Notes under the pieces: generated by a model | The model's database searches: none | Seen by the model: only the letters and a program-made list of their open reading frames with translations | What the model was told of the DNA's origin: nothing | From: Candidatus Zhuqueibacterota bacterium | Lineage (GTDB): Bacteria; Zhuqueibacterota; Zhuqueibacteria; Oceanimicrobiales; Oceanimicrobiaceae | Direction: 5' to 3' | Length of the DNA: 64,000 bases | Assembly: GCA_029262055.1 (NCBI GenBank) | Contig: JAJDAD010000045.1 | Location: 1-64,000, forward strand | Shown: positions 1 to 64,000 of the stretch, piece by piece | Position numbering within the stretch: position 1 is the first letter of the stretch | Layout: the number at the start of each line of letters is the position of its first letter | Made by a program: the position numbers and the translations under genes

Positions 1-5
1 CAGAG

Positions 6-356
6 TTGACTTTTAAGGAAGCGGTGCAGAGCTTTCTTGCCGGTGCAGACCCTGAGCTTATAAAGGTTCCGCTTGGGGCGCCACGTATCAAGATATTGCG
101 GGTCCTGAAGAAACTGCTGTCAGAATACCAGGACGAGCCGATTACTGACGTCACGATAACCGGGAGATCATCGTGTTCTGCATTTGAAGGCCACTTAACC
201 TTTGGCCCGGACAGCAAGGAAATACAATTCAGCTGGGACTGCCATTGGAAGGCGGCGCAAGAGGGGCTTATGACCTATTATGGACAGCCCGATCAGGCGT
301 CTGCTGCTGCTACTTTCGGTTACCAGTGTTTCAGAGACTTTACTGAGATGAAATAG
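6..356 (+). CDS. Hypothetical protein, probably 5'-truncated by the window edge
   Basis: I do not recognise this protein. As drawn it has 116 residues from a TTG codon, but the frame is still open to the first base of the window, so the real start may lie outside. It has no signal peptide or membrane segment. The N-terminal half is basic and helical (around residues 20-40), and the C-terminal half has scattered Trp, Cys and aromatic residues that suggest a small folded domain. The stop is 15 bases before the first possible start of the PAP2 gene, so the two may be co-transcribed. No function is proposed. Confidence 0.45.
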   Translation: MTFKEAVQSFLAGADPELIKVPLGAPRIKILRVLKKLLSEYQDEPITDVTITGRSSCSAFEGHLTFGPDSKEIQFSWDCHWKAAQEGLMTYYGQPDQASAAATFGYQCFRDFTEMK

Positions 357-371
357 AATCACCTTGCTTTT

Positions 372-1406
372 TTGCCGCAGTTTCACCATACTTCTAAATT
401 TGGTGAAATAAAGATTTATGGTAATTTGACTGTGTCCGGCAAAGAAAGCACTCAACAAAAATCGCTATCCAGCTTCCTGCTAAATGACGTTTTGCCGGAA
501 AGCAGGGCATCCTTACAGACACCGAGGTTGCTCGACCTTACCGTCATCGTTTATCTGCTGTTGCTTGCCGCCCTCATTGTGGTTTTCCAGTCAAGAGTTC
601 CACATTGGTATTTTTATGTCGCAGCTCACGGTGTGATTCTGTTGTTCGTTCTCGCCTTGGTGCGTTTTACTGAAGGACGTGAATCGGGTGTTTGGTACAT
701 CGTCCGTGAAGTGTACCCCATGGTATTGTTCACGTTTATGTTTAAGGAAATCAGTTTAATAATAAATATCTTCTTTCCTTTTTGGTTGGAACCCCATCTG
801 ATTCGGTGGGATCAACTGCTTTTCGGTGAACATGCCGTGATTCTGACGGAGCAATTTTTTAACCCAATCCTCACTGAAGTTATGGCTTTCGCATACTGGT
901 CCTATTATGCGCTTCTGCCTTTGGCTGCGATTGCGTTACTCATTTCGAGAAAGAAGACTCTGTTGCGGTCTTTTATGTTCAACCTGACGTTGACCATGTG
1001 TACCTGCTATCTTTCCTACTTGCTGCTTTCAGCCCGGGGCCCGCAGGACACGCTCGGTCATTTATTGCACGGCCCGGAGCCAACTGGTCTGTTTTACGGC
1101 ATGGTCTTAAGAATTCAGGCAGCGGCATCGATCTCCGGTGCAGCGTTTCCCAGTTCGCATGTGGCAGCGGTGTGGGTCATCCTGATTTTCATGTTCCGGC
1201 TGCACCGCGTCATCGGTGCTTTAGTTGCGCCGATCATCATCTTACTGACCATTTCCACAGTCTACCTGCAGTATCACTATGCGGTTGACGCCATTGCCGG
1301 AATAGTTCTGGTTGCATTCACCTACCCGCTTGCATCACGCATTGAACGTCGGTTTAACGAGCGGCGAAATCTGTTTCCAGCCTACGCATCCAACGGTCAA
1401 ACCTGA
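372..1406 (+). CDS. PAP2-family membrane phosphatase / phosphotransferase
   Basis: This is a polytopic membrane protein of up to 344 residues, with about six hydrophobic helices from residue 55 onward. The PAP2 signature is visible: an SARGP stretch near residue 220 (motif 1-like), then SGAAFPSSH near residue 255 and QYHYAVD near residue 300, which supply the two catalytic histidines and the Asp. Order and spacing fit the PAP2 / inositol-phosphorylceramide-synthase-like branch, which removes or transfers phosphate on lipid head groups or polyprenyl carriers at the membrane. The substrate cannot be told. The start is uncertain: TTG at 372 is the longest choice, while TTG at 426 or GTG at 432 would drop a poorly conserved-looking N-terminus. 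None has a clear ribosome binding site. Confidence 0.8.
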   Translation: MPQFHHTSKFGEIKIYGNLTVSGKESTQQKSLSSFLLNDVLPESRASLQTPRLLDLTVIVYLLLLAALIVVFQSRVPHWYFYVAAHGVILLFVLALVRFTEGRESGVWYIVREVYPMVLFTFMFKEISLIINIFFPFWLEPHLIRWDQLLFGEHAVILTEQFFNPILTEVMAFAYWSYYALLPLAAIALLISRKKTLLRSFMFNLTLTMCTCYLSYLLLSARGPQDTLGHLLHGPEPTGLFYGMVLRIQAAASISGAAFPSSHVAAVWVILIFMFRLHRVIGALVAPIIILLTISTVYLQYHYAVDAIAGIVLVAFTYPLASRIERRFNERRNLFPAYASNGQT

Positions 1407-1656
1407 GTAGTTTTCGCCTACCAGAATGTATCATTTTTAGCCAGTTCTATTTCGCCAAATTCTTTTTCATTGTATTAGAGACTAAGTTACGGTCATTATA
1501 TGCATATTTTGAGCGCGATCCGAACGCATTTCCCCGGTTTGTCAGTATTTGATAATGATCTTCGGGTTTGGCATATAACTTGATGCTTAGGAAGAGTTTT
1601 CCTCGAAGTCCCGTGGCTGAATCAGAAATTAATAAGAAATGTGGAGATATCTGACG

Positions 1657-2682
1657 ATGAGAACCAGGTTGGCCTTACCCGGGGGCCTGACACTGATGGT
1701 GACTTGTTTCGCCTTCTGCGCACCCATATTCGGTCAAACGACGATGGTGGGTGGGCGCGGTATGCTTAGAGTGCAGGCTGCAGAGACGGCGCAGGCGAAA
1801 GCTTTCGTCATAAACTCCTTTTTCAGCACATTTTCCCGAAACACGCGTGGCGGCAGGCTCTATGATCATTCACTTAGTGGCTCGTTCACTTATGGTTTGA
1901 GCAACAACGTTGAGTTGACAACGCAAGTAATCCCATATCAGGACGACCAGGTCCACTCCAGCTGGGGGCCTCCGGGCGACATCCTGTTCGGGGCAAAATG
2001 GCGGACACCTCTGTCGGGCAGAATGCTGCGGACAGCCGTGCGTACGTTCCTGCGATTACCGACTTCATCCAATCACAACGTGCCGTTTGAACCCTTTTCT
2101 TCCAATGACGTGTCCTGGGGCGTGATGGCGATCTCATCCTTGCTGGTTTCAGCTCCGCTGCCATTTAAGGTAAGTGCAAATCTGGGCTATGTAGACCATG
2201 ATATTGGAACCTTTTTGCAGAGTCGCAGTACCGATCAATTGCTCCTCGGTTTGGGTTTTAAGATTCCAATCCGGGATATCATCTTTTACACCGAGTACTC
2301 TGCTGAGATTTTTCACAACAACAGTGCGATCAACTTTAGCAACAATTCCATGCGGCTTTCACACGGCGTAAAACTTCGAACGCCCTACCACACTGTGCTC
2401 GATCTGGGATTTGATATTGGGTTTAGCCAGGATCTGTCTCGCTATCCAGCACCTTTGCACGAATATGCGGACTGGAAGGTTTTCAGCGGTCTGAGTTACC
2501 AATTCAGGGCGTCCAAGATGTGGAAAGACCGCAAAACAGAAAGAGCTACTCCGGAAAAACTTGCTCCCGAGGAGGTGGACGGGGCTTTGGAGCGTTTGCG
2601 AGAAAAACGTGAAAAAATAGATGAAGCTCTTGATGATATGCGGAAAGATTTGGATGACAAATCAGAACGCGACGAAGAATAG
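1657..2682 (+). CDS. Outer-membrane beta-barrel protein with acidic coiled-coil tail
   Basis: A 341-residue exported protein. The N-terminus is a signal peptide (basic MRTR, then a hydrophobic stretch ending at a cleavage-like FGQ near residue 27). The body has alternating hydrophobic/polar strands with many aromatic and Gly residues, as in transmembrane beta-barrels. The last 45 residues switch to a charged coiled coil rich in Glu, Lys and Arg. ATG 1657 is preferred over ATG 1639 because GGAGA at 1643-1647 sits nine bases before it and the signal peptide then has normal length. It opens a tightly packed run with the TPR, ExbB/ExbD and AgmX genes, so it may be the outer-membrane part of that assembly. 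No named family is recognised with certainty. Confidence 0.7.
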   Translation: MRTRLALPGGLTLMVTCFAFCAPIFGQTTMVGGRGMLRVQAAETAQAKAFVINSFFSTFSRNTRGGRLYDHSLSGSFTYGLSNNVELTTQVIPYQDDQVHSSWGPPGDILFGAKWRTPLSGRMLRTAVRTFLRLPTSSNHNVPFEPFSSNDVSWGVMAISSLLVSAPLPFKVSANLGYVDHDIGTFLQSRSTDQLLLGLGFKIPIRDIIFYTEYSAEIFHNNSAINFSNNSMRLSHGVKLRTPYHTVLDLGFDIGFSQDLSRYPAPLHEYADWKVFSGLSYQFRASKMWKDRKTERATPEKLAPEEVDGALERLREKREKIDEALDDMRKDLDDKSERDEE

Positions 2683-2702
2683 AGGCAGCCGTAATTAAAG
2701 GT

Positions 2703-4055
2703 ATGCATAAATCAAGCTTCCCCGCCGCCGCGGCCCTCTTGCTTTGTCTGGTGGCCGCAGGTTGGCTGATTGCCGGTCCGCTTGTCCCGGATGAAGAAGA
2801 CGAGGGCAAGAGACTTGAACGGGAAGCCAAGGCGTTGTTTTCATCTGCCTCTGCCCGCTATGGCTCCGGCGATCTTTGGCAGGCGGCCCTGGAGCTCATA
2901 CAGATCGTGGACTTCTACCCGTCGTTTTCAAAGTTCGAGGATGCCGTGTTTTTGCTGGCACAGTGTCAGTACGAGCTAGAAATGTACGCTGGCGCCGACC
3001 GAATGTACCGCTTCCTGCTGCAATCGGTGAACAAAACCAAGTTGGTTCCGGAAGCTCTTCTTGGCCTCCAGAAGGTCGCCTACAAACGCGGCGATTTTCC
3101 GCAAAGCCTGAAGTTCTATAAGACTATGGAGGCGCACTACACCAAACACGAGGGCATTGCGGAGTCACGCTATATTGCCGAACAAACTTATTTTAACCAG
3201 GAAAGCTATGGCCTGGTGCACAACGTCGTTCCTCACATTAAGGAAAAGAGTCCTTTCTATCCGTACGCGCTCTACACGGCGGGCCTGGCTCACCTGAAAG
3301 AAAAAAATGTAAGAGAAGCCATCTCCGTATTCAGCAAGGTGGATCGGCTCTCGGACAGCGGTTCGGAACAAGCTCAGATCGTGAGCGCCGCACGCCTGAC
3401 TTTAGGGTACGTCTATTTTGAATTGTCGGAGTTCAAGGCGGCCGCCAAGTATTTGCTCAGAGTCAAACCGGTGTTCCACGGCTATCCGGAAGCGCTCTTG
3501 ACGCTCGGTTGGGCCTTCTTGAAATTGCAGGATCATAAATCTGCCCTCATCCCGCTCAACAAACTCATCCGTAGCTATCCCGACTACTACAACCTGGATG
3601 AAGCTCATTTCCTGCGCGGCCAGTCCTACCTGAAGCTTGGATATTATGATTTTGCCGCCAACGAGTTTGACCTTGTCGTTCCGACGGACTCCAGCAAAAC
3701 CGACACCACCCACTACGAATCTGCCAGGGGCAACTTGAATGTCCTTGAAGAAGGACTGGAGGCGCTACAAGAGGAGTTGTTCTTACTGGAGACGAAACTG
3801 CTTGAGTCAATTCCTCTCTACGAAGAAAATATCATGGCACCGGACTTACCCGGAAATATGGTGCATGCAAAGACCGAGCTGCAGGCCATGCTCAATAACC
3901 TCCGTGTTGAACGAGAGGATTTTAAGCTTACCTCTGACAAAATTGCCATGATGCGCAAAGCACTCGCAAAAAGCGAGATGCGTAACAAGTGGGAAGCGTA
4001 TGCCGAGTACGGGCGTGTCAAGGCTCTGTACGTAAAAGCGATGGGGGTGGAATAG
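2703..4055 (+). CDS. Periplasmic tetratricopeptide-repeat protein
   Basis: A 450-residue protein with an N-terminal signal or anchor helix (about residues 5-25) followed by an acidic linker and then TPR-like helical pairs from about residue 40 to 330. Repeat marks such as a small residue, Tyr and Ala-Phe pairs followed by a Pro-Asp/Pro-Ser turn recur roughly every 34-37 residues. The last 110 residues are long charged helices, probably coiled coil. This type of scaffold is seen in Agl/Glt gliding machinery and Tol-associated systems, where it works in the periplasm between inner and outer membrane. It starts 20 bases after the barrel gene and ends directly against the next, larger TPR gene. 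The exact family is not resolved. Confidence 0.75.
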   Translation: MHKSSFPAAAALLLCLVAAGWLIAGPLVPDEEDEGKRLEREAKALFSSASARYGSGDLWQAALELIQIVDFYPSFSKFEDAVFLLAQCQYELEMYAGADRMYRFLLQSVNKTKLVPEALLGLQKVAYKRGDFPQSLKFYKTMEAHYTKHEGIAESRYIAEQTYFNQESYGLVHNVVPHIKEKSPFYPYALYTAGLAHLKEKNVREAISVFSKVDRLSDSGSEQAQIVSAARLTLGYVYFELSEFKAAAKYLLRVKPVFHGYPEALLTLGWAFLKLQDHKSALIPLNKLIRSYPDYYNLDEAHFLRGQSYLKLGYYDFAANEFDLVVPTDSSKTDTTHYESARGNLNVLEEGLEALQEELFLLETKLLESIPLYEENIMAPDLPGNMVHAKTELQAMLNNLRVEREDFKLTSDKIAMMRKALAKSEMRNKWEAYAEYGRVKALYVKAMGVE

Positions 4056-6944
4056 ATGACCGTGGCTTCCTTCAAAAGCAATGTACGCGAGATTGGCGCT
4101 TGTCTTGCTTTGCTGTCGTGCGCCGGCGTCTTGTTTTCGACGTCCACTTTTGCACAGGAATCAGCTTCTTCGGATTTGCACCGGCTTCGCGACCTGAACG
4201 CCGCCATCACGGCGTCGGAGAAACTGCTAGCCAAATACCCGCGCCATGATTTTTCGCCCACCGTTGTCTTCCAGTTGTCAGACCTGTACTTACGGCAAGC
4301 CAGCCTGCAGTTTCAACAGGAAATGCTGGTCTACGAGCAAGCTGAGCGGATGCGCACTTATGCTGCGGATGAAGTGGCGCCGATAGCTCCCAGGATAGAT
4401 TTAGGCGAATCCATTCGCATGTCACAAAGCCTGCTCGAGAAGTGGCCGGAGATACATTTCCGCGATAAGGTACTGTATCGCATTGCGCTGTGCTATGCTG
4501 AGCAGGGTGATATGCGGGAGGCTACCGAGCATTATCTGGCGGTGGCCGCGGAGTCAGATGACCCGGCCCTGCTGGAGGAGACCTACTTTCGGCTCGGCGA
4601 ATATTATTTTGACCAGAAAGACTATCCCGCAACTATAAAGTACTACGGACGCGTTCTGGACAGTTGGGAAAATCCGTTTTTTGATATGGCATTGTATAAA
4701 CTGGGTTGGTCCTATTATATTACTGAGGACTATGCCCAGGCCATCAGCATTTTTATCTACCTGATCGAAGATGTTGATTTGTTGGACGAGGTCCAAACAT
4801 CGAAGGTCAGCGAAGCGAAAACCGACCTGCGACAGGAAGCCATCGAGTACATCTCCGTTTGTTTTTCTGAGTTTGGCGGGCCGTACAAAGCCGCGGATTT
4901 TTTGCGGGAGCGCAAACAGGAGTCTTACGCTGAAGCAATCCTGCTGCATTTGGCAAGTCTCTACCAGGAACGAAATTTCTATACCGAAGCGATCGAAACG
5001 CTGAATATCCTCATCGACTATTATCCATTGAAACCAGCCGTAGCCCATTATCAAAAACAGATCGTCGAAAGTTATGAGTTGGCCGGAGACAAGCAGCAGG
5101 CCGATCTCGCCCGTGCTCGTTTGATCGAGACTTACGGTCCGGGCTCTGATTGGTTCAGCGGCGTCAACGATGCCGAAACCCGCAACGAAGTGATAACGGC
5201 CACCGAAGAATTCCTCTATACCCTGGCCAGCGAAGCTCAGCTCAGAGGACAGACCAGTCAGGACGGCGGCGAGTACAACAAGGCAATTTCATGGTATAAG
5301 GCTTATCTGGATAAGTTTCCGTCACACGAACGCGCCCATCAAGTCCAGTTCTACCTTGGGGAATGCTACTACGACCTTGCGGAATACGCCCAGGCGGCTG
5401 AGAGTTATTATGCCGTTTCTGTAAGCTATCCGAGCTCGGAGTTTGCCGAGACCGCCGCGTACAATCGGATTTTGGCCTTCGGGCAGTTGCTGCAACAATC
5501 GACCAGTGTCGATTCGGTCAACCTTTCGTTGTTCAACTTTTTGGGGCATTCCGAAAGTATCCCCACAGTCATCAGGTCCAGGAACGACCTGCAGGCGCAA
5601 ATCATGCAGGCGAGCAATGACTTTTTCCTGTTCCACACGCTCAGTCCAAAGACGAACGAAGTCTTGATAAATTTTGCCCAGTTCCTGTTTGATCTCAAAC
5701 ATTTCGACTTGGCCGGTAAGGCTTACCAGGAGGTGGCCGGCAGGTCCATGGACAATCCGTATCTTACCCGGGCAACTTTCATGGCAGGGCAGTCGGATTA
5801 CGAGGCTGAGAATTTCGTGGCTGCCGAGGGGTGGTTTCGCAAAGTTGTTTCACAGTTTCCCGACTCGGTGGCTTACGTCGAAAAGGCCGGCCGGTTGCTC
5901 GCTTCTTCGCAATTCCGCAGCGCTGAAGTGTACACAGCCAATGGCGATAGCCTGATGGCGGCTTTGGCTTTTGAAAATGTCGCCAGGACCGTGACGGACA
6001 GCGCGGTAGCTGAGCGGGCATTGCTCGAGGCCGCGCAGAAATTTGAAGATCTTGGTTCCAGATCCAAGGCCATCGAGTTGTATGAAGCTGTATTTACGCG
6101 CTTCCCGAAATCCGAATTTGTTGATGAATCATTGTTCAAGGCTGGTGCACTTTGCGAAGAAACAGAGCAATTTGAGCGAGCGGCGGTCAATTACACGAAT
6201 TTGTACCGGCACGATTCCGGCTCAAAATACGCTGCCGAAGCCCTGTTTGCCGCTGCGCGCAGTTTTGAGAACCTCAACCGGCCGGAGCTTGCCCGGCAAC
6301 ATTACGCGCAATACACGTCGGTGCACAAAGATGACCCGGATCGCTACCTGGAAGCGGCATTCAGAAATGCGGACATCGCCTATAGCCAAAAAAACTTTCA
6401 AGCTGCCAGGAAGCAACTACAATTTGTCATAGATTCTCAGAAGAGATTTTTGCAAGAACAGGTGGAAGTCGACAACTATTTGCCTGCCAATGCTCAGTTT
6501 TTGCTGGCGGAGATTTCGTTTCTGGACTTCCAAGCCATCGAACTGACCCCGCCGGTTGAGCGCAAACTCAAGCGCAAGCAAACGCTTTTTCAAAGAGTGA
6601 TCAAAGAATACACGGAAGCCGCAAAATATAAGGTCGCGGAATGGGCCACCGCCGCTTCATTCAAGATTGGCAGGACGTTCGAAGAATTTGCCGCGGCTCT
6701 GCTTTCTGCTCCCCGTCCGGCAAATTTGTCTCCTGGAGATTTGATGAAGTATAACCAACAGTTGCAGCAGCGGGTACTGCCGTTTAAGCAGAAGGCGCAG
6801 AGAACGTATGAAACCGTCCTGCAAAATGCGGCTGAGAACAACATTGTCAACACTTGGGTAATGGAGAGCGAGCGACGCTTGAATGCACTTAATGTAGAGT
6901 TGGGAATTCGACCCATGAATGCCAGTAAGGGCGCCGATTCTTGA
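4056..6944 (+). CDS. Large periplasmic TPR-repeat protein (962 residues)
   Basis: The protein carries a signal peptide (hydrophobic stretch with a cleavage-like TFAQ near residue 34) and then TPR repeats along nearly its whole length. Recognisable units (Tyr-x-x-Gly-x-x-Tyr/Phe, followed by A-I/A-Y and a 'yPxS/FPxS' loop) are visible near residues 140-230, 300-360, 405-470, 560-620 and 660-760. The last 150 residues are charged helices. Its start follows the stop of the previous gene with no gap, which suggests translational coupling. By analogy with repeat proteins next to TolQ/TolR-type motors it is likely a large periplasmic scaffold. It has no catalytic motif. Confidence 0.75.
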   Translation: MTVASFKSNVREIGACLALLSCAGVLFSTSTFAQESASSDLHRLRDLNAAITASEKLLAKYPRHDFSPTVVFQLSDLYLRQASLQFQQEMLVYEQAERMRTYAADEVAPIAPRIDLGESIRMSQSLLEKWPEIHFRDKVLYRIALCYAEQGDMREATEHYLAVAAESDDPALLEETYFRLGEYYFDQKDYPATIKYYGRVLDSWENPFFDMALYKLGWSYYITEDYAQAISIFIYLIEDVDLLDEVQTSKVSEAKTDLRQEAIEYISVCFSEFGGPYKAADFLRERKQESYAEAILLHLASLYQERNFYTEAIETLNILIDYYPLKPAVAHYQKQIVESYELAGDKQQADLARARLIETYGPGSDWFSGVNDAETRNEVITATEEFLYTLASEAQLRGQTSQDGGEYNKAISWYKAYLDKFPSHERAHQVQFYLGECYYDLAEYAQAAESYYAVSVSYPSSEFAETAAYNRILAFGQLLQQSTSVDSVNLSLFNFLGHSESIPTVIRSRNDLQAQIMQASNDFFLFHTLSPKTNEVLINFAQFLFDLKHFDLAGKAYQEVAGRSMDNPYLTRATFMAGQSDYEAENFVAAEGWFRKVVSQFPDSVAYVEKAGRLLASSQFRSAEVYTANGDSLMAALAFENVARTVTDSAVAERALLEAAQKFEDLGSRSKAIELYEAVFTRFPKSEFVDESLFKAGALCEETEQFERAAVNYTNLYRHDSGSKYAAEALFAAARSFENLNRPELARQHYAQYTSVHKDDPDRYLEAAFRNADIAYSQKNFQAARKQLQFVIDSQKRFLQEQVEVDNYLPANAQFLLAEISFLDFQAIELTPPVERKLKRKQTLFQRVIKEYTEAAKYKVAEWATAASFKIGRTFEEFAAALLSAPRPANLSPGDLMKYNQQLQQRVLPFKQKAQRTYETVLQNAAENNIVNTWVMESERRLNALNVELGIRPMNASKGADS

Positions 6945-6957
6945 GAAGGTGACAGTA

Positions 6958-7311
6958 ATGAGACCGCGTTTTACTCATTTGTTTGTATTTATTGGAATGG
7001 TTCTATTTCATTTGCCAAGCCTGTCGGCACAGTCCGTCGGGACCGGTTCTGCGCAACCTGACTCTGCGACCACCAGTGAGACATTTAGCCTTGATACGCG
7101 CAAGCAGGAGGTTAGGTTGTTTCTGGACAAAATAGATATTCTGGGCCGGGTCGACAAGCCGCAAACGGTATTCATCGTCCAGGGACAAGACCCGGATGTT
7201 GATGATATCCAGATAGACCGTTCTTTCTTTAAGGAAATCTTCAGGCCGGTTGAGCGCGACGCTATTTTGAAGATCGCCAAACAAAGCAGGAAACCTGCCG
7301 GGCCAAATTAG
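6958..7311 (+). CDS. Small secreted protein of unknown function
   Basis: A 117-residue protein with a clear signal peptide (MRPR, about 17 hydrophobic residues, LSAQ at residues 22-25). The mature part is about 90 residues, charged, with no Cys and no repeat. ATG 6958 is chosen because a GAAGGTGA-like Shine-Dalgarno lies 5-10 bases before it and the signal peptide then begins normally; a longer frame from 6919 would bury the signal. It sits between the large TPR gene and exbB in the same direction. It could be a periplasmic adaptor of the motor, but this is only inferred from position. Confidence 0.6.
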   Translation: MRPRFTHLFVFIGMVLFHLPSLSAQSVGTGSAQPDSATTSETFSLDTRKQEVRLFLDKIDILGRVDKPQTVFIVQGQDPDVDDIQIDRSFFKEIFRPVERDAILKIAKQSRKPAGPN

Positions 7312-7370
7312 AAATATCCAGGCTTCCCGGAGACGGGAAGTCTCTTTTGAAAAAACGTCGGAGGTGAAAT

Positions 7371-7994
7371 TTGCAGTACATCAGCTTAGCTTTTAAGAAC
7401 GGCGGTCCGTTCATGTATGTTATCCTGATAACGTTGATAATCGGCATCGCAATAATCGTCGAGCGATTTATTTATATAGCTGTCAAGAATCGCATCGACA
7501 CAACGAAATTCATCAACAGAATCATTGAGCTGGTCCGGAACGGCGGCATCAAGAATGCAGTAGAGTTGTGCAACCGCTCGGAAGCCGCCCTGCCGATGAT
7601 CACTGCCGCCGGCCTCAAACAGTATGGCAAAGGCGATAAGGAGATCCAGGGCGCTTTTGAACTGGCAGCCATGACCGAGATCCCGAAGCTGGAGCGGCGG
7701 ACTCACTATCTGTCCATGATCGCGAACGTTGCAACTTTGCTTGGCCTGCTCGGCACGATTGTCGGCCTGATTCAATCGTTCCAGGCCGTTTCGGCGGCGG
7801 ACTCTTCCCAGAAAGCGGCTCTGCTGTCAGCCGGTATCGCGGTCGCAATGAATACCACGGCATTCGGTCTGATGGTGGCCATCCCGTGCATGGTCTTTCA
7901 TTCCTACATTCAGTCCAAGACCAACAACATCATCGACGAAATCAATGAAAATGTTGCGCGCGTGTATCAGAGATTAACCACGGCGAGACGCTAG
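7371..7994 (+). CDS. ExbB/TolQ/MotA-type proton channel subunit
   Basis: A 207-residue inner-membrane protein. It has a first transmembrane helix at about residues 14-33, a cytoplasmic stretch, then two further helices (about 115-140 and 150-178). The family signature is clear: GTIVGLI before the second helix end and GIAVAMNTTAFGLMVAIP in the third, including the conserved Thr in the pore. These proteins form a pentamer around an ExbD/TolR dimer and turn proton flow into motion of periplasmic partners. The start is TTG at 7371, backed by a strong GGAGG at 7360-7364 six bases upstream. It is followed after one base by the first exbD-like gene. Confidence 0.9.
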   Translation: MQYISLAFKNGGPFMYVILITLIIGIAIIVERFIYIAVKNRIDTTKFINRIIELVRNGGIKNAVELCNRSEAALPMITAAGLKQYGKGDKEIQGAFELAAMTEIPKLERRTHYLSMIANVATLLGLLGTIVGLIQSFQAVSAADSSQKAALLSAGIAVAMNTTAFGLMVAIPCMVFHSYIQSKTNNIIDEINENVARVYQRLTTARR

Positions 7995-7995
7995 C

Positions 7996-8454
7996 ATGAA
8001 TCTGAAACAATCTTTGGGGCGGACCAGCAGGCTTGGCGATGATGAGTTGAACATCACCCCGGTGATGAACATCTTTTTGATCCTTGTGCCGTTTCTTCTG
8101 TTGACCGCCGTCTTTGTCAAGATTTCGATTGTAGAGTTTTCGCTACCCAGCGGTGATGCCAGGGGACAAAACGCGCAGGATCCCAAGACCGCTCCTGTTG
8201 TCACGATTCTGTCCATCAACAAGGATGGGTTTGAGCTTAAGTCCAAAGGTGTGGCCATTCCGTTTATCCGGAATAAACAGGCCGAATTCAATTTTCCGTT
8301 GCTGGTGAAAAAGCTTGAAGAAGTGAAAAAGCGCCATCGCAGTTCTGAGGACATCATCATTGCACCGCAGGAAGACATCAAGTACAACACATTGATTCAG
8401 GTCATGGACCGGTGTCGGGAAAGCGGTTTTCCCAACATTTCAATTTCTGGTTGA
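7996..8454 (+). CDS. ExbD/TolR-family protein, first copy, lacking the conserved Asp
   Basis: A 152-residue protein with one transmembrane helix near residues 24-44 and a periplasmic domain of the ExbD/TolR fold (LxIxKDG-like strand around residue 74, IIAPQ near 118 and a final 'MDRCRESGFPNISI'). In this family the motif before the helix is normally N-x-T-P-x-x-D, and the Asp carries protons. Here it reads NITPVMNIF, so residue 25 (codon AAC at 8068-8070) is Asn. The rest of the protein looks intact, so it is probably a structural partner and not decay. Two bases separate it from exbB, and seven bases from the second copy. Confidence 0.88.
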   Translation: MNLKQSLGRTSRLGDDELNITPVMNIFLILVPFLLLTAVFVKISIVEFSLPSGDARGQNAQDPKTAPVVTILSINKDGFELKSKGVAIPFIRNKQAEFNFPLLVKKLEEVKKRHRSSEDIIIAPQEDIKYNTLIQVMDRCRESGFPNISISG

Positions 8455-8461
8455 TCGAGAG

Positions 8462-8989
8462 ATGTATTTAAATCTAAATCCAGACGATGAGAACAAGCTG
8501 TTCGTGGTGAAGCCGCGCCGGAACAAATCTATCAGTTCCTTCACGTTGCGGTTGACCTCCATGATCGATATGTTTACGATCTTGCTGGTATTTCTTCTGA
8601 AAAGTTTTTCTGTCGAAGGCGAGATTATGAGTGTCGCCAAGGACCTGAAGTTGCCGGAATCAACAGCGCAAATGCCACCCAAGGCCAGTCCCATTTTGAC
8701 TATCACAAATGATTGGATTATCCTGGATGGTAACCCGGTAACGAGGGTCAGCGAAGCAATGGGAACCGACAGGACCTTGATCGTCCCATTGCAGAAGCAA
8801 CTGTCTAACATCAAAGCGTTTTCGTCCGGCTTGGCTGAATTGGACGATCAGATGGCATTCAAAGGCGACATTACCATTCAGGGTGACCGCGAGATTCCGT
8901 TCGCCCTTCTAAAGAAAATAATGTTTACGTGCGGGCAGGAAGGTTTCAACAATATGCTACTCGCCGTAAACCAGGCTGAACAGAGCTAG
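8462..8989 (+). CDS. ExbD/TolR-family protein, second copy, with the conserved Asp
   Basis: A 175-residue protein with a cytoplasmic N-terminal tail of about 30 residues, one transmembrane helix (about 33-52) and a periplasmic ExbD-type domain ending with 'FNNMLLAVNQAEQS'. The helix begins LTSMIDMFTILLVFLL, and Asp36 (codon GAT 8567-8569) is in the position of the proton-carrying Asp of ExbD/TolR. It differs strongly from the copy just upstream, which has Asn there. Two ExbD-like genes beside one ExbB gene recall the AglR-AglQ-AglS arrangement of Myxococcus gliding motors (family knowledge). It is followed almost at once by the AgmX-like gene. Confidence 0.88.
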   Translation: MYLNLNPDDENKLFVVKPRRNKSISSFTLRLTSMIDMFTILLVFLLKSFSVEGEIMSVAKDLKLPESTAQMPPKASPILTITNDWIILDGNPVTRVSEAMGTDRTLIVPLQKQLSNIKAFSSGLAELDDQMAFKGDITIQGDREIPFALLKKIMFTCGQEGFNNMLLAVNQAEQS

Positions 8990-8993
8990 TGTG

Positions 8994-10313
8994 ATGGCAA
9001 AAGATCACAAACTTCTTCATGTCAAAATCGAGCAAGGCGACCGGGTCCTGCACCGCAAGATAGGCAAGAACGAGCGCTTCTCGATGGGGCAGGATCCACG
9101 CTGCGACGTTACGCTCTACGGCAGTCAGTTTCCCAAACGGCACTTTCTGTTTTCGGGCAAGAACAATCATTTTGAAATAAATCTCACCGATTACATGCAG
9201 GGTGAGGTTGTAGCCGGCGAATCCCGATTGACTTTCCAGGACATGATTGCCCATGGCCTGCTGGCCCGCAAGGGGGGTAGTTTCTACTACTCGGTTACCA
9301 GTGGTAAAAAAGGGCGGTTACGGGTTGGGGATGCCCAGATCACTTTCCAGTGCAGTTCCGGGGCGCCTCCGGTACAGGAAGAGAAGTTTCTTGCATTCTC
9401 CTGGGGCTATGCTACACTGCGCGACCTTGGCAAGGATTTGTCATTCAAGGCTATCCTGGTAGTGACTTTTGCCGTTCACATGCTGCTTCTGGCCTATCTT
9501 AAGGGTCTGCCCACGGATTCTATCAATGCTCCGGGAACGCGCAGGGTCGTGCCCGAGCGGCTGGCGAGGCTCATCATCCGTAAACCTGAACCGGTTGTCC
9601 CGCCGCCGGAAAAGGCAATCGTAAACAACACCGAGTCCGAAGAAGAGGCGCCGGAAGACAAGCCGGATGAAGCCAGACCCAAGAAGGCCAAGGAGGCTGC
9701 ACCACCTGAGAGTCAGGGAGTGCTGGGTCTTTTGACCGGTATTGGCGGCAGCGATGAATCGGGCGATCTTTCGGGCTTTTTGCTGGACAAGGGACTTGTG
9801 AAAGAACTCGACCAGGTCATGGCAAATACCGATCTGTCCGTCGGACAGGGCAACGGCAGCAGCGCTTTCGACGACTTGATCGCCGCCACCGATTTGGCCG
9901 GCGGAATCGATGATCTCCTGGCAACGTCGGACAACAATATCGAAGGTGTTTCCCTGGGCAGAAAAGCCCGGATCGATGTGGAGCAAATCGGAAGAATGTC
10001 CGGCAGCGATGCGGCCGTGGGACAACGGTCTGAAGAATCGGTCCGACAAGTGTTGCTCGCGAACACCGGGCGGCTCACCTACATGTACAAGAAATACCTG
10101 CGAAGGAATCCGGATCTGCGCGGGAAAATGGTTGTTGAAGTTGTGATTGCCGCAAGCGGAAGAGTATCGAAAGCCACCTTACTTTCATCTACGCTTAATT
10201 TTCAGCAGCTCGAACGGGAGATTATGAGCTTTGTTCGAACCTGGCGCTACCCCGAAATCGACCAGGGCGATGTCTCAGTCACCTTACCGCTATTCTTTAG
10301 TCGGGTTGATTGA
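8994..10313 (+). CDS. FHA-like / AgmX-PglI C-terminal (TonB-like) protein
   Basis: A 439-residue protein. Residues 1-125 form an FHA-like beta-rich cytoplasmic domain (RFSMGQDPRCDV resembles the first FHA strands, followed by Gly-rich strands). A single transmembrane helix follows at about 150-170, then a Pro/Glu/Lys-rich spacer (about 180-240), a low-complexity Asp/Gly/Ser region, and a C-terminal TonB-like domain at about 345-438. The C-terminal part has the usual 'LRGKMVVEVVIAASG' and 'WRYPEIDQGD' marks of the AgmX/PglI family. This is the periplasm-spanning arm that would be driven by the ExbB/ExbD motor. ATG 8994 is preferred; GTG 8991 is directly before it. It closes the operon. Confidence 0.82.
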   Translation: MAKDHKLLHVKIEQGDRVLHRKIGKNERFSMGQDPRCDVTLYGSQFPKRHFLFSGKNNHFEINLTDYMQGEVVAGESRLTFQDMIAHGLLARKGGSFYYSVTSGKKGRLRVGDAQITFQCSSGAPPVQEEKFLAFSWGYATLRDLGKDLSFKAILVVTFAVHMLLLAYLKGLPTDSINAPGTRRVVPERLARLIIRKPEPVVPPPEKAIVNNTESEEEAPEDKPDEARPKKAKEAAPPESQGVLGLLTGIGGSDESGDLSGFLLDKGLVKELDQVMANTDLSVGQGNGSSAFDDLIAATDLAGGIDDLLATSDNNIEGVSLGRKARIDVEQIGRMSGSDAAVGQRSEESVRQVLLANTGRLTYMYKKYLRRNPDLRGKMVVEVVIAASGRVSKATLLSSTLNFQQLEREIMSFVRTWRYPEIDQGDVSVTLPLFFSRVD

Positions 10314-10433
10314 AGTGGGTCCGGGGACTTCTGCGCTTATCCTCAGTCGGGCTCTTGCTACATGCTGATGGGCAGGCTTCGTGACGCGCGGCACAATGGT
10401 ATCGTTTTGTGATTTGCGCTTCGGGCAGCTCCG

Positions 10434-11057
10434 TCAGGGGGTAATCCTTCTATCTATTTCTTTCACGATACCTTCCAGCCAATCTTCATCACTGTACATA
10501 TCAAAGTCATCGGTGTCCACCACCAACAGGTTCCAGCTATCCGAGATTCTCTTTATCCACCTCTCGTAACAGATATTTAGCTGCGCCAGGTACTCGGTGT
10601 CTACGTCCCGTTCGTAGCTCCGGCCCCGTTTCCGGATTCTACTGATCAAAGTCCAGGTAGACGCGCGCAGATAAACAACGATAGTGGGCTTCTGCAACGA
10701 ACAAGCCATTGCCTCGTATAGGCTTTTGTACGACTCGTAGTCGCGTTCAGGCATCATCCCGCGCAGAAACAGGTTGGTCGCGAAGATTTCGGCATCTTCG
10801 TAAATTGTGCGATCCTGAATGCAAATCTCCTGGCGTTGCTGGATGGTCAGATGATCTTTGAAACGCTGGGTCAGGAAAAAGATTTGTGAGTGATAGGCCC
10901 AGCGTTCCATGTTCTGATAAAAGTCTTCAAGATACGGATTCGTGGCCTGTGGCTCAAAAAATGTTTCCCATCCAAATCGGTCGTGTAGTAGATTCGTCAG
11001 GGTTGTTTTGCCAACCCCCATGTTTCCTGCGATTGCGATAAAATTTGCTGTGGACAC
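10434..11057 (-). CDS. Deoxynucleoside kinase
   Basis: A 207-residue soluble kinase that phosphorylates deoxynucleosides in the salvage pathway. The P-loop GNMGVGKTT lies at residues 11-19, followed by EPQATNPYLEDFYQNMERW (substrate-site Glu and the Tyr/Phe cluster) at about 36-54, QDRTIYED (DRS-like motif) near 81, and an Arg-rich lid 'RIRKRGRSYER' near 138-148. Length and order match the dCK/dGK-type family of Gram-positives and Bacteroidetes. The first codon is GTG. It is transcribed toward the AgmX gene and diverges from the ECF sigma factor gene. Whether it prefers dA, dG or dC cannot be told. Confidence 0.88.
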   Translation of the reverse strand: MSTANFIAIAGNMGVGKTTLTNLLHDRFGWETFFEPQATNPYLEDFYQNMERWAYHSQIFFLTQRFKDHLTIQQRQEICIQDRTIYEDAEIFATNLFLRGMMPERDYESYKSLYEAMACSLQKPTIVVYLRASTWTLISRIRKRGRSYERDVDTEYLAQLNICYERWIKRISDSWNLLVVDTDDFDMYSDEDWLEGIVKEIDRRITP

Positions 11058-11340
11058 GCTCGTGTATCTTCTCTTGGGTGAGTATTTCAGAGCGCCTTGA
11101 TCCCTGTAAGGCGCCCAGGATTCGGTGCCAAACGCTTACCAGAGGCGCAAGACACCCGTCGAGGTGAATCTGCAGTGGGCTAGCGGATGACTTTGAGTAG
11201 TATCCAAGGTCTCAATTCGGAACCTAAGATGCAAGGGTTTCTTGAAACTTTGCCCGCAATAAGAGTGCACAAATCAGCCTTTTATGTTTGCAAGTGCAAA
11301 CCTTTTAGCAATATATTGGTCCAACGTTTGAGTGCAAAGG
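11058..11340. other. Divergent intergenic region, kinase / ECF sigma factor
   Basis: This 283-base gap separates two divergently transcribed genes. It holds a candidate ECF-type promoter at 11219-11245. Near the sigma-factor gene there are three related short direct repeats, GAGTGCACAAA (about 11261), CAAGTGCAAACC (about 11291) and GAGTGCAAAGG (about 11330). Their meaning is unknown; they could be a binding site for a regulator. I saw no RNA gene. Confidence 0.4.
11219..11245 (+). promoter_or_regulatory. Candidate ECF-type (autoregulated) promoter
   Basis: GGAACC at 11219-11224, a 15-base spacer, and TCTTGA at 11240-11245 resemble the GGAAC ... TC promoters that many ECF sigma factors use, including to drive their own gene. 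The sigma-factor start is about 90 bases downstream. The match is short and could be chance. Confidence 0.3.
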
Positions 11341-11916
11341 ATGGACAGCGAAGAAAAAGCAATCATTCGAGAGGCCCAAAGAGGGAATGTCCTGGCGTTC
11401 GAGTCTTTGGTGAAGAAATACGACCGGCAAGTGTTGCGCCTTGCGTACAGCTTGCTAAGCAGCCGGCAGGACGCGGAAGATGTCTATCAGGAAGTGTTCG
11501 TCAGGGTTTACCGCAAGCTTCCCGATTTCCGGTTCAAAAGCGAATTCTCGACCTGGTTGCATCGTGTGGTGGTGAATTACTGTATTAATCACCAGCGCAA
11601 AGCAAAAAGAAACCTGTTCTTTTCGCTGGACAAATCCCTAGATCCAGACTCTGAAGGCTGGAAGGAAACGTTAGCAAGCAATGAACAGAATCCCGAAGAA
11701 CGCGCCGTCAACCAGGAGCTTGCGTGCGAAATCGAGACCGCACTTGCGCAGCTGTCCGCCAAGCAAAAAGCGGTCTTTGTACTCCGGCACTTTCACGGCC
11801 ACAAATTGAAGGAGATTGCAACAATAATGCAGTGTAGCGAGGGGACTGTGAAGAACTACTTATTTCGGGCAACAAGTAAGATGCGAACACTACTGCAGCA
11901 ACATGCGCTAAAATAG
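11341..11916 (+). CDS. ECF-subfamily RNA polymerase sigma factor
   Basis: A 191-residue sigma-70 family factor of the extracytoplasmic-function type. Region 2 spans about residues 20-85 (DAEDVYQEVFVRVYRKL and FSTWLHRVVVNYC are the -10 recognition helices), and region 4 spans about 125-180 (LKEIATIMQCSEGTVKN is the helix-turn-helix for the -35). Region 3 is absent, as expected. ATG 11341 has AAAGG right beside it, too close for a normal site; GTG 11332 is the alternative start. The next gene, 11 bases on, encodes a membrane protein with an anti-sigma-like N-terminus, so the two form a likely sigma/anti-sigma pair. Confidence 0.92.
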   Translation: MDSEEKAIIREAQRGNVLAFESLVKKYDRQVLRLAYSLLSSRQDAEDVYQEVFVRVYRKLPDFRFKSEFSTWLHRVVVNYCINHQRKAKRNLFFSLDKSLDPDSEGWKETLASNEQNPEERAVNQELACEIETALAQLSAKQKAVFVLRHFHGHKLKEIATIMQCSEGTVKNYLFRATSKMRTLLQQHALK

Positions 11917-11927
11917 GAAACTTCTAG

Positions 11928-12884
11928 ATGGACTTACCGGAAAAGCTTGAGGAGTACATACAGCTTTACCTCTATGATGAGTTAAGCGAGGCTGAAAAGC
12001 AGGCCTTCGAGACCTATCTGGAATCTCATGAAGAAGGTCGCGAGCAACTCGAACAATGGCGGTGGTTTCACGGTTTGTTGGAGCATAAGGCGCAACCCGA
12101 GCCTTCGGAGGATGAGTTGTTGCTGGCCAGGCTTGATTTGCGGGATCGACTGCGTTCGGAAAGGCGAGCAGAACACAGCGCTGGGTTTTGGCAAAAAGTC
12201 AGCGCAGGCATGGCAATGAGACCCTTGCCGAGATTTGTGCCGGCCCTGGTTTTTGTCCTGACAGGTGTTCTGTTGGGACAGTTCACACCATTTGTATTTA
12301 GAATGTGGCAAGACCCGACGCCCGCCTTAGCTCCTCCGGCCCTGGCTGAAGAAGCGTTCATTTCGGACGTGGATCTGATTGAGTACGAGCCGCGCTCCGG
12401 GTCGGTCACGGTGCACTACAAAGTGTTACGCGGGGTCGCGCTGCAGGGCAATATCGAGAGTCCTCGAATCCGAAATGTGTTAAGTCATGCAATAAGAGCG
12501 GAGTCGAATCCCGGACGGCGGCTAACGGCAATCAAGGCTTCAGGTGGTGCGTCTTTCGTGGATAAGGAACTCGAGACAGCCTTGATTTATGCGCTGGAAA
12601 AAGACGAGATTGATGGCGTGCGGCTGAGAGCTGTTCAGGCTTTAAGCCGGCAACCTATCAGCGAGACTGCCAAGCGGGCCTTCGTGCGCGTGCTTATGAA
12701 AGATCCTAATCCGGCTGTGCGCATCGAGGCCCTGGAGGTGCTTAGCCAAATGCGCGAAGCAGAGGTTGCTTCGGTTTTGCAAAATGCTTCAAGGATTGAT
12801 GAAAATGAGTTTGTTCGTTTGCGGGCGGCGCGTGCGTTGCAGCGCACAGAGAATCCGAATTGGCGTGATCGGGTAACTGAGTAA
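11928..12884 (+). CDS. Membrane anti-sigma-like protein with HEAT repeats
   Basis: A 318-residue protein. Residues 1-75 are an acidic helical domain ('LYLYDELSEAEKQAFETYL') typical of the N-terminus of anti-sigma factors, but without the His-x3-Cys-x2-Cys zinc site. One transmembrane helix follows at about 100-122. The outer part, about 165-318, contains HEAT-like helical repeats: 'GVRLRAVQALSRQP', 'AVRIEALEVLSQMRE' and 'FVRLRAARALQR' recur about every 33 residues. The anti-sigma role is inferred from the domain, the membrane topology and the ECF gene 11 bases upstream. The HEAT part could sense a protein partner in the periplasm. The DUF4097 gene follows in the same operon. Confidence 0.72.
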   Translation: MDLPEKLEEYIQLYLYDELSEAEKQAFETYLESHEEGREQLEQWRWFHGLLEHKAQPEPSEDELLLARLDLRDRLRSERRAEHSAGFWQKVSAGMAMRPLPRFVPALVFVLTGVLLGQFTPFVFRMWQDPTPALAPPALAEEAFISDVDLIEYEPRSGSVTVHYKVLRGVALQGNIESPRIRNVLSHAIRAESNPGRRLTAIKASGGASFVDKELETALIYALEKDEIDGVRLRAVQALSRQPISETAKRAFVRVLMKDPNPAVRIEALEVLSQMREAEVASVLQNASRIDENEFVRLRAARALQRTENPNWRDRVTE

Positions 12885-12908
12885 GAATGAGTACGAAGGA
12901 GTAGAAAA

Positions 12909-14171
12909 ATGACTTACAACAGATATTTGGGGACATTGGTTGCAATTGCAGTACTGGCTGTGGCCACGCAATCCTGCTATTCTCAGGAGCTGAAGCGATC
13001 GGGTCGCTATTTTGTCGCAGAGCTGTCAAAGTCGTTCAAAGTGGACCACAAGGGCGAGCTAATCGTCGAAGATGTTCGCGGCGATGTTTCCGTCCAGGGT
13101 TGGGACAAGAAAGAAGTCCATATCAAAGAGTTGAAGAAGATGGATGTCTTCACGCGTGCCGAGGCCGAAACCATCCTGGAGAAATCACGTTCGAGTTACC
13201 ACCAGTCAGGAAATACAATAACCATCGGTGGCGAGTACTTTCGCCGCGACTGGATTGAAAGTGAGTTTACTATCAAGGTACCGTCCGGGTTCAACACGAG
13301 CGTCGGGACTCGGGGCGGAGATATCACAATCGGCGATGTCGAGGGCAGCGTCAGCCTCAAGACCTCCGGTGGAGATATTTCGCTGAGTCGTATCGGTGGG
13401 AAAATCAATGCGCGGACCTCTGGCGGCGATGTTGCCGTCGTCGATGTGAGAAACGAAGTAACCTTGAAAACCTCGGGAGGAGACATTGTAGTCTCCAACG
13501 TCACCGGTCACCTGCTGGCCAAAACATCTGGTGGCGATATTTCAATTGCAAAGGTAGGGGGCAGCGTCGACGTACACACTTCCGGAGGTAGTATTGCGAT
13601 TGCTGACGCCAATAGTGGCGTCAAAGCAAAGACGTCCGGTGGTGATATTGAACTGCGCGGCACTGAAGGCGCCGTTGCAGTGCATACGTCCGGTGGCGAC
13701 ATAACGCTGCTGGATGTGGGTGGAGCTTTGGAGGCATCGACCTCCGGTGGCGATATCTCGGGGCGGCGCGTGGGTGGGCGTGCTCAGGTGACAACCTCCG
13801 GTGGCGATATCAGGCTTGATGATGTCATCGGAGGAGTGTATGGCAAAACGGCCGGTGGTGACATTGAAGTGAAGATTGGCCTGGAAGATTTTTCCAAACC
13901 ACATGAAATTGACTTGCGTTCAGCCGGCGGCGAGATTGAATTGACAATTCCGGAAAAAATGCCCGCAACCATTCGTGCCGAAATCGATATCGATGGCCGC
14001 TGGGAAGACTATAATATTTATTCGGATTTTCCCCTGACCAGTGCAAGTGACTCTGAGTCGGAACGGCGCCGGCGCCGGCGTTATGTCAGAAGTGAGGGCG
14101 ACATAAATGGCGGTGGCGACCTGATTCAGCTCTACACGACAAATGGGGATATTTACATCAAGAAACGGTAA
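12909..14171 (+). CDS. DUF4097-type exported repeat protein (beta-helix-like)
   Basis: A 420-residue protein with a signal peptide (hydrophobic core about residues 8-22, CYSQ near 26). Residues 134-320 consist of eleven copies of an 18-residue unit starting T-S-G-G-D-I, followed by a twelfth degenerate copy (SAGGEI). Such regular Gly-Gly-Asp turns are typical of DUF4097 'putative adhesin' proteins and predict a stacked beta-helix or roll. A run of six Arg near residue 385 precedes the C-terminus. Its position behind a sigma/anti-sigma pair suggests an envelope or stress role, as with other DUF4097 proteins, but no activity is known from sequence. Confidence 0.8.
   Translation: MTYNRYLGTLVAIAVLAVATQSCYSQELKRSGRYFVAELSKSFKVDHKGELIVEDVRGDVSVQGWDKKEVHIKELKKMDVFTRAEAETILEKSRSSYHQSGNTITIGGEYFRRDWIESEFTIKVPSGFNTSVGTRGGDITIGDVEGSVSLKTSGGDISLSRIGGKINARTSGGDVAVVDVRNEVTLKTSGGDIVVSNVTGHLLAKTSGGDISIAKVGGSVDVHTSGGSIAIADANSGVKAKTSGGDIELRGTEGAVAVHTSGGDITLLDVGGALEASTSGGDISGRRVGGRAQVTTSGGDIRLDDVIGGVYGKTAGGDIEVKIGLEDFSKPHEIDLRSAGGEIELTIPEKMPATIRAEIDIDGRWEDYNIYSDFPLTSASDSESERRRRRRYVRSEGDINGGGDLIQLYTTNGDIYIKKR
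13308..13865 (+). repeat. 54-base coding tandem repeat (11 units)
   Basis: Eleven in-frame units of exactly 54 bases begin at 13308 and repeat up to 13848. Each starts with codons for T-S/R/A-G-G-D/S-I/V (ACC TCC GGT GGA GAT ATT in many). The GGT GGC GAT AT core is strongly conserved at DNA level while the rest of each unit differs, so the array is old and kept by selection on the protein. Confidence 0.9.
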
Positions 14172-14195
14172 GCTCTGAGGGGTGCTGTATCATGG

Positions 14196-16577
14196 TTATC
14201 CGGTAACCCGGACGGTCACCATGGTCAAGTCGTCATGTTGTTCAGCCTCCCCGGTAAACTGCAACACTTCGTCACGGATCTGTTCCGAGAGCGTCTGAGC
14301 TGATGTCTTGTGGTTACCTGAGATGATTTGCTTCAGGCGCTCTTCGCCAAACTCAAACCCACCGCTATTCATTGCCTCCGAGATGCCATCCGTATAAAAT
14401 ATGAAGACGTCGTCCTTTTCTAACGGAATCTGAATTTCTTCGATAGTCTGTGAGAATACCTGGCCGCCGTCCAGGCCGATAGCCAGTCCTTTTGGCATGA
14501 TCATACGAGTCTCCTGCGTCGCGTGCTTGTACACAAGAAGTGGGTTGTGCCCGGCCCTGGCGAATTTCAAAATGCGTCTCTGCATGTCAAACTCCCCATA
14601 AATAACGCTGATAAAAACCTGCTTGGGGACGTTCTCATAAAAGACTGTGTTCATGCGTGCCAGGATTTCTTTCGGCTCGCTGGTTGATTTGGCAATGGTC
14701 TTGATGATTCCTTTTGCCATGGTCATATAAAAAGCCGCGGAAACGCCTTTGCCGGAAACATCACCAATTATGACACCAATGGAAGACTGCCCATTCCGGA
14801 TGAAATCGTAGTAGTCGCCACCGACCTCCATAGCCGGTTGGCAGATACACGAGATTTCGAGATCGGCATGACTGGGAATACTCTGGGGCAGGAACTTAAG
14901 TTGGACTGTTCTGGCGATTTCAAGCTCCTTCAGAAATCTTTCGCGTTCTGATACGCGCCGCAGATAGTCGGGTACATAGTGTTGAAAGTCTTCCACCGAA
15001 CGCTTGCTGAAAGTGAAATAGACTGCACTGGAAAACACGAGGAGAAGGAATCCGGCCGCAGCAAGTGCTTCAGGTGAAGCATAGGCGTGCGGTAGAAGAC
15101 TGACCAGTTGCAATTGCCGAATCACATGTACTACAAACAATGAAAGTAAGATTGTGATAAAATTGAACCGGCTGGCAGAATAAGCCACGAAAACAGCAAC
15201 GGGTGCCAGAATCAGAAAAGAAACGAAAGTCGGTTCCACGCCGTAGAGGTGGAAGCCGAATAACAGAATGCCCAGTGCGGTGACGCCCAGCCGCACACGC
15301 TGGTTTCGGATTTTTGTGCTCAGATATGGAAAGAAGAAGAGGAAGAGCGTCAGTCCGATCAGGAGGGCGTAAACCGCCTGTACCAAAAATGTGGTGAGGA
15401 TTATTTGTTTGCCCAGAAAGATCCTCAGAATATCTTCTTTTGGCTCGATGAAGATTGCAGGGCTCAAACCTGCCAGACACCAGGTCGCCGCCAGGTAGAA
15501 CAGGACAGCACCTGAGAGAAAAAGGGCCTCGTGAACCGCAAAACCAAGTTCGCGCACCCTGACAAAGCCACGCACCAGGACATCGGCAAGCTCCAATATC
15601 TTGGAGTCGTTTTCCCTGATGAATGCTTCACCAACGGGACAGGCAATAGCAACAGCCAGACCTGCCAGAAGGCCTGCCATGCCGCCGCCGATCAACGCTT
15701 CAGTAAAGTTGGGCCAGGCTTCGATGGCGATGGATACCGCTACCATGAGACAGGCCGCGGCGCTGAGCCAAAGCCCTACTTTGAACTCAATTACGTCGCG
15801 CTTCAGTCTCTTGAGAAAAAGTACAATGATAAATATGCTGAGCGCCACCCACAAGACCGTCGCGGTCACGAACGAATAGGTTCGGGCGTCTTTGTAGGCC
15901 GCTGGTATAGCGACGTGGTCCGGGTCAAAAACCAGGTGAGCCCGATAGTGAGAGGGCGTCCGGCCAGTGATATTTATTTCGTAGCGTTCTTCCAGTTCGG
16001 CCGCAACCGGAGATGGCCTACTGAAGGTGAACATGTAAGTCAAAACCCGGTTGTCCTGCCTGATATTTGTATTCAGCAAGGTGAGTGAATTGACCTCAAC
16101 TCCTTGTTGTCGTAGAAATTTCCTCGCCTTTTTCAGAGCCTGGGATTCTTTGTGGTTTGGCGGTCGATTCAGCATCGGGTGGGTAAACTCCATACCCACC
16201 ATGCGCCCTTTATAATCATAAGAAGCCGAAAAGAAAACAGGCTCAGGTTGGATCTTCTTGGTTTCTACCTCACCGGTCCAGGTTACCAGCCATTTCGTAA
16301 CGGGAAAGAAGGAGTCGGGCAACTGATTGTCCAGGTGTCTCTGTGCATAGACCAGCAGGTCTTTGTCATAGCCCAGTTCCACGCGTCGGAACATATCGAG
16401 GTCGGCAAGGTCGGCGCGCACTAAGGCCTCCTGCGCCTGTTGCAGTATGGCAGCCTTGGTGGTTTCCTGTCGGAACAGTTTAGAGACCGGCGAGACAGAG
16501 GTCAGGAAAAAATAAAGACAGATAAACAAACATCCCGTGGCGCCCAGGAGAACCGGATATTTACGATGGGTATTCAA
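14196..16577 (-). CDS. SpoIIE/PP2C-type serine phosphatase with multi-span membrane sensor
   Basis: A 793-residue protein. Residues 10-28 are a first membrane helix; residues 30-235 are an extracytoplasmic region; about eight to ten membrane helices follow between 240 and 525. The cytoplasmic catalytic part, about 545-793, is a SpoIIE-type PP2C domain: 'ARTVQLKFLPQ', EVGGDYYDF (metal-binding Asp), VIIGDVSGKGVSAAFYM, 'RAGHNPLLVY', FYTDGISEAMN and QHDDLTMVTVRV. Such phosphatases act on anti-anti-sigma (STAS) proteins or related partners in partner-switching, but no such partner is nearby. The first codon appears to be TTG at 16577 with no strong ribosome binding site. It is convergent with the DUF4097 gene. 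Confidence 0.88.
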   Translation of the reverse strand: MNTHRKYPVLLGATGCLFICLYFFLTSVSPVSKLFRQETTKAAILQQAQEALVRADLADLDMFRRVELGYDKDLLVYAQRHLDNQLPDSFFPVTKWLVTWTGEVETKKIQPEPVFFSASYDYKGRMVGMEFTHPMLNRPPNHKESQALKKARKFLRQQGVEVNSLTLLNTNIRQDNRVLTYMFTFSRPSPVAAELEERYEINITGRTPSHYRAHLVFDPDHVAIPAAYKDARTYSFVTATVLWVALSIFIIVLFLKRLKRDVIEFKVGLWLSAAACLMVAVSIAIEAWPNFTEALIGGGMAGLLAGLAVAIACPVGEAFIRENDSKILELADVLVRGFVRVRELGFAVHEALFLSGAVLFYLAATWCLAGLSPAIFIEPKEDILRIFLGKQIILTTFLVQAVYALLIGLTLFLFFFPYLSTKIRNQRVRLGVTALGILLFGFHLYGVEPTFVSFLILAPVAVFVAYSASRFNFITILLSLFVVHVIRQLQLVSLLPHAYASPEALAAAGFLLLVFSSAVYFTFSKRSVEDFQHYVPDYLRRVSERERFLKELEIARTVQLKFLPQSIPSHADLEISCICQPAMEVGGDYYDFIRNGQSSIGVIIGDVSGKGVSAAFYMTMAKGIIKTIAKSTSEPKEILARMNTVFYENVPKQVFISVIYGEFDMQRRILKFARAGHNPLLVYKHATQETRMIMPKGLAIGLDGGQVFSQTIEEIQIPLEKDDVFIFYTDGISEAMNSGGFEFGEERLKQIISGNHKTSAQTLSEQIRDEVLQFTGEAEQHDDLTMVTVRVTG

Positions 16578-16938
16578 TTGGCCCGTCAGGTCCGTTGTGT
16601 TCTTTTAGGGTTGAAGAATTCATACGCAGGTCATCAGTCTCTTGCACATGCGCATGCGGTGCACCATTCAATATACACATATTTCGCCCTCGTTTGCAAC
16701 GACGATCAGAATGAGCCCTTCGGATGTGTTAGCAATTGAACGAAAAAACGCTCGTCTTGTTTCCGTGATGTTACATCTGCTCCCCCTGATTCTCCAGGAG
16801 ACAGGTTCGTAAATTTCATACTTGACATACAGGTAAATAATTGTTAAATAAGATGACTTACACTTCATAGATTTGAAGCAGTCTCATTCCAGCCTAAGAT
16901 CGCGATTTCGAGAAGCAACCTTACGGAAGAGGTACACC
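16578..16938. other. Divergent intergenic region, phosphatase / hybrid kinase
   Basis: This 361-base gap carries the promoters of two divergent genes. A sigma-70-like promoter with a perfect TTGACA is visible for the plus strand at 16822. Apart from an AT-rich stretch near 16840 I see no RNA gene, repeat or terminator. Confidence 0.4.
16822..16850 (+). promoter_or_regulatory. Candidate sigma-70 promoter of the hybrid histidine kinase
   Basis: A perfect -35 TTGACA (16822-16827) is followed by AT-rich sequence; TTAAAT (16844-16849, 16-base spacer) or TAAATA (17-base spacer) would be the -10. The kinase start is about 90 bases downstream. The -10 is imperfect. Confidence 0.45.
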
Positions 16939-19116
16939 ATGATTAGCGTTCTTTCTGTCTTCCGCCTCGCAGTGATCCTACTTACGAGCGTCTGCACCTA
17001 TTTGGTCCTGCGTCAATTTTTGCACCGTTCTCTGGAAGGGACAAGGCTGATTGCCGTCGGGGCTGCTGTATTCATCTCCAGTCTGATTGTGGGCATCCTG
17101 CCGGACTTGACCTTTGTCACCCAGGAGCATGCGGGGACGATCCACACCGTCTTGCGTGCCTTCGAACTATTTGCGCTACCGGCCGGAGTTTTATTGCTGG
17201 TGGTCGGGATCTTTAGGCTGTCCGATTCCTTGCAGCCACATCTGGACTCCAGCTTGGTAGAGCACTCCTTCGTAGGTGTTTTTGTTATTCAGGAAGGCGT
17301 CATCAAGCACGTAAACTCCCGTTTTGCTGAAATTGCCGGCTGCGTGCAAAGTGAGATCATCGGCCGGCCATTGCTGGATTTTATTGCCGCTTCATACAAG
17401 GTTTTGCTGCAAGAGAAGTTGAGCCGCCATGAGGCCGGAGAGCGTGAGTACCACCGCTTTGAGGCAATCCTATGCCGCAAGGACGGGGAGGAGGTCGACG
17501 TCGAGATTATCACCAGCAGAATGACCTACAATCGCAAGCCCGCGATCCAGGGCACATTAATTGACAACAGAACCCGGCGGCAGGCTTTGAACGTGATTCT
17601 TGCCGGTGAGGAACGCTTTCGAACGCTGGCGAACAACTCCCATGACATTATTAGTGAGCACAATGCTGAGGGTGGCTTTACTTATCTCAGCTCAAACATC
17701 AAGAAGATTCTCGGCTATGAATCGTATGAACTCATCAATACCAACATCTTCAATTATATTCATTCCTCGGAGTTAGAGAAAGTGCGTGAAGAGTTGGGCC
17801 GGTGTTTTGAAGAGAGAACATCAGCGCGCGTGACCTTTCGGTTCAAGAACAAAGAATGCGACTGGCAATGGTTTGAGAGCACCGGCAGGCCCTATGTTAC
17901 CGGCTCCGGCGATCTTCAGTTGATTCTGGTGTCGCGGGACATCACCAATCAGCGCAAGATCCAGGAGGAAATCCTTAAGGCGAGTAAGCTTGAGTCAATT
18001 GGTGTTCTTGCCGGGGGAATCGCGCACAATTTCAACAATATTTTGACGGTTATCCTGGGGAACGTATCGTTGGCCAAATCGTACTTTGACTCGGACGAAC
18101 ATGAGCCCATTCAGATCCTGGAGGAGGCGGAAAATGCCTGTCTCAATGCACAGGACTTGACCGCGCAGTTTTTGACATTTGCAAAGGGGGGCGAGCCCGT
18201 CAAACAGCCTGCTTCCCTGGCGCGATTGGTGCGTAGTACGATCAACCTGGCCCTGAGGGGCTCTCAGGTAAAGTGTGAGTATTCGCTGCCTCGGAATCTC
18301 CACAAAGTTCAAATTGACAAGGGCCAGATAAACCAGGTTATTCATAATATGGTCATCAATTCTGACCACGCCATGCCGCAGGGTGGCAAGATCAAGGTCT
18401 CAGCCTCCAATTGTGAGTTGAACGGTGAACACAACCTGCCTTTACGCAGTGGCAGCTATGTTCTACTTCGTTTCGAGGACGAGGGCTGCGGCATTTCTGA
18501 AGAGCATCTTAGCAAGGTATTCGATCCCTATTTCACGACCAAGAAAAAGGGCAATGGGCTGGGACTGGCCACCGCCTATTCTATCATCAAGAATCATGAC
18601 GGACTCCTGACCGTCGAATCCAAGATTGGAACCGGTACGACTTTTTTTGTTTATTTGCCTGCGGACAATGTGGATGCTGCTCTGTCCGTGCGCAGAAAAA
18701 GAACCAGACTCAACGGCAATCTCACCATCAGCAACGGTAAAGTTCTAATTATGGATGACGAAGAGACCATCCGAAAGAGCGTGAGTCGCATGCTGCTGCG
18801 CCTGGGATATGAAGTTGAGTCGGCCAAGGATGGCGGCGAAGCGATTCGTTTGTATGAGAGTGCAGTGCAGGCCCATCAGCCGTTTGACGCCGTATTGATG
18901 GATCTCACCATCCCCGGCGGCATGGGCGGTCGCGAGGCAATTGAGAGGCTGCGCAAACTCGACCCGGAGATCCGGGCGATTGTCTCTAGCGGTTATTCCA
19001 ATGACCCCATCATGTCGGATTACAAGAGGCATGGCTTTACAAACGTCATCGCCAAACCATACCGGTTTGATCGCCTTGGAAAAGTCATCAACGAAGTCAT
19101 CCTGAATGGGCACTAA
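16939..19116 (+). CDS. Hybrid histidine kinase: membrane segment, PAS-PAS, HisKA, HATPase, receiver
   Basis: A 725-residue sensor. Three membrane helices lie at about residues 5-22, 38-55 and 77-93. Two PAS domains span about 105-220 and 230-350. The phosphoacceptor box is 'GVLAGGIAHNFNNILTV' near 370; the residue after His is Asn where most relatives have Asp. The ATPase domain follows (N box 'HNMVINSDHAMPQGG', G1 'EDEGCGIS', G2 'GLGLATAYSI'). A C-terminal receiver at about 600-725 has the Asp pocket ('IMDDEE') and phosphoacceptor in 'DAVLMDLTIPGG'. ATG 16939 is chosen because GGAAGAGG lies just before it and the first helix then begins at residue 5. No separate response regulator is adjacent. 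Confidence 0.9.
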   Translation: MISVLSVFRLAVILLTSVCTYLVLRQFLHRSLEGTRLIAVGAAVFISSLIVGILPDLTFVTQEHAGTIHTVLRAFELFALPAGVLLLVVGIFRLSDSLQPHLDSSLVEHSFVGVFVIQEGVIKHVNSRFAEIAGCVQSEIIGRPLLDFIAASYKVLLQEKLSRHEAGEREYHRFEAILCRKDGEEVDVEIITSRMTYNRKPAIQGTLIDNRTRRQALNVILAGEERFRTLANNSHDIISEHNAEGGFTYLSSNIKKILGYESYELINTNIFNYIHSSELEKVREELGRCFEERTSARVTFRFKNKECDWQWFESTGRPYVTGSGDLQLILVSRDITNQRKIQEEILKASKLESIGVLAGGIAHNFNNILTVILGNVSLAKSYFDSDEHEPIQILEEAENACLNAQDLTAQFLTFAKGGEPVKQPASLARLVRSTINLALRGSQVKCEYSLPRNLHKVQIDKGQINQVIHNMVINSDHAMPQGGKIKVSASNCELNGEHNLPLRSGSYVLLRFEDEGCGISEEHLSKVFDPYFTTKKKGNGLGLATAYSIIKNHDGLLTVESKIGTGTTFFVYLPADNVDAALSVRRKRTRLNGNLTISNGKVLIMDDEETIRKSVSRMLLRLGYEVESAKDGGEAIRLYESAVQAHQPFDAVLMDLTIPGGMGGREAIERLRKLDPEIRAIVSSGYSNDPIMSDYKRHGFTNVIAKPYRFDRLGKVINEVILNGH

Positions 19117-19200
19117 CCAGCTCCGGAGTTCCCGCCTCCATTTAAGTCCGCCTTCTCTTGTATCGCCGCTACCTGCCCGAGGCTCGCTTTACACCGAAAT

Positions 19201-19662
19201 ATGATCTTTGCTCTCGCTGAAAATATTCGCAGCCTTTACAATGTTGGCGCTCTTTTCCGTACTGCCGAAGGAGCGGGAGTCACTGAGCTCTATCTCACCG
19301 GCATCTCAGGGTGTCCGCCGCATAAAGAGATCCGCAAAGTTGCTCTGGGCGCCGAAGAGAATGTACCCTGGCAGTACCACAAGGATAGCCTGGCGATTGT
19401 GCATCAATTGCAGCAAAAGGGCGTCCGGATCGTGGCGTTGGAGACGGTTCCGCAAAGCGTGCAATACGATGAGGTTGACTGGCAGTTTCCGCTCTGCCTT
19501 GTTGTGGGGAACGAATATCATGGCATTAGCGCAGAACTTATGCAGGAAGCCGACTTGATTGTAAGCATTCCCATGCGTGGCAGAAAAGTCTCGTTGAATG
19601 TTGCAGTGGCCTTCGGCATTGCTGTTTACGAACTTGCCCGCGCAGCCCAGCAACCGCGCTAG
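19201..19662 (+). CDS. SpoU/TrmH-family RNA 2'-O-ribose methyltransferase
   Basis: A 153-residue protein made almost only of the SpoU catalytic domain, a trefoil-knotted SAM-binding fold. Motif 1 is NIRSLYNVGALFRTAEG near residue 9, motif 2 is LVVGNEYHGIS near 101, and motif 3 is IPMRGRKVSLNVAVAFG near 121. Family members methylate ribose in tRNA or rRNA; which RNA cannot be told. It lacks the N-terminal substrate-binding extension of many relatives, and no in-frame ATG, GTG or TTG exists upstream to restore one. No Shine-Dalgarno is seen before ATG 19201. It stands 84 bases after the hybrid kinase gene. Confidence 0.88.
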   Translation: MIFALAENIRSLYNVGALFRTAEGAGVTELYLTGISGCPPHKEIRKVALGAEENVPWQYHKDSLAIVHQLQQKGVRIVALETVPQSVQYDEVDWQFPLCLVVGNEYHGISAELMQEADLIVSIPMRGRKVSLNVAVAFGIAVYELARAAQQPR

Positions 19663-19847
19663 TGTTTCTCACCCGTTATTCATTCCGATTTTGCAGAAAC
19701 CTGATTCGATTTGCTTCTATCCGTATCTTATTTTATCTTTGTGTCTACAGATTGTGTAAGCCCGTGATTTTGAACTGCTATTTCTCATCTGACTAAGTCC
19801 ATATCGTTTTTGGACAGAAGGGAATATGCCAAGCCCTGGGGAGCGGT

Positions 19848-20582
19848 ATGAGTTCATTTTCCACTTTTTTAATCATTGTTGTGGTTCTGCTGCTGGGTTT
19901 TGCCGGTTATTACTACCTGGACCAGATAGCACCGCTGCAGGTGGCGCACGCCGACCTCATCGAACGTAACGAAGACCTTCGCTTTCAGATTGCTCAACTA
20001 GAGCAACAGAATGCGGCGTTGACGGCACAGTTGGAGCAGACAGTCGAGGAGCTGTCGGTAGAGAAGGAAAAGGAGGTCGAACGGCTTAAGCTGACTTATG
20101 AAGATCTGGTCGGCAGCCTGCGTGAACAGATTAAGCGCGGCGAAGTAACCATCACACAACTGGCGGATGAACTCAAGGTGAAGATCGTTGATCAAATCAT
20201 CTTTCCCTCCGGTACGGCCGAGCTACGCGAGAGTGGCAAGAAAGTCCTGCAGCAGGTCGGCGACATCTTGAAAACCATCGAAGACAAGCGCATCGTGGTC
20301 GAAGGCCATACGGATAACGTGCGGATTCATCCCAATCTCCGGGACCAGTTTCCGAGTAACTGGGAGTTGTCGGTGGCGCGCGCAACAAACGTCGTGCGAT
20401 TTCTGCAAGAAGAGGCCGGCGTCCCCGCCGCGAAATTGGAAGTGTCCGGCAAAGGTCAATATCACCCTGTTGCGAGCAACAAAACCCGGCAAGGCCGCCG
20501 ACAGAACAGGCGCATCGAGATCCTCCTTTTGCCGTCACCGGGCCATGTTCAAAACCTCGGGCAAAAGCCGGCTTCAAATTGA
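19848..20582 (+). CDS. OmpA/MotB-domain peptidoglycan-binding protein
   Basis: A 244-residue protein with one N-terminal membrane helix (about residues 6-24), a long coiled coil (about 28-100, rich in Glu, Gln and Leu heptads), and a C-terminal OmpA-like domain (about 110-230). The peptidoglycan-binding signature is 'VEGHTDNVRI' with later 'LSVARATNVVRFL' and 'NRRIEILLLP'. The design, inner-membrane helix plus coiled coil plus OmpA domain, is that of MotB-like cell-wall anchors and not of OmpA barrels. There is no MotA partner beside it. GGGGAGCGGT lies just before ATG 19848. The sigma-54 activator gene follows 139 bases later. Confidence 0.85.
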   Translation: MSSFSTFLIIVVVLLLGFAGYYYLDQIAPLQVAHADLIERNEDLRFQIAQLEQQNAALTAQLEQTVEELSVEKEKEVERLKLTYEDLVGSLREQIKRGEVTITQLADELKVKIVDQIIFPSGTAELRESGKKVLQQVGDILKTIEDKRIVVEGHTDNVRIHPNLRDQFPSNWELSVARATNVVRFLQEEAGVPAAKLEVSGKGQYHPVASNKTRQGRRQNRRIEILLLPSPGHVQNLGQKPASN

Positions 20583-20721
20583 GGGATTTCCTGCAAATGC
20601 AGGCTGTTGTTGATTCGGAGTTTCGAGCCTGACGGCGTCTCGTCGGGCTGATCCGGGCAATTCATGAATGCGGAAGATTGAAAACCGACGCTGGATTTAT
20701 TTTCGCTAAAGAATGTAATCG

Positions 20722-22140
20722 GTGAATGCTATGCCGGCCACAAAAGCCGAAAACCTGCCAAGCTACACCTTCCTGATCGTTGAAGACAACGATACGATGC
20801 GTGAGGGTATGGCGCGCGTGGTGGAAAAACTTGGCTACCGAGCCATCGAAGCCGGCACCGCTGAACAGGCGTTGCGTTCCTCAGATGCTCCGACTGTTGA
20901 TATCCTGATTTCTGACTACAAGCTACCGGGGATGAACGGACTGGAGTTGCTGCAGAAAGTTCGTGCGGAAAGCCCCGACATTCCAACCCTTCTTATCACC
21001 GCCTACGGCACCATTGAGCTGGCAGTGGAGGCGATGCAGAAAGGCGCTTCCGACTTTATCACAAAGCCCTTTTCGCCGGAGGAGCTGAGCATCAAAATCA
21101 AACAATTGCTCGGTCGTCTGGAAGAACGCGCCGAACTTGCCCGGGTTCAGGCAGAAAACCAGTACCTGCGCGAACAGGTCGACGTTGCGTTTAATTTCGG
21201 CGAAATAATCGGGCGCTCGCCGGCGATGCAAGCGGTCTTTCGCACCATCAGCAAGGTTGCCCCCGGAGACTCTTCGGTCATCATTTACGGAGAAAGCGGT
21301 ACCGGCAAAGAGCTGGTTGCGCGCGCGATTCACAAAGCGAGCCCGCGCAGCGCCCAGGCCTTCGTGCGGGTCAACTGTGGCGCTCTGGCCGAAGGCGTTC
21401 TTGAGTCGGAACTTTTTGGTCATGAACGCGGCGCTTTCACCGGCGCCGTCAAGCGTAAAAAAGGGCGATTTGAACTTGCGCAACGCGGCAGCATATTCCT
21501 GGATGAAATCGGAGATATTCCGCTGGCTACTCAGGTGAAGCTTTTGCGTGTTCTGCAGGAAAAAGAATTTGAGCGGGTCGGTGGCGAGGAGACGCTGCAC
21601 GCGGATGTCCGGGTCATCGCAGCCACCAACAAAGATTTGCAGAGCGAGATTAAGAAGGGAAACTTCCGGGAGGACCTCTACTACAGGCTGCACATCATAC
21701 CGCTTGACTTGCCGCCCTTGCGAGACCGGACGGAGGATATCCCACTTCTCAAAGACTACTTCTTGACAAAAATCGGAGCGGAGTTAAAACGCCCGAATCT
21801 GCGAATCGCGCCGGAAGCTGAGCAGGCTTTGTGCCGCTACCATTGGCCGGGCAATATCCGGGAACTGGAAAATATAATCGAGCGCGCTGCGGTTCTGTGC
21901 GAAGAAAACTTAATCAAGGTGACAGACCTGCCCTTTACTGCCTCCCGCGAACAAGCCATTGCGGATGTAGACATTCCGGAAAATCAGCAGAACCTCAATC
22001 AGTGTCTGGAGGGCATCGAAAGGCAATTAATTGAAAGAGCCATGCGGACAGCCCACGGCAACAAAAGCGAGGCGGCCAGGCAACTTGGCATCAAAACCAG
22101 CGCCCTGTATTACAAGCTTGAAAAGTATGACCTGTTGTAA
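20722..22140 (+). CDS. NtrC-family sigma-54-dependent response regulator
   Basis: A 472-residue activator with the three standard parts. The receiver (about residues 14-130) has the acidic pair in 'IVEDND' and the phosphoacceptor in 'DILISDYKLPGMNG'. The AAA+ domain (about 155-385) has Walker A GESGTGKE, the sigma-54-contacting loop GAFTGA in 'HERGAFTGAVKRKKG', and Walker B 'GSIFLDEIGD'. The C-terminal Fis-type helix-turn-helix is NKSEAARQLGIKTSALYYKL. It would bind upstream sites and open sigma-54 promoters once phosphorylated. Two sigma-54-like promoters lie downstream (22142 and 24443), so those genes are likely targets. GTG 20722 or ATG 20731 may be the start. No kinase is adjacent. Confidence 0.95.
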   Translation: MNAMPATKAENLPSYTFLIVEDNDTMREGMARVVEKLGYRAIEAGTAEQALRSSDAPTVDILISDYKLPGMNGLELLQKVRAESPDIPTLLITAYGTIELAVEAMQKGASDFITKPFSPEELSIKIKQLLGRLEERAELARVQAENQYLREQVDVAFNFGEIIGRSPAMQAVFRTISKVAPGDSSVIIYGESGTGKELVARAIHKASPRSAQAFVRVNCGALAEGVLESELFGHERGAFTGAVKRKKGRFELAQRGSIFLDEIGDIPLATQVKLLRVLQEKEFERVGGEETLHADVRVIAATNKDLQSEIKKGNFREDLYYRLHIIPLDLPPLRDRTEDIPLLKDYFLTKIGAELKRPNLRIAPEAEQALCRYHWPGNIRELENIIERAAVLCEENLIKVTDLPFTASREQAIADVDIPENQQNLNQCLEGIERQLIERAMRTAHGNKSEAARQLGIKTSALYYKLEKYDLL

Positions 22141-22141
22141 C

Positions 22142-22157
22142 TGGCACAATTCTTGGT
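22142..22157 (+). promoter_or_regulatory. Candidate sigma-54 promoter (imperfect -12)
   Basis: TGGCAC at 22142-22147, five bases, then TTGGT at 22153-22157. The -24 element is perfect; the -12 has GG where the consensus has GC. It begins two bases after the NtrC-type gene stop and about 50 bases before the coiled-coil gene, a fitting place for a target of that regulator. Confidence 0.4.
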
Positions 22158-22205
22158 TTGTTATCCGGGAAAATGGTCGTTTTACGGATATCCGGTGACT
22201 GCGTC

Positions 22206-23225
22206 ATGAAAAAAAGAGACTTATCTCAAGGGAGCAAGATCGTTGCTTTAGCAGTTATCCTGCTACCGATCGCGGACCTGGCAAAAGCCCAGGCACCCGC
22301 CAAACAACCCACTTTTGAGGTGATGGAGATTCGCCTTGAGCAGCTAGAGCGGCGAATCCGTCAGCTACAGAAGCAAGAAGATGAGCTAACCGCCGCCGTT
22401 CTTGAACGCGAGCAGAAGATCGCGGACCTCAAGAAAGCCGGCGACCTCAATTATCTGCAACAAACCCGCTTGCAGAGGCTCCTGAAAGAAGCGCACCAAC
22501 TCGCCGGTGAGATCGAGGGTATGGACAGGCAGTTGGAGCAAGTGAATCAGAGCTACAGCCAGACGGGTGATCGACTTAGCACTCTCTATTCTACCCGAAT
22601 CAATAATCTGCTGAAGAGACTGGAAAGTAAAAAGGTCACGGGAGTACAACGACAAACTCTGTTGAAGCAAGTTGAACGGTTGCGCATCCGAAACCAGGCG
22701 CTCAGACAGAAGCTTGGCCTGCAAGATTCTCCGGACGTCAATGCCGGGGAATTGCAAATCTCTCCTACCGACACACCGCGCCAAATCGAGCAGAAAGCTG
22801 ATGTGCTAAAGGACCAGGAGGACAAGTATCGCAGCTTGTCGCAGCAACTGGGGACTCGATACCAGGAGTTGGAGAGAGAGCTGCAACTCCGTAACCGCAT
22901 AGATGACCTGGTCGCAGATCTGTCTCTCTTCGACCAGCAGGAGGAGGCTATCGGCAGCCTGGCCCCGGAGACCGGCCAGGGGATGGAGTCTGTGGACGGT
23001 CCGGGCGACTCGGACTTTTCGGCAAATATCGGCTCCCGCGAGAGCCGTGCAGAGGTCATAATCGGCCAGGGCAACTTTGACTACACCGGCTTGTCGGATG
23101 GAAATCTCGAAGAAGTGGTAGCGCTGCTGAAACAGCGCCAGATCCGGGCAGTGGCCCAGGCCGACAGCCTCAAAAAGAGGGCTGAGTTCTTTTTGGAAGC
23201 GGCCAGGGATTTAAGAAAGCGATGA
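22206..23225 (+). CDS. Exported coiled-coil protein
   Basis: A 339-residue protein with a signal peptide (MKKR, hydrophobic core, AKAQ near residue 29) followed by long heptad-rich coiled coils at about 38-120, 145-190 and 215-260. The region 265-300 is Gly/Asp/Ser-rich and flexible; the C-terminus is helical again. It has no catalytic motif. Start ATG 22206 is chosen over a longer frame from 22158 because only this gives a proper signal peptide. It is followed after 27 bases by an outer-membrane barrel gene, so the pair probably works together in the envelope. Function unknown. Confidence 0.7.
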   Translation: MKKRDLSQGSKIVALAVILLPIADLAKAQAPAKQPTFEVMEIRLEQLERRIRQLQKQEDELTAAVLEREQKIADLKKAGDLNYLQQTRLQRLLKEAHQLAGEIEGMDRQLEQVNQSYSQTGDRLSTLYSTRINNLLKRLESKKVTGVQRQTLLKQVERLRIRNQALRQKLGLQDSPDVNAGELQISPTDTPRQIEQKADVLKDQEDKYRSLSQQLGTRYQELERELQLRNRIDDLVADLSLFDQQEEAIGSLAPETGQGMESVDGPGDSDFSANIGSRESRAEVIIGQGNFDYTGLSDGNLEEVVALLKQRQIRAVAQADSLKKRAEFFLEAARDLRKR

Positions 23226-23252
23226 TCGCGTCAACTCAGCGAAAGCCTTTTA

Positions 23253-24335
23253 GTGACTGTTAGACCAAAAAGCCTGGCGGCGACCTTATTGTTTTCTATC
23301 GCTCCGGTCTGTTGTCTCATTGCGCCCGTTCTGGCACAGCAATCAACATGGCGCATCAAGAACCGGTTTCAGTCCTCCTATGAGTTTGATAGCAACATCC
23401 GCGAAAGGCCGTCGGGTTCGTTAGATCGCCTCGACGCTTCCTCTCTGAAACTGTTTTTTCATTCAAAAGCCAGTCGGCGCGCCCGCAACGTTCGTCTCAC
23501 TCTGACCTACCAGGGTGGTCTGCAAACGTACTGGCAGAACTCAATTGAAAACAAACTTATCAACGAAGTCAGTGGCTCCGGCTTACTACAAAAAGGACGG
23601 TTTCAGATAGGATTTCAGGCTGAAGCGCGGCTGAAAATCTACGTCAATGACGTTCTGGATTATACGCGTGGGTCAGCGAAAGTTTTTCTGCGGACACCCG
23701 CTGTCCTGGGGTTCGGCAACGAGGTCTCGGTACAGGGCGGCGGCATTCATTACAAGAACTTTTCGACGTTTGACAGCAGTCACCTGGCGCTGGCCTGGAC
23801 GCTTTCGAGAAAAGTGAAGAAGAACCTGTCGTGGAATATGACCGTGACCCGCATGGCCGTCGACTATGATCGCCCCGCACTTCTGTTCGACGCGTCGCTG
23901 GACAATCTGATCGTCGCCGCGGAGCAACAGGAAGATGAAAGCACACAGTTTGCAACCAGGATTGGGTACAGCAAACGCGTGCTTGTCAGCCTATCTTATT
24001 CATTACAGCACAACGACTCCAACAGTTTTGGCTACTCCTACACTCGCCATCAAGTGGTCGCAGTTTTGGGCTTGCCTCTGGGCAGGCAGATGTGGCTCAG
24101 GGCGTATGGCGCCACCCAGATAAAAAATTACTCGGAAGAAAGCCCGCCGATGTTCCCAATTGATGTCGACAGCGAACGCGACGAAAGCAACTTTCTGGTC
24201 GTGGACTTGTCGAAAGATCTGGCGTCGGGCCTGACGGCGATTTTACGATACGGATATTACAACAACGAGTCGATCATTCGCAGTCGTTTCTACAGCAAGT
24301 CGATTGTCAGCGCCGGTTTCGATTTCCGCTTCTAA
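23253..24335 (+). CDS. Outer-membrane beta-barrel protein
   Basis: A 360-residue exported protein. Residues 1-28 form a signal peptide ending near VLAQ. The remainder is a succession of amphipathic strands of about ten residues separated by short turns, rich in Tyr, Phe, Ser and Asn, ending in 'SAGFDFRF' with a terminal Phe, the usual last-strand signal for outer-membrane insertion. The start is GTG 23253 without a clear ribosome binding site. It follows the coiled-coil protein gene and may be controlled with it by the sigma-54-like promoter at 22142. The family is not recognised by name. Confidence 0.72.
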   Translation: MTVRPKSLAATLLFSIAPVCCLIAPVLAQQSTWRIKNRFQSSYEFDSNIRERPSGSLDRLDASSLKLFFHSKASRRARNVRLTLTYQGGLQTYWQNSIENKLINEVSGSGLLQKGRFQIGFQAEARLKIYVNDVLDYTRGSAKVFLRTPAVLGFGNEVSVQGGGIHYKNFSTFDSSHLALAWTLSRKVKKNLSWNMTVTRMAVDYDRPALLFDASLDNLIVAAEQQEDESTQFATRIGYSKRVLVSLSYSLQHNDSNSFGYSYTRHQVVAVLGLPLGRQMWLRAYGATQIKNYSEESPPMFPIDVDSERDESNFLVVDLSKDLASGLTAILRYGYYNNESIIRSRFYSKSIVSAGFDFRF

Positions 24336-24343
24336 CCGCAATG

Positions 24344-24381
24344 TCTCAGAAAACTGAGATAATCCTCAGATTCTTGAGGAT
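24344..24381 (+). promoter_or_regulatory. Paired inverted repeats, candidate activator-binding (UAS) site
   Basis: Two perfect inverted repeats follow each other: TCTCAG-AAAA-CTGAGA (24344-24359) and ATCCTCA-6 bases-TGAGGAT (24362-24381). Both carry CTCAG/CTGAG-type arms. They lie about 60-100 bases upstream of the sigma-54 -24 element, where NtrC-type activators bind. A role as transcription terminator for the barrel gene is less likely because no T-run follows. Confidence 0.45.
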
Positions 24382-24442
24382 TTCCTCCCATATTTGAAAA
24401 CGCAAAACGCCCGTTTGTCCGTACTGCCCGAAAAGTTTTTTT

Positions 24443-24458
24443 TGGCACGCCCGTTGCA
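24443..24458 (+). promoter_or_regulatory. Sigma-54 (RpoN) promoter
   Basis: TGGCAC (24443-24448), five bases, TTGCA (24454-24458) is a full match to the -24/-12 consensus, including the invariant GG and GC. Transcription would begin near 24469, about 36 bases before the lipoprotein ATG at 24505. The gene for an NtrC-type activator lies about 2.3 kb upstream. Confidence 0.78.
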
Positions 24459-24504
24459 ATTGAACGGCGAGCGGGATTCTTTCATAATCTAAATCCGAGG
24501 AACT

Positions 24505-25359
24505 ATGCAAACACAAAATTACCTGATGTTGTTGGTCACACTGTCTTTAATGGCCTGCAATGCGATTAACATATTTGACGGCGGCGACAACGGAGAACCG
24601 ACCGAGCAGAACCAGACATCAGGTCTGCTGCTGTCTGTAAGAATTACGGGCGGACTTGCTGGTGTCAATCAGGAACTGCAAGTGGAAGAAAATGGCACAT
24701 CTAGTTTTGACGACAGTTTCCTGGGTGACAAGCGATTTACCATAGAATTATCGGAGTCCGAGCTTGCCGACCTGGACACGCTGATGCTGCGTAACGACTT
24801 TTTTCTTTTGGAAGACGAATATATCGACCCTAACGTAGCAGACGCATTTCTTTATGAAATTACCTACGGCGGGGACGACTCCGTCAAGACAGTTCTGACG
24901 GATAACTTTGCGGCTCCAACTAACCTCAAGAGCATCGTGTCCGGAGTAAATGCACTAGCGCAGAAAACCCGCAACAACGGCCTTGAACTGACTCTGCAAC
25001 TCAGTCAGTCGGAAATAGGTTCTGGCGAAACGATTGATCTGACGCTGACTGTTGAAAACACAACAGTTCAGGCACTGCTCCTGAATTTTTCCGACGGACA
25101 GATCTTCGATTTTACAGCGTCTCGCTCTAACTCAACCGGACAACAGAAGGTATTTTGGAATTGGGCCCACGACCAGGCATTTACGGCCGCACTTTGGGAA
25201 ATGCAGCTCGAACCCGGTGGCACCAAATCATATGAAGTTACCTGGAATGGTAGAGACAACTCCGGTGTGCAGCTATCCGGAGAGTTGTTTATGCGTGCAG
25301 ATCTGGTGTCTCTGCCGGGTGGTCGCACCGAGCCGCAGACTTTGACAATAAAAGAATAG
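24505..25359 (+). CDS. Lipoprotein with emfourin-like and BsuPI-like protease-inhibitor domains
   Basis: A 284-residue lipoprotein: lipobox 'LSLMAC' with Cys18, then an acidic linker. Residues about 43-150 resemble emfourin/protealysin inhibitors ('VRITGGLAG', 'LSESELADLDTLMLRNDFF', 'FLYEITYGG', then a final helix), a family that blocks M4 metalloproteases. Residues about 155-278 match the BsuPI intracellular proteinase-inhibitor fold ('IDLTLTVENTT', 'FSDGQIFDFTASR', 'FWNWAHDQAFTAAL', 'LEPGGTKSYEVTWNG'). The second assignment is the firmer one. The protein would sit lipid-anchored in the envelope and may restrain a protease, its own or a foreign one. A GAGG precedes ATG 24505, and the sigma-54 promoter is just upstream. 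No protease gene is adjacent. Confidence 0.7.
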   Translation: MQTQNYLMLLVTLSLMACNAINIFDGGDNGEPTEQNQTSGLLLSVRITGGLAGVNQELQVEENGTSSFDDSFLGDKRFTIELSESELADLDTLMLRNDFFLLEDEYIDPNVADAFLYEITYGGDDSVKTVLTDNFAAPTNLKSIVSGVNALAQKTRNNGLELTLQLSQSEIGSGETIDLTLTVENTTVQALLLNFSDGQIFDFTASRSNSTGQQKVFWNWAHDQAFTAALWEMQLEPGGTKSYEVTWNGRDNSGVQLSGELFMRADLVSLPGGRTEPQTLTIKE

Positions 25360-25393
25360 TGAACATTGAGTTGTGTAATTTGGAGGAAAGCTT

Positions 25394-28300
25394 ATGTTTT
25401 CGGCAGGTCCATTAAATTGCTCCCGTACTATTGTCTTAGCCCTGATTTTACTCCTGACTGGTTTGGCCCTGCCGCAACATCAGCAGCAAGTCGAGACCGA
25501 ATTTTCGATTCGACAAGAGCAGATTTTACACGCTGTAAATCTGTTACGGGCCGAACGTGACTTGCCAGCAATTACGATGGCGCCGCAACGTGCCGAATCA
25601 GTTGTTGCGCTTGAGCCAACAGCAGCCGTCGGTGTAGGCAGTATCAGTGGCAAGCTGGATGGCCTGGAAAGCCCGCGGTTTCTGACTGCGACCGTAGTGG
25701 CCTGGTCGGTTGATTCATCCGGAGTGGGTTTTTCAAATGTTGACCATGATGGTGCTTACAGGATAACCAGATTACCGGCAGGTGATTACTACGTTCTGGC
25801 AGCTGTTGATGGATACATTCCGAAATTCTATGACAATGCGTTGAGTTTTTCTGAAGCCACGACTGTACGGTTGGGTGATGGTGCAGATGTGGCGGGCATC
25901 GATTTTGATATGGAAGTTCTCCCGCCGGGAACGGGTGTCATTTCCGGGACAGTGACCACCAAAATAGACAGCACGCCTTTGGCCGGAGCCATTGTCACCG
26001 TCACTTCTATCGAGCATCCTTTCGAGTTCGGACACGCTGAAACAGACGATCAGGGTAATTACCGGGTCACCGAGTTGCGCAGCGGGGAGTATCGGGCCGT
26101 AGCCTTTGCACGCGGATTCTTGGTAGAATTTTTCGAGGAGACGCATTCCGTCCATGACGCCACACCCATTTTTGTACGTGAGCCAGAGGAAGTCAGTGGA
26201 ATTAATTTTACTCTGAGCGCAGGCGGGGAAATTTCAGGACGGGTAGTCAATCAGGAGGGCGCTCCTATCACAGGAGCATTTGTCCAGGCTCTTTCTGAGC
26301 TAATATTGAGCGGGCCGACCGATCCGGACTCCGCGGCATTCTATCCGGACGGGCTCATAGGACGGGCCCTCACTGACAGGAATGGTGAATATGTCATCAG
26401 CGGGTTGCAGCCCGGTACCTTCTTTGTAAATGTCCGCGCGGCAGATGTGATTGGCAGAGCTTTCACTTGGTATGACAACGTTAACAATCTCGCAGACGCA
26501 ACCCCTGTCCCGGTAATTGAGGAGGAAGTAACTCCAGGTATTGATTTTCAATTGGATCTGCAGGTCGACAGAGGGTCCATAGAGGGCCGGGTCGTGGACA
26601 GCCAGGGTCACCCCCTCGGGAGGGCGGTGGTTTCTGCCGAGCCGTTAGATGGCCGGGGAGACCCCGGTACAGTACCCTTTCTGGCAGTATTCACCGACAG
26701 TGATGGCAAGTACGTCATGGAGAATTTACGAGAGGGGAGATACCTTCTGCACGTTAGCGTACACAGCGCGTGGCAGTTTGTTGAACGCTGGTGGCCGGAT
26801 GCTGAAAACCGTGACGACGCCGAACCTGTGGTCGTGGATGCGGTTGCCGGGCCTGTTGTCGCAGATTTCGAGGTACCGTTCGTGCCTGGAACTGCGGTCG
26901 TTTCCGGTGAGGTGCGCTCAACTTCGGGCGCCCTTTTACCATTCGCTTTTGTGGAAATCAGTCCGGCCGAAACCGACGCAGCCGTTCCGAATGGGGCAGT
27001 TTGGGCCTACGCCAACACCGACAGCAACGGTACTTATGAGATCGCAAATCTCCCGGCCGGGATCTACACTGCCAAAGCCCAATACTGGGAGGAAGAAAGC
27101 TTTGGGGTGCAGTGGTTCGATCACCAGGATGGCCGGGGAACGGCTACACCGATTGAACTGACTCAGGGTGATAGAATTGAGAATATTGATTTCGATCTTG
27201 ACATCCGTCCATTTTTCGGTTCCCTGGCGGGAACGGTAACAGACGACCTTACGGGACAAACGGCGGCGCGTGTTTATGTTGAGCTTACTTTTGTCAACCC
27301 TGACCCGCTAGCTGAAATTGCTTTCTTCCCGTGGCCGTTCTTTGCCATCACCGATGAGAACGGTAACTATCAGATCGAGCGAGTGCCTGAGGGCGAATAT
27401 CTAGTCGCAGTTTACACTAACGGCGGGTTCGAATACTTCGAAGACGTCTTTGTCCCCGAGATGGCCACTGCGGTGAAGATTACTGGTGGAGAAACCAGGG
27501 CAGTTAATTTTTCCGTGCTGCCGCGCAATGACGGAACCGGTGTTATCTCAGGTCAAGTCTACGATGAGTACAACGATGCTCCACTCGAAATTGCGGTCGT
27601 AACTGCTATTCCGGCGGTACGTCCGCTGGTCTGGCCGGATTCCGAACGCTTTTACAACGCAGTCATCGATGCGAACGGATTTTACGAAATCGACGGGCTG
27701 CCGGATGGTGAGTACATTGTCATGGCTTTCGCGCCTGAGCATGTCGCCGAGTACTACCGGGACGCGTTCGATCCCGCGGACGCCACTCCGGTAATCATCG
27801 ACAGCCAGGGTCGAGCGACGAACATTGATTTTAGTCTGCATCCTCAGATCTTTTTCAGGACTTCTGTTGAAGGCGATCCTGCCTTCGGCCAGACCGGTCC
27901 CAGGGTGCAAGGCCGGGTAACCGACCAAAATCAGGCGGGGCTCGCGAATGCGGTTGTCTACCTGCTCAACGAGCAGGAAGAATCGATATCTTCGGCGCGC
28001 AGCGACTTGGGTGGGCGCTACAGCTTGTCAAATTTCCCTCCGGGCACCTATCGGTTACGGGCGACCCGCATAGGATTTGAGAGTGTGTTCAATGGTTCCG
28101 CCTCAAACTTCAGCGCGGCGGAACCGCTGCAACTCAATGCGGGTCAAATGGAAGTTGATTTCACTCTGCAAGCCGGCCTGGTCAGTGGGGTCGCCGGCGA
28201 TGGCGTGACCCCGCCGGCAACTGTTGTGCTGTATGAGAATCACCCAAATCCTTTCAACCCCAGCACGGAAATCTCCTTTTCATTGCCGGCGGAGACGGAA

Positions 28301-28498
28301 ATCAAACTCACGATTTTTAATCTGCTCGGGCAGCGCGTGCGCATTCTGCAAACCGGTGTGCTGGCTGCCGGTCCGCATTTGGTGACCTGGAATGGCCGTA
28401 ATGGAAAAGGTGTGACTGTTCCGAGTGGCGTGTATTTTTATGTTTTACAAACGAGCACACCTGACTTCCTGGTTAGAAGAATGACCTTGTTGAAATAG
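25394..28498 (+). CDS. Large exported protein: eight carboxypeptidase-regulatory-like repeats plus type-IX-like sorting tail
   Basis: A 1034-residue protein starting with a signal peptide (to about residue 31). About eight domains of the CarboxypepD_reg / SpaA-like fold follow, each opening with 'ISGxV' or similar, then a 'DxxGxYxIxxLPxGxY' hairpin, and most closed by 'ATPVxV ... IDFxL'. Examples start near residues 78, 178, 277, 395, 498, 614, 716 and 832. The C-terminal 85 residues form a FlgD-Ig/Por-type tail: 'ENHPNPFNPSTEISFSLP', 'IFNLLGQRVRIL', 'PSGVYFYVLQ', ending in 'RRMTLLK'. Such tails send proteins out by type-IX-like secretion in FCB bacteria. No enzyme domain is visible, so it is probably an adhesive or structural surface protein. 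GGAGG precedes ATG 25394. Confidence 0.85.
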   Translation: MFSAGPLNCSRTIVLALILLLTGLALPQHQQQVETEFSIRQEQILHAVNLLRAERDLPAITMAPQRAESVVALEPTAAVGVGSISGKLDGLESPRFLTATVVAWSVDSSGVGFSNVDHDGAYRITRLPAGDYYVLAAVDGYIPKFYDNALSFSEATTVRLGDGADVAGIDFDMEVLPPGTGVISGTVTTKIDSTPLAGAIVTVTSIEHPFEFGHAETDDQGNYRVTELRSGEYRAVAFARGFLVEFFEETHSVHDATPIFVREPEEVSGINFTLSAGGEISGRVVNQEGAPITGAFVQALSELILSGPTDPDSAAFYPDGLIGRALTDRNGEYVISGLQPGTFFVNVRAADVIGRAFTWYDNVNNLADATPVPVIEEEVTPGIDFQLDLQVDRGSIEGRVVDSQGHPLGRAVVSAEPLDGRGDPGTVPFLAVFTDSDGKYVMENLREGRYLLHVSVHSAWQFVERWWPDAENRDDAEPVVVDAVAGPVVADFEVPFVPGTAVVSGEVRSTSGALLPFAFVEISPAETDAAVPNGAVWAYANTDSNGTYEIANLPAGIYTAKAQYWEEESFGVQWFDHQDGRGTATPIELTQGDRIENIDFDLDIRPFFGSLAGTVTDDLTGQTAARVYVELTFVNPDPLAEIAFFPWPFFAITDENGNYQIERVPEGEYLVAVYTNGGFEYFEDVFVPEMATAVKITGGETRAVNFSVLPRNDGTGVISGQVYDEYNDAPLEIAVVTAIPAVRPLVWPDSERFYNAVIDANGFYEIDGLPDGEYIVMAFAPEHVAEYYRDAFDPADATPVIIDSQGRATNIDFSLHPQIFFRTSVEGDPAFGQTGPRVQGRVTDQNQAGLANAVVYLLNEQEESISSARSDLGGRYSLSNFPPGTYRLRATRIGFESVFNGSASNFSAAEPLQLNAGQMEVDFTLQAGLVSGVAGDGVTPPATVVLYENHPNPFNPSTEISFSLPAETEIKLTIFNLLGQRVRILQTGVLAAGPHLVTWNGRNGKGVTVPSGVYFYVLQTSTPDFLVRRMTLLK

Positions 28499-28614
28499 GG
28501 AGAGGCTCAGGTACGACGATGCTTCTCCAGATATTGAAAAGTGGACTCCCGGGGCCCATTGTCCGGGATCAAAGCATACAGACTTCATTCCCCAAAAAGG
28601 CAGGAGGTTTAACA

Positions 28615-29211
28615 ATGGCCCACAACCTGGCACTCGGAATCGCGCTTTGCCTGCTTGGCCCAATTCAACTTCTGAGCCAAATCGACAAGTCGGCGCAACT
28701 CATGTTGCTTGGCGGCATTTTTGCTCCTCAGGATGACCAGATTCAAAATATCTACGGAGATAGCCCCGCCGGCCAACTCTCGCTCGCGTTCCCGCTTGGT
28801 CAAACGGGCAGAATTCGGTTTGGCGCCAACCTTTTCAGGGCGAGTGGCGACCCTTTTTTCGACTTTGATGATTTCGACGCCGGGCAGGCAGCCCACCTGC
28901 TCATGGTTGACTTATCCTTTACCTTGGAATCGCACGCGTTGACCAAGCGGTCTCCTCTACTATATTTTGGCATCGGGATAGATTATGTTTTCTCAAAAGA
29001 AGAAATCGCGGGAGTGGCAGATGGCAACGGCCGCACTGTCGGTGCGCACGTGTCGTTTATGCCTGAGATCAAACTGAGCCGAAGGGTTTCATTTGTCTCG
29101 GAAGCCAGGTATCGATTCCTTGAAGTAGATTTTCGAAGTGGCAGAAGGCGCTACCAGTTTGACTTGTCGGGCGCGAATCTACTGTTCGGCCTTGGTTATG
29201 ATTTACACTAA
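28615..29211 (+). CDS. Outer-membrane beta-barrel (OmpW/OprF-like size)
   Basis: A 198-residue exported protein. The signal peptide runs to LLSQ near residue 22. The rest is a series of short amphipathic strands with Gly/Asp turns, as in an eight-stranded barrel ('LSLAFPLGQTGRIRFGANLF', 'LLYFGIGIDYVFS', 'FVSEARYRFLEVDF', 'NLLFGLGYDLH'). ATG 28615 is selected because AGGAGG lies eight bases upstream; a longer frame from 28519 has neither. It continues the same-direction series after the large sorting-tail protein. The specific family is not certain. Confidence 0.7.
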   Translation: MAHNLALGIALCLLGPIQLLSQIDKSAQLMLLGGIFAPQDDQIQNIYGDSPAGQLSLAFPLGQTGRIRFGANLFRASGDPFFDFDDFDAGQAAHLLMVDLSFTLESHALTKRSPLLYFGIGIDYVFSKEEIAGVADGNGRTVGAHVSFMPEIKLSRRVSFVSEARYRFLEVDFRSGRRRYQFDLSGANLLFGLGYDLH

Positions 29212-29230
29212 ATGGAATTAGGAGGTAACG

Positions 29231-29719
29231 ATGCAAAGCAGTCACATTCTGAAGTGGATTTTGGAGTCGTCTATGTGGGCAATCACAGCCGCGGCATTCC
29301 TGTTTATCGGCTGTGGCAAGGATTCTGTAAGCCCCTCAGGTGAAACACTAACCCTGTCTGAGTGGAAATCAGGCGCGGTGGGTGATTATGAATTCGAGCA
29401 ACAAGTTAATTGTTTTTGTGCGGCACCGGCCGGCCGATTTCACCGGCTCACTGTTCGCGACGGAGAAATTGTCACCGCAGTTGACTTGCGCAGCGGCCAG
29501 GGTCTGAATAGCTCCCAGTTTCATTTTTTCAAGACAATTCAGGAATTGATCGAGTTTGCAGAGTCGATAGATCCCGACAGCGTTGCACGTCTGGATGTGG
29601 AGTTTGACCCAGTCTTGAAGTATCCTAGCTCAATCTACGTGGACTACGATGAGCGCATCGCTGACGAAGAAATCGGCTATGAAACCAGAGGTGTCACCAT
29701 ACCTGAATCAGCACGATAA
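29231..29719 (+). CDS. DUF6174-like lipoprotein
   Basis: A 162-residue protein with a long hydrophobic signal ending in a lipobox 'FLFIGC' (Cys28). The mature part fits DUF6174: 'DYEFEQQVNCFCAAP' with the paired Cys, 'LTVRDGEIVTAVDL', a helix 'TIQELIEFAESI', then 'VEFDPVLKYPSSIYVDYD' and 'DEEIGYETRGVTI'. Family function is unknown. AGGAGG lies just before ATG 29231 and the gene starts 19 bases after the barrel gene, so both are surely co-transcribed. Confidence 0.75.
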   Translation: MQSSHILKWILESSMWAITAAAFLFIGCGKDSVSPSGETLTLSEWKSGAVGDYEFEQQVNCFCAAPAGRFHRLTVRDGEIVTAVDLRSGQGLNSSQFHFFKTIQELIEFAESIDPDSVARLDVEFDPVLKYPSSIYVDYDERIADEEIGYETRGVTIPESAR

Positions 29720-29755
29720 TGATCGAGTAGGCAGCTGTCTGATTTAGGTGGCTAT

Positions 29756-30187
29756 ATGGAGAGTGCTATGAGTCCCCGATTGTTTGGATTAATCATAAGT
29801 TCTGCAGGTGCGGTCGTATCCTTAATACTTTTTGTCTCCTGCGACAACGACCCTGTATCGCCGGGACATGCTGCAATCTATGCAGGTTCCTATTCTCAGG
29901 GGATTGAGTATAGTATTTTTAAGCCGTGTGCTGTGGGTGAGGCCTGGATGATCACGTTTGCAAGTGACGAGGTGGCATCCCGCTTCATGATGCGCGTGCT
30001 TGAAGTGGTTGGGTCCTCGAATCCAATGTATACTAGCTTAAGGGGTGTTCCGAGTGAGAAGGGTTCGTTCAAAGGCATCTTCGTCACTTTTGATCGTCAG
30101 TTTGAAGTAACTGAGATACTGGATGCACATGAGTTGACTTTGGACGATTGTCTTAATCAATTAGGTAGCAAAGGAAGAGAGTCATGA
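29756..30187 (+). CDS. Small lipoprotein of unknown function
   Basis: A 143-residue protein with a hydrophobic leader and a lipobox-like 'ILFVSC' (Cys at about residue 31), then 'DNDPVSPG', a linker very like that of the preceding lipoprotein. The mature part has no match I recognise. Two ATGs four codons apart (29756 and 29768) both have GG-rich sequence upstream. The last four bases overlap the start of the DUF2330 gene (ATGA), a sign of translational coupling. Confidence 0.65.
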   Translation: MESAMSPRLFGLIISSAGAVVSLILFVSCDNDPVSPGHAAIYAGSYSQGIEYSIFKPCAVGEAWMITFASDEVASRFMMRVLEVVGSSNPMYTSLRGVPSEKGSFKGIFVTFDRQFEVTEILDAHELTLDDCLNQLGSKGRES

Positions 30188-31251
30188 AAGCCATTATCAG
30201 AACAGCTGCAATCGCTTTGGCACTTTTGCTGTGCGTCGGTGTTTCCTACGACACGGGGGAAAGCTATTGTGTGATCTTCCCCCAAAATGGCCGCGACATC
30301 TGGGGCGTGGCGCAACGCAACATCTTGATCATTGGCGAGAGTGAGGTGTCTCTGGTGCCACAAGTGAACTTCGAGGGCGACGCCCGCGATTTTGGAATTC
30401 TGGTGCCGGTGCCGGCACGCCCCACTCTGTCCACGGTCGGCGCGAACGTATTTACCGACGCGAGTTTCATGACGCAGCCAGTTGTGCGGCGTAACAGCGA
30501 AGCCTGTGGCTGTGACGAGAACCAGGATGTGATCTTTGGACCACTTTTGGCCCGGGACCAGGCCAATGGAAGTCTGGTCGACTCGAGCCCGGAAGGCGTC
30601 ACCGTTATTAGTGAAGAAATAGTGGGTACCTTTCAGGCCGCTATCCTGCAGGCGACCAGTGCATCCGACCTGGGGCAGTGGCTCAATAGCAACGATTATC
30701 GCTTCAATCCGGAGGATTCCGGGATCCTGCAAGAGTATGTGAGCAATGACTGGTTCTTCGTGGCAATGAAATTGGACACAAACCAGGTGCCCCCGCATAT
30801 CGGTCGCTGGTGGACGGCAACTACGACCCCGGCAAAGCTGACCTACGCCAGAGCAGAGAACGCCCTCATCTATCCGCTCAAGGTATCCGCGCTCAGCACG
30901 CGCGAAAAGACCGAGGTCCTGGTTTACACAATCTCAGATGATCCGATGACTTTTCCGGGAGCCAGGACAGAATACGCCAACGCTCTAGACGAAGCCGAAG
31001 ATGAGAGCATCGCGCAGCAGTATCCAGATCTTTCAGACCTAATTCCCTCTGGCTCATTTGTTACCAAGCTCAGGCGCACCTTTAGCAAGCAGGAAATGCA
31101 GGAAGACATCAAGATCGTACCTTCGGACGACCGGACTGAATTCCGGGAAGTGCAGTATGTCAATTCCAGCGGGTTCGGCGTCTGGGGTCTTCTGGTTTTG
31201 GCTTTGACGATCTACCTGAACCGAAGGAAACCCATGAAGAACGAGGGTTAG
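30184..31251 (+). CDS. DUF2330-family exported protein with C-terminal membrane anchor
   Basis: A 355-residue protein with an N-terminal signal (to about residue 21) followed by a DUF2330-type domain: a Cys near the new N-terminus, 'ILIIGESEVSLVPQVNFEGDARDFGILVPVPARP' region (strand-rich), a CGC motif near residue 103, and 'LDTNQVPPHIGRWW' further on. A hydrophobic helix (about 331-347) followed by NRRKPMKNEG forms a C-terminal membrane anchor with a basic tail. DUF2330 has no known activity. It overlaps the preceding lipoprotein gene by four bases. Its stop at 31249 lies close to a small frame whose start is unclear. Confidence 0.78.
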   Translation: MKAIIRTAAIALALLLCVGVSYDTGESYCVIFPQNGRDIWGVAQRNILIIGESEVSLVPQVNFEGDARDFGILVPVPARPTLSTVGANVFTDASFMTQPVVRRNSEACGCDENQDVIFGPLLARDQANGSLVDSSPEGVTVISEEIVGTFQAAILQATSASDLGQWLNSNDYRFNPEDSGILQEYVSNDWFFVAMKLDTNQVPPHIGRWWTATTTPAKLTYARAENALIYPLKVSALSTREKTEVLVYTISDDPMTFPGARTEYANALDEAEDESIAQQYPDLSDLIPSGSFVTKLRRTFSKQEMQEDIKIVPSDDRTEFREVQYVNSSGFGVWGLLVLALTIYLNRRKPMKNEG

Positions 31252-31288
31252 GCGTACGAATATCTATAAAATCGGGGTATGGTCACTT

Positions 31289-31621
31289 GTGTTTTTTGCT
31301 TTGTCGGCGTGCGACGTCCTTAGTCCTGATGACACGGCGGAAACGGTCGTGAGCCTCAAGAACACCAGTACTTATGAGTTCAACACCGGGATAGGTGGAG
31401 ACGAAGATGGCGCATTTATCAAGCGGCCGGCGCAGCACTTTGAAGAGAGCAAGATCATTCGTGACTCGAGCACAGGTTGGGTTGCGGTATACAAATACAA
31501 GCCCAGAGCGAGTTTTGTTGGTACCGACTCTGTGGAGATTGAAACGCATGAAGGATCTGACGGAGCAAGTGCCCCGCAAATAATTAAGGTGATTAGAATC
31601 AACTTTGATGTCACAGAATAA
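31289..31621 (+). CDS. Small lipoprotein-like frame without a normal start
   Basis: The mature part (about 100 residues) ends with an Ig/cadherin-like strand pattern, 'YKYKPRASFVGTDSVEIET' then 'IKVIRINFDVTE'. The reading frame is open from 31238, and its upstream codons read R-R-T-N-I-Y-K-I-G-V-W-S-L-V-F-F-A-L-S-A-C, a textbook lipoprotein signal, yet no ATG, GTG or TTG lies before that signal. GTG 31289 leaves only seven residues before the Cys, too few. Either a rare start (for example ATC at 31262) is used, or there is an indel near the GGG at 31245-31247. If one G were absent, the DUF2330 frame would read into this one. Confidence 0.5.
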   Translation: MFFALSACDVLSPDDTAETVVSLKNTSTYEFNTGIGGDEDGAFIKRPAQHFEESKIIRDSSTGWVAVYKYKPRASFVGTDSVEIETHEGSDGASAPQIIKVIRINFDVTE

Positions 31622-31980
31622 TTTACAGTCTCTGAGCCAGCCGTTTGAAAATATCGAATAGGCTCTTCGGGTGAGAGTGTGGGATTTATGCGCATTCCTT
31701 TTCTTAGCTCCGCCTTTCTACCGGCAACCATGAATCGTGTTACAAGTCCTCAATAAGCTGCTGTTTTACGCAAACCTGCCAGTTACACAAGAACAAAGGT
31801 GCTCTGGTTTACGTCAGATCTGAAGATATCTGAAAGCCAGCGCGGAGGCGTCCCGCATCCTGTCTCAGAAGCTGCCGGCCAGAACCGCCTGGCACCCCCT
31901 TTCCCCGAAAGAAAAACCCACCTTCGGCCGATATATTTAAGGAAAAGTTTTCGGTTCTTATTGTTCACGGGGTGTTACTA
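31622..31980. other. Intergenic region before the signalling operon
   Basis: A 359-base gap between the secreted-protein operon and the kinase gene. It includes CAGATCTGAAGATATCTG-like partial dyads near 31816 and a GC-rich part near 31840-31910. I saw no clear terminator with T-run, no convincing promoter boxes and no riboswitch core. Confidence 0.3.
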
Positions 31981-34002
31981 ATGGGAGATAACGAAACTAC
32001 GGAAACCCAGGACTGCCGACACGAAGACGCCTCCGATACCAGTGCTGGTCACCGCGCCACGATATTTGTTGTTGAAGACAGTGACCTGACGTTTCGACTG
32101 GTCTCAAGGATTCTGCAGAGGGAGAAACTGCAGGTCATCAGGGTTGTTACCGGCGAGGAGGCCATGACGTGGCTGCTGGAGAATGAGCCAGATTTGTTGC
32201 TGGCCGACTATCAACTTCCGGATATGAACTCGGAACAACTCCTGCGAGCTTTGCAGCGTCAGGGCCGGTCTTTCCCGTTCGTAGTCATGACCGCCTGCGG
32301 CTCTCAGGAGGTGGCGGTAAGGATGATGCAACTGGGTGCGCTTGATTACATCGTCAAGGATGACAATTTTGCTCGAGTTTTGGCGAACAAAATAAGCCTG
32401 GCTTTGACACAAGCGGAGACCCAGCGCAAGTTATACCAAACGCAAGAGCATCTACACTTGGTCAAGACCGCCCTTGAGTCTACCGCCAGTGCTATGGTCC
32501 TGACGGATAGACAGGGCCACATTACGTGGGCGAATCCGGCGTTCGCGAAGCTGACAGGCTACAGCATCAATGAGGTTATTGGTCAAAACCCTAGACTTCA
32601 AAAATCGGGACAGCAGGATCGGGCGTTTTACAGCAATCTGTGGCAGACGATTTTGTCGGGCAAGCCCTGGCAGGGCGAGCTGGTCAATCGCCGTAAGGAC
32701 GGCAGCCTCTACACCGAGCGTATCACCATTACACCGGTACAAAACGGACAAAAGGAAATCACTCATTTCATCGGTATCAAAGAAGATATCACAGAGCAAC
32801 AGGAATCGAAAAGACAACTGGCTCAAAGTGAGGAGAAGTACCGTGTGCTATTTAACAAGATCATCGATCCCGTCTTCGTTTTCGAGCCGCACACGTATCG
32901 GTTTTTGGATTGTAACGAAGCTGCGCACAAAGTCTACGGCTATTCTTTAGAAGAGCTGCGGAGGATGACTCCCTTTGACCTGCACCCGAAACACGAGCTG
33001 GAGCTGGTCCGGCGCAATATAGATCGGCCCAGTATCGATTCTGCTTCGGTCTACATCCACATCACCAAAGCGGGCGAGCATCTCGTGGTCGAAATACTGT
33101 CCGACAAAATTGCCTATCAAGGTCAGGAAGCCTGGCTCTCTATCGTCCGAAACATCACTGAGCGCAAGAAGCTGGAAGGACAGCTTGCGCAGGCACAGAA
33201 GCTGGAGTCCATCGGGCAGTTAGCTGCGGGTATTGCCCACGAAATCAACACACCGATACAATATGTCGGGGACAATGTCCACTTCCTCGAAAACGCCTTT
33301 CGCAGGGTCGCCATTGTTTTTGAGCAAAACGGGAAACTGCTGACAGCGGTCAAAGAAGGCAATGTGGATGATGGACTGATCGCTGACGTTGAGTCCAGTG
33401 CCCGGGAGCAAAAGGTAGAGTACATGTTACGAGAGACCCCCGATGCAATCCGGGAAACGCTGGAAGGCGTTGAACGTGTGACCAAAATCGTCCTGGCCAT
33501 GAAAGAGTTCTCTCATCCCGGTACTGAGGAAAAAAGCGAGGTCGATCTTAACCGCTGCCTGGAAAACACCATTACCGTTGCACGCAACGAGTGGAAGTAT
33601 GTCGCAGACGTGGAAACGAGCTTTGAGTCGTCGCTGCCTTTGGTGCCTTGCCTGCCGGGAGAACTCAACCAGGTATTCTTGAACCTGGTGGTCAACGCTG
33701 CCCACTCTATCGCTGATAAGGTGCGCAGTGGCACGGGCAAGGGCATCATCAGGATCAGCTCTTCCCTGGAAAAAAAATATGCCAAGATCAAGATTGGAGA
33801 TACCGGCACCGGCATCCCGGAAAATATCAAAACGAAAATTTTTGATCCGTTCTTTACGACTAAGAGCGTCGGGAAGGGTACGGGCCAGGGCCTGGCTATT
33901 GCTTACAATGTGGTGACAGAAAAACACGGCGGCACAATAACCCTGGACACCGAGGTGGGACAGGGAACAACTTTTACCATCCGACTTCCTCTTGAGTGCT
34001 AA
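31981..34002 (+). CDS. Histidine kinase with N-terminal receiver and two PAS domains
   Basis: A 673-residue cytoplasmic protein. A receiver at about residues 22-140 has 'VVEDSDL' and phosphoacceptor Asp in '[13 protein letters not shown]'. PAS 1 (about 165-280) and PAS 2 (about 285-400) follow. The histidine box is '[19 protein letters not shown]' near 415, a class often seen in PAS kinases, with a long helical insert before the ATPase part (N box '[15 protein letters not shown]', G1 'IGDTGTGIP', G2 '[13 protein letters not shown]'). ATG 31981 has GGGGTG 7-12 bases upstream. It begins a tight three-gene operon with two response-regulator outputs and may phosphorylate the last one. Confidence 0.9.
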
Positions 34003-34004
34003 TC

Positions 34005-35240
34005 ATGTCAACCGCCAACCCAGTCCGCAAGCGGATTCTCTTCGTCGATGATCAGCCGGAGGTGCTACACGGTTTGCGTAGAACTCTCTTTGAACTGGCC
34101 GATGAATGGCACATGGAGTTTGCCACCGGAGGTCAGGTCGCGCTGGATATTCTTGCAAAGAGGCCGTTTGATGTGGTCATTTCAGGTATGCATATGCCCG
34201 GCGTGGACGGAGCCGACCTCTTGGCGCTGGTAGCTGACCGCTTCCCCTCTATCACCAGGATTCTGCTGTCAGGCTCGATACAAGCAGAGTCCGCGATTAA
34301 ATCGCTGGGTTCGGCCCATCAGTTCCTATCCAAGCCCATCAACCAATGCAAGTTACAAGACGCTTTGAAACGGGCTTCCGCAGTGCGCGACTTGCTTGAC
34401 AATCAGCAACTCAGAGCTCTCCTGGCCGATCTGCGAACACTGCCGAGCCTGCCAACAATATATCATGAACTGATGCGGAAGATGCAATCACCCGGCACCA
34501 CTCTGTGCCAGGTGGGGGAGCTAATCGCACAAGATGTTGGCATGACTACAAAGATATTGCAGATCGTAAACTCTTCATTCTTTGGCTTGCCGGTACATGT
34601 TTCAAGTCCCGTTCACGCGGCGCAATTGCTGGGGCTAGACATTCTCAAGACCCTGGTTCTTTCGGTCGATCTGTTCACCAAGTGCGACGACGTTGAGTTG
34701 AGTGGATTCTCCATCCACGAGTTCACGAGACACAGTCTAAATGTAGGCACCCTGGCCAAGAAGATTGCTGAAAATGAGGAAGTAGAAAAAACAGTCATTG
34801 ATAATGCTTTGCTTGGAGGGATGTTGCACGATTTGGGTAAACTCATCTTGGCACAGAATATTCCGGAACGCCATGCTGAAGCGCTATCGTTGGCTGCCAA
34901 AGAAAATATACCGTTGTGGCAGGCCGAACAGGCATTGCTTGGTGCATCCCACGCTAGGATCGGCGCTTATTTAGTAGGCCTGTGGGGCCTGTCTGAAGAG
35001 CTGATGCTCACCGTTGCCAATCACCATGCACCTGCTGCTGTCCCGGACGACAGCTTCAGCGCCTTAACAGCGGTTTACCTTGCCAACGAGATACATAAGC
35101 AGTTAATGCTTGGCCCGGAGATCCGCATGCAGGAGTTCGACAACGAATATCTGTCCCGACTAAACATTCAAGCCAAGCTGCCGGCGTGGCAGGGACTCGC
35201 CACAGAGCTAACCGGAGAAGTACAATATGACGCGGGATAA
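34005..35240 (+). CDS. Receiver-HDOD protein with altered phosphoacceptor site
   Basis: A 411-residue protein: receiver at about residues 8-125 and HDOD domain at about 145-345. The receiver keeps the acidic pair (FVDDQ), the Ser/Thr switch (LLSGS) and the Lys (SKP), but the phosphoacceptor position reads 'VVISGMHMPG', Gly61 in place of Asp (codon GGT, 34185-34187). The HDOD domain is well formed ('LPSLPTIYHELMRKM', 'QDVGMTTKILQIVNSSFFGLP', 'LLGGMLHDLGKLILAQ', 'ASHARIGAYLVGLWGL'). HDOD proteins are non-catalytic or regulatory relatives of HD domains, often in motility and stress control. It overlaps the next gene by 14 bases. ATG 34005 or upstream GTG 33996 may be the start. Confidence 0.88.
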   Translation: MSTANPVRKRILFVDDQPEVLHGLRRTLFELADEWHMEFATGGQVALDILAKRPFDVVISGMHMPGVDGADLLALVADRFPSITRILLSGSIQAESAIKSLGSAHQFLSKPINQCKLQDALKRASAVRDLLDNQQLRALLADLRTLPSLPTIYHELMRKMQSPGTTLCQVGELIAQDVGMTTKILQIVNSSFFGLPVHVSSPVHAAQLLGLDILKTLVLSVDLFTKCDDVELSGFSIHEFTRHSLNVGTLAKKIAENEEVEKTVIDNALLGGMLHDLGKLILAQNIPERHAEALSLAAKENIPLWQAEQALLGASHARIGAYLVGLWGLSEELMLTVANHHAPAAVPDDSFSALTAVYLANEIHKQLMLGPEIRMQEFDNEYLSRLNIQAKLPAWQGLATELTGEVQYDAG

Positions 35241-36378
35241 GATCTTGCTGGTGGATGATGACCCGACTGTGCTGCGTAGTTATAAGCGGAATCTAAGCCT
35301 CGAGTTTGATATCGATACCGCAGTGGGCGGTCCACAGGGCTTAGAGTTATGTGACCAAAACGGCCACTATGCTGTCATCGTATCAGATATGCGTATGCCT
35401 GTCATGGACGGCACCAAGTTCCTGGCCGAGGTGCGGAAACGTTGGCCCAGCAGTGTCCGGATGCTACTCACCGGCCAGGCGGACATGAGGGATGCGATAG
35501 CTGTTATCAATGAGGGGCAGATCTTTCGTTTTCTAACCAAACCTTGCCCGCCCGATTACTTTGCCCAGGCTCTCAAGGATGGTATTCGGCAATATCGGTT
35601 GATTACAGCCGAAAAAGAGCTGCTGGGTAAGACGCTCAGGGGTAGCATAAAGCTACTACTGGACGTGCTTTCGATAGTTAACCCGGAGGTTTTCAGCCAG
35701 TCAGTCCGCGCGCGAAAACTTGCGAACCAAATCGGCAGACATCTTGGGCTCGAGAATATTTGGCAGATAGACTTAGCTGCCCTGTTGGCTCAAATCGGTT
35801 ATGTTACGATTCCACCGGAAATTCTGCACAAGAAGTACAATATGATGTCGCTGAACAAAAAGGAGCGGATGATCTTTGCCAAACATCTGCGCGTTGGTGA
35901 GGACCTGTTAGCGAACATCCCCCGGCTTGAGAAAGTGGCCGAGGCCATCGCCTATCAGGAAAAGCACTTTGATGGAGGCGGTACCCCGGCTGACTCCCGG
36001 AAGGGCAAGGCCATCCCGGTCATTGCCAGAATCCTGAAGCCGGTTCATGACTTCGACCTGTATGTAACGCAAGGAAGTACCGCGGATGAGGCGCTTGCGC
36101 AACTGCAAAACGATTTTCAACGCTACGACCCTGAGATTCTCAAGGCGCTTCAGGCCGTGCAGGCAGAGGCCGGAAGTAGGTTTTTTATTAGAGAGATCAG
36201 TCCCCGGCAGTTGTTACCGGGCATGGTAGTGGCAAACGCCGTGCGTACAAAGGGCAACATCCTCTTGATTGCGAAAGGCCAGGAAGTTTCAGAAACCATG
36301 CGTCTCTGTATCTGGAATTTTGCCGAGCAGGACAACGTCTCCGGGCCCATCAAAATCATAGAAACTCCCAGTCCCTGA
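35227..36378 (+). CDS. Response regulator with degenerate HD-GYP output domain
   Basis: A 383-residue protein. The receiver (about residues 4-122) is complete: LVDDDP, phosphoacceptor in 'AVIVSDMRMPVMDG', LLTG and TKPC. The output (about 145-290) follows the HD-GYP order but has lost most metal ligands: 'AALLAQIGYVTIPPEIL' replaces LHDIGKIGIP, 'YQEKHFDGGGTP' replaces HHE..DGSGYP, while 'MIFAKHLRVGEDLL' keeps its His. It is thus unlikely to cleave cyclic di-GMP; binding or a scaffold role is possible. The last 75 residues resemble a small beta domain ('LLPGMVVANAVRTKGNILLIAKGQEVSE'), often found after such HD domains. It overlaps the REC-HDOD gene by 14 bases. Confidence 0.85.
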   Translation: MTRDKILLVDDDPTVLRSYKRNLSLEFDIDTAVGGPQGLELCDQNGHYAVIVSDMRMPVMDGTKFLAEVRKRWPSSVRMLLTGQADMRDAIAVINEGQIFRFLTKPCPPDYFAQALKDGIRQYRLITAEKELLGKTLRGSIKLLLDVLSIVNPEVFSQSVRARKLANQIGRHLGLENIWQIDLAALLAQIGYVTIPPEILHKKYNMMSLNKKERMIFAKHLRVGEDLLANIPRLEKVAEAIAYQEKHFDGGGTPADSRKGKAIPVIARILKPVHDFDLYVTQGSTADEALAQLQNDFQRYDPEILKALQAVQAEAGSRFFIREISPRQLLPGMVVANAVRTKGNILLIAKGQEVSETMRLCIWNFAEQDNVSGPIKIIETPSP

Positions 36379-36466
36379 AATGCTTGACCCATCGCCAGCG
36401 ACCTTTCTGCCAGGATCATCAAATCCAGGATACTTTGATCTGAAAAATCAAGCCCCAGCACTCTCC

Positions 36467-36488
36467 ACACGTCTCTTCGTGTCTTTTT
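36467..36488 (+). terminator. Weak hairpin with T-run after the signalling operon
   Basis: ACACG (36467-36471), six-base loop, CGTGT (36478-36482), then CTTTTT. A five-base-pair stem is short, but the position, about 90 bases after the last stop and before the iron operon, fits a terminator. Confidence 0.35.
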
Positions 36489-36557
36489 CCCGTTCCAGCT
36501 AATCATTGCTGCGTGTCCGAACGCGAACGGTTCGGCATGACTTTGCTAAACTATTTT

Positions 36558-36571
36558 TTAGATATATCTAA
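36558..36571. promoter_or_regulatory. Perfect 14-base palindrome, candidate DtxR/MntR-type operator
   Basis: TTAGATATATCTAA reads the same on both strands. Its ends (TTAG ... CTAA) are like the half-sites of DtxR/IdeR-family boxes. A -10-like TATACT follows at 36602-36607, so the palindrome would overlap the -35 region. The first gene downstream encodes a DtxR/MntR repressor, which points to autoregulation. Confidence 0.5.
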
Positions 36572-36639
36572 TTATTTATTTGCATTCCCCCTTTTTTTTA
36601 CTATACTCGTCATAAGTGAAATGTGGAAAGAGAACAGCA

Positions 36640-37323
36640 ATGATTACGCAATCGATCCAGGACTATCTCAAAGTCATCTACAAGTTGGCGGTTAACCGCA
36701 AGCAGGTCAACACCAATGCTATTGCTGAACGTCTTGGCGTTACGCAGGCCTCTGTAACCAGTATGCTCAAAAAGCTGTCTGAGCTGAATTTGATCGAATA
36801 CAAGCCGTACTACGGAGTTGAGTTAACCGGCGGCGGGGAAAAGATTGCCCTGGAGATCATCCGTCATCACCGCCTACTGGAACTGTATTTGGCGGAGGCG
36901 TTGGGTTATTCCTGGGACCAGGTCCATGAAGAAGCTGAGAAGCTGGAGCACCACATTTCAGAAGAATTTGAAGACAGGATGGCAGCGGTGCTTGGCGACC
37001 CGGACTTTGATCCGCACGGCGCCCCGATCCCGAGCAAGGACGGTGTGATGCAAGAACGTTATTTGGTCTCCTTGGCCAGTGTAGGCGCCGGTGCAAGAGT
37101 GCAGGTCAAGCAAGTCAGCGACCATAACGCGGAGCTGCTTCGCTACCTCGGCAAAATGGGCATCTATCCCGAGGTCGAGATAGACGTACTCGAGAAAGCG
37201 CCCTTTGGCGGACCATTACACATTCGAATCGCTGGCAGGGAACACCACCTGGGCGAATCACTAACCAATCAGATTTGGGTAACTCCCCAGCCGGCGCGCG
37301 ACGAACCGGAGGCAACCTCATGA
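36640..37323 (+). CDS. DtxR/MntR-family metal-dependent transcriptional repressor
   Basis: A 227-residue regulator. The winged helix-turn-helix is at about residues 5-65 (NTNAIAERLGVTQASVTSML). The metal-binding and dimerisation domain is at about 65-135, with His and Glu ligands in 'RHHRLLELYLAE' and 'VHEEAEKLEHHIS' and the conserved 'DPHGAPIP' loop. A C-terminal FeoA/SH3-like domain (about 150-220) completes it, as in long DtxR-type members. With Fe(II) or Mn(II) bound these proteins repress uptake genes. ATG 36640 has GGAAAGAG upstream and is preferred over GTG 36616. Its stop overlaps the next start (ATGA). Iron is the likelier metal because feo genes follow. Confidence 0.9.
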   Translation: MITQSIQDYLKVIYKLAVNRKQVNTNAIAERLGVTQASVTSMLKKLSELNLIEYKPYYGVELTGGGEKIALEIIRHHRLLELYLAEALGYSWDQVHEEAEKLEHHISEEFEDRMAAVLGDPDFDPHGAPIPSKDGVMQERYLVSLASVGAGARVQVKQVSDHNAELLRYLGKMGIYPEVEIDVLEKAPFGGPLHIRIAGREHHLGESLTNQIWVTPQPARDEPEATS

Positions 37324-38348
37324 TGACCCCCGGAATATTGTTGCTTTTGACTCTGTCGACCGCTCTGACCTTTGTTTTGTTCCTTTGGCCAAACTCCGGC
37401 TATTTTTGGAAGTGGAGACGCGGGTTAGCCAGCACGCGACGCGTCCTGGTAGAGGACGCGCTTAAACATTTGCACGATCAAGAGTACAATGGGCTGCTTT
37501 GCACGCTGCAGAGCCTTGCGGGCTTTTTGTCCATTACCGGAGATGAGGCGGCACAATTGATGACACGCCTCGAAGTTCTCGGGTTGGTACGAACGCTGCA
37601 TGTCGGTTTTGAACTGACCGCAGAGGGCCGGCTTGAGGCCCTGCGCATGATTCGGATTCATCGCTTGTGGGAGAAGTATCTAGCCGACGAAACCGGTGTG
37701 GAACAAACCGAGTGGCACAAACGAGCGGAGAAACTTGAACATACCGTAACACCGCGCCAGGTAGAAGCACTCGCCGCCGCCATGGGCAACCCCAGCTATG
37801 ATCCTCATGGCGATCCGATTCCGACGGCTGGCGGCAAACTGCCACCGAAGCAGGGCCGGCCCCTGACCGACCTTGAAAACGAGCAATTGGCCCGGGTCGT
37901 GCATATCGAGGATGAGCCGAACGCGGTCTATGCACAATTGGTCGCAGCCGGGATCGCCCCCGGGATGCAAATCCGTCTCATGGAAAAAACGCCGCAGCGC
38001 GTGCGCTTGATCTGCCTTGGCGAGGAGGTCATTCTCGCGCCGGTCGTAGCAGCCAATGTCACCGTGGAGGCCTTACCCACGGAACAGGTGATGACCGGAT
38101 CGTTTCAGACGTTATCATCACTGGAGATTGGGCAGGAGGGAGAAGTTCTTGGGATTTTACCGAACTGTCGCGGACAGCAGCGGCGCCGACTGATGGATCT
38201 TGGTATTATCCCGGGAACCATCGTCAGCCCTGAGATGAGCAGTGCCAGTGGTGATCCCACGGCCTACAATATTCGTGGCGCCACTATCGCCTTACGAAAA
38301 AGCCAGGCAGATATGATCCACATTAAGTCAATCAAAGAGGCCGCGTGA
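37320..38348 (+). CDS. Membrane-anchored DtxR-like protein fused to FeoA
   Basis: A 342-residue fusion. A hydrophobic helix (about residues 5-22) precedes a DtxR-like region: a helix-turn-helix-like part (about 45-105), then '[15 protein letters not shown]' and '[13 protein letters not shown]', which keep the His, Glu and Glu-His metal ligands, and '[12 protein letters not shown]'. An SH3-like domain (about 180-245) and a second, clear FeoA domain ('[16 protein letters not shown]', '[15 protein letters not shown]', '[13 protein letters not shown]', about 265-338) follow. A repressor-like module tethered to the membrane, ending in FeoA, could sense iron and act on FeoB directly and not on DNA. 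It overlaps both neighbours by four bases. ATG 37320 is used; ATG 37323 is next. Confidence 0.8.
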
Positions 38349-39166
38349 ATCCGAACAGCAACAGTGCAGACCATGGCTGCGCCACTTGTCCGGCGCACAA
38401 TCTGACGAATCTAAAGCAGCTCGGCGTCAACATGGACTCCTGGGATTATGTTGTGGCGCTTGCGGGAAACCCGAACACCGGCAAGAGCACAGTGTTCAAC
38501 GCATTGACAGGTCTCAGGCAGCATACAGGCAATTGGCCGGGGAAAACCGTTGCGCGGGCGGAAGGCGGCTATTCCTACGGCGAGGCCCGGTACAAGATAG
38601 TTGACCTGCCTGGAACCTATTCCCTGCTCTCGACCAGCACTGACGAAGAAATCGCGCGCAATTTTATTCTGTTTGGAAGACCAGACGTCACCATTATAGT
38701 GGTCGACGCTTCACGCCTGGAGCGCAACTTGAATCTGACCCTGCAGGTGCTCGAGATAACCGACCGCGCCCTGGTTTGTCTCAATCTTATCGATGAGGCC
38801 AAACGTCATCAAATCGAAGTTGATACGAGGACATTGTCACGTGACCTTGGCGTCCCGGTTGTTCCGACAACAGCGCGCCGGGGCGAAGGCATGCCCGAGC
38901 TACTCCAGGCAATCAGTGAGGTCGCCACCGGGCAGTACATTTGCAAACCGCACAAGATAAAGAGCGGCTCCCGGCAACTTCAGAAGGCAATTGAGATACT
39001 GGCGGCCCGGGTCGATATCGAGTATCCCGGCCTGACCAACTCGCGCTGGGTTGCCCTGCGTCTACTTGAAGGTGATGCCCGCATTATTGAAGCTGTGGAA
39101 GCAGGAGAACTGGCAGCATTAACCGGCGAAATCTCTACTCGTTCCGCAACTGAGCACAAATATTGA
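38345..39166 (+). CDS. feoB: FeoB GTPase domain as a separate protein
   Basis: A 273-residue protein equal to the cytoplasmic N-terminal part of FeoB, the ferrous-iron transporter. G1 is [16 protein letters not shown] (about residues 42-57), the switch region is '[15 protein letters not shown]', G3 is DLPGTYSL, G4 is NLIDEAKR, followed by the helical regulatory domain. In most bacteria this is fused to the membrane part, but here a stop at 39164-39166 separates them. The first 20 residues carry 'HGCATCPAH', a Cys-x2-Cys pair with flanking His that could bind metal and is not part of the usual G domain. The start GTG 38345 overlaps the FeoA fusion gene. Confidence 0.88.
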
Positions 39167-39168
39167 AT

Positions 39169-40599
39169 ATGCCAAAAGCAACCATGAGTCCCCACGCCCT
39201 GATCGAACAGGCCACATCTCTGCGTTGGGAGATCGGAGAGAACTTCCACGACTCACTGATGGAATCGATCTATCAGGATGCAGCCGAGATCTCCGGCCGT
39301 TCCGTGACCAAGGTGGGGGACAAACCGCGTCTTAACTGGGAAAGGAAGCTCGACCGGCTCCTGACCAGCCGACTCTACGGCTTTCCGCTTATGATGCTGA
39401 TGCTTACGCTGGTCTTTTGGATTACGATTTCAGGAGCAAATGTACCTTCGGCAATGCTTGCCAGCTTGTTGGTGGACACACTGCATCCAGTGCTGAAGAG
39501 TCTCGCTGTTTCACTGGCGTTCCCCTGGTGGTTGACCGGATTGTTGGTCGATGGTATTTACCTGGCCATGGCCTGGGTCATCAGCGTGATGTTACCGCCC
39601 ATGGCTATTTTCTTCCCCATGTTCACACTGCTCGAGGATTTTGGTTACTTGCCGAGAGTTGCTTTTAACCTCGACAATCTGTTTCGGAAATCCGGGGCCC
39701 ACGGCAAACAAGCGATGTCCATGACCATGGGTTACGGTTGCAATGCCGCCGGGGTGATCGCCGCCAGAATCATCGATAGTCCGCGCGAACGCTTGATCGC
39801 GATAATCACCAACAACTTCTCGTTATGCAATGGCCGTTGGCCGACCCAGATCCTCGTCGCCACTTTGTTCATTGGGTCTCTTGTCCCGGCCGGGCTCGGT
39901 GGCCTGGTTTCGGCCGGAGCTGTCGTGACTGTGGCGCTGCTCGGGGTGCTTTTGACATTTGGCACGTCGTGGGTTTTGTCCAGAACGCTGTTGCAGGGGG
40001 AGGTCTCCGCATTCAGCCTGGAGCTGCCGCCTTACCGGCCGCCGAGGATTCTGCAAACCCTGTACACGTCCCTGATCGACCGCACGATTTTTGTCCTGTG
40101 GCGGGCAGTAGTATTTGCGGTGCCGGCAGGCGCGGCCATCTGGCTGCTCTCGAATGCTACTATTGCCGGAGCAAGCTTGTCCGAACACATCATCGATTTT
40201 CTGAACCCGGTCGGGCTCCTGGTCGGCCTGAACGGCGTGATCCTGCTGGCCTACATCATCGCCATCCCTGCCAACGAAATTGTGATTCCGACCATCCTGA
40301 TGCTGACGGTTTTGAGTACGAAGATTGCCGGTTTCGGTGAGGGCGACGGCGTTATGTTTGAGCTGGATGACCTCGACGCTTACCGGCAGGTGTTCCGGGC
40401 GGGCGGTTGGACGCTGTTGACGGCTGTCAACCTCATGTTGTTCAGTCTGGTTCACAACCCGTGCTCGACCACAATTTATACTATTTACAAGGAGACGGGT
40501 AGTTTGAAATGGACATTGATCTCATCCCTGGTGCCGGTGGGCATGGGATTGGTCCTTTGTTTTTTGGTTGCACAAGTTTGGTTTTTCATTTCAGGCTAA
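39169..40599 (+). CDS. feoB: FeoB membrane permease domain as a separate protein
   Basis: A 476-residue polytopic membrane protein corresponding to the C-terminal part of FeoB. It starts with a short cytoplasmic stretch including '[24 protein letters not shown]', the usual lead into the first helix. About ten helices follow. The two gate motifs are visible: '[17 protein letters not shown]' with its Cys, and '[16 protein letters not shown]'. '[21 protein letters not shown]' is the usual linker. It would move Fe(II) across the inner membrane with help of the separate GTPase. ATG 39169 is two bases after the GTPase stop; TTG 39163 would overlap it. Nothing suggests decay of either half. Confidence 0.88.
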
Positions 40600-40882
40600 A
40601 CGAGAATAGTGTTTTTGCAGACTCTCACCAGTCCAGGAAAGCGTCTGCGTGCAGTATCTTTTTAACCTACCTTTGTCGGGGTGAGGAATCTTGAACGGCA
40701 GTCTTGTGTCAAATGAACATCCGGGAAGCAGCTAGCAAGACCCGCTACCAGATCTCTCACAAGAAACAATTTATCAAGTACGACGCTCATAAGGAACAGT
40801 CCTGATTTGTGTTCAGCGGTGGAATGCGTCCTGAGCATTTGGAGCGTCGGGTCAAATCTAATTGAAGGACAGGTCTATCGAT

Positions 40883-42103
40883 ATGAAAATAACCACAGTA
40901 ACACTCGTGCTTTTCAGTCTTGCAGTATCATCCTGCGGCGACCTCGTCACAGAGGCGCCGGATGACAATCAAGTATTCGACGCGCCTCTGGACGGTCTGA
41001 CCGGCGCGCAGCTCAAAGCCCATCTCGATGGCGACGAAGCGTTCGGGGAAACCTTCACGGTGGAAACGGGCCTCGGTCCGGTTTTCAATCAGACGGCGTG
41101 CGTCAATTGCCATCCGGACGAAGGGCGGGCGCACCCGGCGACCAACCTGATTAGATTCGGTCGCACGCGCTCAGACGGATCATTTGATGTAATGCCTGAG
41201 TTTGGCGGCCCACAATTGCAGGATCGCTCAATACCCGGGTATCCGGCGGAGGTATTGCCGGACCAGGTTACCGGCATCTCCGAACGCGGCGGCCCCATCG
41301 CTGTCGGCCTGGGTTTCATTGAGGCCATTCCAGATGCGGCGATTCTCGCCCAAGAGGATCCTGATGACGCGGATGGCGACGGGATTTCAGGTCGGGCAAA
41401 TTTTGTGGCTGCCCCTGACTTCCTGCCCATCGCTGCTGACAAAGTCGTTCGCAATGGCCGCCACCTTGGACGCTTTGGCAGAAAAGCCACAGCCATCGAT
41501 CTCTTGCACCAAACCGTGAGCGCCTACAAAGCTGACATGGGTATCTCGACGGACTTTGACCCGGTTGACTTGTTTAACCCAATCGTGGGCAATGTTGTCG
41601 GCGACAACGTCACCGACCCGGAATTGTCGGCGGAAGTTGTGCAGAATGTGGTGTTCTACCTGCAGACTCTGCGGGAGCCATTGCGCCGGAATGAGCAGGA
41701 TTCGCAGGTACTGGAAGGCGAGTCTCTATTTGCGGAAATCGGCTGTGCCGCATGTCACACCCCGGAAATGACATCCGGCGCCAGCGCGATTTCCGTCCTG
41801 GCTTTCAAACCGGTCCGATTGTACTCAGACCTGCTCCTGCACGATATGGGACCGGCCTTGGCCGACAATTTTCCCGAGGGCGATGCATCCGGCACGGAAT
41901 GGCGGACGACGCCGCTGTGGGGTGTGGGTATCGTGGAGAATCTTCTGGGTGGGACTCCGTTCTATCTGCACGACGGCAGGACTTCGGATCTGGTGGAGGT
42001 GATCCAACTGCACGGGGGCGAAGCAGAGGGGGCGAGCAATCGTTTCGGGCAGTTGAACGACCAGCAGAAAGCTGCAGTGCTGGCTTTTCTTAAATCACTT
42101 TGA
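40883..42103 (+). CDS. Di-haem c-type oxidoreductase (DHOR-like) lipoprotein
   Basis: A 406-residue protein with a lipobox-like signal ('LFSLAVSSC', Cys at about 18). Two haem-binding motifs are present: CVNCH near residue 72 and CAACH near 290, each with downstream segments as in the 'di-haem oxidoreductase, putative peroxidase' (DUF1111-type) family. Family features include 'GGPQLQDRSIPG', 'DDADGDGISGRANFV', 'GRFGRKA' and 'PLWGVGIVENLLGGTPFYLHDGR'. These are periplasmic or lipid-anchored electron-transfer proteins, often near iron or metal uptake genes. ATG 40883 follows AAGGACAGG. The Rieske gene begins four bases after it, so the two redox proteins are surely expressed together. Confidence 0.88.
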   Translation: MKITTVTLVLFSLAVSSCGDLVTEAPDDNQVFDAPLDGLTGAQLKAHLDGDEAFGETFTVETGLGPVFNQTACVNCHPDEGRAHPATNLIRFGRTRSDGSFDVMPEFGGPQLQDRSIPGYPAEVLPDQVTGISERGGPIAVGLGFIEAIPDAAILAQEDPDDADGDGISGRANFVAAPDFLPIAADKVVRNGRHLGRFGRKATAIDLLHQTVSAYKADMGISTDFDPVDLFNPIVGNVVGDNVTDPELSAEVVQNVVFYLQTLREPLRRNEQDSQVLEGESLFAEIGCAACHTPEMTSGASAISVLAFKPVRLYSDLLLHDMGPALADNFPEGDASGTEWRTTPLWGVGIVENLLGGTPFYLHDGRTSDLVEVIQLHGGEAEGASNRFGQLNDQQKAAVLAFLKSL

Positions 42104-42107
42104 TGCC

Positions 42108-42542
42108 TTGTTGTCGAGACGTGACATCCTGAAATTAGCCGGCACTACTTTGCTGTCGCCGGCTGCCATCGCCTCCCTTTTGACAAGCTGCGCAGGCGGT
42201 CTGGCAACTTACCGAACCAGAGTAGAAAGCAGGAGGGTAGTGTTGCCCAAAGAAAGGGCTGCGGCTTTGCTTGTGCCGAACGGCGTGATGCTGGTAGTTG
42301 CCACGTCTGTCCCGGGGGCGATCATTCTGAGGAACGTTGCCGGGCACGGTATCATTGCCCTGTCTTCCAAGTGCACCCACCGCGGCTGCGAAGTTCGGCC
42401 ATTCCCGCACTCTTCGCAATGCCCCTGCCACGGTTCGGAATTTGACCAACTTGGGGAGGTGCAGCAAGGACCTGCCCGGTCGCCGCTGCACCGATACTCA
42501 GTAATTGAAAATGAAGACACAATCATCATCAAATTAGGATAG
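42108..42542 (+). CDS. Rieske [2Fe-2S] lipoprotein with Tat-like signal
   Basis: A 144-residue protein. The N-terminus, 'LSRRDILKLAG', is a twin-arginine export signal, followed by a hydrophobic stretch and a lipobox-like 'LLTSC'. The Rieske domain (about residues 60-140) has both cluster motifs, CTHRGC and CPCHGSEF, and a final 'GPARSPLHRYSV'. It thus carries a 2Fe-2S cluster outside the cytoplasm. The start is TTG 42108 (or TTG 42111); no ATG exists in frame. It probably passes electrons to or from the di-haem lipoprotein encoded just before. No cytochrome b partner is present, so it is not a standard bc complex subunit. Confidence 0.9.
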   Translation: MLSRRDILKLAGTTLLSPAAIASLLTSCAGGLATYRTRVESRRVVLPKERAAALLVPNGVMLVVATSVPGAIILRNVAGHGIIALSSKCTHRGCEVRPFPHSSQCPCHGSEFDQLGEVQQGPARSPLHRYSVIENEDTIIIKLG

Positions 42543-42547
42543 AAAAA

Positions 42548-43759
42548 ATGAAAGCATATCGAACCGGAATAACCGCAGTGCTGCTCGCGCTCTCCTTTGC
42601 CGGTCTGTTCGCACAGGAGCCTGCGGCACCGGACAGTCTTGAAAGAACACCGAACGTCATAGGCGGAATCTATGACCGTCCTTATATTTACCGCATGGGT
42701 GGCAACATCGCCATCGGCGGCTATATGGAAATGAACTCAAACTTTGCGCGTGAGGAAGGTATCTCCGAAGGATTGTCATTCGAGGCGCGCCGCTTCAATG
42801 TTTTTCTCTACTCAGCGATTTCTGAGCGGGTCAAGCTCACCTCGGAGCTGGAGTTTGAGCACGGGGCGGAGGAAATAGCCCTGGAAACCGCCCTGGTGGA
42901 TGTCCTGTTCCATACGGCGATCAATCTGCGCGCCGGCATTCTGCTGTCGCCCATCGGCAGGTTCAACATCGCGCATGACAGCCCGCGTTACGACATCGTC
43001 GAGCGCCCGCTGGTTGCAACTGAGATCATCCCGTCGACTCTGTCGGAAGTTGGGTTGGGCTTTTTTGGCGCACTGTACGCCACCCCGTATGACCGTTTCA
43101 CCTATGAGGTTTATCTGGTCAACGGGCTGGGCGATGGCATCGTCGGAGGCTCCGGAGAGGGAACCAGAATTTCATCCGGTAAATCCGGGACCGCCTTCGA
43201 GGAAGACAACAACCACTCGCTGGCCGTAACTTCCAGAATCGCGCTAAATCCGCGCTTTGGTGGTGAATTCGGCTTGTCGTTCTACAGCGGCAACTACAAC
43301 ACTTATGAGATAGAGGACGTTCGCGTCGACGATAAGCGCAACGTCACAATTGTCGCGCTAGACGCGGAGTACAAGTGGCGGCGATTTAACTTTCGCGGAG
43401 AGGCCGCGCTGGCAGATATCGACGTACCGGCCAGTCTCACCGAGCTCTTTGCTGATCGGCAACACGGCTTCTATGCCGAAGCCGGTTACGGCCTGTTCCA
43501 GGGACCGTTCCTCGGGGCACCCGACGCCTCTCTGGGCGTGGTCGCGCGGTATGACTACATTGACCTTAACGACGGAACCTTCAGCGCGACCGGGCAAGAC
43601 ATTGGTGACTCGCAAAAACAAGCGACCGTGGGCCTGTCCCTGCGTCCTACCGTCGAGACTTCCATCCGGGTCAGCTATGCCAGAAAGTGGAGCCGGGATG
43701 CGTTTGGCAACCGGCGTAACAGCGCAAATTTGCAGTTTGGCGTCGCGACCTATTTTTGA
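42548..43759 (+). CDS. Outer-membrane porin-like protein
   Basis: A 403-residue exported protein with a signal peptide (MKAYR, hydrophobic core, FAQ near residue 23). It resembles phosphate-selective porin O/P-like or carbohydrate porin-like barrels: 'MGGNIAIGGYMEMNSNF' near the start, 'FEARRFNVFLYSAISERVKLTSELEFEHGAEE', an 'INLRAGILLSPIGRFN' strand, and a last strand 'NLQFGVATYF' ending in Phe. It starts five bases after the Rieske gene. The three genes may form an outer-envelope redox or metal-uptake unit downstream of feoB, though this is inferred from order only. Confidence 0.75.
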   Translation: MKAYRTGITAVLLALSFAGLFAQEPAAPDSLERTPNVIGGIYDRPYIYRMGGNIAIGGYMEMNSNFAREEGISEGLSFEARRFNVFLYSAISERVKLTSELEFEHGAEEIALETALVDVLFHTAINLRAGILLSPIGRFNIAHDSPRYDIVERPLVATEIIPSTLSEVGLGFFGALYATPYDRFTYEVYLVNGLGDGIVGGSGEGTRISSGKSGTAFEEDNNHSLAVTSRIALNPRFGGEFGLSFYSGNYNTYEIEDVRVDDKRNVTIVALDAEYKWRRFNFRGEAALADIDVPASLTELFADRQHGFYAEAGYGLFQGPFLGAPDASLGVVARYDYIDLNDGTFSATGQDIGDSQKQATVGLSLRPTVETSIRVSYARKWSRDAFGNRRNSANLQFGVATYF

Positions 43760-43990
43760 TCCGAAATCATTATCTTCTGCTCCAGTTACCTGTTGACTGT
43801 GCCCACTTTTAGTTGTAATTTCCGGCACCGGTTTACGGAATAAACAACGAGATTTACCAGCTTGTTCACCTGAGTGGGATCAACACCGCGCCTGCAGAAG
43901 GGGCTATGCCATCCAAGTCATACATCATTCGCGGGCGACAAGATCCGGGTTGAATTCAGGGGAGAGCTCAAAGGAAACCAGGAGATCATG

Positions 43991-45595
43991 ATGACAGACG
44001 AAAAGAAAAATCTGCAACAACATGGATTACAAAATCTTGGGAAGATTCACTGGAACCTCTCAACCGCGGAACTGTACGAACACGCCATCAGGCGCAATGA
44101 AGGCCAGGCCGCGGACCTTGGTCCGCTGGTGGTCAGCACCGGCCAGCACACCGGCCGTTCACCTAACGACAAGTTCGTCGTAAAAGAGGAGAGTACGGAA
44201 GAAAACATCTGGTGGGGCAAAGTCAATGTTCCGTTTGAGCCCGCCAGGTTTGACGCGATGCACAGGAGAGTGAAAGCCTACTTGCAGGGCAAGGATGTTT
44301 TTGTGCAGGAATGCTATGCGGGCGCAGATCCGGCGTATCGCATAAAAGTGCGGGTGGTCACTGAAACGGCCTGGCACAACATTTTTGCAAAAAACATGTT
44401 CATCGAAGCACCGGCGGAAGACTTGCCAGGTTTCCAGCCGGACTTTACCGTGATTAACGTGCCTAGTTTTCACGCGGAGCCCGAGTTGGACAGCACTAAT
44501 TCCCAAGTGTTCGTTATCCTGAACTTCGCAAAAAGACTGATTTTGATCGGTGGCTCCAGCTATGCCGGTGAGATCAAGAAGTCGATTTTTACCCTGCTCA
44601 ATTATCTGCTGCCTAGCGATGGTCTCAACCGTGGAGAAAAAGTACTGGCCATGCACTGCTCGGCCAACATCGGCAAGGATAACGATGTCGCGATCTTTTT
44701 CGGTTTGTCCGGCACTGGCAAAACCACCCTGTCCGCCGACCCAAACCGTGGCCTGATCGGCGACGATGAACACGGCTGGAGCAGCAAGGGCGTGTTCAAT
44801 TTTGAAGGTGGCTGTTACGCCAAAATGATCCGGCTGTCGCCTGAAGCGGAACCGGAGATCTACCAGACCACCCGCATGTTCGGCACCATTCTGGAAAACG
44901 TCGTCATGGATCCTGAGACCAGGATCCTGGATCTGGATGATGCCTCGCTCACAGAAAACACGCGCGGCGGCTATCCGCTTTCCTATATTGACAACGCGGT
45001 TATCCCCAGCCAGGCCGACCACCCAAAGAACATTCTGATGCTCACCGCCGATGCCTTTGGCGTGATGCCTCCGATTGCGAAGCTGACTCAGGAGCAGGCG
45101 ATGTACCACTTTCTCTCCGGATACACCGCAAAAGTCGCGGGCACGGAAAAGGGAGTCGGCACCGAACCGCAGGCGACGTTCAGCACCTGCTTTGGCGCGC
45201 CGTTCATGGTTCTGCACCCGACGGTCTATGCCAAGATGCTCGGTGAAAAAATGGCCGAGCACAACGTCGACTGCTGGCTGGTGAACACGGGCTGGAGCGG
45301 CGGGCCGTTTGGAATCGGCAAGCGCATGAAGATCGCCTACACCCGCGCAATGGTGACCGCAGCTTTGGATGGCTCGCTTGCCGGCGTCGCCACGGAGGAA
45401 GATCCGGTTTTTGGCGTCCACATTCCGGTCTCGTGTCCGAACGTGCCGGCGGAAGTGCTCAAGCCAAAGAACACCTGGACTGATAAGGCGTCCTATGATG
45501 AATATGCCACAAAACTATCCGGGATGTTCAAGAAGAACTTCGGGCAGTTCGCCGAGTATGTGACACCTGAAGTTCTGGCCGCCGGCCCCAAGTAA
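43991..45595 (+). CDS. pckA: Phosphoenolpyruvate carboxykinase (ATP)
   Basis: A 534-residue enzyme that makes phosphoenolpyruvate from oxaloacetate and ATP, the entry step of gluconeogenesis. The ATP-type family is shown by 'STGQHTGRSPNDKF' near residue 38, GLSGTGKTTLSADPNR (the kinase-1a P-loop) near 238, 'LIGDDEHGWS', 'NFEGGCYAK', and 'NTGWSGGPFGIGKRM' near 436. Length is normal. ATG 43991 has AGGAG six bases upstream; ATG 43988 is just before it and a longer frame from 43874 has no support. It stands alone between the porin gene and an accessory patch and is followed by a strong terminator. Confidence 0.95.
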   Translation: MTDEKKNLQQHGLQNLGKIHWNLSTAELYEHAIRRNEGQAADLGPLVVSTGQHTGRSPNDKFVVKEESTEENIWWGKVNVPFEPARFDAMHRRVKAYLQGKDVFVQECYAGADPAYRIKVRVVTETAWHNIFAKNMFIEAPAEDLPGFQPDFTVINVPSFHAEPELDSTNSQVFVILNFAKRLILIGGSSYAGEIKKSIFTLLNYLLPSDGLNRGEKVLAMHCSANIGKDNDVAIFFGLSGTGKTTLSADPNRGLIGDDEHGWSSKGVFNFEGGCYAKMIRLSPEAEPEIYQTTRMFGTILENVVMDPETRILDLDDASLTENTRGGYPLSYIDNAVIPSQADHPKNILMLTADAFGVMPPIAKLTQEQAMYHFLSGYTAKVAGTEKGVGTEPQATFSTCFGAPFMVLHPTVYAKMLGEKMAEHNVDCWLVNTGWSGGPFGIGKRMKIAYTRAMVTAALDGSLAGVATEEDPVFGVHIPVSCPNVPAEVLKPKNTWTDKASYDEYATKLSGMFKKNFGQFAEYVTPEVLAAGPK

Positions 45596-45620
45596 ACAAA
45601 CATTCGTGGGAGAAATCAAG

Positions 45621-45656
45621 AGGCCTGGCCTGTTCGGGGCCGGGCCTTTTGCTTTT
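45621..45656 (+). terminator. Rho-independent terminator of pckA
   Basis: AGGCCTGGCC (45621-45630), a seven-base loop, and GGCCGGGCCT (45638-45647) form a ten-base-pair stem with one T-G wobble, followed by TTTGCTTTT. It lies 25 bases after the pckA stop. Confidence 0.9.
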
Positions 45657-45681
45657 GAGTGGAGGAGCGACGAAGCACAAC

Positions 45682-46203
45682 ATGCCACGTAAAATCACAA
45701 TGCAGAGCGCACTGGCAGTCGCCGAACGCGCCAGCAGCGACATCGAGGCTTGGCTGCGCACCTTCGAAGAAACCGTCGACGTCCGAAACCTCGAGAACGA
45801 TCCCGAATATCAAAAAGACGACATCGACCTGCTCTGGGTCACCCGCAAGAAAGAATTCCTGATCGAAATCAAAGGAGACCGCTGGCACAAAACCGGCAAC
45901 TTTTTCTTCGAAACGTTGAGCAACAAAGAGCGCAACACACCGGGCTGCCTGCTCTACACCAGGGCCGACTACATCTTCTACTATTTTGTGGAAACCGGAA
46001 CGCTTTACGCTCTGCCAATGCCCGCCACCCGCGACTGGTTCAAGAAGAATCTCGACAGATTCAAGGAGCGCTCCACCACCACTCCGGTCGGCTCCGCCAG
46101 CTACACCACCGTCGGTAGGTTGGTTCCGATCGACGTTGTGCAACAGGAGGTGCCGGGGATAAGGAAGGTTGACTTAAGAGTTGGGCCTAAGAAAGTCGGG
46201 TGA
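45682..46203 (+). CDS. PD-(D/E)XK nuclease-like protein
   Basis: A 173-residue soluble protein. The core looks like a restriction-endonuclease fold: helix with 'DIEAWLRTFEETVDV', strand-loop 'YQKDDIDLLWVT' supplying the first Asp, then 'KEFLIEIKGDRW' with the E-x-K catalytic pair, and 'FFFETLSNKERNTPGCLLYTRADYIFYYFV', typical of the following helix and strand. It would bind or cut nucleic acid with a metal ion. ATG 45682 is preferred; an earlier frame start at 45649 lies in the terminator region. It may belong to the accessory patch with the two next genes, although its base composition is still like the chromosome. The biological target is unknown. Confidence 0.62.
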   Translation: MPRKITMQSALAVAERASSDIEAWLRTFEETVDVRNLENDPEYQKDDIDLLWVTRKKEFLIEIKGDRWHKTGNFFFETLSNKERNTPGCLLYTRADYIFYYFVETGTLYALPMPATRDWFKKNLDRFKERSTTTPVGSASYTTVGRLVPIDVVQQEVPGIRKVDLRVGPKKVG

Positions 46204-46306
46204 TTTGGTGCTGTGTACAACAAAGAGGCGCATTATGGGAAGTAGCGTGCTTGTCATGCAGGACTGTAGAGTGCCTCACCAGGAGAGACGCAGGGAACAC
46301 TGACAA

Positions 46307-47221
46307 ATGCCAACAAAACCGTTAGATACATTGCTGGATCGTCACCTGTCCATCGCGGATGCTCAAGTCATCATAGATATGGCAACTCCACCCCTGCGAG
46401 AATGTGTAAACTATGGGACACACCTGTTAGCACGGTGCTCCGGGTGGAGTTCTGAGACCATCGAAGACATGGCATTGCCACTTCTATTCAGGCACATACT
46501 GGAGGTGTCAGACGCCATTGAAGTTCTTCTCTCCAACAGTTGCTCAAATCCGACTGCTCCTTTGCTCAGAAGCTCATTTGAGGCATTTTTGTCAATCGAG
46601 TACATTTTGCAGGCTCATTATGAATTCCGCGCTCTGGCATGGATAGCAGAGTTCTACAGAAAGCGCATCACGTTGTATGAATCATATGATCCTCATACTC
46701 AAATGGGTCAGAATTTGCAAGAGATAATGAAGTCTGACCAATGGACCGGTGGGTCTGCCATGTTAGAAGCAAATGATGAGTTCAAGAAATTTGCAGACAA
46801 TTACAGAAAGCAGTTACAAAGCAAGAAATTTAGGTTAGTCCAAACTCAGTTTGAAAGGGCTAGGAAAGAAAGATACTGGCCTAAATGGTATAGACTCTCA
46901 CCTGACGGTAATACAGGTCCAACTAATCTTCGTCTCCTCGCTAAGGAAGTGAGCATGCTGGGCTTCTATGAAGTTCTATATAGGGCGTGGTCCTCAACAC
47001 AGCACGCCCATGATCCTTCAAGATTCTTAACCACAGCCCCACAGGGGTACCAAACGTATAGACCACTTCGTGATGCCCATGAACTTGCCTCAAGTGCAGA
47101 TTTCGCTGTACACTTTATCCTTATTACGATGAAGTTGCTCGTGATGAAGTTTAGGTCAGAGGAAAACGAGCAGTTTCAGAAGTGGTATGCAACAGAGATC
47201 TTAGCAGAACGGAAAGGGTAG
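46307..47221 (+). CDS. DUF5677-like protein
   Basis: A 304-residue, mainly helical protein without signal peptide. 'PLLRSSFEAFLSIEYILQAHYEFRALAWIAEFY' (about residues 85-118) and 'HAHDPSRFL' near 228 are like the R/E-rich helices and His motif of the DUF5677 family, which is common in accessory and defence-type regions and may be distantly HEPN-like. The gene is visibly richer in A and T than its neighbours, which suggests recent acquisition. It begins about 100 bases after the PD-(D/E)XK gene and is followed by a HEPN protein gene. Function unknown. Confidence 0.6.
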   Translation: MPTKPLDTLLDRHLSIADAQVIIDMATPPLRECVNYGTHLLARCSGWSSETIEDMALPLLFRHILEVSDAIEVLLSNSCSNPTAPLLRSSFEAFLSIEYILQAHYEFRALAWIAEFYRKRITLYESYDPHTQMGQNLQEIMKSDQWTGGSAMLEANDEFKKFADNYRKQLQSKKFRLVQTQFERARKERYWPKWYRLSPDGNTGPTNLRLLAKEVSMLGFYEVLYRAWSSTQHAHDPSRFLTTAPQGYQTYRPLRDAHELASSADFAVHFILITMKLLVMKFRSEENEQFQKWYATEILAERKG

Positions 47222-47358
47222 ACTTGCGATAGAACTACGGATTAGGTGTGTGATGAAAATCAGTCAACGTCAAATCCATGATAGACTAGCCCCGCTGTCA
47301 AAACATCAACAGTCGGACTCACAAAACTCGCCCTTTGACTAACTTAGAGAATGATTTC

Positions 47359-48144
47359 ATGGCCATCTCAGCGAAGGACGCTTTTGACCACGCATTTGCG
47401 CGAGCTTATCATTTCCTTACTTTGTACGACTTACTACATGATACCAGGCATCGTGCTATCAAAGGTAATTGGGTTAGACAATTCAACAAGTCGGTGAATT
47501 GGCCAATCACCGAGAAAAGTACTCGCGTTGATGGCAAAGGAAAGAAGAGCATTTTGGTTTTGCGGCAAGAATTGAACATTGGACGTGACATCTTCACTCA
47601 TGAATATACCTCAGAGTTGCTTCGTGCCTCTTGGGCAGCGTCAGTATCAGCTCTTGATTGCTATATGCACCATCTCATTGTTGGCAGAAGCTGGTCTTTG
47701 TTGAGACAACGTGAAGAAGATGTTCCAAAGGAATTATTAAAACTGAAGCTACCTGTATTGGCGGCAAAGCGGTCTTTAGATCATCTCCGAAAGCAGCCTA
47801 AATCTCGTCCTGGAACAATAATGAAAAAGGCTATACAAGAGGTCTTGCATCGCGAATATACATTTCAAAACACTGAAGCAATTGCTCGTGGTGCAAAGAT
47901 GTTGGGTATTGAGGATTTTTGGGGAAAGGTTGCTAACGAAATGTCGGCAAACTGGTCATCAGGCAAGGTGCAGACCTTGCTTAAATCCATTGTCCGTCGA
48001 CGAAATCAAATTGTGCATGAAGCAGATCTTATCCTTCAAACGAGTGCACGAACTGTCAAAATGCGCACTATAACTCGGGCAGGCGCACAAAAAACTGCTG
48101 ACTTTACTAGGGATTTCGTGGAAGCAATCGACAAGGTAGCATAA
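47359..48144 (+). CDS. HEPN-domain protein (RiboL-PSP-HEPN-like)
   Basis: A 261-residue helical protein. The HEPN ribonuclease mark R-x4-H is seen as RNQIVH near residue 214, within 'SIVRRRNQIVHEADL'. An upstream helix 'RASWAASVSALDCYMHHLIVGRSW' near 85 is typical of RiboL-PSP-type HEPN domains, and the charged tail is helical. HEPN proteins of this kind are often RNases in toxin-antitoxin or phage-defence systems. No obvious MNT-type antitoxin is beside it. ATG 47359 is used; TTG 47335 is possible. Like the preceding gene it is AT-richer than the chromosome around it. Confidence 0.65.
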   Translation: MAISAKDAFDHAFARAYHFLTLYDLLHDTRHRAIKGNWVRQFNKSVNWPITEKSTRVDGKGKKSILVLRQELNIGRDIFTHEYTSELLRASWAASVSALDCYMHHLIVGRSWSLLRQREEDVPKELLKLKLPVLAAKRSLDHLRKQPKSRPGTIMKKAIQEVLHREYTFQNTEAIARGAKMLGIEDFWGKVANEMSANWSSGKVQTLLKSIVRRRNQIVHEADLILQTSARTVKMRTITRAGAQKTADFTRDFVEAIDKVA

Positions 48145-48444
48145 GACGATGCGTTCTCATTACCTTCATAGAGCATTTGCTGTTGAGTTTTGTCATTGTT
48201 GTGCATCAAGATTGTCAGGACACGCAAGAGCGAAGCAATCTCAGAAACTCGTTGAAGCGTCCTCGCAAAGTTCGCAGCGGGATTTCCACGTTATCGGAAA
48301 TTGATAGAGAATCAAGGGTGGGTGGTTAGTAACCCACCAATATCTCCCAAACTGGAGACCATCGTCGATTGGTGGCAGAGAGCGTAGTCTCTAAGAAACT
48401 ACCCATAAATGAATAACTTTATAGGCCATTTGTCGCCCCTCTCC
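48145..48444. other. Convergent intergenic region after the accessory patch
   Basis: A 300-base gap. It includes a hairpin, GGTGGGT (48317-48323), eight-base loop, ACCCACC (48332-48338), without a T-run. I saw no gene, no repeat that would mark an insertion end, and no tRNA. Confidence 0.35.
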
Positions 48445-50034
48445 TCACCGCAACAAGATCATCCTGCGCGTACGGCTGCCCCCACCAATTTGCAGCCGGT
48501 AAAAAAACACACCACTCTCCAGATTCACGCCGGAGTCGTTTTTGCCATCCCAGACCACTTCATGATTTCCTGCCGCCTGATGCCTGCGCACCAGGGTTCG
48601 GACTTTCTGGCCGAGCAGATTGTAGACCGTCAGGCGGACGCGAGCAGGGTCTGGCAAACTGTAAGCGATCAGCGTGTTCGGGTTGAATGGATTCGGATAA
48701 TTCTGGCTGAGAGAAAACGAATGGGTCTTTCCCTGCTCCGCGATGCCGGTAAGAATTTTGTTACTTGAAAACAACACTTCACCGGTCAGCGCATCGATGC
48801 CAATGTCCCACGATGTAAAAGGCTTTGGCGTGTAATAGAAGAAAAACCAGATAGGCCGGTCGCCTGTGCCTTGCGCTGCCTCGTTTTGAGCCTGCAACCG
48901 CACTTGCCTGGATACTTGCGGGAAACCACCGAAGAAGTTGACATTGCCTTCCCGCGCCGTTGTCATGGTATTCAGGGAGACGAAGGTTTCGATGCGCGCA
49001 TGCAGCGACCTGAAGTCCGCGCCGCCACCGGATTCCGCGACAAAGGCGGCGCTGTCGCTGTCAACCCAACTCTCAGGCAAAGAGCCGACCCGCACCGGCA
49101 CGTCGGTCACGAAGTCCACCGGGAATATTGCACCTGCGTGCGAGAAAAAGGTGCGAATGCCCCGGGCCGCGGAATGGTAAACGTAAATCCAGGTAAATGC
49201 ACGTCCGTCTTCACTCAACTCACTTGACTCAATTGCAACCAGAGCAGCATCCTTTGACCATGTCTGCGCGACAGCGTTTACCCGGGCCGCATCCAGCACT
49301 GCGGTGCGCGCAACAACAGGCCGCAACCGAATGTCGACATTCGCAATTTGTTCTGATTCCCGAATTGTGAGGGAATCCGGGTAGCCGTCATGATCAGCAT
49401 CGACAAAACCCAAGGCGTCGTCGCTACCCAGTTCAAACAGCCGCGCGCCTTCAGATTGTCTGACTGCCACCGGCCAGAATACACCCGGCTCCAGATGTTG
49501 CAGATGAAATTCCCCATTACTGACACCGGCCGCAGCCAAAGTCAATCTCGATTCATGCGTGCGCAGTAGGCCGACAATGATGTTTTCGCGTTCCAGCGGG
49601 AGGTCCGACACCTTGCCGGTGATTTGACCGGAAGGCAAACTCTGCCCGGTGCTGAAGGTCAAAACATAGGGACGGAGCAAGGTTTCCCCGGTGATGCTGT
49701 GCGCCTGCCGGAGGACAAATACGTAGCGGGCTTGCGGTGTTAGTTGACCCCATGGCAGAGCAACTGAGCGCAAATCTGAAGTGACTTCGGGAGGTTTGAA
49801 ACGGGCGTTACGTGGCTCGGGGAATACCTCGTACGCCAGAAATGCGCCGGTGCCGGCAAAGCTTACGGACGTATCGAGCGCCGCGCTGAATGTCAGACGG
49901 AGCGGGCCGGTCAGCGCCACATTGACAGAGCCGTCCGCCGGCGATGACGAGATCAGCATTACCTGTGCCGTGGCGGATTGCAGCAAGAGCAGGGAAAGAA
50001 AAAAGAGTGCAGGCAGTCCTTTGCCGGGTCGCAA
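48445..50034 (-). CDS. Exported protein with Big_5-like N-terminus and type-IX-like sorting tail
   Basis: A 529-residue protein. A signal peptide (to about residue 23) is followed by an Ig-like Big_5-type domain (about 27-125; 'SSPADGSVNVALTGPLRLTFSAALDTS'), then a carboxypeptidase-regulatory-like part (about 130-230; 'GQITGKVSDLPLERENIIVGLL'), a middle part of unknown type with a PepSY-like ending ('DIGIDALTGEVLFSSNKI'), and a C-terminal FlgD-Ig/Por tail: 'QNYPNPFNPNTLIAYSLP', 'VYNLLGQKVRTL', 'ESGVFFYRLQ', 'RRMILLR'. The tail is close to that of the large protein encoded at 25394. The start is TTG 50034, supported by AAAGGAGA seven bases upstream. Confidence 0.82.
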   Translation of the reverse strand: MRPGKGLPALFFLSLLLLQSATAQVMLISSSPADGSVNVALTGPLRLTFSAALDTSVSFAGTGAFLAYEVFPEPRNARFKPPEVTSDLRSVALPWGQLTPQARYVFVLRQAHSITGETLLRPYVLTFSTGQSLPSGQITGKVSDLPLERENIIVGLLRTHESRLTLAAAGVSNGEFHLQHLEPGVFWPVAVRQSEGARLFELGSDDALGFVDADHDGYPDSLTIRESEQIANVDIRLRPVVARTAVLDAARVNAVAQTWSKDAALVAIESSELSEDGRAFTWIYVYHSAARGIRTFFSHAGAIFPVDFVTDVPVRVGSLPESWVDSDSAAFVAESGGGADFRSLHARIETFVSLNTMTTAREGNVNFFGGFPQVSRQVRLQAQNEAAQGTGDRPIWFFFYYTPKPFTSWDIGIDALTGEVLFSSNKILTGIAEQGKTHSFSLSQNYPNPFNPNTLIAYSLPDPARVRLTVYNLLGQKVRTLVRRHQAAGNHEVVWDGKNDSGVNLESGVFFYRLQIGGGSRTRRMILLR

Positions 50035-50142
50035 GTCGTTTCTCCTTTGAGATGTAATTGCGAAAGCAATTTATCCCGTAGGGAGAAAGAGTCCTAATGA
50101 ACTTTCATTAACGGACGTGTAGGATTGGTAAGAAGCCGGCGG

Positions 50143-50562
50143 TTAGCGGCCGAGGAGCTGCACGATGATGCTGCGTTGTCTGGGTCGATTGTCAAAATCA
50201 ATCAAGACAATCTGCTGCCAGGTGCCGAGAATCAGCTTGCCGCCCTGAAAAGGCGCGGTAAATGAAGGTCCCAGCATGGCCGCCCGTACGTGGGCTGAGC
50301 CGTTGCCGTCGCCCCAGGTCGCATCGTGATGGTAGGTGACGCCCGTGGGCGCAAAGGTCTCAAATGCTGCGGGCAGGTCTTTCAACAAACCCGGTTCATA
50401 TTCGATGGAGGTGATGCCTGCTGTGGAGCCGGAAACAAATACCGTAAGACTGCCCTCGGTGAAACCGCAATCGGCCAGGCACTTCCGGACTTGCGGGGTC
50501 ACGTCCAGGATATCGGTGTGGCCCCTGGTGGCAATTTCAAAGGAATCGGTTTTGATTTCCAT
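50143..50562 (-). CDS. yjbQ: YjbQ-family protein (UPF0047)
   Basis: A 139-residue protein of the YjbQ/UPF0047 family. Typical marks are 'RGHTDILDVTPQVRKCL', 'LTVFVSGSTAGITSIEYEPGLL', 'HHDATWGDGNGSAHVRAAMLGPS' with the conserved His residues, and 'LILGTWQQIVLIDFDNRPRQR'. Some members have a weak thiamine-phosphate synthase activity in E. coli complementation (family knowledge); the native role is unclear. It is the last gene of the rsfS-argS-PfkB run and starts five bases after the PfkB stop. Confidence 0.93.
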   Translation of the reverse strand: MEIKTDSFEIATRGHTDILDVTPQVRKCLADCGFTEGSLTVFVSGSTAGITSIEYEPGLLKDLPAAFETFAPTGVTYHHDATWGDGNGSAHVRAAMLGPSFTAPFQGGKLILGTWQQIVLIDFDNRPRQRSIIVQLLGR

Positions 50563-50566
50563 GATT

Positions 50567-51478
50567 TTAAGCTCGTTCGAATTGTGTCATTGACCAAAAC
50601 GCGTTGAACCTGTCCCGGATTTCAGTTTCGCTCAGGTCGACGAGCCGTTGCACGCTGAACTGCTCGACACAAAAAGAGGCCATGGTGCTGCCATAGATCA
50701 ACGCGCGTTTAAAACTGTCATTTGAAATGCTGCCTGAACTGGCAAGGTATCCCATGAAGCCGCCCGCAAAGGTGTCACCGGCGCCGGTCGGGTCGTTTAT
50801 GACTTCCAAAGGGTAGGCAGGAGCGTGAAAGAAAGACATGTCCTCAAAAACCATCAGCGCGCCGTGCTCGCCCTTTTTGATGATGAGGACCTTTGGCCCC
50901 ATTTGGTGGATTTTGCGTGCGCCTGTCACCAGGTTTGACTCGCCGGCCAGTTGTTTTGCCTCTGAATCGTTGATAATGAGGACGTCGACTTTCGCCAGGA
51001 CTTCCTGCAAAGCGTTGAGACTGCCATCGATCCAGTAGTTCATGGTATCGAGAGCAACCAGCTTCGGTTTATCTATTTGATTGAAGACATCGAGCTGCAA
51101 CTCAGGCCCAATGTTCGCCAGAAACAGGTACTCGCTGTCACGGTACTCATCCGGGATTTTGGGCTGAAACGACTCGAAGACATTGAGGTGAGTGAATGTC
51201 GTGTCACGGCTGTTCAGGTCAGAGTGGTAAACACCGCCCCACCTGAAGGTCTTGCCATTCCTTTTCTCAACGCCGCGCAGGTCAGTGTTTCTCTGTTTCA
51301 GAAACTGCAGGAGGCCGTCGTCGAAATCGTCGCCGACGACGCCAACAAGATTTACCAGCGAAAAATATGAAGCGGCAGCAGCAAAATAAACGGCAGCGCC
51401 GCCAAGCGCGTCCTCTACTTCACCAAAAGGCGTCTTTACGGTATCAAGTGCCAATGATCCTACAACCAGCAAACTCAT
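50567..51478 (-). CDS. PfkB-family sugar/nucleoside kinase
   Basis: A 303-residue ribokinase-fold enzyme. The first PfkB region is 'ALGGAAVYFAAAASYF' near residue 24, with 'VGVVGDDF'; the second, with the catalytic Asp, is DPTGAGDTFAGGFMGYLA near 231. 'LIINDSEAKQLAGE' and 'LIIKKGEHGALMV' are also typical. Members transfer phosphate from ATP to the hydroxymethyl of a sugar or nucleoside; the substrate is not evident. It lies between argS (57 bases away) and yjbQ on the same strand. Confidence 0.9.
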   Translation of the reverse strand: MSLLVVGSLALDTVKTPFGEVEDALGGAAVYFAAAASYFSLVNLVGVVGDDFDDGLLQFLKQRNTDLRGVEKRNGKTFRWGGVYHSDLNSRDTTFTHLNVFESFQPKIPDEYRDSEYLFLANIGPELQLDVFNQIDKPKLVALDTMNYWIDGSLNALQEVLAKVDVLIINDSEAKQLAGESNLVTGARKIHQMGPKVLIIKKGEHGALMVFEDMSFFHAPAYPLEVINDPTGAGDTFAGGFMGYLASSGSISNDSFKRALIYGSTMASFCVEQFSVQRLVDLSETEIRDRFNAFWSMTQFERA

Positions 51479-51534
51479 TTCAGGCTCCTAGGTTTGGTAG
51501 CAGTCGCTTTCAGCAATTCGAATGTCACGGGTTT

Positions 51535-53187
51535 CTACATCCGCTCAGGTGCGCTCAAGCCGAGGAGCGCGAGACCGTTGGCCAGGACAATCTGCGTAGA
51601 TTTGCACAAAACCAACCGGGCTTCACTCAAACTGCGGTCATCAGAAACAACCCGGCAGTGGTGGTAAAAACGATGAAACGATCCGGCAAGTTCTTGCAGA
51701 TAGGTGGGTATGCGATGCGGCTCCATTTGCTGAGCGGCCTTCGAAACAGTGTTGGGAAAATCCACCAGCTTCTTTATCAACGAAATCTCCGCATCGTCGG
51801 TCAGGAGTTCTAAGGGAGCATTCCGGGGAAAAGCGATACCGCTCTCTTCCGCATGCCTGATGATGTTGCAGATACGTGCATGTGCGTACTGAACATAATA
51901 GACTGGGTTTTCATCCGAAGTCTTTTTTGCCAGATCCATATCAAAATCCAGTGGACTCTGACTTCGCCGTGCTACGAAAAAGTACCGGGCAACGTCTACT
52001 CCGACCTCATCCAGGAGTTCCTTCATCTCGATGATTTTTCCGGCTCGTTTCGACATCTTCACCGATTCGCCGCCCCGGATCAAGTTGACTTGCTGGATGA
52101 GCTTGACGTCGAAAGTATCTTTCGGGTAACCGAGACCCAAAAGGGCTGCTTTCACCCTTTGGATATAGCCATGATGGTCCGGACCCCACAAATCGTAGAG
52201 CTGCTCGAAACCACGCTCGTACTTGTTGGCATGATATGCGACATCGACCAAAAAGTAGGTGGGCTCACCTTCACTGGTTACCAGCACCCGGTCTTTTTCG
52301 TCCCCGAACTCGGTCGAGCGAAACCACTGGGCGCCGTCAGCCTCGTACACGTAACCGCGGGCCTGCAGATTTTTCAGAACTTTCAAATGCTCATCGGTGT
52401 CCCGCAACGTGCTTTCACGAAACCAGGTGTCGAAGTTCAGGCCATAATCCGACAGGACTTCTTTCTGGGAAGCCAGCAACGCTTCGCGCGCCATTTCAGC
52501 GAGAGCCTGCCAGCGTTCTTTCGTCCCAAGCCCGGCAAAAGAATCACCGTGCTCTTCAAGTATTTGACGCGCAATGTCATTGATGTAGTCGCCGTGGTAC
52601 CCTTCTTCGGGAAAAGGTTCGGTCTTGCCGAGCAACGCCATATATCGAGCGCTAACCGACATACCGAGCAGCCGGATTTGCCGGCCGGCATCGTTGACAT
52701 AGTATTCCTTTTCCACGGCACAGCCTGCGGCCCGAAGCAGATTCGCCATAACATCACCCAGGGCAGCAGCCCGGGCGCTGACAACGTTAAGGGGCCCGGT
52801 TGGATTGGCGCTGACGAATTCAATCTGGATGCGTTTGCCCTGTCCCCAGCTACTGTTGCCAAAGGCGGCGCCTTCCTGCAAGATGGTTAGCAACGCCTTC
52901 TGGTAGTAGCTCTGCCCGAATGTGAAGTTGATAAAGCCGGCGCCTGCAACTTCAATCTTTGTTACGATTTCGCTGTCGAGATCGAGGCTTTGCAAAAGGG
53001 CCGTGGCGATGTCTCTGGGACTGCGGCGTAATCTCGGGGCCAGGAGCATAGCGACATTGGTTGCCATGTCGCCGTGTTCTTCCATTTTCGGCTTTTCCAG
53101 AATTATGTTCACGTCTCCTGGTTGGGCCAGCTCCCCCGTTTGCAGCGCTTGGTTCAGTTTGTCTCGCAGGTACTGCTCGCCGGTCAT
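51535..53187 (-). CDS. argS: Arginyl-tRNA synthetase
   Basis: A 550-residue class I aminoacyl-tRNA synthetase that charges tRNA-Arg. N-terminal Add1-like domain (about 1-85), Rossmann catalytic core with 'EFVSANPTGPLNVVSARAAALGD', tRNA-binding insertions, 'VKMSKRAGK' (KMSKS-type loop) near 378, and the DALR anticodon-binding domain in the last 120 residues. At the HIGH signature the usual H-V-G-H is N-V-V-S. The rest is intact and full length, so this may be a lineage variant. Its start overlaps the rsfS stop by four bases. Confidence 0.95.
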   Translation of the reverse strand: MTGEQYLRDKLNQALQTGELAQPGDVNIILEKPKMEEHGDMATNVAMLLAPRLRRSPRDIATALLQSLDLDSEIVTKIEVAGAGFINFTFGQSYYQKALLTILQEGAAFGNSSWGQGKRIQIEFVSANPTGPLNVVSARAAALGDVMANLLRAAGCAVEKEYYVNDAGRQIRLLGMSVSARYMALLGKTEPFPEEGYHGDYINDIARQILEEHGDSFAGLGTKERWQALAEMAREALLASQKEVLSDYGLNFDTWFRESTLRDTDEHLKVLKNLQARGYVYEADGAQWFRSTEFGDEKDRVLVTSEGEPTYFLVDVAYHANKYERGFEQLYDLWGPDHHGYIQRVKAALLGLGYPKDTFDVKLIQQVNLIRGGESVKMSKRAGKIIEMKELLDEVGVDVARYFFVARRSQSPLDFDMDLAKKTSDENPVYYVQYAHARICNIIRHAEESGIAFPRNAPLELLTDDAEISLIKKLVDFPNTVSKAAQQMEPHRIPTYLQELAGSFHRFYHHCRVVSDDRSLSEARLVLCKSTQIVLANGLALLGLSAPERM

Positions 53188-53534
53188 GCTTCTTCCTTTA
53201 CCTCAATTTTTTCGGCATCCCCCCACAATCGTTCCAGCCCATAAAACTCTCGTGTGTGCGGTTGGAATACGTGGACGATGACATCACTATAATCAAGCAG
53301 CACCCACTCTTGATTGCTCAACCCTTCGACGTGCTGCGGCCGGTTTCGTTCCTTTTTGAGATTGGCAACGATATAGTCTGAAATGGCTTTGACTTGCGTG
53401 TTGGTCGATCCCGAGCAGATGACGAAGTAGTCCGCCATTGTGGTCAGGGGCCTGAGGTACAATATCACCACGTCTTCCGCCTTCTTTTCCAGCGCCAGGG
53501 TTGCGATTTTGTCGGATAGTTGTGTTGATTCCAA
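53184..53534 (-). CDS. rsfS: Ribosomal silencing factor RsfS
   Basis: A 116-residue protein of the RsfS/Iojap family, which binds ribosomal protein uL14 and blocks subunit joining when nutrients are short. Marks are 'KKAEDVVILYLRPLTTMADYFVICSGSTNTQVKAISDYI' (about 17-55) and 'WVLLDYSDVIVHVFQPHTREFYGLERLWGDA' (about 76-106). The first codon is TTG 53534; AAAGGAGGACT lies rather far upstream (14 bases), so initiation may be weak or unusual. It overlaps argS by four bases and heads the operon rsfS-argS-PfkB-yjbQ. Confidence 0.93.
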   Translation of the reverse strand: MESTQLSDKIATLALEKKAEDVVILYLRPLTTMADYFVICSGSTNTQVKAISDYIVANLKKERNRPQHVEGLSNQEWVLLDYSDVIVHVFQPHTREFYGLERLWGDAEKIEVKEEA

Positions 53535-53872
53535 AAAAGTTATTTAGTCCTCCTTTATAAACCCACGTATTTTAACACTTTTTAGCTCAAAGTCAACACG
53601 CTTTTGTAAACATTGGGTATCTACACCGCCGTGCACCCGGAGGGTGGGCCGTGTGCCGAAAAATGGAGTTGTGTGTGGAGTATCCGTTCCGGTTAGAATT
53701 TTGGAGATTGCGGCCAGCACCCAATTTGCCGAATGGCTTGGAAACACGAATTTTCAGCGCGGATCCGGCAAGTGAGAAAGAGGGTTGCGCTTGTTACTGA
53801 TTCAACTGCTGCGACTGGCTGTTACCCTGGACCTCCAGACTGCCTACATGAAAACGGCCGTTCAGCCAGGAT
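53535..53872. other. Intergenic region upstream of rsfS
   Basis: A 338-base gap. Its left part carries the rsfS ribosome binding site and sigma-70 promoter on the minus strand. The rest, 53600-53872, follows the UDP-glucuronate decarboxylase stop and shows no reliable gene; a 67-codon minus-strand frame at 53544-53747 overlaps the promoter and looks random. Confidence 0.4.
53569..53596 (-). promoter_or_regulatory. Sigma-70-type promoter of the rsfS operon
   Basis: On the minus strand TTGACT (53591-53596), a 16-base spacer and TAAAAT (53569-53574) are close to the consensus. AAAGGAGGACT (53546-53556) follows about 12 bases downstream of the -10, then the rsfS start at 53534. Confidence 0.65.
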
Positions 53873-54817
53873 TCATTCAGGTGACGTTTCAGCTTGCTGC
53901 CGAAACCACTTCACGGTCTTTGCCAGGCCCTGCTCCAGGCTGACAGTCGGCTCCCAGCCGAGGATACGCTTGGCCAGGGCAATGTCCGGCTGGCGTACTT
54001 TCGGATCGTCGACCGGCAGTGGATTGTAGATGATCTCACTGTCGCTGCCGGTGGCCACGATAATCGCTTTTGCCAGCTCGCCGATGGTCATCTCCCGCGG
54101 GTTGCCGAGATTGACCGGTTCATGATAGTCGGACATCAGGAGGCGGCAGAATCCTTCAACCAGATCGTCAACGTAGCAGAAGCTGCGAGTTTGCGACCCG
54201 TCCCCAAACACAGTAATCGGCTCATTTCTGAGCGCTTGCGGAATAAAGGAAGGGATGGCGCGACCATCGCTGGCGCGCATGCGGGGTCCGTAGGTATTGA
54301 AAATACGCACGATTCTGGTGTCGAGCCCGTGAGACCGATGGTAGGCCATGGTAATGGCCTCGGCAAAGCGTTTGGCCTCGTCATAAACGCCGCGTGGGCC
54401 CACCGGGTTGACATGGCCCCAGTAGTCTTCCTTTTGCGGGTGTTTTTGGGGATCGCCATAGACTTCGGAGGTTGAAGCAATCAGGAACGTGGCCTTCTTT
54501 TCCTTGGCAATACCCAATGCTTTGTGCGTCCCGAGAGCGCCGACTTTGAGAGTTTGTATCGGCATCTCCAGGTAGTCTTTCGGGCTGGCGGGCGATGCAA
54601 AATGGAGGACATAATCCAACGGTCCGGCACAGTAGATGTACTCGGTAACATCGTGTTTGACAAAAGTGAACTGTTCCCCGTGCAAATGAGTGATGTTATT
54701 AACCGTTCCGGTGGATAGATTGTCGAGTGCAATGACCTCATGACCTTTGTTGAGCAAAAACTCACAAAGATGAGATCCCAGAAATCCGGCAGCGCCGGTA
54801 ACTAATGTTCGTGGCAT
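53873..54817 (-). CDS. UDP-glucuronate decarboxylase (UDP-xylose synthase) type SDR enzyme
   Basis: A 314-residue extended short-chain dehydrogenase. The NAD-binding motif is [10 protein letters not shown] near residue 8, followed by 'ALDNLSTG'; the catalytic Tyr-x3-Lys is YDEAK near 165, with 'STSEVYGDP' and '[14 protein letters not shown]'. '[22 protein letters not shown]' and '[19 protein letters not shown]' are typical of the UXS group, which oxidises and decarboxylates UDP-glucuronate to UDP-xylose for cell-surface glycans. Other NDP-sugar epimerases are possible but fit less well. It lies nine bases after the ApbE gene on the same strand. Confidence 0.9.
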
Positions 54818-54826
54818 GTAATTCCT

Positions 54827-55861
54827 TTAATTGAAGCTATCATTTATAGTCAGTCTTCCACGCAAGCCGCTCGAGACTGTCCACTGCAAAGTATGCGTGG
54901 CTTTGTCTTCGTAAACGACCAACCCTTCAACGTTAGCGTTTTCCTCCAGAAGTTTGATCCCTTGTTCCGGACCAAGAACAAATATCGCCGTCGAGTATGC
55001 GTCTGCGACTGCGGTATTTGCTGCAAAAACAGTTGCGCTTACCGCCGGCCGGGCCGGGTATCCGGTCCCGGGATCCAAAATATGATGATAGCGGACGCCA
55101 TCCTGTTCAAAAAAGCGCTCATAGTCTCCGGAGGTGGCGACTGCGCCTTCGTCCATTGCGACCCAGCCAAGAAACTTGTCACTGTGCCTTGGATGGCGGA
55201 TCCAGACTTTGCGTTCTCCCTTTGTCAGGCTACTCGCGACCGCACGCAGATCCCCACCGGCCTCCACCATGAAGTCGGAATACCCGAGTCGCTGCAACAG
55301 GTCAACGGCCTTGTCCACGCTATAGCCTTTGGCAATCCCACCCAGGTCGACAGCCATACCTGTTTCCGACAGGCCGGCTTTTTCACCCTCGATTATTATT
55401 TTTGTAAAGTCTACCAATGGTGCAGTAGCCGCGATTTGCCCTGGGTTGGGGACCTGTGCCGAATCCGTCCCGAAGTGCCACAGGTTGTAAAGTGGAAGTA
55501 TTGTGACATCAAAAGCACCGTTCGCACGTTTGCTGATTTCCGTTGCCATTCGAAGGAGTTCGAGTACTTCCGGTTTGGTTTTTATCAGACTTTTTCCGGC
55601 AAGCAGTCCAAGGCGGGAGACTTCACTAGCATCGTAAACCGTCGTCAACTTTTCAATTTTCTCGATCTCACCAAAGACACTATCGACATGTACGCGCCAA
55701 CCGTCAGGTTCGGTACGGGCATAAATGGTAACCGATACCGCGGTTCCCATCAAAACGCGTTTTTCTTCAAAAGCTTTTGTGCAACCGAGATTGACAATGA
55801 ACAGCAGAAGGAGTAGCAGGCCGGCCGGAAGGGGCGTTCGGCGGTCAGTTTTCGCGCGCAG
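54827..55861 (-). CDS. apbE: ApbE-type FAD:protein FMN transferase, probably starting at CTG
   Basis: A 344-residue lipoprotein from the chosen start. The leader 'RAKTDRRTPLPAG', a Leu-rich core and 'IVNLGC' give a lipoprotein signal. The ApbE domain follows: 'LMGTAVSVTIYA', 'TTVYDASEVSRL', 'GAFDVTILPLYNLWHFG', 'AVDLGGIAKGYSVDKAVDLL', 'VEAGGDLRA', 'TSGDYERFF' and 'HHILDPGTGYPA'. ApbE attaches FMN to Thr/Ser of exported flavoproteins such as NqrB/NqrC or RnfG. No ATG, GTG or TTG is placed suitably before the signal; CTG 55861 has GGTGG nine bases upstream and overlaps the polyprenyl synthase stop by 17 bases. The next in-frame ATG upstream would bury the signal deep in the protein. Confidence 0.85.
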   Translation of the reverse strand: MRAKTDRRTPLPAGLLLLLLFIVNLGCTKAFEEKRVLMGTAVSVTIYARTEPDGWRVHVDSVFGEIEKIEKLTTVYDASEVSRLGLLAGKSLIKTKPEVLELLRMATEISKRANGAFDVTILPLYNLWHFGTDSAQVPNPGQIAATAPLVDFTKIIIEGEKAGLSETGMAVDLGGIAKGYSVDKAVDLLQRLGYSDFMVEAGGDLRAVASSLTKGERKVWIRHPRHSDKFLGWVAMDEGAVATSGDYERFFEQDGVRYHHILDPGTGYPARPAVSATVFAANTAVADAYSTAIFVLGPEQGIKLLEENANVEGLVVYEDKATHTLQWTVSSGLRGRLTINDSFN

Positions 55862-56828
55862 TAACGAAGTCCACCAATTTTTCCAGAGATGCCCTGTACT
55901 CGTTGCTTGGGTAGCGCTCCAGAGACTTTTTAGCCAACCCGATGTGAGAATTGGCTCTCTGCATTGCGTACTCGACTCCACCATGATCTTCGACAAACGA
56001 GATAATTTCTTTAATTTCATGCCTTTTCGCACTGCGTTTGATCATGCGGATGACTCTGCGTGAGTCTTTCTTGCGCGCGTTTCTCAAAGCATAGATCAAT
56101 GGTAATGTAACCTTGTTGTCTCGTAAATCATTCCCCAACGGCTTGCCGGTCTTTTTTTCCTTGCCCAAAATGTCAAGCAGGTCATCCCGAATCTGAAATG
56201 CAATGCCAAGGTTCTCGCCAAAATCCCTCATGGCGGTGATGTGCTCTTCATCATCGCTGACGGAAACCGCTCCCAGTTGGCAGGCCGCTGCGATCAAAGA
56301 GGCGGTCTTATCTGCAATAAGTCTGAAGTAGACCTCCTCTTCCATGCGATAGTCTTTGCTCCGCTCTACCCCCAGAAGTTCACCTTCAGTCATTCTTTCT
56401 GCTGTTTGGGAGATAATCTCGTAGACGCGCATGTTCTTCATGCCCAACATCGCCAACAGAGCTTTGGAAAAGAGGTAATCTCCCATCAGGACGGAGACTT
56501 TGTTTTTCCAGATAGAGTTGACCGAGGGTAGCCCTCTCCTTTGACTTGAGCTATCAACGACGTCATCGTGCACCAAAGACGCGATGTGCAGAAGCTCCAT
56601 AATCGCGGCCGCCCGCATATTATCTTTGTCCGGGACTTTGCCATTGCCATTGTGCAATCTGCTGGTCAGCAGCACGAGGATTGGACGCAGCCGTTTTCCC
56701 TTGCTGGCAATGATATATTGCACCACCTTGTCAACGAGGAAGACGTTAGACTTGAGCAGTGCCTTGAACTCCTTTTCGTAAACTTTGAGATCTTCCTTTA
56801 TCGGAGCACAAATTTCCTTCAGAATCAA
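55845..56828 (-). CDS. Polyprenyl diphosphate synthase
   Basis: A 327-residue all-helical trans-prenyltransferase that builds a long isoprenoid chain from IPP and allylic diphosphate, most likely for the quinone side chain. 'KGKRLRPILVLL' near residue 42, the first Asp-rich motif 'LVHDDVVDSSSQRRG' near 90 and the second 'FQIRDDLLDILG' near 212 are all present, with 'LLGVERSKDYRMEEEVYFRLIADKTASL' between them. Length is normal for octaprenyl/heptaprenyl synthases. It precedes ApbE and overlaps it by 17 bases. Confidence 0.93.
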   Translation of the reverse strand: MILKEICAPIKEDLKVYEKEFKALLKSNVFLVDKVVQYIIASKGKRLRPILVLLTSRLHNGNGKVPDKDNMRAAAIMELLHIASLVHDDVVDSSSQRRGLPSVNSIWKNKVSVLMGDYLFSKALLAMLGMKNMRVYEIISQTAERMTEGELLGVERSKDYRMEEEVYFRLIADKTASLIAAACQLGAVSVSDDEEHITAMRDFGENLGIAFQIRDDLLDILGKEKKTGKPLGNDLRDNKVTLPLIYALRNARKKDSRRVIRMIKRSAKRHEIKEIISFVEDHGGVEYAMQRANSHIGLAKKSLERYPSNEYRASLEKLVDFVTAREN

Positions 56829-56877
56829 GAAGAGGGGTCCTCTGTTATTACCGGGTTACGTAAAGAAAATGGTTTTA

Positions 56878-56906
56878 AAGGTAACAACAAAAGGGGTTTT
56901 TGTCAA
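56878..56906 (-). promoter_or_regulatory. Candidate sigma-70 promoter of the polyprenyl synthase gene
   Basis: On the minus strand a perfect TTGACA (56901-56906) is followed 17 bases later by TACCTT (56878-56883), a weak -10. The region is AT-rich and lies 50-80 bases before the gene start. Confidence 0.38.
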
Positions 56907-56950
56907 CCAAAAGTCAAACAGAATGTAGGAGGTCCGGTACCGCCTGCGGC

Positions 56951-58417
56951 TCAGGCATCACTGGGCAGGGCATCTACCTCTTCGGGGACCGAAACGGTGA
57001 AGGTGGTGCCGCTGTTTTTGTTGCTGACTACGGTGATCTTTCCGCCCTCCCGTTCGATCAGGGTGTGGGCAATGTAGAGCCCCAGGCCCGTGCCTTCCCC
57101 ACCTTTCTTCGTTGTAAAAAAGGGCGTGAAGATGCTCAGCAAATGCTCCTTCGCAATCCCGACGCCCGTATCCGAAATGCTCATGACTATCCAGCCCGAC
57201 TTCTTTCGCTTTGTAACAATGCCGAGCTTTCCACCCTTAGGCATAGCCTGGGTGGCATTAATAACCAGATTGAGGAGAACTTGTTTCAGAGTGTCCTTGC
57301 TGAAATCCGTACTGCAATCATCAGACAAACTTAACTTCAGTTCGATGTTCTTTGCCATCAGTTCTTTCCCGAGGAGGGAAACCGTGTTTTCCACCAGAGA
57401 TTTGAGGCTGACAACCTCCCGGTCTTTGGTAGCCGGCCGCGCAAACTCGAGCAGATTATTGATAATGCCCGAAGAGCGTTTCACGTTCTTTCCGATAATG
57501 TTCAATTTGGCGAGGATGTCTGAATTGGGCTTTTCAAGGAACGTCTCCAGGTAGTAGCGCGCCGTTTCGATTATGTTGAGAGGGTTGCGCAACTCGTGTG
57601 CAATGCCTGAAGCCAAAAGACCAACCGATGCGAGCTTCTCCGCTTGAATTACGGCTCTTTCCAGGTGATGCTTTTCCGACATATCATTACAGACCAGCAG
57701 CAGGAACTCATGGTCGCCTTCTTGAAGCCGCTGCGCCTGCAGCTCAACAACAACGGTTTCGCCTGACTGTTGGGCCAGAGAGATGTCTTTTTGCTGCTGA
57801 CAGTCGTTTTGCAGCGTGGCTGCAAGAAAACCCGCAAAGTCGAAATTGCTGTCCGTGGAAAAATGCTGCTCTACCGGAGAGCCTAACAGTTCTATTTTTG
57901 TTGCCTCTAGTAGTTTACACGCCCGCTGGTTTGCCTCTATGATGTGAAAATGCTCATTGTCAAGCAGCACCATGGCCGGCGAAGCGCTGTCAAAGGCGCA
58001 TTGCACCATCCCTGCTGTTGCTCGCACTGATTCGACCGGTGCGTACCGGGGTTCAGGGTCTGTGTCGATGACCCCTGACAGAAGAGAAAAGTAGTCGGTG
58101 TTTCGCGAAATGTAGTAGCAGGTTTGTTTGCGAAACTCAGAGACGGCGATGCCGGGCCTGTCGTCGACCACCACCACCGGCAAATCCGAATCACAGTCGC
58201 CGACCTGGGAAACGAGGCGGTGACTTGTTTCTTCAGACTCTTCGCAATCGATGATGACTGCCTGATATTCCTTTTGGGCTATCTTATCTATATGGTCTGC
58301 GGCATCACCAACGGTGACGACCTTCAGATCATAATTCGATTTGGATGGCAGACTGCGCTTCTTTGTCCCTGCAACCTCCTCGTCTCTGACGAGCAGCACT
58401 TTTACAGACTCAGGCAT
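56951..58417 (-). CDS. Histidine kinase with receiver-like N-terminus and PAS domain
   Basis: A 488-residue soluble kinase. Residues 1-115 look like a divergent receiver ('VKVLLVRDEE', 'YQAVIIDCEESEE'). A PAS domain spans about 130-245. The histidine box is 'VGLLASGIAHELRNPLNII' near 266, then the ATPase domain with N box 'LLNLVINATQAMPKGG', G1 'ISDTGVGIAKEHL', F box 'FTPFFTTKKGG' and G2 'GTGLGLYIAHTLI'. There is no transmembrane segment. It is the last of three kinases in a row on the minus strand, none with a response-regulator gene beside it. Confidence 0.9.
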   Translation of the reverse strand: MPESVKVLLVRDEEVAGTKKRSLPSKSNYDLKVVTVGDAADHIDKIAQKEYQAVIIDCEESEETSHRLVSQVGDCDSDLPVVVVDDRPGIAVSEFRKQTCYYISRNTDYFSLLSGVIDTDPEPRYAPVESVRATAGMVQCAFDSASPAMVLLDNEHFHIIEANQRACKLLEATKIELLGSPVEQHFSTDSNFDFAGFLAATLQNDCQQQKDISLAQQSGETVVVELQAQRLQEGDHEFLLLVCNDMSEKHHLERAVIQAEKLASVGLLASGIAHELRNPLNIIETARYYLETFLEKPNSDILAKLNIIGKNVKRSSGIINNLLEFARPATKDREVVSLKSLVENTVSLLGKELMAKNIELKLSLSDDCSTDFSKDTLKQVLLNLVINATQAMPKGGKLGIVTKRKKSGWIVMSISDTGVGIAKEHLLSIFTPFFTTKKGGEGTGLGLYIAHTLIEREGGKITVVSNKNSGTTFTVSVPEEVDALPSDA

Positions 58418-58508
58418 GGCGCGGATCGTCCTTGTAATGTTCGATTACCAGCATCGTCATTGATTTGATATTTTTGGAAGCTTTGAGCGCCGGCGAAACG
58501 GTGCCTTT

Positions 58509-59240
58509 TCAGCCAAGCGCGGGAGAGTTCTTAGGCAAAGTTATGAAGAAAGTCGAGCCTTGATATTTTCTTGATTCAACCCAGACCTCGCCTCCATGGC
58601 TCTCAATGATCTGCTTGACTATCGACAAACCCAACCCTGACCCTTTTACGTTGCGTTTATTGAGCAGCCGGTTGAAAAGAACAAAAACTTTGTTGTGGTC
58701 TCTAGCCGGAAATCCAACCCCGTTGTCGCGGATAAAAAACTTGTGGAAGATTTCGTCGCCGAGATAACCAATTTGAATACTGCCTCCTGCTTTCTCCCGG
58801 GAGTATTTCACCGCGTTGCCGATCAGGTTTGAAAAGGCCAGGACCATAGAATTCAAATCGCAGTGCAACTCCGGTAGGTTATCGCCGATGGTCAGGTCGA
58901 TGCGTTTCTGCCGCATTTGAATTACATGCGACTCGGACGCGGCGGAGATTATCTGGCTCGCTGGAACCGGGGCAAAAGTGGCTTCATCGATACAGACCCT
59001 GGCCCATTTTGTGATATCACCAAGTAGCGTGTCGACATGTTTGACATTTGTGATGATGCGTTTTAGATAATCCTGGCCTTCCTGCGGCAGAGTTGGTGCA
59101 AACTTCTCCTCCAGCAGGGAACTATAACCTTGAATAGAAACAAAAGGGCTCTTGAGCTCGTGGGCAATAATGTGCAAATAAAGACTTAGATTGTCTTGTT
59201 TCTTCTCGCTGTCCTTCTTCGCAAAAATCCGGTTCATCAT
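58509..59240 (-). CDS. Short histidine kinase without sensor domain
   Basis: A 243-residue protein formed only by HisKA and HATPase. The H box is 'LHIIAHELKSPFVSIQGYSS' near residue 24, the N box 'SNLIGNAVKYSREKA' near 133, G1 'RDNGVGFPARDHNKVF' and G2 'GSGLGLSIVKQIIESHGGEVW'. This HELKSP type is common in phytochrome-like and cytoplasmic kinases. With no input domain it may be controlled by a partner protein, possibly the PAS kinase encoded just before it (15 bases away), which is of the same type. ATG 59240 or 59237 is the start, and no good ribosome binding site is seen. Confidence 0.88.
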   Translation of the reverse strand: MMNRIFAKKDSEKKQDNLSLYLHIIAHELKSPFVSIQGYSSLLEEKFAPTLPQEGQDYLKRIITNVKHVDTLLGDITKWARVCIDEATFAPVPASQIISAASESHVIQMRQKRIDLTIGDNLPELHCDLNSMVLAFSNLIGNAVKYSREKAGGSIQIGYLGDEIFHKFFIRDNGVGFPARDHNKVFVLFNRLLNKRNVKGSGLGLSIVKQIIESHGGEVWVESRKYQGSTFFITLPKNSPALG

Positions 59241-59255
59241 GACAGGAATGTCTGT

Positions 59256-60365
59256 TTAACTGTTTGCAGGCAGGGTTAGGAAAACTGTGGTCCCTTTCCG
59301 GGGCTGTGAGCCGATTCTTACACCGCCGCCATGTTTCTCCACTATCCTTTTGACCAGGGCAAGGCCGACCCCGTTGCCCTCGATGTCCAGCGGGGCATCT
59401 GCGCGTTCAAACAAGCAGAAAGCTCTGTCGTGGTAGCTTTTATGGATGCCAACTCCATTGTCCTTTACCCAAAAAGTGTAAAATCCGTTGCGGCATTCCC
59501 AGCCGACCTCGATTCTGGGTTTCTTTTTGGGCGGCATGTACTTGATGGCATTCCCAATCAAGTTCATGAAAACTGTGTTCAGTCCTTCATAGTCGGCCCT
59601 GACAACCGGCAGGTCCGGAGCAATTCGGAAATCGATTTGTTTCTCTTTCAATTGTAGAAAGCACTCGGCGCGGATACCCTCTAGTAGATCGAATAGTGAT
59701 ATCTCTACCTTGGTTGTCTCACGCCTTCCGGCTTTGGAGAATTCCAAAAGGTCATGCACCATTTTGCTCATACGCAAAGTGTTCTTGTGAATCCGGTCGA
59801 GATAGTTGCTGGTATCAGCCGCCGCCGTATCCTGGTTTTCCAGCAAAAGTTTGGTAAAGCCGTGAATCGACGCGATGGGTGACTTCAGGCTGTGGGAGAC
59901 CAGGAAAAAGAGCTCTTCAAGATCCTCCGTGCGTTCCTGAAGTTTGGCATGACTCTCTGAAGTGCTTTGGCGTTCGGCAAATGTCGCAACATATTTTTCG
60001 GAAGCGGGTAAGCGTTTTAGTTCAACATTCATGCACTTGCCTTTTCCATTCGTGATCAGCTTGGTTTCTATAGTCGCGCTTTGGCCTGGTTTTTTGCATT
60101 GCTTCCTGAGCTGTTCAAAGGACTTTCGATCAGACACCGGTAAATAATAGAATATATCCCTGCTGGGGATCTCCTTCCGATGAGCGTTTGAAACCAGCGC
60201 TGCAAAAGCAGCATTGAACTCGTAGATTTCACTCGCGCCCTCGAGTACGATTGTCGGGAGATTGAAATTCTCAAAAAGGTTTTGGTAGAAGCCGCCGGAT
60301 CGATGGCGAATCCGGTTCGGAAGGTGGTCGATCTGGGTCGAGCTGTCTGAAGATGTGATGTCCAA
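59256..60365 (-). CDS. PAS-domain histidine kinase
   Basis: A 369-residue soluble kinase: PAS domain at about residues 28-140 ('FNLPTIVLEGASEIYEFNAAF'), H box 'FFLVSHSLKSPIASIHGFTK' near 153 (the phosphoacceptor is in VSHSLKSP, with Ser after His where Glu is usual), N box 'FMNLIGNAIKYMPPKKK' near 268, G1 'VKDNGVGIHKSYHDRAF' and G2 'GNGVGLALVKRIVEKHGGGV'. The start is TTG 60365 with GGAG seven bases upstream. It is followed by the short kinase after 15 bases, so the two are probably made together and might form a heterodimer or cascade. Confidence 0.88.
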   Translation of the reverse strand: MDITSSDSSTQIDHLPNRIRHRSGGFYQNLFENFNLPTIVLEGASEIYEFNAAFAALVSNAHRKEIPSRDIFYYLPVSDRKSFEQLRKQCKKPGQSATIETKLITNGKGKCMNVELKRLPASEKYVATFAERQSTSESHAKLQERTEDLEELFFLVSHSLKSPIASIHGFTKLLLENQDTAAADTSNYLDRIHKNTLRMSKMVHDLLEFSKAGRRETTKVEISLFDLLEGIRAECFLQLKEKQIDFRIAPDLPVVRADYEGLNTVFMNLIGNAIKYMPPKKKPRIEVGWECRNGFYTFWVKDNGVGIHKSYHDRAFCLFERADAPLDIEGNGVGLALVKRIVEKHGGGVRIGSQPRKGTTVFLTLPANS

Positions 60366-60764
60366 TGTTGCGCTCCATAATGGTGGATTTTGCGAACATA
60401 GTAGGAGAAAGTGTGCGGTTCAAACTAATCCAAACATGGCCTAAATGCAAGTAAAAAGAATATGTTAAGGCTTTTTAATAAAGGGAAAAATAGAGAAAGT
60501 TTTACGCATCCGCGCCATGCAGCGCCGGCCGTAAAGTCAACGGATACCTATGAGGTGAGGGGAATAGTCCCGCAATCGTTTTATGGATTTTGGTCTTGTG
60601 GCAGGGTCGTTATTGCGCTCTCTACGGTTGCAGTGAGGCTTACCTTGCGGTCCCATGGACATTCGAGGGTCAGCGCATTGACCGCAAAAAGGTTTGGTGC
60701 CTCCTGGACCATAGGCCAGGGCAAAAGGAAAAGTCAGCGAGGCCGCGCTTTGACAAGCGCAGGC
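60366..60764. other. Intergenic region between kinase cluster and PQQ-propeller gene
   Basis: A 399-base gap, AT-rich up to about 60500 (upstream side of the PAS kinase) and GC-richer afterwards. A plus-strand open frame begins at 60462, but its translation has no domain character and runs into the antisense of the next gene, so I do not accept it. No RNA gene or clear promoter was recognised. Confidence 0.35.
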
Positions 60765-62546
60765 TTAAGGCGCGGCTGCCTGGTTGTCTGCAAGCCCAGG
60801 TCGTCCGCCAACCAATGTGAGCCGGAAGGCAGCCATCTCCTGAGCGTTGCGGACCAACAGCACATCACCAGCCAGTACCGGGTGGTTCCAGGTCTTGCCC
60901 TTGATCACCGGGAAGCGCGCGATCTCGGTGAACCGGTCGGAGGCGGCCCTGACCAGGGCCAGCTCACCTTGCTCAGACAGCACCAGCAGCATGTCCTGGT
61001 CGGCCAGCAGGAATAGTTGGCCGGCGCCGTAACGTCCGCCCTTCCATGTGCGTTTGCCGTCGCGGAGGTCGATGCACGCGAGAATGTTGCCGTCGAACCC
61101 GAAGGCATGCCCTTTGTGAACGACAAACTCACTGTAGTAGGGTTTCAACCGCTTGGACGTCCAGCGCTCTTCTGTGGTCCAGCCGTCCGGTCCGTGCAAG
61201 ACCGCGATCCGGCGGATGCCGCTTCCCTGGCCGGCGCTGACCAGAATATCGCTGTCCGCTATCAGGGTCGGCTGCAGGATTGGGTAGCCTGGCCACGAAT
61301 GCTGCCAGAGCACATTACCATCTGCTGGCGCGACAGCGGCTACACCGTCTCCGTTCAACTGCAGAATTTGTGCGACTTCATGGATCATCAACAGGTGTGG
61401 CGAGCTGTAGCCTGCGCCGCCGGCAGGGCCGAGCCAGCGCGGATCGCCGGTAGCGAGGTCGTAGGCAACAAGGGCGCCGGAGGTGGCGACGATGACAAGG
61501 TCGTTGACCACGAGCGGTGAGCTTGAGAAGCCCCAGATCGGGAGCTTGGCATCGGTGTCGGCCGCCGCATTGCGTGACCAGACCACATCGCCGTTACTCG
61601 CGTTGAGTACGTTGAGGATGCCGGTCCCACCAATTGTATAGACGCGACCGTTGTTGAGGGTTGGTGTGCCGCGCGGACCTGCGCCGGCATTCGATTCCCA
61701 GAATCGCGCCGCATCCCGGTATCTCCACACCGGTTCGCCGGTAGATACTCTATAGCAGGCGACAACCTCGTCTTCACCACGCTGTTCCTGAGTGTAGAAG
61801 AGGTCGCCGTGGACAGCGAAGGACGACCAGCCCGGGCCGATCGACCGGCGCCACAGTTCGACCGGTGGCGAGGCAGACCAGTCGGTTTCGATTTGCACGC
61901 CACGGATGACCGCGTCACGATTAGGCCCGAGAAAGCCGGGCCACTCGGCTTCTGTTGCTAGGGTTGCCGGAGTAGATGGGAGAGCCATCGGCTCGTCCAT
62001 GGCTTGTGCCAGGAGTCTGTCTTCAGGAGTCTCTGCCCACCGCCAGGCGAAGTCATGATCGAAATCACCGGTAAAGCCTCCGGTGCGCACGAGTGCCCAA
62101 ACGCCGCTGGCCAACAGAATGGCGGTTACCAGCAACGGGCGGCGCAGGCTCTCGGGCAGGTACCGGCTGGCCGAGGCCCACACAACCAACGCAAGACTCA
62201 GGCCTGGAATGACGTAGACGGGGAATACCAGCCCCATCCCTCCGGTTGCAATTGACGTATGCAGAAAGAGTGAGGTCACATAGGCCGCAACCGCCATCAG
62301 AACGATGGCGCCCCAGCGCTCAAATCGTGGCACCCGGCTGAAAAAGGCCCACCAGACGACGATTGCGAGACCACCACCGACTCCACCCATTATCCCGATG
62401 GCCGAAGTATCGGGGATGATAACCGGAACGACAAATCGCGTGAACCACTGCACGACCACAAGAACCACACCTGGCCATAGCCGCAAGAGCTTCTGCTGAG
62501 CGTCAGCCAGGCCGGCCTCTGCTGTAACTTCCTTTCTTCCTAACAT
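60765..62546 (-). CDS. Membrane protein with PQQ-type beta-propeller
   Basis: A 593-residue protein. The N-terminal quarter holds about five membrane helices (about residues 25-45, 50-68, 78-97, 105-125, 137-155). The rest (about 200-590) is a PQQ-like eight-bladed propeller of the outer-membrane-assembly or alcohol-dehydrogenase-like style: 'WPGFLGPNRDAVIRGV', 'ELWRRSIGPGWSSFAVHGDLFYTQEQRG', 'VYTIGGTGILNVLNASNGDVVWSR' and 'GALVAYDLATGDPRW' are blade repeats. Whether it binds PQQ is doubtful, because propellers of this type are often structural. It seems to be alone in its transcript. Confidence 0.82.
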   Translation of the reverse strand: MLGRKEVTAEAGLADAQQKLLRLWPGVVLVVVQWFTRFVVPVIIPDTSAIGIMGGVGGGLAIVVWWAFFSRVPRFERWGAIVLMAVAAYVTSLFLHTSIATGGMGLVFPVYVIPGLSLALVVWASASRYLPESLRRPLLVTAILLASGVWALVRTGGFTGDFDHDFAWRWAETPEDRLLAQAMDEPMALPSTPATLATEAEWPGFLGPNRDAVIRGVQIETDWSASPPVELWRRSIGPGWSSFAVHGDLFYTQEQRGEDEVVACYRVSTGEPVWRYRDAARFWESNAGAGPRGTPTLNNGRVYTIGGTGILNVLNASNGDVVWSRNAAADTDAKLPIWGFSSSPLVVNDLVIVATSGALVAYDLATGDPRWLGPAGGAGYSSPHLLMIHEVAQILQLNGDGVAAVAPADGNVLWQHSWPGYPILQPTLIADSDILVSAGQGSGIRRIAVLHGPDGWTTEERWTSKRLKPYYSEFVVHKGHAFGFDGNILACIDLRDGKRTWKGGRYGAGQLFLLADQDMLLVLSEQGELALVRAASDRFTEIARFPVIKGKTWNHPVLAGDVLLVRNAQEMAAFRLTLVGGRPGLADNQAAAP

Positions 62547-62863
62547 TGGCTAATCCCCATCCTTTTAATCTTGTGATCCTGAAGTCTGCCGGAGAAGTGG
62601 TGAAAACCACCCTGCTGCGGATCCGTGGCAACAGGGTTAAGGCTCGCGCAACCAGTGCGAAGGCGCCGCAACAAGCCAGGCGATCCCTCGATGGGACGCA
62701 TTCGGGCTAGCAGGACTTAGGTACCCTCATCGAATCTTAATCGAGGCTCAGGGCCGTCGATATTTTATCTGCCTTACTCCCCGTGTACGTTCTTTCCGGG
62801 AACTGTTCCACTCTGATTCAGATTTCCTGAAGATAATCGCCGGGCCTGTCGTCAACCATGCTG
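62547..62863. other. Intergenic region before the PQQ-propeller gene
   Basis: A 317-base gap between the amidohydrolase stop and the propeller gene, both on the minus strand. I see no open frame with coding character, no hairpin with T-run, and no promoter good enough to name. Confidence 0.3.
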
Positions 62864-64000
62864 CTAAGTTGTGCCGGGCTGGTGGCCGCAATTCGAAGCT
62901 TGCCGCGCACATTCGGCCAGAACCGCGCCGGCAATGAAAATGCTCTCCTCCGGCGCATAAAATCTTGGTGAATGCGCAGGAATGACGTCACCCCCCTCTT
63001 CACGCGCTCCGATCCGCATAAAACAACCCGGGATATGCTCCATGTAACAGGCAAAATCTTCCCCTCCCATGTTGAGGGATTCGAGCGAGGTCAGAGCTGC
63101 TTCGCCCAGAACGCTGCTGACGGCCTGTCTGGCGTAGCGCACGGGTTCTTTAGGATTGACAATGGGTGGGGTTCCCGCGCCGAGTTTTACGGAAACACCG
63201 AGTTGGAAGGCCGCTGCCTGCGCTTGCGCGATGCGCTGAACTTCATCCTTTAGCAAGCTGCGGGTTTGTGGCGCAATGGCACGAATAGTACCGCACAACT
63301 GGACTTTCTCCGGAATAATATTCGGGGCACTGCCACCATGAATAGCGCCAACCGTGACAACGCCCGGATCAGCCGGATTCAGGCTGCGCGACACGGCGGT
63401 TTGCAAAGCAGTCACGAGGCCGGCGGCACCGACGATTGGGTCTATTGCTTCGTGTGGTCTGGCGCCATGCGCACCTGTCCCGGTCAGCTCGATCTCAAAC
63501 GAATCGGATGAGGCTGCCAACGGCCCCTCTTGTGCCACCACTTCACCAACCCGATAGCGCCGGTCCACATGTCCTCCAAAAATGCAAGTGACGTCTTCGA
63601 GCAGTCCGCTGTCCAGCACGGCCCGGGCCCCGGCGCCAATCTCTTCCGCCGGCTGCAGGATTACGACCACATCACCAGAAGGTGGATGCTGTGCCAACAA
63701 ATGGGCCGCCGCAATCGTCCAGGTTGCGTGCACGTCATGCCCACAAGCATGCATCACACTGTCGTTCCGTGATGAAAATGCCAGGCCGGTGGCTTCCTGA
63801 ATCGGTAGGGCGTCGATGTCTCCGCGGATGGCGGTAACCGGCCGGCCGGCTTCCCGCCCCCGGAAACGTGCCACCACGCCGGTACCCGCGACTCTCTGCA
63901 AATCGCCGGGATGCAATGCCGCCAGCTCTTCATAGAGGCGGTCAGCCGTTCGGTGTTCCTGCCAGGCAAGTTCAGGGTCTTGATGCAGGTCCCGGCGCAG
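62864..64000 (-). CDS. M20-family amidohydrolase (5' end outside the window)
   Basis: At least 378 residues of an M20D-type amidohydrolase/peptidase. The frame is open to the last base, where it reads 'LRRDLHQDPELAWQEHRTA', the normal beginning of this family, so only a few residues are missing. 'AIRGDIDALPIQE', 'HACGHDVHAT' (metal ligands), 'LQPAEEIGAGA' (catalytic Glu), 'TGTGAHGARPHEAIDPI' (lid-domain His) and 'NMGGEDFACYMEHIPGCFMRIG' follow in order. Such enzymes hydrolyse N-acyl amino acids or related amides. A TTG at 63916 is too far in to be the real start. Confidence 0.92.
   Translation of the reverse strand: MRRDLHQDPELAWQEHRTADRLYEELAALHPGDLQRVAGTGVVARFRGREAGRPVTAIRGDIDALPIQEATGLAFSSRNDSVMHACGHDVHATWTIAAAHLLAQHPPSGDVVVILQPAEEIGAGARAVLDSGLLEDVTCIFGGHVDRRYRVGEVVAQEGPLAASSDSFEIELTGTGAHGARPHEAIDPIVGAAGLVTALQTAVSRSLNPADPGVVTVGAIHGGSAPNIIPEKVQLCGTIRAIAPQTRSLLKDEVQRIAQAQAAAFQLGVSVKLGAGTPPIVNPKEPVRYARQAVSSVLGEAALTSLESLNMGGEDFACYMEHIPGCFMRIGAREEGGDVIPAHSPRFYAPEESIFIAGAVLAECARQASNCGHQPGTT

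Follow-up and report, generated by a model that had tools for sequence, protein, structure and literature searches.

The window analysed here, a stretch of 64,000 nucleotides from a KSB1 genome of 5.7 Mb in 114 contigs, contains between positions 1657 and 10313 a compact operon of eight genes that very probably (at a probability of about 80%) encodes a core complex of the Agl-Glt type, in which a GltG arm would couple a motor to the periplasm and a Glt-like bridge would lead to a barrel for the pulling or movement of cargo. The domains of the window proteins were called with Pfam and NCBIfam, and the features of the region are as follows:

372..1406, + strand: PAP2-family membrane phosphatase, 5' of the operon (PF14378, 1.4e-17)
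1657..2682, + strand: predicted outer-membrane beta-barrel, operon gene 1 (ORF, conservation, beta alternation)
2703..4055, + strand: periplasmic TPR protein TPR450, GltC-like, 450 aa (TPR repeats, NCBIfam GltC, KSB1 profile against locus L207)
4056..6944, + strand: large periplasmic TPR protein TPR962, GltD-like, 962 aa (TPR repeats, KSB1-only profile against Myxococcota)
6958..7311, + strand: small secreted protein, GltF-like (ATG at 6958 with signal peptide, conserved motif)
7371..7994, + strand: ExbB/TolQ-family channel, AglR-like (MotA_ExbB 2e-29, AMNTTAFGL signature)
7996..8454, + strand: ExbD1, AglQ-like plug with Asn25 at the proton site (ExbD 1e-20, residue counts, tree)
8462..8989, + strand: ExbD2, AglS-like plug with the proton-site Asp kept (ExbD 1e-12, residue count)
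8991..10313, + strand: GltG/PglI-like transducer (arm), 440 aa (GltG 1.3e-28, myxo_SS_tail 1.8e-23, AF2 model, Foldseek)

The operon order is barrel, TPR450, TPR962, small secreted protein, ExbB, ExbD1, ExbD2 and the FHA-TM-TonB arm, with intergenic gaps of 20, 0, -26, 59, 1, 7 and 1 bases. A previous inspection of the same DNA (the sequence-only reading) had described eight genes without meaningful gaps, and this description holds, since all ORFs are present on the + strand and no gap exceeds 59 bases. With respect to the envelope layers that it assigned, the two TPR proteins, the ExbB protein, the two ExbD proteins and the arm were recovered; the barrel is only predicted and the AgmX label of the arm did not stand. 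The PAP2 gene, which is possibly associated with the operon, lies upstream of it in family f1 and in some genomes of families f6 and f8, and is not kept class-wide.

The arm was assigned by comparison with the models of the Myxococcus transducers. It matched the NCBIfam GltG model (NF033760) over residues 17-437 with 1.3e-28 and 100 bits, a score below the equivalog cut-off, whereas the GltJ/AgmX model matched its tail only (2.4e-7, 30 bits), and the designation as AgmX-like is thus replaced by GltG/PglI-like. An AgmX/PglI C-terminal domain was recognised in it as well. The proposed architecture of an FHA-like head, a membrane helix and a TonB-like tail was confirmed by the AF2 model, which comprises an FHA fold at residues 7-123, one TM helix at residues 150-171, an extended disordered linker and, at the C-terminus, a domain of the TonB type, and by a Foldseek search with this model, which returned FHA domains at probability 1.0 as well as TonB C-terminal domains. 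In the window protein, the Arg that FHA heads usually carry is missing (MGQ in place of IGR), which makes phosphothreonine binding by this protein doubtful. The arms do not share the docking His of TonB/TolA-type proteins: at this position of the TM helix the window protein has His, but its relatives have N, V, E or other residues.

Among the periplasmic proteins, TPR962 was assigned as follows: a profile built from KSB1 sequences alone was collinear over most of its length with the proteins at the GltD position of Myxococcota operons (372-538 bits), and TPR962 is classed as GltD-like on these profile matches. For TPR450 the direct score with the NCBIfam GltC model was 3e-7 and thus below the cut-off. 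The KSB1 profile of TPR450 gave a collinear match of 99.8 bits to a 784-aa gene product of the Myxococcota locus L207, which is itself recognised as GltC at 7e-28, and 17-39 bits to the genes at the GltE position. TPR450 is tentatively regarded as GltC-like, an assignment that is weak by the direct score, depends on L207 and is limited in certainty by the background of TPR matches; it supersedes an assignment as GltE that had been guessed from size and position. The ORF of the small protein specifies 130 aa, with a likely start at the ATG at 6958, where a signal peptide is present. Its motif KPQxxFI.G.DP.VDDI.IDRSFF.EIFR is strongly conserved in 39 loci, and both a KSB1 profile and a mixed profile matched a small gene at the same position of Myxococcota operons, with the KPQ motif common to both groups. 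These matches identify the small protein as GltF-like, and they rule out that the small gene is unique to non-myxobacteria.

The barrel gene is conserved in 34 loci and encodes a protein with a signal peptide, an N-terminal GGRGxxRV motif and a C-terminal coiled coil. Its beta alternation amounts to 0.32 compared with 0.12 +/- 0.04 in shuffled sequence. No Pfam or NCBIfam model matched this protein above the cut-off, and a single-sequence fold prediction was uninformative, so that the barrel stays a prediction. This type of predicted barrel has so far been found in KSB1 only and may be specific to the phylum.

The core of the Agl-Glt system was described as aglR, aglQ, aglS, gltD, gltE, gltG and gltC in one operon of non-gliding bacteria, and gltF as a later-recruited member of Group A that is limited to Myxococcales and Bdellovibrionales (Luciano 2011, PMC3169522). 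Profiles derived from KSB1 alone detected a contiguous block in Myxococcota and deltaproteobacterial genomes, consisting of the genes at the GltD position (372-482 bits) and the GltE position, the small gene, ExbB, ExbD1, ExbD2 and GltG. The Myxococcota loci L121 and L122, for instance, carry contiguous GltD-GltE-GltF-AglR-AglQ-AglS-GltG blocks. In L206 and L207, from two genomes of the class to which Anaeromyxobacter belongs, GltD is preceded by a GltC-like gene. Since the TPR450 profile matches this GltC-like gene of L207 but the genes at the GltE position only weakly, the order of the window operon is best read as barrel, GltC-like, GltD-like, GltF-like, AglR, AglQ, AglS and GltG. The sequence-only reading had assumed a gene set other than that of Agl/Glt; this view is not tenable, as counterparts of GltD, GltF, GltG, AglR, AglQ and AglS and a tentative one of GltC are present, and uncultured Myxococcota possess the same contiguous block.

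The operon shares with the published Group B core complex (PMC3169522) the counterparts of AglR, AglQ, AglS, GltD, GltG and, tentatively, GltC in one operon, including an AglR-type channel and two distinct ExbD proteins, but differs from it by the presence of GltF, an extra barrel, an Asn in the AglQ counterpart and the absence of a recognised GltE. No match to GltE was obtained in the operon, and a genome-wide search yielded only sub-threshold TPR hits of the kind seen in 12 of 14 control genomes. The loci L118, L121, L122, L126 and L207 of uncultured Myxococcota and their relatives likewise combine GltD, GltF, AglR, AglQ (with Asn), AglS (with Asp) and GltG in one block, whereas they add a gene at the GltE position and have no barrel of the KSB1 type. 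The Agl-Glt gliding and Agl-Nfs spore-coat machines of Myxococcus (PMC3858216) have the motor type and the Glt-type transducers in common with KSB1, but their genes are distributed over several loci, their AglQ carries Asp and the additional subunits GltA, GltB, GltH, GltI, GltJ and GltK are present. The models for these Group A subunits gave no match among the eight operon proteins, apart from GltJ via the shared tail, and some subunits may have no model.

GltF, with its KPQ motif and its position, is a feature of the gliding machine, and the complex might drive movement of the cell, steered by an MglA/MglB pair of the same genome, for which adjoining MglA-like and Roadblock (MglB-like) genes on contig C23 are candidates. 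MglA is present in non-gliders too, however, and counterparts of GltH, GltI, GltJ and GltK were not seen in the operon. The core alone, moreover, was argued not to drive motility (Luciano 2011, PMC3169522), and a survey of KSB1 mentions flagella, in two clades, and chemotaxis but not gliding (PMC9012183). A function in gliding is accordingly regarded as distinctly unlikely, even with the core plus GltF at hand.

The Agl-Glt-type reading also had to be weighed against other systems energised by motors of the ExbB/ExbD family. Contig C52 of the source genome carries a TolB gene (404.6 bits) and a Pal gene (131 bits), both above the cut-off, together with genes of the TolQ, TolR, TolA and CpoB/YbgF types, and loci of the TonB type were found by inspection on contigs C61 and C106. 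Neither a TolB-like nor a Pal-like gene is located within the eight-gene operon. The complete tolQRAB-pal-cpoB locus on C52 rules out that the operon is Tol-Pal in disguise, in agreement with the previous proposal that it is not a standard Tol-Pal or TonB system. The operon shares the motor family and the TonB-type C-terminal domain with these systems, but it is a separate locus with two different ExbD proteins, an FHA head and large TPR proteins, and it encodes no TolB, Pal or plug receptor.

A machine for outer-membrane maintenance that acts in parallel to Tol-Pal, at division and via the TPR/CpoB-like proteins, would fit the scores of the TPR proteins with YbgF models, the near-universal occurrence in the phylum and the housekeeping appearance of the second locus described below; this function is considered unlikely in view of the complete canonical Tol-Pal system in the same genome and the absence of Pal-like and TolB-like genes from the operon. 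Still less likely than either this role or gliding is a TonB-type energiser for import through the barrel, as large TPR proteins do not belong to TonB systems, the barrel matches neither a plug nor a TonB-dependent receptor and the docking His is not conserved, even though the arm ends in a TonB-type domain and the barrel gene adjoins. A relationship to type IX secretion, with the TPR proteins as PorW/SprE, was dropped as having hardly any probability: the PorW/SprE model scored 71 bits on TPR962, far under its 250-bit cut-off and consistent with cross-hits among TPR proteins, and it is outweighed by the GltD-position matches. A weak T9SS sorting domain was detected on one window protein, but the motor of type IX secretion is GldL/GldM and that of the operon is ExbB/ExbD.

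The conservation of the Agl-Glt-type operon was evaluated in 40 loci read around the transducer gene. All eight genes occur in order and on one strand in 30 of them; the other ten comprise two loci cut by contig ends, three with no recognised barrel, four with no motor genes and the second system of the source genome. The transducer was found in 60/60 relatives, although some matches cover only the C-terminal part, and the marker of the small protein in 73 of 82 genomes of the phylum, in some cases as the weaker type of the second system. Within other classes of the phylum, five loci have the same gene order, whose conservation is far above chance. Together with the separate Tol-Pal locus, this order supports the previous view of a dedicated and energised trans-envelope machine. 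Relatives of the system were not detected in plasmid and viral collections.

The second system of the source genome (contig C47, L078) consists of genes for TPR proteins of 799 and 1485 aa, a small protein of 133 aa, ExbB, ExbD1, ExbD2 and a 366-aa GltG-like protein with no FHA head. This System II recurs through the phylum, so that the whole phylum appears to be equipped with an Agl-Glt-type system in two paralogous copies. It is often located 5' of genes that, by sequence inspection, look like those of aspartyl-tRNA synthetase, PhoH, a 7TM-HD protein and YbeY. In the four loci of family f10, barrel, GltC-like, GltD-like, GltF-like and GltG genes occur with no motor genes between them, and the GltG protein has a predicted coiled-coil head in place of the FHA head. 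No cognate ExbD1 was found anywhere in three f10 genomes, where the sole matches were weak ones to ordinary ExbD pairs that bear the Asp. A motor locus could have been missed in draft assemblies, yet the altered head of GltG argues for a real re-coupling of the transducer.

The motor proteins ExbB, ExbD1 and ExbD2 can be equated with AglR, AglQ and AglS, and the channel carries the signature AMNTTAFGL that is common to the AglR-position proteins of Myxococcota. In ExbD/TolR proteins, an Asp of the TM helix is the proton-carrying residue. When counted by loci, some of which come from one genome and are not fully independent events, the proton site of ExbD1 is Asn in 43/43 System I loci and in 33/34 System II loci, and that of ExbD2 is Asp in 125/125 loci. 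Most Myxococcota core operons have Asn at the AglQ-position site as well, and L127 has Ala, whereas in the Anaeromyxobacter/Myxococcus class Asp is found in the AglQ-type protein and the second motor set. The source genome's other ExbD and TolR proteins likewise have Asp. In the AglQ-like protein of L200, the proton-site Asp counts to Asp28, which is presumably the residue that is essential in M. xanthus AglQ.

A tree of the AglQ-type proteins (ExbD1) joins the KSB1 and Myxococcota rows. When it was calculated without the proton-site column, five changes of the residue state were needed, and the second set from the Anaeromyxobacter/Myxococcus class, which bears Asp, was nested within Myxococcota rows that have Asn; the deep branching of this tree, and hence the ancestral state of the proton site, is not firmly supported. 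According to a review, AglQ and AglS both have the aspartate, and it is unknown whether they form hetero- or homodimers (PMC9389320). The near-invariant Asn argues that a homodimer of the AglQ-like subunit could not be a working plug. It is conceivable, at odds well short of even, that the ancestral Agl-type motor was asymmetric by design, with one working site per plug pair provided by the Asp of ExbD2/AglS and none by ExbD1/AglQ, that the second Asp was perhaps gained in the AglQ of gliding and sporulating myxobacteria, and that the transducer of family f10 lost its motor, took a new head and probably borrows another ExbB/ExbD pair.

The genes present, their homology and order, and the residues at the proton sites were observed, and from them we infer a proton-driven, envelope-spanning machine, whose assembly, force transmission and cargo can be outlined on the model of Agl-Glt and Agl-Nfs. 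In this outline the motor would move or pull the GltG arm together with the Glt proteins of the periplasm; the arm would link the motor to the periplasm via its TM helix and TonB-type domain, and the GltC-like, GltD-like and GltF-like proteins would span the periplasm up to the outer-membrane barrel. The output is likely to be a cyclic pull on, or a lateral movement of, cargo in the outer membrane or at the surface. This cargo would most likely be a surface glycan, as for the paralogous Agl-Nfs system of Myxococcus spores, which moves the spore-coat glycan (PMC3858216). In L118 and L121, both deep Myxococcota operons, a Wza-type polysaccharide export gene follows the block, and this neighbourhood, the Agl-Nfs precedent and the PAP2 gene in the family of the window make a glycan the leading guess, although the KSB1 operon has no conserved glycan gene as a neighbour and PAP2 occurs in some families only.

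A literature search found no paper describing such a machine in KSB1, an absence that is no proof of novelty. The data extend the range of the Agl-Glt core machine by an entire uncultured phylum, which carries it in two paralogous copies. Moreover, the occurrence of GltF with no recognised GltE in KSB1 would alter the published timing of GltF recruitment, and the Asn/Asp plug pair represents a natural test of the number of proton sites that a 5:2 motor needs.

Additional motor genes were detected near the operon in other families of the KSB1 phylum. In family f8, the complete operon is immediately followed by a second set of ExbB, two ExbD and a GltG tail (loci L057 and L077), and the ExbD proteins of this set in L057 carry ordinary aspartate residues at the proton site of the transmembrane helix. 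Five loci of families f4 and f9 (L050, L052, L056, L060 and L061) contain a set of small genes downstream of the operon, located convergently on the opposite strand and including an ExbB gene, which possibly represents a TonB-type cluster. Downstream of the core operons of the deep Myxococcota loci L118 and L121 lie genes for a protein of about 470-485 aa whose family is unknown and for a Wza-type polysaccharide export protein.

Further proteins encoded in the window itself include:

12909-14171: protein with many TSGGDI-type repeats
19848-20582: OmpA/Pal-like protein (Pal match, 35.8 bits) with an N-terminal transmembrane segment and a coiled coil, a MotB-like layout
25394-28498: protein of 1034 aa that contains seven carboxypeptidase-regulatory-like repeats as well as a weak C-terminal sorting domain of the T9SS type

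The first of these adjoins two proteins named by eye, one a putative RpoE-type sigma factor and the other a protein with HEAT-like repeats that is probably an anti-sigma factor. On another contig of the same genome (C23, locus L246), an MglA-like GTPase gene is adjoined by genes encoding a small Roadblock/MglB-like protein and a phosphoesterase-like protein.

The operon of family f10 (L073-L076) is devoid of the ExbB gene and both ExbD genes, and the respective GltG proteins contain a predicted coiled coil in place of the FHA head. This operon may be a natural instance of motor swapping.
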